Assembly: GCA_024683495.1 (NCBI GenBank)
Contig: JAIKYF010000143.1
Span: 1 to 36,452 of the forward strand
Source of the DNA: Bacilli bacterium
GTDB lineage: Bacteria; Bacillota_I; Bacilli_A; RFN20; CAG-826
Reading direction: 5' to 3'
Length of the DNA stretch: 36,452 bases
Both the position numbers and the translations under genes were made by a program. Under the pieces are notes generated by a model that was given only the letters and a program-made list of their open reading frames with translations, had not been told where the DNA came from and searched no databases. Below are positions 1 to 36,452 of the stretch, one piece after another (position 1 is the stretch's first letter; every line of letters starts with the position of its first letter).

Positions 1-830
1 TGTGGTTGAACGCTCTTAACTTTGTCATTAAGTTTAATAACAAGTCGTCCACTTTCTTTGTTTTTATAAACGATTCTGCATTTATCAACTTTATACTCTG
101 TAAAATAAACCTCGGCCGCATCTTCAGCAAAGAAAACATCATAAATAGATAGTTCTAAAGATGGGTCTTCAATAAGTTCTAATGTGACTTCGTCTTCTTC
201 CTGCTCGTTGTCATCTTTTTCTAAATGGAACTTAACGAATGGAAATTGAGCATCTTCACAAGTATCGCCATTTGTTTCATTAATGGATGCTTTGTTTTTT
301 CTAACTTCATAGATGTTGCCATTGTATAAAACATGCTGTGGACAATAAACATCATTGTTGAGAGCAAGTGTAGGATCGTCATTAACAACGATTTTAGAAG
401 TTGTTACACCTTCCACCACATAGAAATCATCAATCTTATGAAATGGCATTTCCTTACCATCTACAGCAATCTTGGTGACTTCGATTGGTTCTAGAGTAAC
501 ACCACTATTTTCAAGTGTTTCATACGTTATATCGTTATATACGATGGGGTTTCCATTTAGCTTCTTAGTTAAAACTTTGACAGTCAACCAAGTCGACAAT
601 CTATAGTCATTATTTCTATCAATAACATCGTATTGAGCTTCGATGCTTCTTTTAAGATTTGCAGCTTTTTGAGCCAATCTTAAATAATTGATGAACGGTC
701 TATAGTTAGAAGATATTCTTCCTTTGTTCTTAACACCACTTTCGCCATAAACAGCCTCATAGCAAAGGGCTGAGGACTTATCATCATCAAAGTGTGGAAC
801 AAATGCTTTTTTAACAAATTCTTTTGCCAA
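1..830 (-). CDS. Uncharacterised protein of the AAA+ cassette, partial at window edge
   Basis: An open frame with no stop runs from 830 off the left edge (276 codons visible). I chose the TTG at 830-828 because an AGGAGG lies 9 bases upstream; the in-frame TTG at 839 touches that AGGAGG and is too close. The protein starts MAKEFVKKAFVPHFDDD. It has a basic N-terminal part (residues about 1-75), a middle part rich in short beta-like stretches, and an acidic segment near residue 215 (EKDDNEQEEDE). I see no signal peptide, membrane segment or known motif, and I do not recognise the family. Its start is 14 bases beyond the stop of the AAA+ ATPase gene, so it is almost certainly co-transcribed and probably works with that ATPase as substrate, adaptor or effector (inference). 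Codon use is AT-rich like the rest of the cassette and unlike metG onward. Confidence 0.8.
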   Translation of the reverse strand, partial: MAKEFVKKAFVPHFDDDKSSALCYEAVYGESGVKNKGRISSNYRPFINYLRLAQKAANLKRSIEAQYDVIDRNNDYRLSTWLTVKVLTKKLNGNPIVYNDITYETLENSGVTLEPIEVTKIAVDGKEMPFHKIDDFYVVEGVTTSKIVVNDDPTLALNNDVYCPQHVLYNGNIYEVRKNKASINETNGDTCEDAQFPFVKFHLEKDDNEQEEDEVTLELIEDPSLELSIYDVFFAEDAAEVYFTEYKVDKCRIVYKNKESGRLVIKLNDKVKSVQP

Positions 831-843
831 TTGAGTCAACCTC

Positions 844-2388
844 CTATCCTAACAGCGGGTTGTAGCATTCTGTTTTTAATCTAACAACCGAATCTTCACC
901 TTCAATTTTCTCAACAAATTCATCACCGGCGATACGTGCTCTGTTCTTAGCCCAAAGGCGAAGAGACGTGATCTTTTCAGCCATAATTGTTGATAAAGGT
1001 GTAAGCTTTGCTCTTTCATCGATTATATCACATGTATTTAAGTCACTTCCTTTAGAAAATGCATTAAAAAGCGCGTCGCTTACAAGAGAACCAATTTCAG
1101 CACCTGTAAGACCATTAGTTTTGTCCGCTAATTGATCCAAGTCAAACTTAGTGATGTCTCTATGTTTGTCTCGGATGTGAATTTTGAAGATTTCTTTTCT
1201 TTCTTCTTTAGAAGGAAGGTCAACAAAGAAGATTTCATCAAAGCGGCCTTTTCTTAATAATTCAGGAGGGAGTTGTTCGATGTTATTTGCTGTAGCAACC
1301 ACGAAGACAGGTTCTTTCTTTTCCTGCATCCAAGTTAGCAAACTTCCGAAAACGCGTGAGGCTGTACCTCCATCTGTTCTATCAGAACTGCTTAAGCCTG
1401 ATAACCCTTTTTCGATTTCATCAATCCAGAGTACACATGGAGCGATTGTTGTGGCAACATCAAGAGCTTTTCTCATATTCGCTTCTGATTGTCCCACTAC
1501 TCCACCAAATACTTTGCCTAAATCAAATCTAAGAAGTGGATAATTCCATGCACGTGCAATGCATTTTGCAGTTAAAGATTTGCCACAACCTGGTAAACCA
1601 AGGAGCATAACTCCTTTTGGAGTATCAATGCCAAAGTCTATTGCCTTTTGCGAGAAAGCGTCGCCTCTTAAACGTAGCCAGTTTTTTAGATTATTTAGTC
1701 CACCTACACCATCAAATCCATTTTCTGGGTGATAGTATTCAAGCAATCCGTCTCTCTTAATGACACTTTCCTTTTCGGAAATGAGATATGGAATAACCGA
1801 GTCATCTAAACACCCAAATTTTTGCACTGCTTTAAGGAAAGCTAGATTAATTTCAGTGGTTGTTAATCCTAAAACGCTATTCAAGAGTTCGTCAGTAAGT
1901 TCATACTCGTTACTCTTAAGGTTAGAGTTAATAACAACGCTTTCTGCAATCTTCTTAATAAATGTCTTATTAGGAAGAGGCATATTGAGAACAGGGATTT
2001 CTTTTGAAAGAGCATTAGGAAGACAATTCTCGCTGCTCTCAATAATTAATGTTTTATGAGAAGTTCTTTTCATCTTTGCAATTTCAAAGAGAAGATTCAC
2101 AACATCTGTGTTTGTTAAATAGAAATTGAAGTTTTCTAAAATCAAATAGCAACCCTCTTTATCTTCTTTGAACTTCTTTAACAATTGGATTGGATCTAAG
2201 ATTGGTTCAACATTGCCATCACTATCGACGATGCCGACACTTCTATTCCATCTTTTCCATTTAGTTAAGTTACTACCTGAAATGACGTTGACTGTGCTTT
2301 GGAGTCTTTGCCATTCATAGGTGACAACTTCGATAATTGGTGTTTTGCATTTAAGTAATAATTCTAATTCTTCTTCAAATTTTGCCAT
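844..2388 (-). CDS. AAA+ ATPase, Ycf46-like
   Basis: A 514-residue AAA+ ATPase. The C-terminal half holds a complete ATPase core: Walker A GLPGCGKS at 264-271, Walker B VLWIDE at 319-324, sensor-1 Asn near 368 (VVATANN), and the second region of homology with arginine-finger candidates R379 and R382 (LLRKGRFDE). The N-terminal 210 residues look like a second RecA-like fold without a Walker A. This degenerate-plus-active layout is that of Ycf46-like proteins; there is no HEAGH zinc site, so it is not an FtsH protease. The ATG at 2388 has AGGAGG 8 to 9 bases upstream. It sits second in an operon behind the small GHVG protein and ahead of the unknown gene at 1-830. The likely role is ATP-driven remodelling of a protein or nucleoprotein substrate; the substrate is unknown. 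Fold call is firm, family call good, function open. Confidence 0.9.
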   Translation of the reverse strand: MAKFEEELELLLKCKTPIIEVVTYEWQRLQSTVNVISGSNLTKWKRWNRSVGIVDSDGNVEPILDPIQLLKKFKEDKEGCYLILENFNFYLTNTDVVNLLFEIAKMKRTSHKTLIIESSENCLPNALSKEIPVLNMPLPNKTFIKKIAESVVINSNLKSNEYELTDELLNSVLGLTTTEINLAFLKAVQKFGCLDDSVIPYLISEKESVIKRDGLLEYYHPENGFDGVGGLNNLKNWLRLRGDAFSQKAIDFGIDTPKGVMLLGLPGCGKSLTAKCIARAWNYPLLRFDLGKVFGGVVGQSEANMRKALDVATTIAPCVLWIDEIEKGLSGLSSSDRTDGGTASRVFGSLLTWMQEKKEPVFVVATANNIEQLPPELLRKGRFDEIFFVDLPSKEERKEIFKIHIRDKHRDITKFDLDQLADKTNGLTGAEIGSLVSDALFNAFSKGSDLNTCDIIDERAKLTPLSTIMAEKITSLRLWAKNRARIAGDEFVEKIEGEDSVVRLKTECYNPLLG

Positions 2389-2402
2389 TGCGATTTTCCT
2401 CC

Positions 2403-2837
2403 TTAATAGTTCGTTGATAATTCGTAATTTCTCATCACGTATTGGTAGTCGTTTTTGATGAGCTTATTCTTTTTATTTTTGAAATTAACTTTATTTTTGC
2501 GTTTTTTTTCGCGCAATTCGTAGTCAATTTCATCAGTTTCCATGTACTGAACATCTTCTTCAATTCCTTCGCATACATTCCTTTGCTCTTGAATGTTTTT
2601 GCATTGGAAGTAAGGATTGAAACTCTTATCAATCATTAGAAGAAGATAGGCTTCAAGATCGATTTCTTTAACACTGATAATTGCATGTTTATCATGATGT
2701 TTAACTCTTGGCATCCATCTTGCTTGGTAGGCTGCATCTTTGCCGGATTCGGCTTCGATTGGAACTGTTTTAATAATGCATTTGTGTTGTCCGACGTGTC
2801 CAAACTTAACTGTAACTGCGAAGTATTTTTTTGTCAT
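2403..2837 (-). CDS. Small GHVG / RVKHHDKHAI motif protein of unknown function
   Basis: 144 residues. The ATG at 2837 is preferred over an upstream in-frame ATG at 2882 because a clear AAGGAGA stands 8 to 10 bases before it, and because conserved-looking sequence begins there (MTKKYFAVTVKFGHVG). Visible features are a GHVG turn near residue 13, the stretch RVKHHDKHAI near residues 45-55, then NPYFQC with QEQRNVC around residues 76-90, and a strongly basic C-terminal tail rich in KKxKNK. I recall Bacillota proteins of unknown function with the same GHVG and RVKHH blocks, but I cannot name a family. It is the first gene of the ATPase operon, 14 bases before the ATPase start. The promoter-like 22-bp repeat lies about 70 bases upstream. 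The His and Cys residues could bind metal or nucleic acid; this is speculation. Confidence 0.8.
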   Translation of the reverse strand: MTKKYFAVTVKFGHVGQHKCIIKTVPIEAESGKDAAYQARWMPRVKHHDKHAIISVKEIDLEAYLLLMIDKSFNPYFQCKNIQEQRNVCEGIEEDVQYMETDEIDYELREKKRKNKVNFKNKKNKLIKNDYQYVMRNYELSTNY

Positions 2838-2904
2838 TTTTCTTATCTCCTTTTCGATGTCTTTCACCGTTGACACCAACATATTAAATTAAGGAAATAT
2901 ATGG

Positions 2905-2926
2905 GTGTTATGTACCAGCGGTTCAA
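2905..2926 (-). promoter_or_regulatory. 22-bp repeat, copy 1: promoter/operator of the AAA+ operon
   Basis: On the minus strand this reads TTGAACCGCTGGTACATAAC plus two more bases and is identical over 22 bp to 3543-3564. It begins with a -35-like TTGAAC; a weak AT-rich -10 (CATATA) follows after 17 bases. Inside is an imperfect inverted repeat TGAACC-GCT-GGTACA (5 of 6 pairs), the size expected of a Cro/CI-type operator. It most likely lets one or both adjacent XRE regulators control the operon. Confidence 0.7.
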
Positions 2927-2957
2927 TTCGTAAAAAGATAATAAAAATAGCACATCC

Positions 2958-3188
2958 CTAACGGAACATGCTATCGAGATCAACACCAAGTGCCATCGCG
3001 ATTTTGAGAACGTTTTCTAGTTTTGGAAACTTGATACCATTCTCATAATCATAGATAATCCTTTGGGTTTCATAACCGAGTTCATCGGCTAGCCACTGTC
3101 TGGATTTTCCTTGTTCAGTTCTGATTCTGTAAAGATTCAAACCGAAGTTTTTGATGTTAAGTGTTGTTCTCTTTAAGTTGTTAGTCAT
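2958..3188 (-). CDS. XRE (Cro/CI-type) transcriptional regulator
   Basis: 76 residues, essentially one helix-turn-helix domain (residues about 15-70): LNLYRIRTEQGKSRQWLADE then a recognition region ETQRIIYDYENG and the family-typical ending LKIAMALGVDLDSMF. The ATG at 3188 has a strong AGGAGG 7 to 8 bases upstream. It has its own extended -10 promoter at 3247-3255 and lies between the upstream XRE gene (3262-3498) and the AAA+ operon, all on one strand. DNA binding is clear from the family; the target is inferred to be the 22-bp repeats flanking the pair and perhaps the TACATAAC at 3229-3236. A pair of tiny XRE proteins beside an accessory operon is typical of phage- or element-style switches. 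Confidence 0.88.
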   Translation of the reverse strand: MTNNLKRTTLNIKNFGLNLYRIRTEQGKSRQWLADELGYETQRIIYDYENGIKFPKLENVLKIAMALGVDLDSMFR

Positions 3189-3228
3189 GTTTTTTGTCCT
3201 CCTAATGACGGATTCACTCTGAGGCGTC

Positions 3229-3255
3229 TACATAACTAACAGGCAAATTATAGCA
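3229..3255 (-). promoter_or_regulatory. Extended -10 promoter for the 76-residue XRE gene
   Basis: Minus strand TGC-TATAAT at 3255-3247, with no clear -35. Just downstream, in the leader, TACATAAC (3229-3236, plus strand) repeats in inverted direction an 8-base part of the 22-bp operator-like repeats, so it may be a third, half-site operator. Confidence 0.55.
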
Positions 3256-3261
3256 TACTTA

Positions 3262-3498
3262 CTATCGATTTATCATAGAAGGAACACCAATTAAGTCGTC
3301 TACCTTAACATCAAAGTAGTTGCATAGAGAGAGTACATTAATCAAAGACGGATATGTTTTCTCTTTTTCCCAAGCATTAACACTGGATGTTGATACATGG
3401 AGTTTTTTTGCTAATTCTGATTGCGTCAAATTAGCTGCCAGTCTTAATCGGTGAACGTTTCCCGCTATGATGGTCACATTCAAATTTTTAGTTTCCAT
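3262..3498 (-). CDS. XRE (Cro/CI-type) transcriptional regulator
   Basis: 78 residues from the ATG at 3498. I prefer this over the ATG at 3504 because the AGGTGA stands 7 to 8 bases before 3498 but only about 2 before 3504. The HTH covers residues about 13-66: VHRLRLAANLTQSELAKKLH, recognition helix region STSSVNAWEKEKTYPSL, then LCNYFDVKVDDLIG, the standard XRE ending. It is the first gene of the cassette; copy 2 of the 22-bp repeat is upstream with TTGAAC as -35 and TACTAG as -10 (17-base spacer). Sharing that repeat with the ATPase operon suggests self-repression together with control of the operon (inference). Confidence 0.88.
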   Translation of the reverse strand: METKNLNVTIIAGNVHRLRLAANLTQSELAKKLHVSTSSVNAWEKEKTYPSLINVLSLCNYFDVKVDDLIGVPSMINR

Positions 3499-3542
3499 CA
3501 GCATTCACCTCGCGGCATTATTCTCCAACAAAAAGCTAGTAC

Positions 3543-3564
3543 GTGTTATGTACCAGCGGTTCAA
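3543..3564 (-). promoter_or_regulatory. 22-bp repeat, copy 2: promoter/operator of the first XRE gene
   Basis: Identical over 22 bp to 2905-2926 and in the same orientation, lying about 45 bases upstream of the XRE start at 3498. Minus strand TTGAAC, 17 bases, then TACTAG forms a plausible promoter, and the inverted repeat TGAACC-GCT-GGTACA covers the -35 and spacer. Bases outside the 22 bp differ between copies, which points to a conserved site and not a recent duplication. Confidence 0.7.
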
Positions 3565-3701
3565 AAACACATGTTACCACTAACAACCCTAGATATAGAC
3601 TATCAGTAGGCATAATTACTCAATACATAATTGTATTAAGTAAAAGTTCTATTCATTGGTCATGTCTTTATTAAAAATATGGTTTTTTTTAAAAATAAGT
3701 T

Positions 3702-5069
3702 TTAGTTCTTTAAAATCAAGCCAACGATTGTTTCGACATGAGAAGTTTGAGGGAACAAATCGACCGGCTGAACCTTTTGAATATCATATTCCCTCTTCAA
3801 CGTAATTAAATCTCTCGCCAGGGTTGAGCAATTACACGAAATATAAACTATTCTCCGAGGCTTCAATTTTAAGACCACCGAAAGAAACCTTTCATCGCTG
3901 CCTTTTCTGGGCGGGTCCATAAATAAAACGTCGATTCTTTCGCTCCTTTTAGAGAGTCTATTAATGAATGTTGAAGCATCATCACAATAAACATCGAAAT
4001 TAGTGATCTTGTTAATCTTGGCGTTTTCTTTGGCGTCTTCAACCGCTTCTTTGACTAATTCAACAGAGATGACCTTCCCACAGTATTTGGTCGCGATCAA
4101 TCCAATCGTCCCGGTCCCTGAATAAGCATCAAAGACAACATCATCTTTGCTCATGCACGCATAATCCATCGCGGTTTGATAGAGGATTTCGGTCATTTCT
4201 GAGTTGGTTTGGAAGAAAGATTTGGCGGAAATCATGAAATCCAACCCGCAAAGATTCTCTTTGATATATCCACTTCCATACAAGGTGACGCATTTATCGC
4301 CCAAAATAACGCTTGTTCTCTCGTCGTTGAGGTTTTGGATGAGGGTCGTAACCTCAGGGCATTTCTCTCTAATTTCAGAAATTAGGCGGGATTTGCCTGG
4401 GAAATTTAATCTTGTGGTCACTAAAACCAACATGATATTGCTATATCCTTTAGCGGTTTTGATTAAGGCGTGACGAATAAATCCTTCATGCGAGAATTCA
4501 TTATATGGCTCGACTCCGAGCTTACTCATAATCTCGCATAATGTATTGATTATCTTAACCGCTCGAGGATCTTCGATATGACATTCCTTGATTGGCACAA
4601 TCACGTGGGTCCCGGGGCGATAAAATCCGGTGAAGACGGTGCCGTCGTCACCCTTGCCGAAAGGCATCTGGATTTTATTGCGATATCCATAGGGATTTCT
4701 CATCCCTAACGTGGGCAAAACATCAATATCAAGTTTGGCAATCTTCCTTAGTTGGTCCTTAACGTAATTAGTTTTATGTTTTAACTGGGCCTCGTAGGAA
4801 TATTGCTGGAATTGGCACCCGCCGCAAGCCCTGCAGACCTTGCAGCGAGGTTCGATTCTGTCAGCTGAGATCTTAGTGAGTTTTATAGGTTCGCCGAAAT
4901 ATTGTCCTGCTCTTTTATAGACAATCTTTATCGAACCTTCTTCACCAGGGAACATTCCTTCGACGAAAACGACATTACCAAAAGAATCCCTGCAAACTCC
5001 CTTTCCTTCGTAAGAAAGATCGACACAGGTAACGTCTAATGGGGATTGTAGAGATTCTTGCTTTTTCAT
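3702..5069 (-). CDS. rlmD: 23S rRNA m5U methyltransferase (RlmD/RlmCD, RumA family)
   Basis: 455 residues, normal for the family. It transfers a methyl group from SAM to C5 of a uridine in 23S rRNA; Bacillota members often modify both U747 and U1939. Domains: N-terminal TRAM (residues about 8-66); four Cys suitable for a 4Fe-4S cluster at C76, C82, C85 and C163 (C79 is extra); SAM motif DAYSGTGTIGL at 314-324; DPPRKG at 385-390; catalytic Cys C412 in SCNCST; base-acting Glu in the final SHVET. Its ATG overlaps the metG stop by one base (TAATG), so translation is coupled to metG. Whether it is RlmD or dual-specific RlmCD cannot be told from sequence alone. Confidence 0.95.
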   Translation of the reverse strand: MKKQESLQSPLDVTCVDLSYEGKGVCRDSFGNVVFVEGMFPGEEGSIKIVYKRAGQYFGEPIKLTKISADRIEPRCKVCRACGGCQFQQYSYEAQLKHKTNYVKDQLRKIAKLDIDVLPTLGMRNPYGYRNKIQMPFGKGDDGTVFTGFYRPGTHVIVPIKECHIEDPRAVKIINTLCEIMSKLGVEPYNEFSHEGFIRHALIKTAKGYSNIMLVLVTTRLNFPGKSRLISEIREKCPEVTTLIQNLNDERTSVILGDKCVTLYGSGYIKENLCGLDFMISAKSFFQTNSEMTEILYQTAMDYACMSKDDVVFDAYSGTGTIGLIATKYCGKVISVELVKEAVEDAKENAKINKITNFDVYCDDASTFINRLSKRSERIDVLFMDPPRKGSDERFLSVVLKLKPRRIVYISCNCSTLARDLITLKREYDIQKVQPVDLFPQTSHVETIVGLILKN

Positions 5070-6676
5070 TAGGCAGCAGCCTTCTCCTTTGGAGCGGCCA
5101 TCAACTGCTTGATATATTCGATTTCCACCGTCGCATCTAAACGAGGGAATAATTGCTCGCCTTTAACGACCTTTAAGCCATCTAAGGCTCCGAATCTTTG
5201 AGCGTCTTCGTAATTTCTTAACTCTGGGGTAACTCCGAGTTGATCAAAGATCTTTTCGCTCTTGGTGACGAGGATTGGGCTTAATAAGGTGCCAGCGAGA
5301 TAGATGACCGCGGCTAAATGGGCCATACAGCTTTCAAGAAGCTCTTTCTTCTCGGGATCTTTGGCTAAAGCCCAGGGGGCGCTATCTTCGATGTACTTAT
5401 TGGCTGCGCTGACTAAATCAAAGACGGAAGCATAGGCTTCAGTGACCTTTAATTCATCATTAAGATATTCATATGATTTAACCGTTTTCTCCGCCAATTC
5501 GTGAATATTTTTATCTAAATCATTCAAATCGGCTTTGAAAGAAGGGATAATTCCATCGAAGTATTTATTGATCATCGAAACGGTTCTATTTAAAAGGTTG
5601 CCGAGGTTATTGGCGAGGTCGGCATTAAGTCTTTCGACGAATTGCTCGGGGGTGAATTGACCATCTTGCCCAAAGACAATCTCACGGCAAAGATATAATC
5701 TTACGGCATCGACGCCGAATCTTTCCACTAAAGGTGGGACAGGGATGACATTCCCTTTGGATTTAGACATCTTGCCATCTTTCATCATCATTAAGCCATG
5801 GACGAAAACCCTGCTTGGTTGACGTAAATCCAAAGCTTTCAAGAACATGGGCCAATAGATGGTATGGAATCTTGTGATATCCGCACCAATGACGTGAACG
5901 ATTTCGCAATCTTCATCGAGCCAGAACTTTTTAAAGTTCTCATTGTTTTCTTGGCCATATCCCAAAGCGGTGATGTAGTTAGTTAGAGCGTCGAGCCAAA
6001 CATAGACAACATGGCCCTCGGACTCTTTGACGGGGATACCCCAAGAGAAGGTGGTTCTAGAAACACAAAGGTCATTCAAGCCGGGCTTGATGAAGTTATT
6101 GATCATCTCGGCTTTTCTGCCTTCTGGAGTGATGAATTTGGGGTTTTCATCATAATATTTGACTAAACCGTCAACGTATTTGCTGCATCTAAAGAAATAG
6201 GCGGGTTCTTCTTTTAATTCGACAGGACGTCCGCAATCGGGGCAGACGTGTTCTTCACCAACCTGGGTCTCGGTCCAGAAGGATTCTTCATGAACGCAGT
6301 ACCACCCTTTATAAGAGGAAAGATAGACATCATCTTTAGCGACGAAATCGGAGAAGATTTTCTGAACCGTCTCATAGTGACGGGGTTCTGTGGTTCTGAT
6401 GAAATCGTCATTGGAGATCTTCAAAGTCTCCCAAAGGTTAGTGAACTTCAAGGCGACTTCGTCGACGAATTCTTGAGGAGAAATCCCTTTGGCTTCGGCA
6501 TTCTTTTGAATCTTCTCGCCGTGTTCATCAAGGCCAGTCAAAAAGAAGGTCTCAAAACCTCTTAGTCTTTTTCCTCTCGCAATGATGTCACACATGGTCG
6601 TGCAATAAGCGTGTCCAAGATGTGGAGAAGCGCTTGGATAATAGATGGGTGTAGTGATGTAGAATTTCTTACTCAT
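5069..6676 (-). CDS. metG: Methionyl-tRNA synthetase
   Basis: 535 residues. Charges tRNA-Met with methionine in the cytoplasm. The class I signatures are clear: HIGH as HLGH near residue 19 and KMSKSKGN near residue 304. The zinc region is incomplete: the second knuckle CPDC is present, but the first reads YCVHEESFWTE where many homologues have CxxC, so one Cys is Glu. The C-terminal tRNA-binding OB domain seen in Bacillus MetS (about 660 residues) is absent; the protein ends in an Ala-rich tail. The ATG at 6676 has AGGAGG about 10 bases upstream, and an extended -10 (TGC-TACAAT) lies at 6722-6714. No T-box leader is visible. Downstream rlmD is coupled by a one-base overlap. Confidence 0.97.
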   Translation of the reverse strand: MSKKFYITTPIYYPSASPHLGHAYCTTMCDIIARGKRLRGFETFFLTGLDEHGEKIQKNAEAKGISPQEFVDEVALKFTNLWETLKISNDDFIRTTEPRHYETVQKIFSDFVAKDDVYLSSYKGWYCVHEESFWTETQVGEEHVCPDCGRPVELKEEPAYFFRCSKYVDGLVKYYDENPKFITPEGRKAEMINNFIKPGLNDLCVSRTTFSWGIPVKESEGHVVYVWLDALTNYITALGYGQENNENFKKFWLDEDCEIVHVIGADITRFHTIYWPMFLKALDLRQPSRVFVHGLMMMKDGKMSKSKGNVIPVPPLVERFGVDAVRLYLCREIVFGQDGQFTPEQFVERLNADLANNLGNLLNRTVSMINKYFDGIIPSFKADLNDLDKNIHELAEKTVKSYEYLNDELKVTEAYASVFDLVSAANKYIEDSAPWALAKDPEKKELLESCMAHLAAVIYLAGTLLSPILVTKSEKIFDQLGVTPELRNYEDAQRFGALDGLKVVKGEQLFPRLDATVEIEYIKQLMAAPKEKAAA

Positions 6677-6713
6677 GGCAAATGAAACCTCCTAAAGAAT
6701 CTTCAACCAACGT

Positions 6714-6722
6714 ATTGTAGCA
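6714..6722 (-). promoter_or_regulatory. metG: Extended -10 promoter for metG-rlmD
   Basis: Minus strand TGC-TACAAT about 40 bases upstream of the metG ATG, with no convincing -35. It fits the extended -10 pattern seen at several other genes here. Confidence 0.5.
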
Positions 6723-6856
6723 AATGCAAAGGTAAATTTCTTCTAAAAAGAAGAAAATCCGGGCTTTTTCTTCGTTTTCTCGCCTAAACACAATTTTTCT
6801 TCTTGGGTAAACGCTCAAAAATGAATCTAAATAAAATAACTAACTAAATCAAAATC

Positions 6857-6879
6857 CCGTGCAAAACCCGCATATTTTT
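6857..6879 (+). repeat. Dispersed 22-bp motif, copy A
   Basis: Reads TGCAAAACCCGCATATTTTT in its core and matches the consensus TGCAAAWCCGCRTTATTTT apart from one extra C and one missing T. Other copies are at 21258-21279, 22649-22670 and 31301-31322 (minus). Function unknown. Confidence 0.55.
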
Positions 6880-6979
6880 CAAAATATTGAGGCTTTTTGA
6901 GTATCAATTCGCGATTAAAGACACCTAATATTTGTCCGTCCATTTTATGAAAAATTACGGTGTTTTTGTTCAATTAGGC

Positions 6980-6997
6980 CAAAATCAAATGATTTTG
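6980..6997. promoter_or_regulatory. Perfect inverted repeat upstream of phosphoglucomutase
   Basis: CAAAATCA-AA-TGATTTTG, 8-base arms and a 2-base centre. It sits about 25 bases upstream of the candidate extended -10 of the phosphoglucomutase, where an activator or repressor could bind. No regulator is identified. Confidence 0.5.
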
Positions 6998-7020
6998 TCT
7001 ATATGTAAAACTGCTTGGTG

Positions 7021-7029
7021 TGGTAACAT
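7021..7029 (+). promoter_or_regulatory. Candidate extended -10 for phosphoglucomutase
   Basis: TGG-TAACAT about 30 bases before the ATG at 7058; no good -35 at the usual distance. Modest support. Confidence 0.4.
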
Positions 7030-7057
7030 AAAGCCAATTAGGGAAAGGCTTAGAAAA

Positions 7058-8764
7058 ATGAGCATTGTAGAAGAAAATTACCAAAGATGGTTGAACTCCG
7101 AGAAAGTCCCAGCCGACCAAAAAGATGTCCTCCGCAAAATGAGCGGCGAACAAAAAGACGATTCGTTCTTCAAAGAAATCGAATTCGGGACCGGCGGCAT
7201 GCGTGGGGTCCTTGGCCCCGGCACCAACCGCATTAATGAATTCACCATCAAGAAAGTCACGGTGGCTTTTGGACAAAGCTTAATCGATCTTAGTAGAGAG
7301 GCTAGAGCTAGAGGTGTCGTCATCTCTCATGATAACCGCCACTTCAGCCGCGAGTATTCTGAACTTGCCGCAAAAGTCTTAAATAAGATGGGCATTAACG
7401 CCTACTTATTCGATTCTCTCCGCCCCACTCCGGAATTATCCTATGCCGTCAGATACATGCACGCCATCGGTGGCATCATGATCACCGCCTCCCATAACCC
7501 CAAAGAATATAACGGTTATAAGGTCTATGACGAAAAGGGTTGCCAGTTAACTCCTGAGAAGATTCAGCCAATGCTTGATATCTTAGCCTCCTTACCTGAT
7601 GAATTAACCGTTGAACCTCCCGTTTATTCCGTTGAAGGTGTGACCAAACCCCTTGGGCCCGAAGTCGATGATGACTATGTCAAAGAGGTCGAAGCCACCC
7701 AAATCAATCCCGATTTAAACAAGAAGGGCTTCAAGATCGTCTATACCCCAAACCACGGCACCTCCTTAGAGAATGCCTTAAGAGTCTTCAAGGACTGTGG
7801 TTATGAAATCTATCCAGTCGAATGCCAGTGCACTCATGATCCCGACTTCTCTGGCACCCTCTCTCCCAACCCCGAAGTCGCCGAGGCCTATATCGAACCA
7901 ATCAAATTGGCCAAGCAAATAGGCGCTCAGTTGATTGTCATGACCGATCCAGACGGTGATAGATGCGGCTTAGCCTATCTCTCCTCCAAGGGCACTTATG
8001 AAAGATTAACCGGCAACGAATCCGCCGCCTTATTAATCGATTATCTCCTTTCTGAAAGAAAGCGTTTGGGCACTCTAAGTGACAACGGGGTCATCTATGA
8101 CACCATCGTCTCCAGCGATTTAGGCAGAAAAGTTGCCGCCAACTACGGCGTCAAAGCAGAAAGCTTCTTGACCGGCTTCAAATTCATCGGTGACCGCATT
8201 GCTTATTATGAAGATAGAGGCAACGGACATAAATTTGAATTTGGTTACGAAGAATCCTATGGCTGCTTAGTCGCTCCATTCGTCAGAGATAAAGACGGCA
8301 TCCAGGCAATCCTTCTCTATTCCGAAATGGCTTTATGGTATCACTTAAAAGGCATCACTCTTGATGTGGCCATCGATAATCTCCAAAAGAGATTCGGATA
8401 TCACTACGACATCCAAAAAGCCCTCAAGTTCGAAGGTTCTGCTGGCTTTGGCCGCATGATGAAGCTTATGGAAGATCTTCACACCAATCCTCCAAAAGAA
8501 ATCCTCGGCTTAAAGGTCGTCAGAGTGGAAGACTACATCAAACTCGAAGCCGTCAACGCCGACGGAAGCAAAGAAAAACTCGTTCTTCCAAAATCCGAAG
8601 TCGTGAAACTCTTCCTTGAAGACGGCTCTTGGATCGCTGTCCGTCCATCCGGCACCGAACCCAAGTGCAAGTTCTATGTCGAGGTCGTCTCCAAAGCCCA
8701 GGAAGGCTTAGATAAGAAGGCTGATGATTTGGCCGAATCTCTTAAAAAGAGCCTTGGTTTGTAA
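7058..8764 (+). CDS. pgcA: Phospho-sugar mutase (alpha-phosphoglucomutase, PgcA type)
   Basis: 568 residues from the ATG at 7058, close to B. subtilis PgcA. Interconverts glucose-6-phosphate and glucose-1-phosphate, feeding glycolipid and cell-envelope sugar synthesis. The four family sites are all present: phosphoserine loop TASHNPKEYNGYK (S145), metal loop DPDGDR, sugar-binding GYEESYG, and phosphate-binding RPSGTEPK near the C terminus. The frame is open up to 6932, but the first 42 residues of that version show no family similarity, while MSIVEENYQRWL is a normal start with GGGAAAGG about 10 bases upstream. Codons are strongly C-ending like the host genes. A phosphomannomutase or dual activity cannot be excluded. 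A strong terminator follows at 8782. Confidence 0.93.
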   Translation: MSIVEENYQRWLNSEKVPADQKDVLRKMSGEQKDDSFFKEIEFGTGGMRGVLGPGTNRINEFTIKKVTVAFGQSLIDLSREARARGVVISHDNRHFSREYSELAAKVLNKMGINAYLFDSLRPTPELSYAVRYMHAIGGIMITASHNPKEYNGYKVYDEKGCQLTPEKIQPMLDILASLPDELTVEPPVYSVEGVTKPLGPEVDDDYVKEVEATQINPDLNKKGFKIVYTPNHGTSLENALRVFKDCGYEIYPVECQCTHDPDFSGTLSPNPEVAEAYIEPIKLAKQIGAQLIVMTDPDGDRCGLAYLSSKGTYERLTGNESAALLIDYLLSERKRLGTLSDNGVIYDTIVSSDLGRKVAANYGVKAESFLTGFKFIGDRIAYYEDRGNGHKFEFGYEESYGCLVAPFVRDKDGIQAILLYSEMALWYHLKGITLDVAIDNLQKRFGYHYDIQKALKFEGSAGFGRMMKLMEDLHTNPPKEILGLKVVRVEDYIKLEAVNADGSKEKLVLPKSEVVKLFLEDGSWIAVRPSGTEPKCKFYVEVVSKAQEGLDKKADDLAESLKKSLGL

Positions 8765-8781
8765 GGGATTTTCAAAAATTT

Positions 8782-8806
8782 AGCCGTGTGTGAGCACGGC
8801 TTTTTT
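8782..8806 (+). terminator. Rho-independent terminator after phosphoglucomutase
   Basis: Stem AGCCGTG (8782-8788), 6-base loop, CACGGCT (8795-8801), then a run of T. Confidence 0.9.
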
Positions 8807-8836
8807 CTATCTTTTCGGTACCTGAGAAAAGATAGC

Positions 8837-8862
8837 AAAAAAGGCCATCGTTTCCGATGACC
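8837..8862 (-). terminator. Rho-independent terminator after rpmE
   Basis: On the minus strand GGTCATCG-GAAA-CGATGGCC followed by TTTTTT: an 8-bp stem with a GAAA tetraloop, about 18 bases after the rpmE stop. Confidence 0.9.
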
Positions 8863-8879
8863 AATTTCTTCTATTTATC

Positions 8880-9089
8880 TTATTTACCGACTTTGGCAAG
8901 TTTTCTGTTGAACTTATCAATACGGCCGTCAGCCTGGATGGTACGCTGCTTGCCAGTGTAGAATGGGTGGCAGTTCGAGCAGGTATCAACCTTGATCTCT
9001 TTCAACACGGATCCGGTTTCGAAGGTGGCACCGCAGCTAACGCAGGTGACAACACACTTCTGATAATTTGGATGGATGTCTTTCTTCAT
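8880..9089 (-). CDS. rpmE: 50S ribosomal protein L31
   Basis: 69 residues from the ATG at 9089, which has AAGGAG 8 to 9 bases upstream; the longer frame to 9197 would cross the promoter and is rejected. [10 protein letters not shown] is the standard L31 start. Cys in CVVTC, CVSC and CSNC make it a zinc-binding (C+) L31. It bridges the subunits on the large ribosomal subunit. It is a single-gene unit with its own promoter (9145-9173) and terminator. C+ L31 genes are often paired with a Zur-controlled C- paralogue; no paralogue is in this window. Confidence 0.97.
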
Positions 9090-9144
9090 TTTCTTACTCC
9101 TTTCGCCTTGTGGTATGAAACTCACAAAGAGAGTTACGGGTGTA

Positions 9145-9173
9145 ATATTAAGCGATAGGTCGACTTTGTGCAA
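9145..9173 (-). promoter_or_regulatory. rpmE: rpmE promoter
   Basis: Minus strand TTGCAC (9173-9168), 17-base spacer, TAATAT (9150-9145), giving a leader of about 50 bases that contains a small AACTC...GAGTT hairpin. Confidence 0.75.
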
Positions 9174-9177
9174 GATA

Positions 9178-9191
9178 AATTCTATAGAATT
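9178..9191. promoter_or_regulatory. 14-bp perfect palindrome upstream of the rpmE promoter
   Basis: AATTCTATAGAATT, four bases upstream of the rpmE -35. It could be a regulator site or an AT-rich upstream element; nothing identifies the binder. Confidence 0.35.
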
Positions 9192-9288
9192 TGGCAATTT
9201 TAACAGTTGATGGGTTCACATTATAGAAAATATCCGTTTATCCGCCTCTTCTACGTTAATCATCTTCTAGCACGCGGATGATGATAAA

Positions 9289-9297
9289 TGATACAAT
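9289..9297 (+). promoter_or_regulatory. Extended -10 promoter for the phosphatase gene
   Basis: TGA-TACAAT ends 15 bases before the ATG at 9313, so the leader would be only about 9 bases with no Shine-Dalgarno: a near-leaderless mRNA. Confidence 0.5.
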
Positions 9298-9312
9298 TTC
9301 ACGTAGATAGTT

Positions 9313-10092
9313 ATGAATAAGAAATTACTCGTGCTCGAGGGGGTCAAAAACTTCCGCAGCCTCCATAGCGCAGGCAAGAATAGAAAAGGCAAGAAGGTCA
9401 TCAAAGACCGTTTTTATCGTTCGGCGGCATTAGACCATCTCCCCCAGGAATCCTTCGAAGATTTCCTCAATAAATACAAAATCAGAAGAATCATCGATTT
9501 AAGAACGGACTTGGAAGTCACCGAAAAACCCGATCCCTCAATCAAGGGGGTTGAGTATTACCACATCCCGGTTATGCAAGAAACCAACAACGGAGTCGCA
9601 AGAAACGAAGAAAAGAAATCCATCGCCGAAAGGGTCGCGGGTTATCTTGAACTTGAAGAAACCTATGCCAAACTCGGCACCGAAGAATACCCTCTTCAAC
9701 AATTAGGCAAAGCCGTTAGACTTTGTCTAGACCTTGATGAAGGGGCCGTTCTCTGGCATTGCTCGGCTGGCAAAGATCGAACCGGAATCATCGCCTATTT
9801 GCTTCTTAAGATGCTCGATTTCAACATGAAGGAAATTTATAAAGATTATCTTCTCACCAACACTGGAGCCAGACGTTATGCCTGGAGGCTCCGTTTCGAA
9901 ACCTTCTTCAAATATGGAGATCGCAAATTAGCCAGAAAAGTCTGGAGAACCTTCATAGCCAGGAAGAAATATCTAGATGCCTTCGCTGAGGCAATCGAAA
10001 AGTCCTGTGGATCATTAGAGAACTTCTATGAGATCTATTGCGGGTATGGCCGCAAGGACTTCGCAGAGTTTAGAAAAAAATTATTAAAATAG
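9313..10092 (+). CDS. Tyrosine/dual-specificity phosphatase (Y_phosphatase3-like)
   Basis: 259 residues with the Cys-phosphatase loop HCSAGKDRTG (C150 nucleophile, R156 phosphate-binding) and an upstream Asp candidate in the IIDLRTDLE block at 60-68. The N-terminal LEGVKNFRSL block and FYRSAALDHL are typical of the Y_phosphatase3 (IphP/PtpB-like) family, which removes phosphate from protein Tyr or from phosphoinositides. No signal peptide is seen, so it should be cytoplasmic. The ATG at 9313 lacks a Shine-Dalgarno sequence and is very near its -10. It stands alone, followed by a bidirectional terminator. The substrate is unknown. Confidence 0.88.
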   Translation: MNKKLLVLEGVKNFRSLHSAGKNRKGKKVIKDRFYRSAALDHLPQESFEDFLNKYKIRRIIDLRTDLEVTEKPDPSIKGVEYYHIPVMQETNNGVARNEEKKSIAERVAGYLELEETYAKLGTEEYPLQQLGKAVRLCLDLDEGAVLWHCSAGKDRTGIIAYLLLKMLDFNMKEIYKDYLLTNTGARRYAWRLRFETFFKYGDRKLARKVWRTFIARKKYLDAFAEAIEKSCGSLENFYEIYCGYGRKDFAEFRKKLLK

Positions 10093-10167
10093 TTCCGAAA
10101 AATAATAGGGTTGCCTCAGTGTGGCAACCCTATTTTCATTTATGAAAAACGAGCTTATTTTTCGGAA
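10093..10167. terminator. Bidirectional terminator inside a wider inverted repeat
   Basis: Inner stem AATAGGGTTGCC (10104-10115), 7-base loop, GGCAACCCTATT (10123-10134). It serves the phosphatase (+) and the membrane protein (-). An outer 13-bp perfect pair, TTCCGAAAAATAA (10093-10105) and TTATTTTTCGGAA (10155-10167), encloses it; the right arm includes the stop codon of the minus-strand gene. Confidence 0.85.
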
Positions 10168-10622
10168 TTCCCTTGCAAATCCTCATCGGATTTCATTTTT
10201 CTTGCCGTCAAAATGGTTTTAATTCCAATCACCACTTCCACCGCCGCAACCGCGAAGACAGGGATTGTGGAGACCATCGCGATGGAGGCGTTTCTTTTGC
10301 CGACGTAGACTAGGAATAAAACACTCGCGAGGATTAAGGCTCCGAAATATGCGGTTAAGGCAATTCCGAGGATTCTCATGGAATTGCTGTTGTCAGTTGA
10401 TTTGAATAAGACATATTCGGCCACCAACATGACGATAAGACCTAAGACCGATAATCCTAACGGCAGATAAACGTATTGAGTCAAGGCGGCTTCGGTTAAG
10501 CTCTTCTCTCCTAAGGGATAAGGATAGATTCCGGCGGTGAAGACTAGATAAGTAAAGATAGTCGCTCCGCCGGCGATAAGTAGATAAGATGTGAGTTTTT
10601 TAACGATTCTGGCTACTTCCAT
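10155..10622 (-). CDS. Small four-helix membrane protein, unknown function
   Basis: 155 residues with four hydrophobic segments at about 13-32, 50-70, 83-106 and 113-133, and a charged C-terminal tail (KMKSDEDLQGNSEK). I do not recognise a family or any catalytic motif. The ATG at 10622 directly follows the stop of the metallo-hydrolase gene (10624), whose last bases provide GGAGGAG as ribosome site, so the two are coupled. Terminates in the hairpin at 10104-10134. Confidence 0.8.
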   Translation of the reverse strand: MEVARIVKKLTSYLLIAGGATIFTYLVFTAGIYPYPLGEKSLTEAALTQYVYLPLGLSVLGLIVMLVAEYVLFKSTDNSNSMRILGIALTAYFGALILASVLFLVYVGKRNASIAMVSTIPVFAVAAVEVVIGIKTILTARKMKSDEDLQGNSEK

Positions 10623-10623
10623 A

Positions 10624-11223
10624 TTACTCCTCCACTAAATCGATAGTTTGTCCGGGTCTCATGAGCATCGCCACGTCCGAGGTGACTTTCATGGCTTGCT
10701 GATAATCAAAGAGCATTCCTGGCTTCATATGCATCGGGATCATGTGCTTTGGCTTAATGACTTCCGCAGCTTTGGTGGCCATTTCCGGACTCATAGTATA
10801 GTAGCCATCAATTGGCAACAAAGCATAGTTGATGTTGAGTTTAGCTAATTCAGACATCTCTGGAAGATAATCCGTATCCCCGGAATGATAGATCTTGATT
10901 CCGTCTACTGTAATGACATATCCCACGCATTCAGCGCGGTTATGGTGGGAATTTTCGGCGGGAACGGCCTTAACTTCAATGTCATCTAGATAGAATTCCC
11001 GATATTCTCCATTTTGTAAGGCGTCCTTGGCCCTGATGACGATGGTTCTATCTTTAAGGGTGATCATGTGGATGGCGTTATGGTCATAATGCTCATGGGT
11101 GATCAAAACATAGTCTGCTGGTAGGTCATAGCCTCCGCCGGCATAAGGATCGATATAGATGATTTTGCCTTTATTAGTATAGATTCTAAATGAGGCGTGA
11201 CCTTGATAGAGAAGTTTAGCCAT
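10624..11223 (-). CDS. Metallo-beta-lactamase-fold hydrolase (UPF0173 type)
   Basis: 199 residues. The zinc-binding motif HEHYDH lies at 43-48 (H43, H45, D47, H48), followed by the second metal region YHSGDTDYLPEM near 112-122 and a late His (IPMHMKPG). Start MAKLLYQGHASFRI and overall length fit the UPF0173/YtkL-type group of stand-alone metal-dependent hydrolases; substrate unknown. No signal peptide, so it is cytoplasmic. The ATG at 11223 has GGAGGAC 8 bases upstream. First gene of a two-gene unit with the small membrane protein. Confidence 0.9.
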   Translation of the reverse strand: MAKLLYQGHASFRIYTNKGKIIYIDPYAGGGYDLPADYVLITHEHYDHNAIHMITLKDRTIVIRAKDALQNGEYREFYLDDIEVKAVPAENSHHNRAECVGYVITVDGIKIYHSGDTDYLPEMSELAKLNINYALLPIDGYYTMSPEMATKAAEVIKPKHMIPMHMKPGMLFDYQQAMKVTSDVAMLMRPGQTIDLVEE

Positions 11224-11319
11224 AAATGTCCTCCGAGTCGCTTTAGTTTATCACGAAAGAAAAGGGGAGTAATCGAATATATGTCACTTTTAATAAAAAG
11301 TGATTATATCTAGACAATG

Positions 11320-11328
11320 TGGTATCAT
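11320..11328 (+). promoter_or_regulatory. tldD: Extended -10 promoter for tldD-tldE
   Basis: TGG-TATCAT, about 28 bases before the tldD ATG, with AAGGAGG between. No clear -35. Confidence 0.5.
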
Positions 11329-11356
11329 TCGCTCATTAAGGAGGAAATGATTAATC

Positions 11357-12763
11357 ATGATCTCAAAATCACTCGCTCTGAAGGTTCTTAACGCAGCGTT
11401 AGAAACCGGCGGAGATTATGCCGAAATCTACGTTGAAGACACCAAAACCAACGCTGTCTCACTAGAAAACGGCAAAGTCGAGACTAGTTCTCGTAACGAA
11501 TCATATGGCGCCGGAATCCGTATTCTCAACGGCTTTAGAAGCGCTTATGGTTACACATCCGATTTAAGCGAAAAGAGTTTGCTCGCTTTAGCTAAATCTT
11601 TAGCGGCCTCTTACCAAGGTGAACGCAAAATCACCGTCAAATCCCTCACCAAACAACGCGTGAAGGTCTTAAACAAAATCGATCAGCCTCTCGCCAGCGT
11701 CCCCACTACCGAGAAAATCGAAGTCTTGAAAGAAGCCTATTCCATCATCCACGAAAGCGATCCAAGAATCGTCCGTGTCATCACTGGCTTCTCCGATTAT
11801 CACACCGATATCGAAATCTTTAATGCCGAAGGTGAAGAAGGAAAGCAATTCAATAACTTCCAAGAAAGAGGAAGGATGACGATGCTGGCCTTCGCTTCCG
11901 ATGGCGAAAAGATGGAGACCTACTTCTCCGGTCCCGCCCGCTTCGCTGGCTGGGGATATTTCAAAAATGAGCTTGATTGGAGAAAAGAAGCCAAAACCGT
12001 CGCTGAGAAAGTCATTATGATGCTCGGGGCGGATGAATGCCCATCCGGACGGTTCCCAGTCGTCATCACCAATGGCTGGGGTGGCGTCTTATTCCACGAA
12101 GCCTGTGGCCATCCACTTGAAGCCTCCGCCACCGCTAAAGGCTTATCCTGCTTCTCTGGCTGCATTGGCCAACAAATCGCCTCGCCACTAGTCAGCGCTT
12201 ATGATGATGGGACCATTCCTAACGAATGGGGCTCCAATAACCTCGATGACGAAGGCGTTCCCACCAAAAAGAATATGCTCATCAAAGATGGCATCTGCGT
12301 TGGTTTCATGGTCGATAGATTAAACGGCAGGCGTTTAGGGATGGAGCCTAACGGCACCGCCCGTCGCCAAAGCTTCCATTATGAGCCAACTTCCAGAATG
12401 TCCAATACCTATATCGCCGCGGGCAAAGATGACCCTGAACAAATCATCAAGGACACCAAGTTAGGTGTTTATGTCACCAATTTCGGCGGAGGTTCGGTCA
12501 ACCCCGCCACCGGAGAATTCAACTTCTCGGCTTCTGAGGCCTATATCATTAGGGATGGCAAGGTCTGCGAACCCGTCAGAGGCTGCACCTTAATCGGCAC
12601 CGGCAAAGATGTTCTCATGAACATCGATAGAGTCGGTAAGGATCTGGCCTTAGGCCAAGGCATGTGCGGGGCCGCATCTGGCTATATCCCCGTTGATGTT
12701 GGTCAACCAACCATCCGCTTAAAGGAAATCACCGTCGGCGGAAGAGGAGGAGAATTAAAATGA
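11357..12763 (+). CDS. tldD: TldD, metalloprotease subunit
   Basis: 468 residues. TldD with TldE forms a heterodimeric zinc protease that degrades unfolded peptides; in enterobacteria it matures microcin B17 and acts on CcdA. The HExxxH zinc motif is HEACGH at 247-252, in the expected context GGVLFHEACGHPLEA. Glycine-rich C-terminal blocks (NFGGGSVNPATGEF, GTGKDVL) are typical. The ATG at 11357 has AAGGAGG upstream. The gene overlaps tldE by 4 bases (ATGA). No precursor-peptide gene is seen nearby, so a housekeeping proteolytic role is more likely than natural-product maturation. Confidence 0.95.
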   Translation: MISKSLALKVLNAALETGGDYAEIYVEDTKTNAVSLENGKVETSSRNESYGAGIRILNGFRSAYGYTSDLSEKSLLALAKSLAASYQGERKITVKSLTKQRVKVLNKIDQPLASVPTTEKIEVLKEAYSIIHESDPRIVRVITGFSDYHTDIEIFNAEGEEGKQFNNFQERGRMTMLAFASDGEKMETYFSGPARFAGWGYFKNELDWRKEAKTVAEKVIMMLGADECPSGRFPVVITNGWGGVLFHEACGHPLEASATAKGLSCFSGCIGQQIASPLVSAYDDGTIPNEWGSNNLDDEGVPTKKNMLIKDGICVGFMVDRLNGRRLGMEPNGTARRQSFHYEPTSRMSNTYIAAGKDDPEQIIKDTKLGVYVTNFGGGSVNPATGEFNFSASEAYIIRDGKVCEPVRGCTLIGTGKDVLMNIDRVGKDLALGQGMCGAASGYIPVDVGQPTIRLKEITVGGRGGELK

Positions 12764-14079
12764 ACGTCAAAAAATTCTTTGAATTAGCGAAGGAGAAAGG
12801 ATTAAGCGATTGCCAAATCCAAATCAGCAAATCCAAATCCACCGATATCGGCATCTTCCGTAAAGAAATCGATAGCTACACCATCAGCGATTCTCAATCC
12901 ATCAAAGCCTGTGGTATCTATAATGGCAAATTCGCCTCCTGCACCACTAACCGCCTCGACAAAAACGCCTTTGAGTTCCTCATTAACGGCATCATCGATG
13001 CAGCCACCGTTTCTGAAAAAGAAGAATCGGTCGATTTATTCGAAGGAAGCGAGAAATATCATAAGAAGAACGTCTTCAATCCCGCTTTAGCGGAATTTCC
13101 GATTGAAAAGAAGATCGAACTCTTATTCCAAATCGAGAAAGATATCTTAGCTTCCGACCCCCGCGTCAGCGAAGTCGAAACCGTCAGCTACCGCGAAACC
13201 GAATCCTCTTCGGCCTTCTATAGCTCCAAGGGTCTTAAATTATCTCAAAAGAGAAATCTCTTCACTCTCGTCGCCGGAGCCGTAGGTAAGCAAGGCGAAG
13301 AAACCAAAACCGCCTATAACTTCTTCTATGGCAATGACTTCTCTAAGGTTGACGAGAAGAAATTCGTCAAAGAACTCATTGATGAATTACTTCCTCAATT
13401 CGGCGGCACCCAGTGCAAAGCCGCGAAGTATCCAACTGTCTTAAGATACGATATCTTCTCATCTTTCGTTGGTTATTTCATCGCTTCAGCCTCTGCTGAC
13501 GAAGTCCAAAGACACACCAGTTTCTTAGGTGATAAACTCCATCAGAAAGTCGCCTCCAAGAAGATCACCATCTCCGAAAGACCTCTCGATAAGAACCCAT
13601 TCTTCACCTACTTCGATGATGAAGGCGTGGCCACCTATAACAAAGACATCGTCAAAGGTGGCGTCCTCGAAACCTTCTTATATAATAGAGAGACCGCGAA
13701 GAAAGATGGTGTCTCCACCACCGGAAACGGCTATTGGGCCGGTTCCAAGATCGGTACCGACACCGGATTCATCAAAGTCAAACAAGGGAAAAAATCCTTC
13801 GAGGAGATGATCGCCCCCATCAAAGAAGGCGTCTACATCACCGATATCGCAGGTTTAGGAACCGGCATGAACTCCACAACCGGCAATTTCTCCTGCCAAG
13901 CCTCTGGTTATATGATTCGCGATGGCAAAGTCGCCGAGCCTCTTAATCTCATCACCTTATCGGGTAACCTCTTAAAGATGTTCGCCGATGTCAAAGATAT
14001 CGACAAACAAGACGCCATCCAATCGTCAATCAACTGCCCAGATGTCTTCATCAAAAAGATGTCAATCGGCGGTAAATAG
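12760..14079 (+). CDS. pmbA: TldE/PmbA, partner subunit of TldD
   Basis: 439 residues, homologous to TldD in its C-terminal half (GLGTGMNSTTGNFSCQASGYMI) but without the HExxxH motif, as expected for the non-catalytic TldE subunit. The ATG overlaps the tldD stop; the Shine-Dalgarno GGAGGAG lies inside the end of tldD. Together they form the intact TldD-TldE pair. A strong terminator follows at 14105. Confidence 0.93.
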   Translation: MNVKKFFELAKEKGLSDCQIQISKSKSTDIGIFRKEIDSYTISDSQSIKACGIYNGKFASCTTNRLDKNAFEFLINGIIDAATVSEKEESVDLFEGSEKYHKKNVFNPALAEFPIEKKIELLFQIEKDILASDPRVSEVETVSYRETESSSAFYSSKGLKLSQKRNLFTLVAGAVGKQGEETKTAYNFFYGNDFSKVDEKKFVKELIDELLPQFGGTQCKAAKYPTVLRYDIFSSFVGYFIASASADEVQRHTSFLGDKLHQKVASKKITISERPLDKNPFFTYFDDEGVATYNKDIVKGGVLETFLYNRETAKKDGVSTTGNGYWAGSKIGTDTGFIKVKQGKKSFEEMIAPIKEGVYITDIAGLGTGMNSTTGNFSCQASGYMIRDGKVAEPLNLITLSGNLLKMFADVKDIDKQDAIQSSINCPDVFIKKMSIGGK

Positions 14080-14104
14080 TTAACGCTATTCACCAAATTC
14101 CCCT

Positions 14105-14140
14105 AAAGACGGGCCTTACAAAGGGCTCGTCTTTATTTTT
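14105..14140 (+). terminator. Rho-independent terminator after tldE
   Basis: AAAGACGGGCC (14105-14115) pairs with GGCTCGTCTTT (14124-14134) with one G-U pair, followed by ATTTTT. Confidence 0.88.
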
Positions 14141-14165
14141 GCGAAAAACATAAGCAAAAATCCGA

Positions 14166-14216
14166 TTGACACAACATCTATTTACGGAATGATAATTGAT
14201 ATTTATATCATTATCA
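14166..14216 (+). promoter_or_regulatory. Promoter-like site with overlapping bulged palindrome
   Basis: TTGACA at 14166-14171 is a perfect -35; GATAAT at 14191-14196 is a -10 candidate with a long 19-base spacer. Overlapping it is TGATAA-T-TGATAT-TT-ATATCATTATCA (14190-14216), an inverted repeat of 12-base arms with one unpaired T. This is a typical operator position and may serve autoregulation of the downstream antitoxin-like gene. Confidence 0.5.
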
Positions 14217-14280
14217 CATTCATCGAAAAGCATAACAAAACAATATGTATTATTGTTACTTATTTACCTAAATCAAAGGT

Positions 14281-14286
14281 TATAAT
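14281..14286 (+). promoter_or_regulatory. Perfect -10 (TATAAT) next to the AbiEi-like start
   Basis: TATAAT ends 11 bases before the ATG at 14298, so a transcript from here would have almost no leader. There is no Shine-Dalgarno in front of this ATG, which fits leaderless translation. Confidence 0.45.
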
Positions 14287-14297
14287 ATAATTCGATT

Positions 14298-14918
14298 ATG
14301 ACAAAAGATTTATTAAAGATAATTAAATCAAAATATAAAGAAAATGAACTATTTAGCCTCGGTGAAATAGCTTCTAAATATCAAAGCTATGAATTATTGA
14401 AGGTAGATATATCCAGATTGGTAAAAGAAGGCAAGATCGCCAAGGCTTCCCATGGCGTCTATTATCTTGTCAGTAGAAAAAAGGGCATAGCCCCTTCTAT
14501 CTATGATTTGGTTGAGCTTAAATATCTCAAAAACGGAAATCATACGATCGGATTCTATTCCGGAGAGTCATATATCCAATCCATCTCTAAAGCAGGGTTA
14601 GAGGGGCATAAAATCGAAATATACAGCAACAAATGTACCTCTGGTAAACGTGAAATGAATCTCATGGGGCATAGAATCATCTTGAGACGTCCATATATCA
14701 AAATATCCGATGATAACTGCCGAATTAATGCGTTTTTAACCTATATATCCACCGCTGCTGCGTCTGATATAGAGACGTTTTATCCAATTTTAGCGAATCA
14801 TATTAGAACCCAGCATTTCTCAGCCGACGATGTGATTTCTTTATCTACTAACTATCCTGACAAAATGACTGCAAAACTCCTTTCAAGCGATTTATATAGG
14901 TCATTATGGAAACATTAA
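14298..14918 (+). CDS. AbiEi-like / DUF6088-like type IV antitoxin, orphan
   Basis: 206 residues. The N-terminal winged-helix region (residues about 1-55: LFSLGEIASKYQSYELLKVDISRLVKEGKI) followed by AKASHGVYYLVSR is the signature of AbiEi/DUF6088-type antitoxins, which repress their own promoter and counter an AbiEii nucleotidyltransferase toxin. The C-terminal part (KIEIYSNKC..., RIILRRPYIKI) fits the antitoxin domain. No AbiEii-like gene is adjacent: the next 175 bases are non-coding and the next gene is on the other strand. Codons are AT-richer than in tldD-tldE, suggesting acquisition. It has no Shine-Dalgarno. Could also be a stand-alone regulator. Confidence 0.75.
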   Translation: MTKDLLKIIKSKYKENELFSLGEIASKYQSYELLKVDISRLVKEGKIAKASHGVYYLVSRKKGIAPSIYDLVELKYLKNGNHTIGFYSGESYIQSISKAGLEGHKIEIYSNKCTSGKREMNLMGHRIILRRPYIKISDDNCRINAFLTYISTAAASDIETFYPILANHIRTQHFSADDVISLSTNYPDKMTAKLLSSDLYRSLWKH

Positions 14919-14938
14919 CATTTTTATAATTTCTAGGT

Positions 14939-14960
14939 TTTTACATGGGGTCATGTAAAA
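14939..14960. repeat. Hairpin after the AbiEi-like gene
   Basis: TTTTACATG-GGGT-CATGTAAAA, perfect 9-bp arms, 20 bases after the stop. It lacks a T-run, so it may be an mRNA end-stabiliser or a binding site. A shorter relative, TTTACAT-N6-ATGTAAA, lies at 15033-15052. Confidence 0.5.
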
Positions 14961-15050
14961 TTATAAACTAGGAAATATATTTGATAATTACTATAAATCT
15001 TTTTAAATTGTTAAAGAAATGTACCCTCAAAATTTACATAGATGCATGTA

Positions 15051-15074
15051 AAAAAGCCGCAAACGCGGCTTTTT
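15051..15074. terminator. Bidirectional terminator between AbiEi-like and M50-like genes
   Basis: AAAAAGCCGC-AAAC-GCGGCTTTTT: a 10-bp perfect stem with T-runs on both strands. It ends the long minus-strand run. Confidence 0.9.
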
Positions 15075-15093
15075 GGTGTTATGTTGTAAACGC

Positions 15094-16326
15094 CTATTCT
15101 TTTGGCTCTTCTTCCGGTTTATTTACCTTTTCAGCAGGAGCATCTTCGGGCTCTTTGCTCTCCTCCGGTTCTTCCTTGCCAAACACGTAATTATATTCAG
15201 AGAAGTCCCAGTCGGCATGTTTCTTGGTGACTTTGTTTAAGGCATCCTCAAGCATTGATAGTTCGATTTCACGACGGTCGTCAGGTAATTTTCCTAAAAC
15301 CGACGCGGCGCGCCCGATGGCTTGTTCAGATTCACTGAAGGAATCTTCGACTAATCCAGAAGCCAATAAATAAGCACGAATGGCGGCTCCGCTTGAGAGG
15401 TTGGCCATATACTTCTTGTCGTCTAATGGAAGCGAGATGAAGTGTTCTTTAGCTTCTTCAAAGGCGCGAGTTTGTAAGATAATGGCACATTTGTTAGAAG
15501 TGGCCTCATGGTAGATGTTGCTAGAGACCTTGTTCTTGCATTCGATTGTGTAATCCAAAATCATCATCGCGCCATCGTAATTTCTTTCCTTAAACATCTT
15601 ATATAAAGTAACGTCGTTGATTCTCGATGTGAAATCAGTGACGTCCTTGTAAATAGAAGTCTTTTCAACCGGCTTTCCAATGGAAGCATTATATTCAGAA
15701 AGAAGAAGTTCATTATAAGCAACTCTATTGGTGGAGTTGGTCAAGATGGTGAGTAAATAGCCATCGTTTTTGGAATCAAGCGGGGCAGGGAAGATATCAT
15801 AAAGATAAATCATCGCGGCAACACCGATAACGATGACGCCCATCAAATATCCCCACCAGAGCCAAGCGCCTTTATTGATGTTCCCAAGAACGATCAAAAC
15901 GGCACAGGCAACGATTTCGGCAAGCAAGAACAAGAACGGCATAAAAATCATTGGGGTCGGGTTGTTCTTTTTGACGTCGGTAGGAATAATCTTGGTTTCG
16001 CCAGTTAAGCCATCCCATTTTCCAAAACCAAAATGCATCTTATCGTCTTCGCCTCTTTTAAAAGCAAACCCCAAGCAAACCCAAGATAAAATCTTATATT
16101 TACCGATTTTTGCCCCTAATAAGTGGCCTAATTCGATAAGTAATGCGTTCAAGAAGATTGCAATGATGATCGCAATCAAAATGAACCAGATCGAGCCAGA
16201 TGGGCCGAATGGGGAAGTAGTGGTTGTAGTGGTAACAAACGGACGAATGATCGCAAACGCCAAAATCACGGCGATTATAAGCATCAATCCGTATGCAACG
16301 TAGCCCATTACATCATTTTTCTTCAT
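15094..16326 (-). CDS. M50-like (site-2-protease-related) membrane protein lacking the first zinc His
   Basis: 410 residues. Hydrophobic segments lie at about 8-30, 45-66, 126-146 and 157-176. The segment LLIELGHLLGAKIGKYK (62-78) aligns with the HExGH zinc motif of M50 proteases, but the first His is Ile64 (codon ATC at 16137-16135). The second metal motif is present as FPAPLDSKNDGYL (D187). The rest is a soluble, mostly helical region of about 200 residues, with an acidic, Pro- and Glu-rich C terminus (EEPEESKEPEDAPAEK). A Thr-rich run sits at 32-37. With one ligand missing, proteolysis is unlikely; a scaffold or substrate-binding pseudo-protease is plausible. AGGAGG near the end of the alcohol dehydrogenase gene drives its translation, 13 bases on, so it is the last gene of that unit. 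Confidence 0.78.
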   Translation of the reverse strand: MKKNDVMGYVAYGLMLIIAVILAFAIIRPFVTTTTTTSPFGPSGSIWFILIAIIIAIFLNALLIELGHLLGAKIGKYKILSWVCLGFAFKRGEDDKMHFGFGKWDGLTGETKIIPTDVKKNNPTPMIFMPFLFLLAEIVACAVLIVLGNINKGAWLWWGYLMGVIVIGVAAMIYLYDIFPAPLDSKNDGYLLTILTNSTNRVAYNELLLSEYNASIGKPVEKTSIYKDVTDFTSRINDVTLYKMFKERNYDGAMMILDYTIECKNKVSSNIYHEATSNKCAIILQTRAFEEAKEHFISLPLDDKKYMANLSSGAAIRAYLLASGLVEDSFSESEQAIGRAASVLGKLPDDRREIELSMLEDALNKVTKKHADWDFSEYNYVFGKEEPEESKEPEDAPAEKVNKPEEEPKE

Positions 16327-16339
16327 AAAAAAGCCTCCT

Positions 16340-17512
16340 CTATAAGCAAAGACGATAGATTGCTTCTACGTCCTTTTTATCTAGTGACTGGGGGCAACGA
16401 CCAATCACACGTGTTCCGTTGCCTGTGGCTAGATCTGCTAGAATTGGGAGGTCAGATTCCGTTATTCCAAACTCACTTAAGCGAGTTGGTAAGCCAATTG
16501 AGAGATAGAAATCTCTCATTGCTTCGATACCAATTATAGCCGCTTTTTCGTCATCTTCCACATCTATGTTAAATAAATACCGAGATAAACGGGCAAATTT
16601 TGGCAAATCTTGCTTATAAACATACTTGGCCCAGCCAAGATAACAGATAGCGATTCCCGCACCATGAGGAACATCGGGACGATAGCCTGAAACTGCATGT
16701 TCTAATGGGTGAACCACGAATTGGGAGACTTTTCCAATTGAAGTGAGCCCATCATGCGCTAAAGAGGAAGCGAGCATCATTTGGCCTCTAGCTTCATAAT
16801 TAGTGGGGTTTTGCACGGAATTTTTACCAGAAATCATTGCGTTTTTAACAACCGCAAGCGCCAAATCATCACAAAGTTGATTCTCTTCGGAGAAATTAAA
16901 ATATCTTTCCATGGAGTGCATCATAATGTCTGCGGTTCCGATGGCGGTTTGGTATTTGCTGACGGAATAAGTGAGTTCTGGGTTCTCAATCGCGAATAAT
17001 GGGCGATTCCTCCAATGATTGAAGCCTTGTTTCCTTTTAGTTTCGGGGTTGGTGATGACGCAAGAGTCGCTGGACTCGCTTCCAGCACTCGAAATTGTGA
17101 GAATAACTCCGACGCGAATGGTTCTGTCCGGTGTGACTTTCTTCAAATTAAAATCGAAAGGATCACCGCTATAGTAGTAGGAGGCGGCCACGGCTTTCGA
17201 GGTGTCTATAACAGACCCGCCACCGACGGCAAGAATCATATCAATTTTATTTTCTCGGGCTATTTTTCTGCCTTCGATGACGAATTTAAGCTCTGGGTTG
17301 GGGGTAATCCCTCCTAATTCACAGTGAAAAATGCCTTTTTCATCGAGTCTAGCGATAACACGATCATATAATCCACTCTTTTTGGTGGAATTTCCGCCAT
17401 AAACAACGAGAACACGCTTGAACCCGTATTCGGCAATGATGTTTCCGACCTCGTTCTCTTTTCCTTTTCCAAAAATGATCCTTGTGGGATTGATAAAATC
17501 AAAATCAATCAT
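16340..17512 (-). CDS. Iron-containing alcohol dehydrogenase (butanol-dehydrogenase-like)
   Basis: 390 residues, normal for group III alcohol dehydrogenases. The NAD(P)-binding loop is GGGSVIDTSKA near residues 96-106. Metal-binding His and Asp residues fall in TADIMMHSMERYF, VVHPLEHAVSGYRPDVPHGAG. The N terminus IIFGKGKENEVGNII is typical of the YugJ/BdhA group that reduces aldehydes using NAD(P)H. Substrate cannot be set by sequence. It overlaps the TetR gene upstream by 8 bases, so the regulator probably controls this enzyme. Confidence 0.93.
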   Translation of the reverse strand: MIDFDFINPTRIIFGKGKENEVGNIIAEYGFKRVLVVYGGNSTKKSGLYDRVIARLDEKGIFHCELGGITPNPELKFVIEGRKIARENKIDMILAVGGGSVIDTSKAVAASYYYSGDPFDFNLKKVTPDRTIRVGVILTISSAGSESSDSCVITNPETKRKQGFNHWRNRPLFAIENPELTYSVSKYQTAIGTADIMMHSMERYFNFSEENQLCDDLALAVVKNAMISGKNSVQNPTNYEARGQMMLASSLAHDGLTSIGKVSQFVVHPLEHAVSGYRPDVPHGAGIAICYLGWAKYVYKQDLPKFARLSRYLFNIDVEDDEKAAIIGIEAMRDFYLSIGLPTRLSEFGITESDLPILADLATGNGTRVIGRCPQSLDKKDVEAIYRLCL

Positions 17513-18068
17513 CGTCTTGGTCCTCCTTTAGGGTAAATTCAACAGTCTTATCTAAAATAAAGCTTTCTGACATCGAAAGAACCTTTTCCATCCTCTTTTC
17601 AAGTTTAGTTGGGGATATTTGAGGGTCTTTCAGGCAATTAAATAACTCTGACGAGACGATATTCGCATATCTTCTAGAAACAGCCCGACAAATTTTCATC
17701 GGCAATTGATATTTATCATCTTTTTGCAAAAATATGCTGGTTTTGCTCTGGATTTTTGCAAAAGTGAACTCTTTGATTATATCAGAGGCCGATGAATCAT
17801 AGGTCGATTTTAAGAAAGGTAGATTCTTTTTAAAATATGTGATGAAGGCCAAGAGGACTTCACTTGGGGTATACGCTTTATCAAAACCCTCGACCTCTTC
17901 TGAAAGATAGATTGCTGAAAGGGCGTCGTAAATGTCGACGTAGTGGTAGTAGAAGGTCTGGCGGTGGCAGCCGCAGGAATCGCAGACCATCTTGACGTTG
18001 ATTTCATCAAGAGGTTTGCTGACCATCAACTTTTTCAGGGTTTCTAAGATCGAAGATTCTGTTTTCAT
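17505..18068 (-). CDS. TetR/AcrR-family regulator (DhaS-like)
   Basis: 187 residues. The N-terminal HTH is clear: LETLKKLMVSKPLDEINVKMVCDSCGCHRQTFYYHYVDIYDALSAIY (residues 8-54), with the RQTFYYHY recognition helix diagnostic for this family. Three Cys cluster in or before the recognition helix (CDSCGC), unusual and possibly redox- or metal-sensitive. The C-terminal ligand domain is short and helical. Starts 3 bases after the psuG stop and overlaps the alcohol dehydrogenase by 8 bases. It probably represses the unit in response to an aldehyde, alcohol or related metabolite (inference). Confidence 0.88.
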   Translation of the reverse strand: MKTESSILETLKKLMVSKPLDEINVKMVCDSCGCHRQTFYYHYVDIYDALSAIYLSEEVEGFDKAYTPSEVLLAFITYFKKNLPFLKSTYDSSASDIIKEFTFAKIQSKTSIFLQKDDKYQLPMKICRAVSRRYANIVSSELFNCLKDPQISPTKLEKRMEKVLSMSESFILDKTVEFTLKEDQDDD

Positions 18069-18071
18069 TTC

Positions 18072-18977
18072 TTATTTCTTTAGTTTTGCGTATTCTTTAG
18101 CGATTTGTGCTCCTAGTTTGGCATTATTGATGACGAGTTTGATGTTGGTATCTAAGGAATCTCCGCCAGTCAATTCGACGATTCTCTTTAGAAGGAACGG
18201 GGTAATATCCTTTCCGACGATGCCGTTTTCGTCACATTCTTTGATGGCTTGCTCAATAATCGAGTCAATCTTCTCGTGTGGAATAGCATATTCCTCCGGA
18301 ACCGGATTGGAAATTAAAATGCCTCCGCTTAGACCAAAATCTCTCTTGGCTTTGATGATTTTCGCGGCCTCTTCGGGGGTATCAAAGACATAATCGACGG
18401 GCTTTCCCGAACTCCTGCAGTAGAAGTTGGCAAAATCCTTTTCTTTATAAGAAAGAACGGGTACACCCTGCGTTTCTAAGACTTCTAAGGTTTTGTCGAT
18501 ATCTAAAATGGCCTTGCATCCAGCGCAGACGACGGTAACTGGCTCAGCACCTAATTCATATAAATCTCTAGAGACATCAAAAGTTTTGTCGGCCCCTCTA
18601 TGAACCCCACCGATACCACCAGTGACAAACACTTCAATACCGGCGGCTTTGGCCATCAAGATTGTAGCGCTAACAGTGGTGGCGCCCCATTTCTTCTCGG
18701 CCATGACAATTGGAAAATCTCTTTTAGAGACTTTGGCGATGCCTTTGGTTTTGCCGAATAATTCAATTTCATCTGGAGTCATTCCGACGATTGGTTCTCC
18801 GTCGATAATCCCCATTGTCGCGGGAATCGCTCCATTCTCGCGAATGGTCTTTTCGACGAGCATAGCCGTTTCCACGTTACGAGGGTAAGGCATGCCATGG
18901 GAGATAATCGTGCTTTCTAATGCAACGACTGGCCTTCCTTCTTTTAAAGCTTCCAACACTTCTTTGTTAATCTTCAT
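18072..18977 (-). CDS. psuG: Pseudouridine-5'-phosphate glycosidase
   Basis: 301 residues, full length. PsuG splits pseudouridine-5'-phosphate to ribose-5-phosphate and uracil. Family blocks are all present: ALESTIISHGMPYPRN at the N terminus, GVHRGADKTFDVSRDL, and CAGCKAILDID with the candidate catalytic Lys. The usual partner kinase PsuK and a nucleoside transporter are not in this window. The ATG at 18977 has GGAGGAC 5 to 7 bases upstream. Its grouping with a TetR regulator and an alcohol dehydrogenase is unusual; ribose-5-phosphate salvage may be the metabolic link. Confidence 0.95.
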   Translation of the reverse strand: MKINKEVLEALKEGRPVVALESTIISHGMPYPRNVETAMLVEKTIRENGAIPATMGIIDGEPIVGMTPDEIELFGKTKGIAKVSKRDFPIVMAEKKWGATTVSATILMAKAAGIEVFVTGGIGGVHRGADKTFDVSRDLYELGAEPVTVVCAGCKAILDIDKTLEVLETQGVPVLSYKEKDFANFYCRSSGKPVDYVFDTPEEAAKIIKAKRDFGLSGGILISNPVPEEYAIPHEKIDSIIEQAIKECDENGIVGKDITPFLLKRIVELTGGDSLDTNIKLVINNAKLGAQIAKEYAKLKK

Positions 18978-19021
18978 AATAGTCCTCCAGAAAAGAATTT
19001 TATCGGCAAAACGCGTATATT

Positions 19022-21970
19022 TTACTCGCTTCTAAGTGCAATGACAGGATTTTTCTTCGCGGCGATTCTGGCAGGTATAAATCCCGATATCAGAGCCAAA
19101 ATCGTCGCAGCAACCACCATTATAAGGGAATGAATCAAAGATACATCCGCGATGCTCCCTAAATTATAGCCGGGATAGAGGGTGTTGACGATCGCATTGA
19201 TTGGATAAGTTACAACCCATGTAATCACGACACCTAGAACCCCCGAGACAAAACCTATCACAAAGCATTCTGCCTCAAATAGCCATCCTACGTCGACCTT
19301 CCTCGCTCCACACGCTCTTAAGATTCCGATTTCCTTCTTTCTTTCAACCACCGAAACGTAGGTAATGATGCCGGTCATAATGGAAGAAACCACTAAAGAA
19401 ACAGAAGCAAACATAACCAAAACCATCGTAATCGCATTAACTAAATCAGCGATAGAATCAGTTAAATCCGCCAAAGTATCGGTAAATAAAATCTGTTTGG
19501 TGTCTTCTTTTCCTTTGTTATAGGCTGATAGATAATCCCTCAAGGCCGCTTTAGTTGAGACGCCCATCGGAAAGATGGATATGGATGAAACCACCGCATA
19601 AGAATTGAAGTAAGCAAGGAAATCCGTAATTCCCCAGGTTACATCTTGATATTCATACTCATCGCTAATACGAACCGACCAGGGCTCACCGACAGAATTA
19701 TAGAATTCCGGGGTAGTGAGGACCTCGATCCAGAACTGCAAGAAGTTAAGATAATTGTCGTCTGAGGTGGAAGTGGGGGTATCTGGCAAATATGTGATCT
19801 CCGCTTGCTTGAAGTCGGCGCCTACGCGCTTAGCTAAATATAGGAATCCCGTGACGGTGTTTGTATATCCAGGGATTGTTCCTCTATAAACCCAGCAATA
19901 ATGGTAGGTGTAACAAGAACCAATGAGGTTTTGCACGGTATTCTGATCTAAAGTGACGTTTGAGGATTCTTTCAAAGCCTCGGAAATTTCTTTGGTGTTG
20001 TTCCTCAGTTTCTCTAATCCATCATTCGCGGTCGGGTTTCCGGCGGAGTCTAAATCTCTCCTTAAATAGAACATTTCAGAAGAATTTCTAGCAAGCGTTG
20101 CCCCAGGTCCGTCCTTTGAAGTATCTCCGTTTTCATCTAAATGAGTGTCTGCGACCAACTCTTCGCGTAATTCCGGCAAATACGCCAAAGATGAGGGCAT
20201 CAGATTCAAAACGTTGTCGGAATTAGGGCGAAGAACGCCGACGATCTTTAGTTTGATGGGGTTATATTTCTCATCATCCTCGTAGATTTCCTTGCTTGAA
20301 TCCCGATTATAGAATTCGAAGGTCTTCGTAATTGGCTCAGCTTCAAAACTTAGGCCTTTATTAAGGCTCATGGTTACATTAGTAATGTTCCAAGCGTCAT
20401 AGGTTCTAGTGTAGACATCATGCTCCGCCACATTATAGAAATCGCTGGTTCGATAGCATTTATATTCTTTGTATTTTGTGTCTCCCTCTTTGTCATAAAT
20501 TAACTCTGAGAAGGAGATTTTGGCGTTTCCGACAAAATCTTCGGCCGTTTGATCGCTTCCAACTATGCCTAATGCCGCTAGAATCGAAAAATGAATGCGG
20601 TTGTATTTGTCGGTAACTAAAACGATTTCATCCATTTTCGTGGGGTATTTGCCGTAAATAACGTCATAATTCCTCGAAACGGATTCCTCGACTCCATATA
20701 ATTCGTGGAAAACCGTGCTGGGCAAGCCAGAAATAGAGGAGACGATGCTATTTCCAGAACTAACTCCAGTATAGGCGTCGATTTCCCTCACCGCCCATTC
20801 ACCTTCTGGAGCTCGGTATCCATCTCTCGTCAATAAATGAAGATCGAAATAGTCCTGTCTATACATGATAGAGGAGGTTAAGCCCATATCGACGGTTTTA
20901 TTGATGTAGTTAAAGTAGTCTTGGGTGTAATTATTCCTGTGAGCAACGTATTTTGAGGATTTTGAGTTATATACAACGAGGTTGTTGTCGCTTGGGTATT
21001 CCACCAGGTTCTCCTCGGTCTTCGTGCTGTAAGAAGAATATTGGGTCGGAGTTATGGTAATCGGGACTGACGAGGCAATCGAACCTTCAACCTTGTCGAC
21101 ATAGCCATTAAATCCATTAGAAATGGCCAAAACCAGGGCAACTCCGATAATCCCGATTGAGCACGCGATGGAGGTAAGAATGGTTCTGCTTTTCTTGGTC
21201 TTGAGACTCTTTAGAGAACTCATAAAGGCAGTTCCAACACTCATTGAGGTCTTTTTCCCTTGCAAAACCCCATTATTTTCTATTTTTGGACATTCAAATG
21301 GCTTAGTGTCTGAAGTAATCAGCCCGTCAACCATTTCAATGATTCGATCAGAATATTTATCGGCTAATTCACGGTTGTGGGTAACCATAATCACCAGTCT
21401 CTCTTTGGAGATTTCTTTAAGGATATCCAAAACCTGAACTGAGGTTTTCGTGTCTAAAGCGCCGGTAGGTTCATCGGCCAAGACAACCTTTGGGTTATTA
21501 ACTATCGCTCTAGCGATTGCGACTCGTTGCATTTGGCCGCCCGAAAGCTGATTTGGCTTTTTATGCGCTTCGCTTTCTAGTCCCACTAAAGATAGGGCTT
21601 TGAGGGCACGCTCTTTTCTTTCTTTGTGGCCAATGCCGTTTAGCGTCAGAGATAATTCGACATTCAATAAAACGCTTTGGTGAGGTATAAGATTGTAGTT
21701 TTGGAATACGAATCCGATTTGCTCATTCCTGTAAGAATCCCAGTTTCTATCGGTAAATTCTTTCGTGGTTTTGCCATCGATTAACAGATCGCCTTCATCG
21801 TATTTGTCTAATCCACCGATAATATTCAAAAGAGTGGTTTTGCCACAGCCCGAAGGACCCAAAATCGAAATAAACCCCGATTCTCCAAGCCCCAAAGAAA
21901 TACCTTTGAGAGCAGGATAAGCTTTTTTATCGATGTAGTAACTTTTTTTGATGTCTTTTAATTCAATCAT
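19022..21970 (-). CDS. MacB-like ABC transporter, ATPase fused to FtsX-type permease
   Basis: 982 residues. ATPase at about 1-225: Walker [10 protein letters not shown], signature LSGGQMQR, Walker [14 protein letters not shown]-loop VTHNRE. A linker (225-245) leads to the first membrane helix at about 266-286, then a very large outside region of about 540 residues, then three C-terminal helices (about 845-870, 890-915, 945-968) with the FtsX block [19 protein letters not shown]. This is the type VII (MacB) fold, which transmits force across the membrane and often confers peptide or antibiotic resistance or sheds lipoproteins. The outside domain is larger than in MacB. The start overlaps tadA by 8 bases. 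The linker overlaps, in antisense, copy D of a dispersed motif. Confidence 0.93.
21258..21279 (+). repeat. Dispersed 22-bp motif, copy D, inside the ABC linker
   Basis: Core TTGCAAAACCCCATTATTTT, 20 of 22 bases identical to copy B at 22649-22670. It lies antisense within the coding region for the ATPase-permease linker (residues [10 protein letters not shown]), a place tolerant of insertion. Confidence 0.5.
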
Positions 21971-22439
21971 CGGAATTCCTCCGATTCTTGAAAAATTCCT
22001 TCAATAACGATGAACACTCGTTTTCAAGGACGCCTTTATAGATTAAGGGGCGATTTTTGATTGAAGGATCGTCATAAACTCCGACATGGGATGAAATCGC
22101 GCCGTCCGCTAAATCATCCGCCCCGTAAATTACGGTGGAAATTCTCGCTTGGGCAATCGCCGCGGCACACATTAAGCAAGGCTCTAAAGTCACATATAAG
22201 CGACAATCCGATAATCTCCAATCGCCAAGATTCTTCGCGGCATCTTTCAAAGCCTCGATTTCGGCATGAGAAGAGATGTCGTGATTAGTTTCCCGGCGGT
22301 TATATCCTCTTCCGATGATCTTTTCATCTTTAACTATGACGGCACCGACCGGAACTTCACCAATCTTAAAAGCCTCCTTAGCAAGTTCTAAGGCCTCCGA
22401 CATAAAGAATTCATCATTTATTTTTTGTGCCATTTTCAT
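21963..22439 (-). CDS. tadA: tRNA-specific adenosine-34 deaminase
   Basis: About 158 residues from the ATG at 22439 (an ATG at 22433 is equally possible). Deaminates A34 of tRNA-Arg(ACG) to inosine. Zinc and catalytic sites are HAE in SSHAEIEAL and PCxxC in LEPCLMCAAAI. A longer frame reaching 22511 would run through the 3' part of the SRP RNA and is rejected. Neither start has a Shine-Dalgarno, and a palindrome with an AT-rich -10-like TAAAAT lies directly upstream. The stop overlaps the ABC gene start (ATGATTGA). The serS, SRP RNA, tadA order matches Bacillota origin synteny. Confidence 0.93.
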   Translation of the reverse strand: MKMAQKINDEFFMSEALELAKEAFKIGEVPVGAVIVKDEKIIGRGYNRRETNHDISSHAEIEALKDAAKNLGDWRLSDCRLYVTLEPCLMCAAAIAQARISTVIYGADDLADGAISSHVGVYDDPSIKNRPLIYKGVLENECSSLLKEFFKNRRNSDD

Positions 22440-22442
22440 AAT

Positions 22443-22468
22443 TTTACTAGTTACAAGTAACAAGTAAA
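22443..22468. promoter_or_regulatory. Palindrome directly upstream of tadA
   Basis: TTTACTAG, TTACAAGTAA, CAAGTAAA: a 26-bp imperfect inverted repeat (11 of 13 pairs) with the inner perfect GTTAC-AA-GTAAC. It covers the likely promoter and start zone of tadA. A similar-looking 19-bp palindrome lies before the S4 gene (31165-31183). Confidence 0.45.
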
Positions 22469-22492
22469 AGATGCTAAGAAGCCAAAAAGTCC

Positions 22493-22581
22493 AAAATAAA
22501 AACCACCGCACAAGCGCCCTGATCTTATGGCTGCTACCTTCCGGTCCTGACCAGGTTCGAAGAGTTCACCTCGCGATGGCA
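22493..22581 (-). ncRNA. ffs: Small bacterial signal recognition particle RNA (4.5S type)
   Basis: The minus strand carries the conserved SRP domain CCTGGTCAGGACCGGAAGG followed by TAGCAGCC: the GGAA tetraloop with its Ffh-binding symmetric and asymmetric loops. The ends pair (GCCATCGC near 22580 with GCGGTGG at 22509-22503), giving an RNA of roughly 80-90 bases without an Alu domain, and a T-rich tail follows. It pairs with Ffh to target membrane proteins. Ends are estimated. Confidence 0.93.
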
Positions 22582-22586
22582 TAGAT

Positions 22587-22595
22587 ATTATAGCA
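22587..22595 (-). promoter_or_regulatory. ffs: Extended -10 promoter of the SRP RNA
   Basis: Minus strand TGC-TATAAT (22595-22587), placing the start near 22580 where the RNA stem begins. No -35 match. Confidence 0.7.
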
Positions 22596-22648
22596 AAGAA
22601 ATCATCTTTGGGGTATCTTTTGATAATTGGACTTTAATTTTCAAATTT

Positions 22649-22670
22649 CCATGCAAAACCGCATTATTTT
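22649..22670 (+). repeat. Dispersed 22-bp motif, copy B
   Basis: Core ATGCAAAACCGCATTATTTT between the SRP RNA promoter and the serS terminator. Matches copy C (31301-31322, minus) at 19 of 22 and copy D at 20 of 22. Confidence 0.6.
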
Positions 22671-22673
22671 ATC

Positions 22674-22697
22674 AAAAAAGCAGAGCCGAAGCCCTGC
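22674..22697 (-). terminator. Rho-independent terminator after serS
   Basis: Minus strand GCAGGGC-TTCG-GCTCTGC followed by TTTTTT: a 7-bp stem with a TTCG tetraloop. Ends the S4-recF-gyrB-gyrA-GT-serS unit. Confidence 0.92.
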
Positions 22698-22717
22698 CTT
22701 AATGGTTATGTTTAAGC

Positions 22718-23998
22718 TTATTTGATAGGCTTAAGGACGCTGAGCCCACCCATGAATGGTCTTAAGACTTCTGGGATGATGACCGAGCCATCGGCTTGCT
22801 GATTCTGTTCAAGAAGAGCAGGGAAGACGCGGGAGGTCGCTAAGCCAGAACCGTTGAGGGTGTGGCAGAAGTGGACTTTGCCTTCTTTATCCTTATAACG
22901 GATCATTCCTCTACGAGCTTGGTAGTCTCTTGCGTTAGAAACCGAGGAAACTTCCTTATAGATGCCCATTGAAGGAATCCAAACTTCGATATCGTAGGTT
23001 CTCGCCATTGAATGGGAGCAATCGCCAGCCGCCAATTTGTCGAGTTGGTAGCAAAGACCAAGTCCCTCAAGGAGTCTCTTGGCTTTTTCGACCAATTCAT
23101 CGAAGGCTTTGTCAGAGCCATCATCGGTGGTGTATTGGACCATTTCTACTTTGTCGAATTGATAGCCTCTGATCATGCCTCTTTCTTCGGTTCTATAGGA
23201 GCCGGCTTCCTTACGGTAGCAGGGGGTATAGGCGAAATATTTCTTTGGGAGATCATCTTCGGAAAGGATTTCGTTGCGGTGGATATTGACTAACGCGGTT
23301 TCGGCGGTTGGAAGAATGAATTTCCTTGGTTCGGAGCCTTCTAACCAGAAGACGTCTTCCTTGAATTTGGGGAATTGTCCGGCGGTGAAGCCCGAATCCT
23401 CATTAAGAATGTGAGGAGGGAGAATCATCGTATATCCATCGGCGATATGGGTGGAGATGAAATAATTAAGTAAAGCCCATTCAAGTTGGGCGCCAAGGCC
23501 AGTATAGAGCCAGGTTCCAGAACCAGAGATCTTCGCGGCTCTCTTATAGTCGATAAGGCCAAGAGATTCAGCGAGCTCGACATGATCTTTGGGTTTGAAG
23601 CCGTCGAATGTTGGTTTCTTGCCAAAGGAATAAACCGGGGTATTATTTTCTTTTCCGCCGGCGGCCAAGTCAGGATCTGGCATATTTGGAAGAACTTCCA
23701 CTTGGGCTTGAATCTCTTTCTTAACCTCTTCAAGGCGTTGCTCTTTAGCTTTGTTTTGAGCCGCCAATTCTTTGACTTTCGCGAAAATTTCCTGGACATT
23801 TCCGCCTTCTTTTTTAATTTGGGGCACGCTGTTTGAGAGTTTGTTCTGCTCAGCTTTGTTGGCTTCGACTTCCTTTAATAAGGCCCTTCTTTCTTTGAAT
23901 AAAGCAAGAAGTGGCTCGGGGTTGAAGTCCCAGCCTTTTTTCGCGAGAGCCTCTTTTACGTATTCAGGCTTCTCTTCAATCAATTTCAAATCGATCAT
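22718..23998 (-). CDS. serS: Seryl-tRNA synthetase
   Basis: 426 residues, normal. Charges tRNA-Ser (and tRNA-Sec where present). N-terminal coiled-coil arm at about 28-100 (KERRALLKEVEANKAEQNKL...). Class II motif 2 is CYRKEAGSYRTEERGMIRGYQF; motif 3 is GSGLATSRVFPALLEQNQ. The ATG at 23998 has GGAGGAC upstream, which lies in the end of the glycosyltransferase gene (stop at 24000), so translation is coupled. Only one base separates the two genes. Confidence 0.97.
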   Translation of the reverse strand: MIDLKLIEEKPEYVKEALAKKGWDFNPEPLLALFKERRALLKEVEANKAEQNKLSNSVPQIKKEGGNVQEIFAKVKELAAQNKAKEQRLEEVKKEIQAQVEVLPNMPDPDLAAGGKENNTPVYSFGKKPTFDGFKPKDHVELAESLGLIDYKRAAKISGSGTWLYTGLGAQLEWALLNYFISTHIADGYTMILPPHILNEDSGFTAGQFPKFKEDVFWLEGSEPRKFILPTAETALVNIHRNEILSEDDLPKKYFAYTPCYRKEAGSYRTEERGMIRGYQFDKVEMVQYTTDDGSDKAFDELVEKAKRLLEGLGLCYQLDKLAAGDCSHSMARTYDIEVWIPSMGIYKEVSSVSNARDYQARRGMIRYKDKEGKVHFCHTLNGSGLATSRVFPALLEQNQQADGSVIIPEVLRPFMGGLSVLKPIK

Positions 23999-23999
23999 G

Positions 24000-25022
24000 T
24001 TAATCGTCCTCCGAGGTCAATAGTGTCTCGTAATATCCCTTTAGTTGTTCGCCGACAGAAGCCAGGGAATTAGCTTTTGCCATTTTGTACGCGCTCATTA
24101 TAGTGCCGCTTTTATTCGATGGTGAGAACTTTTCGATTTCCGCGATAAGTTCGGCCTCATCTTTGAAGAGGCGGCAGTTTTTATCTTTCTCCAAGGTGCC
24201 TCCATCATAATTGCTCCCATAGACATAGATCTGGCATTTGGCGGCCATAGCCTCCAAAGACGAGATCGGCTGTCCGAAGGGAGAGGAGAAATGCAGGAAG
24301 ATCGAGGCGTTAATCATCGCGCTACGATAAACGTCGTCTTCCAAGATGGGGCTATAAGTGATGTTCTTAGGGGATTTCTTGTTGAGTCTTCTCAATAAGA
24401 AGTTCGAAGGAACCCCTTTATGATCCAAACCCACGACAAAGAAGCGGATTTTCGGAAGTTTTTCGGCGATTTCGTTGATTTTCGTTATGGCTTCGCCGTC
24501 TTCGTAATTGAGGACCGAGAAGACGAAAAATTCATTTTGGGGGGTCCTCATGTAACGATAGAAAGTGACTTTTTCCAGGGGGTCGTTTTTCTCAAATCTA
24601 GCGAGATTGACGCCTGGCGAAAGGATCTTGATGTGCGGGTTTTTGATGTTCGCGCTGGTTAAGATCTTTTTGCAAGCCTCATCCGGGACGAAAACCAAGT
24701 CGGCTTCCTCTAGTAGCCTTTCGGCTTTGGGCTTTAAGACATAGAGGCCGGTCGTCTGGTTCCTTTCAAAGAATCGAGCGTTGGGATCGCCTTCCGTATA
24801 TAGGGCGGAGACTACAAGCTTCTTCCCATCTTCCTTCGCTTCGTGGCCTTTGACCTCGTCATCGGGGGAGATGAGATGGAGAATCTCATAATCGGCGTAT
24901 GGTGAATCAATCCAGACCATGTTGGTCGTGGATTCCATCGCTCCTTTGATGTTTTTCCTCAACCTGGTGCCTTCAAAACAATCGTTTTTGGCACCAGGAT
25001 TGAAGTAAATGTAGGTTTTCAT
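24000..25022 (-). CDS. GT-B glycosyltransferase (GT4-like)
   Basis: 340 residues. The C-terminal half shows a GT4 donor-binding region: VFSVLNYEDGEAITKINE..., KIRFFVVGLDH, and FLHFSSPFGQPISSLEAMAAKCQIYVYGSN. In the usual E-x7-E motif the first Glu is Ser here (SPFGQPISSLE), the second Glu is kept. The N-terminal half is short and carries DADLVFVP-like LVFVPDEACKKI. It is placed between gyrA and serS, an unusual insertion into an otherwise conserved operon, with its ATG overlapping the gyrA stop by one base (TAATG). A role in glycolipid or envelope sugar synthesis is likely, acceptor unknown; the altered motif leaves activity unproven. Confidence 0.8.
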   Translation of the reverse strand: MKTYIYFNPGAKNDCFEGTRLRKNIKGAMESTTNMVWIDSPYADYEILHLISPDDEVKGHEAKEDGKKLVVSALYTEGDPNARFFERNQTTGLYVLKPKAERLLEEADLVFVPDEACKKILTSANIKNPHIKILSPGVNLARFEKNDPLEKVTFYRYMRTPQNEFFVFSVLNYEDGEAITKINEIAEKLPKIRFFVVGLDHKGVPSNFLLRRLNKKSPKNITYSPILEDDVYRSAMINASIFLHFSSPFGQPISSLEAMAAKCQIYVYGSNYDGGTLEKDKNCRLFKDEAELIAEIEKFSPSNKSGTIMSAYKMAKANSLASVGEQLKGYYETLLTSEDD

Positions 25023-27754
25023 TAGATTTCATCGTCATCATCGTCTTCGGAAGGGATTTCATCCACTTCGTCTGGGGTGACGACTTTTACCTCTTCTGTT
25101 AATTCGACTTCTTCAGGTGGGAGAAGATCTGGGTTAACTTCGTCGATGATTTCTTCGGTTTCTTCTTCGCTTTCGTCGGAGTGTGGGACTAATGCGAGGC
25201 TAGCGACCTTGTGTCCTTGATCGAGATTGATGATCTTGACGCCTTGGGTGTTTCTGCCAGCGATCTTGACTTGCTCAAGCGGGGTGCGGATGACGATACC
25301 TTTGTTGGTGATAACCATCAAATCCTCATCGCCATTGACGCATCTCATGGCTGTGAGTTCGCCAGTCTTCTTGCTGGATTTAAGGGAGATGACGCCTTTG
25401 GCGCCTCTCTTGGTAAGACGGTAGCCATCATAGTGGCGACCATCTTCGGTCGTGGTTTCTTGGGCATAGGAGATCTTACCAAAGCCAAGGTTGGTTAAGA
25501 CTAAGATCTTATCGCCCTCTAAGGAAGTGGTGACATCGACTAAGTGCGAACCATCCTTAAGGTCCATACCGGTGACGCCGGCGGCGTCTCTGCCCATGGA
25601 TCTGACTTCGTCTTCGTGGAAGGAGCAAACCTTGCCATTGGAAGAGGCTAAGCCGATGATGGCCGAGCCGTTGGTGCGCTTAACGTCGAGCAAGACATCG
25701 CCTTCACGTAAGGAGATGGCTCTCTTACCGTTGGAATTGATTCTCTCGAATTCGGTGAGGGCGGTTCTCTTGACGACGCCGCCGACGGTGGCGAAGAAGA
25801 GGTAGTCGGTTTCTGGATAATCGTCGCAAGGAACGATGGAGACGACTTTTTCATCTTGGTCCAATCTAAGCAAATTGACGGCAGGGATGCCTTTGGAACC
25901 TCTGGCGCCATCGGGGATTTCGTGACCTCTAGTGCGATAGATTTTTCCTAAGCTCGTAAAGAAGAGAAGGTCGGTGTGGGTTCTGGTGTGGAGCATGATG
26001 GAGACGGTGTCGTTACCGGTCGTCGCAATGCCCTTGACGCCACGTCCGCCTCTATTTTGGGTGCGGAAGGTATCATCGTCCATTCTCTTGAGATAACCGT
26101 TTCTAGTTAAGACGACGATGACATCCTTTTGAGGAATGAGGTCTTCGTTATCGATATTCGCGGCCTGATCGGAGATTTCCGTGAGTCTCTTATCACCGAA
26201 CCTCTTTTTGATGTCTTCGAGTTCTTGGAGCATCAATTCGACGATGTTGGCTTGGTCGGACAATAAACGATTGTATTCGGCGATGTTCTTTTGAAGATCG
26301 GCGTGCTCATTATTGAGTTTATCTTGCTCCAAACCTTGCAAACGTCTGAGGGTCATGGCCAAGATGGCATCGACCTGGACTTGGTCTAAGCCGAATCTGG
26401 CGTTGAGTTTTTGGAAGGATTGCTCATCGGTCTTCGAGTCGCGGATGATGTGAATGACTTCATCGATATTGTCATGAGCAAGCAATAAGCCCATGACGAT
26501 GTGGTCGCGGTCGGAGTCTCTCTTCAAAAGATATTTGGTTCTTCTAGTGAGAACGTCGATTTGGTGATCGATATATCTCTGGATGAGTTCTTTCATCGAA
26601 AGGATCTTCGGCTCGCCATTGACGAGGCAAAGGTTGATGACGCCGAAATTGATCTGTAGCTGCGTTCTTCTAAGAAGGTTATTGGCTACGACTTCGGGCA
26701 TCGCGTCATGGCGGACTTCGATGACGACGCGGGTGCCTTCCTTATTGGATTCGTCGCGGATGTCGGTGATGCCATCGACTTCCTTATCTCTAACAAGCTG
26801 GCCGATGGATTCGACGAGCCTGGCTTTATTGACTTGGTAAGGAATCTCGGTGACGACGATCCTTTCTCTGCCGCTCTTTTCTTCTTCGATTTCATAGCGG
26901 GAGCGGATGGTGACGGAGCCAGTGCCGGTCTCATAGTAATCAAGGATTCCTTGTCTACCTAAGATGATGCCGCCAGTCGGGAAATCCGGACCGAAAATGT
27001 AGTTCTGCATCAATTCCGTGGCGGATATGTCAGGGTTTTTGCAAACTGCGCCGATCGCATCGATGGCTTCGGAGAGGTTGTGGGGAGGCATGTTGGTGGC
27101 CATGCCAACGGCGATACCTTCAGTCCCGTTGACGATTAAGTTCGGGAAGCGGGAAGGCAACACCGAAGGCTCTTTTTCGGAGCCGTCATAGTTATCGACC
27201 CAGTCGACGGTATCTTTATCGAGGTCACGGACCATTTCCACCGCTAAGCGGTTCATTCTCGCTTCGGTGTAACGCATGGCGGCGGGTTCGTCTCCATCGA
27301 CGGAGCCGAAGTTACCATGCCCGTCGACCAAAGTGTATCTAAGGGAGAAGGGCTGGGCCATACGGACCAAGGTCAAATATAAGGCGGAGTCACCATGGGG
27401 GTGATATTTACCCATGACATCGCCGACGATACGAGCGGATTTCTTGTGGGGCTTATTGGGCGCCATGCCGGCTTCATCCATGCCGTAGATGATGCGGCGC
27501 TGAACGGGCTTTAAGCCGTCTTTGACATCGGGGATCGCACGGCTGACGATGACGGACATTGAGTAGTTGAGGAAGGCGTTTTCGACTTCATCGGTTAGTT
27601 CTCTATCGATTAAGCCAGGAATGATGCCAGAGGCAGCTTCTTCATCGGCCTCGGTGACTTCTTCGGTTTCTTCAATTTCCGGATTTTCGTCGTTGGCGGT
27701 TTCTTCGTCGTTCTCTTCTGGAGCGAGCAAATCTTTCTTTTCTTCGTTTTCCAT
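25022..27754 (-). CDS. gyrA: DNA gyrase subunit A
   Basis: 910 residues, longer than usual by an acidic N-terminal extension of about 42 residues and an acidic C-terminal tail (SEDDDDDEI). Breaks and rejoins DNA to introduce negative supercoils with GyrB. Catalytic Tyr162 lies in RYTEARM. The quinolone region reads [16 protein letters not shown]123 (E. coli S83) is conserved, but the acidic residue at E. coli position 87 is Leu127. The C-terminal beta-propeller contains a GyrA-box variant QNRGGRG, which separates it from ParC. The ATG at 27754 has GGAGGATC upstream, 12 bases after the gyrB stop. Confidence 0.97.
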
Positions 27755-27766
27755 GTTGATCCTCCA

Positions 27767-29851
27767 TTAAATGTCGAGATTCTTGACGAATCTGGCGTTT
27801 TTCGAGATGAAGTCTTTACGTGGTTCGACTTCTTCGCCCATGAGGTCGGTGAAGGCCATATCGGCTTTCGCGGCGTCATCGACGGTGATTCTGATCATCT
27901 TGCGGACTTTTGGATCCATCGTGGTCTCCCAAAGTTGTTGGGCGTCCATTTCACCAAGTCCCTTATATCTCTGGAAGGGGTATCCAGATTTAAGTTTGAG
28001 GGCTTTCTTAAGAGTCTCAAGTTGGTCATCGTTATAGGCGTAGTAGGATTTGCCCTTGAAGTCGATCTTGTATAGAGGCGGCTGGGCAATATAGACGTTG
28101 CCGTTATCGATGAGAGGTTTCATGAAACGGTAGAAGAAGGTGAGGAGCAAGATTCGGATATGGTCGCCATCGACATCAGCATCGGTCATAATGACGATCT
28201 TGTGGTAACGGATCTTCTCGATGTCGAAATTCTCGCGAATTCCCGCGCCGATCGCGGTGATCATGTTGCCGATTTCGCCGTTTTTGAAGATTCTCTCCTC
28301 TCTGGCTTTTTCGACGTTTAGGATCTTACCACGAAGTGGGAGAATGGCTTGCGTATGACGGTCGCGGCCGGTTTTGGCAGAGCCGCCCGCAGAATTACCC
28401 TCGACGATGAATAATTCGCATTCGGAGGGTTCTTTGGAAGAGCAATCGGCTAATTTGCCAGGAAGGGTGGTGATGCCAAGGACGGTTTTTCTGATGGATT
28501 CACGAGCCGCTTGGGCAGCGAGTCTCGCTTTGCCAGCCGTCTTGACTTTCTCGATGATTTTCTTAGCTTCCTCAGGATGTTCCATGAGGTAGGTATAAAG
28601 TTGATCGGAGACAAGGTTAGCAACGATCTTTCTGACTTCGGAGTTCCCTAACTTGGTCTTAGTCTGACCTTCGTATTGGGGGTTAGGGTGTTTGACGGAG
28701 ATGACGCAGGTTAAGCCTTCGCGGCAGTCGTCGTTTGTGTAGTTAGGAGTCTTATCATCGATAAGCTTTCTTTCTCTAGCATAGCTATTGATGGTATTGG
28801 TCAACGCGCGGTTGAAGCCTTCGACGTGGGTGCCGCCTTCTTTGGTGGTGATGTTGTTACAGAAGGAATAGACGCCATCGGAAGAATAGGCATCGGTCCA
28901 TTGCAAAGCGACTTCCCCGTAGATTCTTTCTTTCGTGCCATCGAGCAAAGTGACTTCTTCAGCCCCTTGGCAATAGATGACATCGTTATTGACGGGAAGT
29001 TTATTGACGTTGATGAATTTGACGTATTCGCGGATGCCGCCTTCATAAAGGAAGGTTTCGCTCACTGGAGTTTCGGGGCGATCGTCGACGATGACGATGC
29101 TCACCCCGCCATTAAGGAAGGCCATCTGACGGAGATGGTTCTTGATCGTCTCATAGTTGAAGATGGTGTTCTCCACGAAGATATCGGGGTCGGGCAAGAA
29201 GGTGACGGTCGTGCCGCGTTCTTCGGTATCGCCGACTCTCTTAAGGTGGTCGATGATTTTGCCGCCGTCCTCGAATCTGATGAAGTATTTGCCGCCTTCT
29301 TTATTGACGACGACTTCGCACCACTTGGATAAAGCGTTAACGACGGAAGCGCCGACGCCATGTAAGCCGCCGGAGACCTTATATCCGCCGCCCTCGCCGA
29401 ACTTGCCGCCGGCGTGGAGAATGGTAAACGCGGTTTCGACGCCAGATAGTCCGCTCTTAGGGACGATGTCGACAGGGACGCCACGTCCGTTGTCGCTAAC
29501 GGAGACCGAGTTGTCTTTATTGATGGTGACGATGATTTTGTCGCAATATCCGGCCAAAGCCTCGTCGATCGCGTTATCGACGATTTCCCACACCAAGTGG
29601 TGAAGTCCAGCCGTACCGGTCGTGCCGATGTACATGCCTGGGCGCTTTCTGACCGCTTCAAGTCCTTCTAGGACCTGGATGTTGTCAGCCGAGTAATGCT
29701 CGTCGGCTTTCTCGGCTTCACGTTCATTAGAGACGTCTTGTTTCTCGTAATGGAACTTGCTCTCCTCCATGAAAGATTCCTTGGTGACACCGGAATCGGT
29801 ATCGGCCTCGGTAATCTGTTCGGGGGTCACGGGTTTCTTTTCTTCTTCCAT
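27767..29851 (-). CDS. gyrB: DNA gyrase subunit B
   Basis: 694 residues with an acidic N-terminal extension of about 50 residues before the conserved YSADNIQVLEGLEAVRKRPGMYIG. GHKL ATPase motifs: VDNAIDEALAGYCD near 91-104, SDNGRGVPVD, and GGLHGVGASVVNALS. TOPRIM: EGNSAGGSAKTGRDR with metal-binding E484, and DADVDGDHI. The residue aligned with E. coli Asp426 is Asn486 (codon AAT at 28396-28394). C-terminal QRYKGLGEM is intact. The ATG at 29851 is preceded by AAGGAGG inside the end of recF, two bases after its stop, so it is coupled to recF. Confidence 0.97.
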   Translation of the reverse strand: MEEEKKPVTPEQITEADTDSGVTKESFMEESKFHYEKQDVSNEREAEKADEHYSADNIQVLEGLEAVRKRPGMYIGTTGTAGLHHLVWEIVDNAIDEALAGYCDKIIVTINKDNSVSVSDNGRGVPVDIVPKSGLSGVETAFTILHAGGKFGEGGGYKVSGGLHGVGASVVNALSKWCEVVVNKEGGKYFIRFEDGGKIIDHLKRVGDTEERGTTVTFLPDPDIFVENTIFNYETIKNHLRQMAFLNGGVSIVIVDDRPETPVSETFLYEGGIREYVKFINVNKLPVNNDVIYCQGAEEVTLLDGTKERIYGEVALQWTDAYSSDGVYSFCNNITTKEGGTHVEGFNRALTNTINSYARERKLIDDKTPNYTNDDCREGLTCVISVKHPNPQYEGQTKTKLGNSEVRKIVANLVSDQLYTYLMEHPEEAKKIIEKVKTAGKARLAAQAARESIRKTVLGITTLPGKLADCSSKEPSECELFIVEGNSAGGSAKTGRDRHTQAILPLRGKILNVEKAREERIFKNGEIGNMITAIGAGIRENFDIEKIRYHKIVIMTDADVDGDHIRILLLTFFYRFMKPLIDNGNVYIAQPPLYKIDFKGKSYYAYNDDQLETLKKALKLKSGYPFQRYKGLGEMDAQQLWETTMDPKVRKMIRITVDDAAKADMAFTDLMGEEVEPRKDFISKNARFVKNLDI

Positions 29852-29852
29852 G

Positions 29853-30920
29853 TTAGTTCCTCCTTATGGCCTTATTTCCAGCGACTTCGAACCTCGTAGC
29901 CGCGGGTATTTGAATTTGCGCAGCGCTGATAAAGCATTGACCAAGTCTAAGCAAGAGGTCCGTCAGGCTGCGGGTTCGGACCTCATCTAGTTCGCTATAG
30001 ACGTCATCATAGACGGCTATCGGCTTCCTCCCTTCTTCCCTCACAAGGAAGTAGGGGGCGGTCTTTAAGGCGATGGCGGCCAGGCGGTTTTCGCCTTGGC
30101 TACCGTATATCGCGATGTCTTTTCCATCCAAGTTGACGGAGAAATCCTCGCGCTGCAAACCAACGCCGGTGGTTTTGCGGTAGAGATCATTCTCTAGGGA
30201 TTTAGCGTAGAGCTTTCGGGCCTCTTCCTTATAATCGCCAGATTTGACGAAGGGGCGGAAAGCCACAAAAACCTCTCTCTTGCGCCCATAGAGGCCGCTG
30301 GCGATCTCGCTCAGGATTTTATTCAACCCCTCCACGTAACGCCTTCTATCGCGCTCTATTGGCTCGCCTATCTCGATTAGCTGATTGGTCAGCACTTCAA
30401 GATAAGCCTTGTCGACGTTCTCGTTTTTAAGCAGGGCATTCCTTTCTTCGAGGATCTTCTCGTGCCTAGAGAGGCATCTAAGATATTCATCGGAGAGTTT
30501 GGCGATGCTTAAGTCGAGGAAGCCTCTTCTAGCGGAAGGCGGTCCTTTGAACAAGGAGACATCGCTCGGTGAGAAGAGAATGACGTTGACTAATTTGGAT
30601 AACTCACTCAGTTTGCGGATGGGGCTTCCGTTGATAGAAGCCTTCTTGCCCTTTCTTGTGATGTAGATTTCGATTTTTCTAGAAATCCCATCCTCCAAGA
30701 TGTCGGCGGCGATATAGGCGGCTTCGGCGCCTTCCTTGATGAGGGCGGCGTCATCGCCGTTCCGCCAGGGCTTGGCCAAGGCTAAGTAATAGACGGCCTC
30801 AGCTAGGTTGGTCTTGCCCGCCCCGTTGTCCCCGGTAATGAGATTCAGCTTATCGCTAAAATCCAACTCGAGAGACTCGTAGGAGCGGAAGTTCCGTAGG
30901 GAGAGATGCGTGAGAATCAT
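29853..30920 (-). CDS. recF: DNA replication and repair protein RecF
   Basis: 355 residues, typical. An SMC-like ATPase that loads RecA at gaps with RecO and RecR. Starts MILTHLSLRNFRSYESLELDF; Walker A GDNGAGKT at 30-37; signature YGSQGENRLAAIALK; Walker B AVYDDVYSELDE. The ATG overlaps the S4 gene stop (ATGA) and the 3' end holds the gyrB ribosome site, so it is locked in the operon. Confidence 0.96.
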   Translation of the reverse strand: MILTHLSLRNFRSYESLELDFSDKLNLITGDNGAGKTNLAEAVYYLALAKPWRNGDDAALIKEGAEAAYIAADILEDGISRKIEIYITRKGKKASINGSPIRKLSELSKLVNVILFSPSDVSLFKGPPSARRGFLDLSIAKLSDEYLRCLSRHEKILEERNALLKNENVDKAYLEVLTNQLIEIGEPIERDRRRYVEGLNKILSEIASGLYGRKREVFVAFRPFVKSGDYKEEARKLYAKSLENDLYRKTTGVGLQREDFSVNLDGKDIAIYGSQGENRLAAIALKTAPYFLVREEGRKPIAVYDDVYSELDEVRTRSLTDLLLRLGQCFISAAQIQIPAATRFEVAGNKAIRRN

Positions 30921-31156
30921 TGACTGACGATTTCGAATCTCTTCTCATCAATCTCGACCACTTCGCCCGGGCGAAGTTTCCTGCCCCGGCGGGATTCATC
31001 TTCTCCGTTGACCTTGACCGCATTCTCCGAAAGATAGAACTTGGCTTGGCCTCCTTGATCGATGATTCCGACGAATTTCAGGAACTGACCCAGTTCGATG
31101 TATTCGGTCTTGATGACGACCTTCTGAACTGCGTTTTTCATATCGTGAATACCCAT
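30917..31156 (-). CDS. S4-domain RNA-binding protein (YaaA/RlbA type)
   Basis: 79 residues from the ATG at 31156, or 74 from an ATG at 31141; neither has a Shine-Dalgarno. The S4 fold is clear: YIELGQFLKFVGIIDQGGQAKFYLSENAVKVNGEDESRRGRKLRPGEVVEI. This gene sits between dnaN and recF in most Bacillota. Family members bind structured RNA, probably ribosomal. It starts the operon reading through recF, gyrB, gyrA, GT and serS; dnaN ends in its own terminator upstream. A 19-bp palindrome lies just before the start. Confidence 0.9.
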   Translation of the reverse strand: MGIHDMKNAVQKVVIKTEYIELGQFLKFVGIIDQGGQAKFYLSENAVKVNGEDESRRGRKLRPGEVVEIDEKRFEIVSQ

Positions 31157-31164
31157 GGAAATAT

Positions 31165-31183
31165 TTTACTACTAAGTAGTAAA
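31165..31183. promoter_or_regulatory. 19-bp perfect palindrome upstream of the S4 gene
   Basis: TTTACTACT-A-AGTAGTAAA, 9-base arms around one base, 9 bases before the candidate start; on the minus strand TAAAAT at its edge could be a -10. Likely a regulator site or leader hairpin of the S4-recF-gyrBA operon. Confidence 0.5.
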
Positions 31184-31300
31184 GAATTGAAGACAAAAAT
31201 CACACTTTTTCTAAAGAAAAAATATGCCTCTAGAAAACGCATAAAACGGGCATATTCGCCCGCTAGGGAATTAACCCATCATTTTTCTCTTCAAAAGCCC

Positions 31301-31322
31301 AAAATAACGCGGATTTGCACGG
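31301..31322 (-). repeat. Dispersed 22-bp motif, copy C
   Basis: Minus strand core GTGCAAATCCGCGTTATTTT. Differs from copy B at three positions only. Confidence 0.55.
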
Positions 31323-31399
31323 AAAATTGCGTTCAAAAGAAGGACGTTTTCCTTGGCGAAAGAATTGTAAACGCCCATTTTGGGCTCTTTAAGCCAAGG

Positions 31400-31433
31400 A
31401 AAAGCCCCGGACGATAAATTACTCGTTCGGGGC
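31400..31433 (-). terminator. Terminator after dnaN
   Basis: Stem GCCCCGGACGA (31404-31414), 8-base loop, TCGTTCGGGGC (31423-31433), with one G-U pair. A T-run follows on the minus strand (31403-31400). It separates dnaN from the S4-recF-gyrBA unit. Confidence 0.88.
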
Positions 31434-31473
31434 TTCTTCTTTTGAAATTCAGGGCTCTAGAAGCGTTCTAGGG

Positions 31474-32595
31474 CTATCTATTTCTGAGCGGGGTGACCAT
31501 CTCGGCGATGGAATTGTCTTGGACGTTCTTGATGACGAAGGCTTTCATCTCTCCGCCGAAGCAGAAGGTGACGTCTTCGCTTCCGATGGCTTTTATGGCC
31601 TGGGCGACAAAGCCGGAGTTGAAGGACATCTCAAGAGGCTTACCGGTGAATTCGCAGGTGGCGATGGTCTCAACGCCAGACTCGGTCATGTCGTTATTGG
31701 AGGAAATCTTCACGGAGTCTTGGTCCATGGAGATTTTGATCGTGGTGTAACGGTCGGTGGCCAAGACCGAGATACGGTCGAGGGCCCCTAAGAATTGAGC
31801 GGCGTTGACATCGAGGAAGGAGACGAAGTTCTGAGGGATGATGGAGCCGGAGACTGGGTATTCGCCTTCGATAAGACGGCTGATGACCAAGATGTTGCCG
31901 AAGGAGAAGACGATTCTTTCCGCGGTGGCGGAGATTTCGATTTCCGAATTGCTGCCGATCATCGAAACGACATCGTTTAAGGTTTTAGCGGGGATATTGG
32001 CAGAGAATCTTATCGAAGGATCGACTTCGGCGATTTTGCGGCTGAGACGGAAGGTATCGGTCGCTAAAGCGGTGAGGGTGCCGTTATCGGCCGAGAAGTT
32101 GACGGTCGTTAAGATTGGGCGGGTATCCTTATCAAGGACGGCGAAGGAAGTCTGGGCGACGATCTTGCTGAAGAGCTCGGCATCGATGTGGAAACTGTTG
32201 GTCCCTTTTTCCATATCGATATCGGGATATTCATCAGACGAGATGCAGTTGAGGCGGAAGACGGAGGTTTCGTCATGGATTTTGACGACGACTCCATCGA
32301 TGACGTCAAAGTCAACGACTTCGCCCGAGAGTTTCTTGACGATGTCGGAGATCTTCTTGGCATCTAATAAGATTGAGCCCGCGCTGACGTTATGGATTAT
32401 TTGGTTGCCATCGATTTCATTCGGGACCAAGGTCCAGATGGTGATCTCGCCATTGGAACCGGTGATTTCTAATCCACGGGTGGTTAAATCTAATTTGACG
32501 TTTAAGACGATGGGGTTAGAGGCTTTGGCTCCGATCGCCCTATTGGCGACGAGTAGGCCATTGAGGAAATTTTCACGTTTAATTGAGAATCTCAT
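31474..32595 (-). CDS. dnaN: DNA polymerase III beta clamp
   Basis: 373 residues, the usual length. Forms the ring-shaped dimer that holds DNA polymerase III on DNA. Starts MRFSIKRENFLNGLLVANRAIGAK; three repeated clamp domains are visible, and the C terminus ends in the conserved type VTPLRNR (family M-P-M/VR-like end). The ATG at 32595 has AAGGAG 8 bases upstream. The 147-base gap to dnaA holds DnaA boxes and the probable unwinding element. Confidence 0.97.
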   Translation of the reverse strand: MRFSIKRENFLNGLLVANRAIGAKASNPIVLNVKLDLTTRGLEITGSNGEITIWTLVPNEIDGNQIIHNVSAGSILLDAKKISDIVKKLSGEVVDFDVIDGVVVKIHDETSVFRLNCISSDEYPDIDMEKGTNSFHIDAELFSKIVAQTSFAVLDKDTRPILTTVNFSADNGTLTALATDTFRLSRKIAEVDPSIRFSANIPAKTLNDVVSMIGSNSEIEISATAERIVFSFGNILVISRLIEGEYPVSGSIIPQNFVSFLDVNAAQFLGALDRISVLATDRYTTIKISMDQDSVKISSNNDMTESGVETIATCEFTGKPLEMSFNSGFVAQAIKAIGSEDVTFCFGGEMKAFVIKNVQDNSIAEMVTPLRNR

Positions 32596-32616
32596 GCATG
32601 TTCTCCTTTTTAGTTT

Positions 32617-32671
32617 TGTTAGTTATATTACTAATAATATTAATAATAAGGGTCTGTGGAAATGTGGATAA
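32617..32671 (-). other. oriC: Probable oriC unwinding element with DnaA boxes (dnaA-dnaN gap)
   Basis: Read on the minus strand: a perfect DnaA box TTATCCACA (32671-32663), overlapping by one base a near box ATTTCCACA (32663-32655), then a short GACCC, then an AT-only run at 32649-32617 whose opposite strand reads 3'-AAT-AAT-AAT-TAT-AAT-AAT. Box, GC patch, then repeated trinucleotides is the arrangement of the B. subtilis DnaA-trio unwinding element. Confidence 0.7.
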
Positions 32672-32742
32672 CTCCGTTTTCGTATATGATATTCTAGCAC
32701 TGCCGAAGGCTATTGGCATACATTACTTATCTAGAAGATAAC

Positions 32743-34119
32743 TTATTTTTCCAGACGTCCGCGGATATCGGAAATGGCCTTCTCAAGGTTCTTGTCGATT
32801 TTCAACTGATTTTCCACTTTATTCACACCGTTCATAACAGTCGCGTGGTCTTTGCCGCCGAAGATTTTTCCGATCTTGGTGAATGGGACGTCCAGCATCG
32901 TCCTGATTAAGTACATGGCGATGTGTCTAGCGAGGGCGATCTGCGAAGTTCTGATGCGGCCGGTTAATTGGTAAGAGGCCAAATTATAGTAATCGGCGAC
33001 GACGTTGATGATCTTTTCTTCGGATAATCTCGTTTTGTCTTCTTGGACGTCGATAAGCGATTGAACCGAGCTCATCGCGGTGTCTAAGTCGACGTGCTTC
33101 GAGGGCTTTATATTTACTATATAGAATAATAAGCGGTCGAGCGCGCCTTCTAATTCGCGGATATTCTTCCGGAATTTCTCGGCGAAGTAGGAAATGACTT
33201 CAGGATCGAAGTTTTCGACATCGAGCCCCGCGGCTTCGATGCGAAGCTTAAGGATTTGCTCACAAGTCTCTTTCTCTGGCTGATGGATCGATAAGGGCAA
33301 ACCCTGGACGAATCTCGACTTAAGTCTTTCGTCTAAGCCGTTGAGCTTCGAAGGGTGTTGGTCGGCGGTGATGACGACTTGCTTGCCGGAGGAATAGAAG
33401 GAGTTATAGACGGCGAAGAAAGTTTCTTCGGTCTTTTGCTTATTGACGAGGAACTGGACGTCGTCGATAAGCAAGATGTCGACGGAGTTTTTGAACCAGT
33501 CGACGATGTTGTTGCCTTCTTTATCGCCTTGGACGAACTTCACGTATTCGTTGAAGAAATCCTGGGCGGTCACATAAAGAACGCGCAAAGTCGGAAATCT
33601 TTCGTTTACGGCGTTGCCGATCGCATTAAGAAGATGGGTCTTTCCTAAGCCGGAATCGCCATAAATAAGAATGGGGTTATACATTTTGCCAGGAGCTCTA
33701 GAACACATGATGGCCGCTTGATAGGCCTCGCGGTTGGAAGGTCCGACGATGAAATTCTGGAAAGTATAGTTCTTATTGACCTTCGAATCGGCGAAGAAGA
33801 TTGGTTTCGCCGGCTTTTGCTGGCTGGAGAAGTCGTTCTTCGTCAAATCTTCCTCGGCGATGAAGACGATCTCGTAATTCGATTGAGTCACTTCGTTGAC
33901 GATCGCATCGACTGAATCCTTATATTTAGAAGAAAGGACCTGCGCGGCGATTCTCGAATTGACCGCGACATTCATCGCGTTTCCGTTGATGGAATCGATA
34001 TAAGATCCGGCGAAGAAGGTGTCGTAGACGATTTGGTCATTGTTGTCGACCATGCTTTCTTTTATTCTCTTGAGAATACGATCCCAGAGAAACGTGATTT
34101 CACTTATTGAATTTCCCAT
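32743..34119 (-). CDS. dnaA: Chromosomal replication initiator DnaA
   Basis: 458 residues with all four domains. Domain I starts ITFLWDRILKRIKE; linker domain II is about residues 92-112; AAA+ domain III has Walker A GDSGLGKT at 154-161 and Walker B LLIDD at 216-220; DNA-binding domain IV ends with the DnaA signature GGKDHATVMNGVNKVE near residues 423-438. ATG at 34119; the ribosome site is weak (GCGGG). A TATAAT at 34142-34137 lies close upstream. Two clusters of DnaA boxes, one on each side, suggest autoregulation as well as initiation. Confidence 0.98.
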   Translation of the reverse strand: MGNSISEITFLWDRILKRIKESMVDNNDQIVYDTFFAGSYIDSINGNAMNVAVNSRIAAQVLSSKYKDSVDAIVNEVTQSNYEIVFIAEEDLTKNDFSSQQKPAKPIFFADSKVNKNYTFQNFIVGPSNREAYQAAIMCSRAPGKMYNPILIYGDSGLGKTHLLNAIGNAVNERFPTLRVLYVTAQDFFNEYVKFVQGDKEGNNIVDWFKNSVDILLIDDVQFLVNKQKTEETFFAVYNSFYSSGKQVVITADQHPSKLNGLDERLKSRFVQGLPLSIHQPEKETCEQILKLRIEAAGLDVENFDPEVISYFAEKFRKNIRELEGALDRLLFYIVNIKPSKHVDLDTAMSSVQSLIDVQEDKTRLSEEKIINVVADYYNLASYQLTGRIRTSQIALARHIAMYLIRTMLDVPFTKIGKIFGGKDHATVMNGVNKVENQLKIDKNLEKAISDIRGRLEK

Positions 34120-34136
34120 AATTTTTACCCGCTAAA

Positions 34137-34142
34137 ATTATA
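34137..34142 (-). promoter_or_regulatory. dnaA: Candidate dnaA -10
   Basis: Minus strand TATAAT 17 bases before the ATG, giving a leader of about 11 bases. No strong -35. DnaA boxes start immediately upstream, consistent with self-repression. Confidence 0.45.
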
Positions 34143-34680
34143 CATATTCACAGGAAGATATCACCAAAAATAACCAAAAAATTTATTTTTCCACAGCCAA
34201 AAACCCAAAAACCGCGAATAATCGCTATTTTTTGATTTTCCACAATTTTTAGATGTGCACAAATTGTGGAAAACTTTTGGCTGATTGGCCTTATGTGGAA
34301 AATGTGTTCACAAACGCCACTTTTCCACATTTTCAATTTGGCAAAAGGCTTTTTCTTATCGGACGAAAACGACTTTTATACGCATCGTGTTAATAAATTT
34401 TCCTATCAAATGTGGGCTATTTCGCCTTTCGGAATGATAATTGCGTCAACCAATAAATATAGTTCCAGAAAAACCTTCGAAAGTCCCTGATTTTTGGGTT
34501 TTGACTCTTTCCGTCAAGGCAAAAGAAACCCACAAACCGGGGCCTAACGTGTGGATATCTTTTGATACTTTATGATCGCCTAATGTGCATATATGCCCAT
34601 ACACGCGCGATATTTTCTTGTCTTTAACTTTGTTAACCTTTATAATCAACCTCGCACGTGAGCAATCACGAAGGAGAAAA
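34143..34680. other. oriC: Origin region between dnaA and rpmH with DnaA-box cluster
   Basis: A gap of more than 500 bases with no supported gene. DnaA-box-like sites (consensus TTATCCACA) on both strands: 34187-34195, 34236-34244 and 34321-34329 (TTTTCCACA); 34265-34273 and 34294-34302 (TGTGGAAAA, reverse); 34550-34558 (TGTGGATAT, reverse); and a weaker ATATTCACA near 34144. The first five fall within 145 bases. Other items: an inverted pair TGGGTTT / AAACCCA near 34495-34532, a perfect GCATATATGC at 34587-34596, and the rpmH promoter. Confidence 0.8.
34618..34646 (+). promoter_or_regulatory. rpmH: rpmH-rnpA-yidC promoter
   Basis: TTGTCT (34618-34623), 17-base spacer, TATAAT (34641-34646), about 38 bases before the rpmH ATG, which has AAGGAG at a good distance. 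Confidence 0.75.
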
Positions 34681-34683
34681 CAT

Positions 34684-34818
34684 ATGAAACTTACTTACCA
34701 GCCATCCAAAATCAAGCACGCCCACAAAGCCGGATTCCGTGCGAGAATGAAGACCCACAACGGTCGCAAGGTCTTAGCCAGACGCAGAAACAAAGGCAGA
34801 GCCCGCTTAGCTGCCTAA
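34684..34818 (+). CDS. rpmH: 50S ribosomal protein L34
   Basis: 44 residues, [22 protein letters not shown]..., an unmistakable L34 rich in Arg and Lys. The ATG at 34684 has AAGGAG 8 bases upstream; the longer frame from 34585 crosses the promoter and is rejected. First gene of rpmH-rnpA-yidC. Confidence 0.98.
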
Positions 34819-34837
34819 TCAATGCGAACATGAGTTT

Positions 34838-35170
34838 ATGAAAAAAGAATTCCGGATCTTAAGCCATCAGGAGTTCGATGAAATCATTCATAAAACTCCT
34901 TGTCGCAAAAGCCAAAACTTCGTCATTCATTATCGCGAGAACCAAGCTGGCAAAACCAGAATCGGCATCGGCGTCTCTAAAAAGAACGGCAATGCGGTGA
35001 CTCGCAATCTCATCAAACGTCAAATCAGGGCCATCGTTGCAAAGTGCTGCGACTATACCCAGGCGATCGACGTGATTATAATCGCCAGGGTGAATTATGA
35101 CCCAGGAAACTTTCGGCAAATCGAGCCAGAACTGATGGCCCACTTCGCCGAGATCGGAGAAAAGCATTGA
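34838..35170 (+). CDS. rnpA: Ribonuclease P protein component
   Basis: 110 residues. Supports the RNase P RNA in maturing tRNA 5' ends. The RNR signature is RNLIKRQIR at 56-64, with Leu in place of the third-position Arg of the usual RNRxKR; other basic residues are kept. Start MKKEFRILSHQEFDEII is standard. No strong Shine-Dalgarno, but it is 19 bases after rpmH. It ends in TGA overlapping the TTG start of yidC; this is good evidence that TGA is a stop here. Confidence 0.94.
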   Translation: MKKEFRILSHQEFDEIIHKTPCRKSQNFVIHYRENQAGKTRIGIGVSKKNGNAVTRNLIKRQIRAIVAKCCDYTQAIDVIIIARVNYDPGNFRQIEPELMAHFAEIGEKH

Positions 35171-36452
35171 AAGAAAGAACCAAAAAAGGTTTATTGGCTG
35201 CATTGGCACTCCTCTTCGGAGGCGTTTTGCTTACGGGTTGTACCCAAAACTTCTGTTCCGACATCGATAGAGCGAATATCGCTTACCCATATGAACAAGG
35301 CGTCACCGTCTATGTCGATGGGAAGGAAAACGTCCCAGAACTATATGAGTCTGTCGCTTGGCAACCATTAGCCAGCGCCGGAAACACCGAGCTTTACGCT
35401 TATTGCCCCGTCGATGACCTTGGCTATCCAGCTGCGGCCAAAGCCACATATTTAAGAGAAAACATCATTAAATCGGCCATCTCTGCCAAATACAACATTC
35501 CTTCTCAGGAATATTGGAAGAGAATTGACCAATTCATCCTTGAGACGGCCATTGCCTCAGCCTTAGAGGCCGACTCAACCCTCACCTTCACTTTAGCGAC
35601 CATCAAAGCTACCGACATCAACCCCTTCAGCAAGGCCGATTGCAACGGAACCGAAGAAGGCGTCACCCTCAATTCGAATTCCGTCCTCCGCAAATACGGC
35701 TACCTCAAATTCTATGGGGCTGACAATAAGCTCTGGACCAACTTCGATAAATGGACCGATAATCTAATCGCCTCCACCGAAGATAATCTTGGCCCATATA
35801 ACTGCCCATCGAAAGATTTCAGAGATTTCTATAAAGGCAGAATCAACACCTTGGTCGCCAACCTTAGAACCTGTATCTCTACTTCGACCGGCCACACCTA
35901 TGGCTCTTATGGCAATGAGAGAAACTGGCGCGTCATGATGCAGAACAAAGACATCGGCTACGCCTATTCGAAAGGCTTCCTCGAAGGCTTAATCGTCTTC
36001 CCGGTCGCTTGGCTTGTTGACGTCATGTCTGAAGCCTTCGACCCCGCTTTAAGCGGTATCGGTCAGATTTGGGCCTTAATCTTAGTAACCCTCATCGTCC
36101 GTCTCGTGGTCATGGGCCTGACCTTCAAGTCGACCTTAGACCAGCAGAAGACCCAGGCCATTCAGCCAGAGCTCGCCAAACTTCAGCAAAAATATCCAAA
36201 TAGCAACACCAACCAAAGCGAAAAACAGAAATTCGCCCAGGAACAGATGGCGCTTTATCGGAGAAACAAGATCTCCCCGTTCTCGATGATCTTCGCAATG
36301 GTGATTCAGTTCATCATCTTCATCGCGGTCTGGGGTTCCTTCCAAGGATCCGCGGCTTTGTCCACCGGTGCTGTCCTCAATCTTAGATTAAGCGACACCA
36401 TCAGCTCGGTCTTATTCAACGTCAGCGGCGCTTGGTACACCAACGTTACAGG
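35167..36452 (+). CDS. yidC: Membrane insertase YidC/OxaA, lipoprotein type, partial at window edge
   Basis: Open to the window end (428 codons visible). The TTG at 35167 is chosen because GGAG lies 7 bases upstream and the product starts with a lipoprotein signal: KERTKKGLLAALALLFGGVLLTGC, lipobox Cys25. First insertase helix is about 270-290 (FLEGLIVFPVAWLVDVM), then ALILVTLIVRLVVM with the groove Arg near 312, the cytoplasmic hairpin LDQQKTQAIQPELAKLQQKY, and FSMIFAMVIQFIIFIAVW. YidC inserts and folds membrane proteins. Odd: about 245 residues separate the lipid-anchored Cys from the first helix, where Bacillota YidC normally has a short segment. The third gene after rpmH and rnpA is yidC in most Bacillota. 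Confidence 0.9.
   Translation, partial: MKERTKKGLLAALALLFGGVLLTGCTQNFCSDIDRANIAYPYEQGVTVYVDGKENVPELYESVAWQPLASAGNTELYAYCPVDDLGYPAAAKATYLRENIIKSAISAKYNIPSQEYWKRIDQFILETAIASALEADSTLTFTLATIKATDINPFSKADCNGTEEGVTLNSNSVLRKYGYLKFYGADNKLWTNFDKWTDNLIASTEDNLGPYNCPSKDFRDFYKGRINTLVANLRTCISTSTGHTYGSYGNERNWRVMMQNKDIGYAYSKGFLEGLIVFPVAWLVDVMSEAFDPALSGIGQIWALILVTLIVRLVVMGLTFKSTLDQQKTQAIQPELAKLQQKYPNSNTNQSEKQKFAQEQMALYRRNKISPFSMIFAMVIQFIIFIAVWGSFQGSAALSTGAVLNLRLSDTISSVLFNVSGAWYTNVT

Follow-up and report, generated by a model that had tools for sequence, protein, structure and literature searches.

At OR2/PRM, a case of class II activation, the dimer site of lambda CI is centred near -42/-43. The controller (C) proteins of restriction-modification (R-M) systems are described as activating transcription from an upstream high-affinity site, while a weak basal promoter supplies the first protein (PMC3695507; PMC6237814). 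The site reported for C.Csp231I is CTAAG-n5-CTTAG, and SQE is described as the sigma-contacting residue motif of C proteins (PMC4824078). For HsdC of Mollicutes, binding to GTGTTA-N5 units repeated directly over the -10 is reported, with repression as the inferred effect (PMC5282649).

The stretch of DNA analysed here (the window, 36,452 nucleotides) is one whole contig (C91 of genome G000) of an incomplete Bacilli genome (84.98%, 172 contigs). Near its left end lies a cassette in which two genes for small XRE-type proteins precede an operon encoding a small conserved protein (named O159 in this report), an AAA+ ATPase and a helicase (Table 1). The neighbour of XRE2-XRE1 on the minus strand is a 455-residue gene at 3702-5069, which we take to encode an RlmD-type rRNA methyltransferase. 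For O159, the start at 2837 was preferred over that at 2882 because its homologues begin at MTKKYF (alignment of 26 rows, with L191, L197, L199, L203, L205, L206, and L210 excluded). In the intact operon, the ATPase gene is followed by those of a Upf1-like helicase (982 aa in G203; PADLOC best match: MkoA), two proteins of 501 aa and 448 aa with no families, a DUF2997 protein, a protein of 177 residues that fits no clear family, and a radical-SAM protein. Among the cassette proteins, Pfam and PADLOC identified an SF1 helicase, DUF2997, and radical SAM besides unknowns, but no endonuclease or methyltransferase. The IetAS defence system was rejected as an identity for the cassette: the ATPase scored 89.5 bits with NCBIfam IteA against a cut-off of 510, and no peptidase was found among the scanned cassette proteins to act as the subtilisin-like partner IetS. 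Rfam gave no match on window positions 1-7000 up to E 0.1, and narrow literature searches gave no paper about the cassette.

Table 1. Positions of cassette features in the window
Feature	Position	Strand	Description
op1	3543-3564	minus	Palindromic operator before XRE2-XRE1; TTGAACCGCTGGTACATAACAC; conserved in G203, G069, G066
op2	2905-2926	minus	Identical copy before ORF-AAA-helicase operon; conserved in G203, G069, G086 remnant, G066
XRE2	3262-3504	minus	80 aa HTH_3 protein; reduced in L064/G400 lineage
XRE1	2958-3188	minus	76 aa HTH_3 protein; proposed operator-binding controller
O159	2403-2837	minus	144-residue ORF; listed from 2882
AAA+ ATPase	844-2388	minus	phrog_8638, function unknown
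Upf1-like SF1 helicase, N-terminal part	3-839	minus	First 279 codons; contig end cuts rest
Inferred -10 for op1	3520-3525	minus	GAGAAT; offset 30 from operator centre
Inferred -10 for op2	2881-2886	minus	TAATAT; offset 31
Alternative -10 for op2	2883-2888	minus	TTTAAT; offset 29
XRE1's own promoter	3247-3276	minus	TG-N-TATAAT extended -10; no operator
Terminator-like hairpin in op1	3535-3557	minus	5' arm = right part of op1 (GCTGGTAC...GTACTAGC TTTTTG)
Terminator-like hairpin at XRE1 3' end	2946-2975	minus	Just upstream of op2

The repeat is real, conserved, and probably regulatory. As the sequence-only reading had pointed out, the two copies are identical over 22 bp in the same orientation, and computation places each upstream of a minus-strand transcription unit, op1 before XRE2 and XRE1 and op2 before O159-ATPase-helicase. 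Dinucleotide shuffles of the window (n = 100) produced zero matches to the repeat; with up to 3 mismatches allowed, the 20-mer TTGAACCGCTGGTACATAAC matches the assembled genome only at op1 and op2, and its reversed-pattern control matches nowhere. The inverted repeat TGAACC/GGTACA named in that reading is present, although imperfect, with pairing at 5/6 positions. The octamer TACATAAC is likewise found at 3229-3236 on the plus strand, as had been claimed, but its role as a third site before XRE1 was rejected and looks like chance: G069, the 98% relative, has a disrupted version (GTTATGTG), G066 lacks the octamer, and the chance of an 8-mer from the 22-mer recurring within a few hundred bases is ~0.3 by our estimate.

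A family search covering 224 genomes retrieved the ATPase at E <= 1e-40 in 6, the window's own included. Three of the other five carry the same cassette, namely G203 (ATPase 99% identical, same neighbour gene as in the window), G069 (98% identity, located elsewhere), and G066 (75% identity, contig the same as L065), while G142 and G070 (50% identity) have other neighbours. Two further cassettes were added, L064 (76%) from GTDB contigs and G400 from a class search. G086 retains a 0.6-kb cassette remnant, and in G231, from another family of the order, nothing but the left end survives, with a mutated op1 and a piece of the neighbour gene's tail. Conservation in orthologous cassettes, the check proposed with the original observation, was found on computation, the site standing before transcription units in 6/6 cassettes and in one remnant. 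This amounts to 14 sites, 1 to 4 per cassette (G000 2, G203 3, G069 2, G066 4, L064 1, G400 1), including the single site of the G086 remnant. The core palindrome TGAAC-N5-GTTCA has perfect arms in 4/14 (G066 op1, G066 op2, L064, and G400); at G066 op1 the dyad is perfect (TGAACCGCTGGTTCA), and spacers differ in the other G066 sites. The left half is nearly invariant (TGAACC in 13 sites, TGAACT in 1) and the right half variable (GGTACA, GGTTCA, GGTGCA, AGTACA, AGTTCA). Between G000 and G069, the 19-bp core agrees at 19/19 positions at both op1 and op2, against 21/59 and 31/46 in the ungapped flanks of op1 and 43/59 and 12/46 in those of op2, where the counts are low because of small indels.

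Across the 279 genomes of the order, the 17-base pattern with up to 1 mismatch has 16 matches, as does its reversed control (our count), so the motif by itself is not rare, and what matters is that it clusters ahead of cassette units. Ten of the matches lie on cassettes or on the G086 remnant and one on the G231 remnant; the five elsewhere, which fall within open frames 121 to 522 codons long, were taken as background. Two perfect TGAAC-N5-GTTCA sequences were left out, one outside the cassette (L151:13522) and one inside a radical-SAM gene (L190:7214), and by our reading neither has a -10 at offset 30. In the L064/G400 lineage, the operator is found only at the first operon. The ATPase has its own promoter there, without TGAAC-N5-GTTCA, and regulation of the ATPase through this operator is therefore not universal. 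That promoter (L064:5881-6000 and L238:7349-7464) bears a different dyad, TAAAC-ACA-GTTTA, with TATAAA at offset 30. Among the sites at L151 (reverse strand) 14035 and 15678 and at L149:17595, G203 op3 and G066 op4 reach into the 3' end or stop codon of the gene before them, and G066 op3 forms a hairpin of 13 pairs with a T-run.

To place the operator relative to the promoter, a self-entered sigma-70 -10 matrix was applied at every offset on the downstream side of the palindrome centre. One representative per promoter unit was used, with G203 op1 and op2, G069 op1 and op2, G086, and G400 excluded; this test did not include the promoter of XRE1 or that of the ATPase in L064/G400. The best mean score occurs at offset 30, and all of the 8 distinct promoter units have a -10-like hexamer 29-31 bases from the centre (e.g., TATCAT, CATCAT, TAAAAT, CATAAT, TAACAT, GACAAT, and GAGAAT; the weakest is GAAACT of G203 op3, 1.6 bits). 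In the 8 units, the observed score was equalled at any offset by 1, 0, and 0 of 2,000 dinucleotide shuffles with tolerance windows of 1, 2, and 3, respectively; with all 14 sites, 0/2,000 mononucleotide shuffles reached it. The mutated left-end remnant of G231, used in neither the spacing nor the terminator test, has TTTGAT at offset 30 by our count. At op2, the conserved -10 coincides in part with the upstream O159 start (2882), and O159 homologues starting at the internal MTKKYF fit a transcript start at ~2874.

A -10 conserved at 29-31 bases puts the operator centre near -43. The match to a -35 element 16-18 bp upstream of the conserved -10s is at most 4/6 in any unit, and a consensus promoter scan gave nothing at op1 and op2. 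TTGAAC, which the sequence-only reading had placed at the -35 position, does not behave as such an element: at 16-18 bp past it, the hexamers of 8/8 units have poor scores, and it is not strictly kept, being ATGAAC in 3/14 sites (G069 op1, L064, and G400). The shared switch predicted there is supported as a shared, conserved regulatory site before both units, but not as a site bound at the -35 and spacer. The position of the operator argues for an activator site rather than a -35/spacer site: an operator centre at about -42, a fixed -10 spacing, and a poor -35 are features of class II activator-dependent promoters. At a spacing of 19 bp from TTGAAC, TATATT or TATAAA occurs in the two O159 promoters only (A2 and B2), which may be basal promoters. 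XRE1's own TATAAT (TATACT in G069) is operator-free and present in 6/6 cassettes.

In a pattern scan of positions 2380-3720, two computed terminator-like sites were detected versus 0.5 expected, only after XRE1 and inside op1; the latter hairpin would halt read-through from the upstream gene. Among 11 contexts, an operator-containing hairpin with a T-run occurs in five (G000 op1, G069 op1, G203 op3, G066 op3, and G066 op4), a modest signal with a Fisher combined value of 0.039 for all 11 and 0.004 for a subset of 8 of our choosing, which omits the op2 sites of G000 and G069 as well as G400 and differs from the 8 units of the spacing test.

XRE1 is a small protein made solely of an XRE-type HTH (HTH_3, E 1.6e-10). 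Its fold is that of an ordinary XRE domain: SinR, ImmR, and CylR2, which are repressors, stand first in the fold list, above C.AhdI, and C.AhdI, C.BclI, C.Csp231I, and lambda CI-sigma lie within about 2 Z units in that list. By sequence profile, the best solved relative is C.BclI (2b5a, E 3.1e-8), followed among others by C.AhdI (1y7y) and the activator ComR; since MBF1, HigA, and SinR are also listed, the search is not specific. XRE1 is intact, and around its recognition helix, R43, Y46, Y48, E49, and G51 are kept in 6/6 rows. XRE2 has its best solved relatives in a PbsX-family regulator and CylR2. Its counterpart in L064 and G400 is a reduced ORF (in L064, 67 residues with no Pfam family) although the operator stays. 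Judged from these sequences, XRE1 is most likely the protein that binds the operator, while XRE2 could be the binder in the lineage of the window.

On balance, we lean towards a positive-feedback timer in which XRE1 would bind the sites and activate both its own operon and the ATPase-helicase operon. An XRE dimer, most likely of XRE1, would occupy TGAAC-N5-GTTCA near -43, upstream of -10s lacking a conserved -35, and would activate transcription as lambda CI does at OR2. The TG-N-TATAAT promoter inside the cassette points to a basal level of XRE1, and accumulation of the protein would then switch on its own operon through op1 and the O159-ATPase-helicase operon through op2; in relatives, further units would be reached via op3 and op4. 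The outcome would be a delayed, self-reinforcing switch resembling R-M controller proteins, with terminators before op2 and overlapping op1 stopping outside transcription that might bypass it.

Repression, a less probable but serious rival reading, would make the cassette an ordinary autorepressed one, with a dimer of XRE2 or XRE1 (CylR2/RstR-like) blocking RNA polymerase at both promoters. Many small XRE proteins do repress, the solved relatives of XRE2 and the head of the XRE1 fold list agree with such a role, the 19-bp-spaced hexamers of the two O159 promoters could belong to repressible basal promoters, and occupancy of -43 by a dimer might likewise shut off a weak promoter. Against these points, no -35 is conserved at the spacing dictated by the conserved -10, TTGAAC is not strictly kept, and the fixed distance from operator centre to -10 is more readily explained by contact with RNA polymerase than by simple occlusion.

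That the 22-mer marks the junctions of mobile-element modules, as a recombination or element-end repeat and not a protein operator, appears improbable. Homology of G069 to G000/G203 does begin exactly at op1, L064 and G400 agree from op1 on, the left-end remnant of G231 breaks about 15 bases past its mutated op1, and large serine recombinases sit beside the cassette in G203, G086, and L064; however, the first conserved functional element at a boundary would look alike, op2 is internal to the cassette, following the terminator of XRE1, and the op sequences vary yet stay near-palindromic with the -10 at a fixed distance. Least probable is an element acting at the RNA level, in which the repeat would chiefly serve as the 5' arm of intrinsic terminators separating the units. 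The hairpins with T-runs and their combined Fisher value fit this idea, but they are absent in 6/11 contexts, including op2 of both tested lineages, their 3' arms pair with differing parts of the operator, and the palindrome and -10 spacing would go unexplained.

The activation preferred here has its nearest parallels in the C proteins and C-boxes of R-M systems (C.BclI, C.AhdI, C.PvuII, and C.Csp231I). Like XRE1, these are very small HTH_3-only proteins, and both kinds of system combine a palindrome upstream of the protein's own promoter, an extra basal promoter, and a mobile cassette; the shape CTAAG-n5-CTTAG given for Csp231I resembles TGAAC-N5-GTTCA (PMC4824078). In contrast to C systems, the cassette has no endonuclease or methyltransferase among the proteins found, its cargo being an AAA ATPase, an SF1 helicase, and a radical-SAM protein; it also has one palindrome per promoter rather than tandem OL/OR, and a second XRE gene. 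Both a search with up to 1 mismatch and the alignment of 14 promoters showed no tandem dimer sites, only stray GGTTC half-sites in some, and SQE at the start of helix 2 is not conserved in the XRE1 lineages (SRQ, TRE, TYE, and SKF). In view of the lack of an R-M gene, of a tandem site, and of a kept SQE, XRE1 was not filed as a C protein. With lambda CI at OR2/PRM, the cassette shares the site position and a weak or absent -35, but it has a single site at each of several promoters, where activation is a proposal. HsdC is alike in being a C-protein homologue of genome-reduced bacteria with an accessory operon and a second weak promoter inside the cassette, and is described as differing in its direct repeats over the -10, inferred repression, and type I R-M cargo (PMC5282649).

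The cassette of G000 and G203 adjoins the 3' end of the neighbour gene (window:3262-5069; L149; L240:1322-1536), which looks like an integration site; this gene is presumably rlmD. G231 shares the left end together with the tail of the neighbour gene, and unrelated DNA follows. Serine recombinases (Resolvase, Recombinase, Zn_ribbon) adjoin the cassette or remnant at L231:3516-5279 (G203) and L184:10698-12431 (G086), and those of L064 lie at 1927-3234 and 3218-4816. Relatives of the ATPase occur at 29-46% identity in viral contigs and under 60% in phages. A phage origin was rejected: in searches there, 45 stretches from the O159 alignment and 164 from the helicase alignment yielded none confirmed, and the exact 19-mer was present in 0 contigs.

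The small protein with the GHVG...RVKHH signature (O159) is found in 30/279 genomes of the order and belongs to a widespread uncharacterised family. The operator is not general to its homologues, most of which stand in other contexts without the palindrome. Members of the family also turn up in a different type of cassette, alongside an NrdD-like protein, a radical SAM activase, a nucleoside kinase, a phosphoesterase, and an LRR-DNA methylase fusion. A fold similarity to ribosomal L20A/LX was dismissed as weak and uninformative (Foldseek E 0.12; VIA Z 6.3, 66 residues, 2.6 A).

Tentatively, a C-protein-like timer might have been recruited to a mobile cassette outside R-M, driving up to four units from single-dimer sites at -43, some of which would double as the 5' arm of an insulating terminator. 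The site and its spacing provide a motif for finding further units of such cassettes. If the proposed activation is right, controller-protein timing would extend beyond restriction-modification to an uncharacterised ATPase-helicase cassette, which would suggest that the cargo must be held back on entering a new host until something else is ready.
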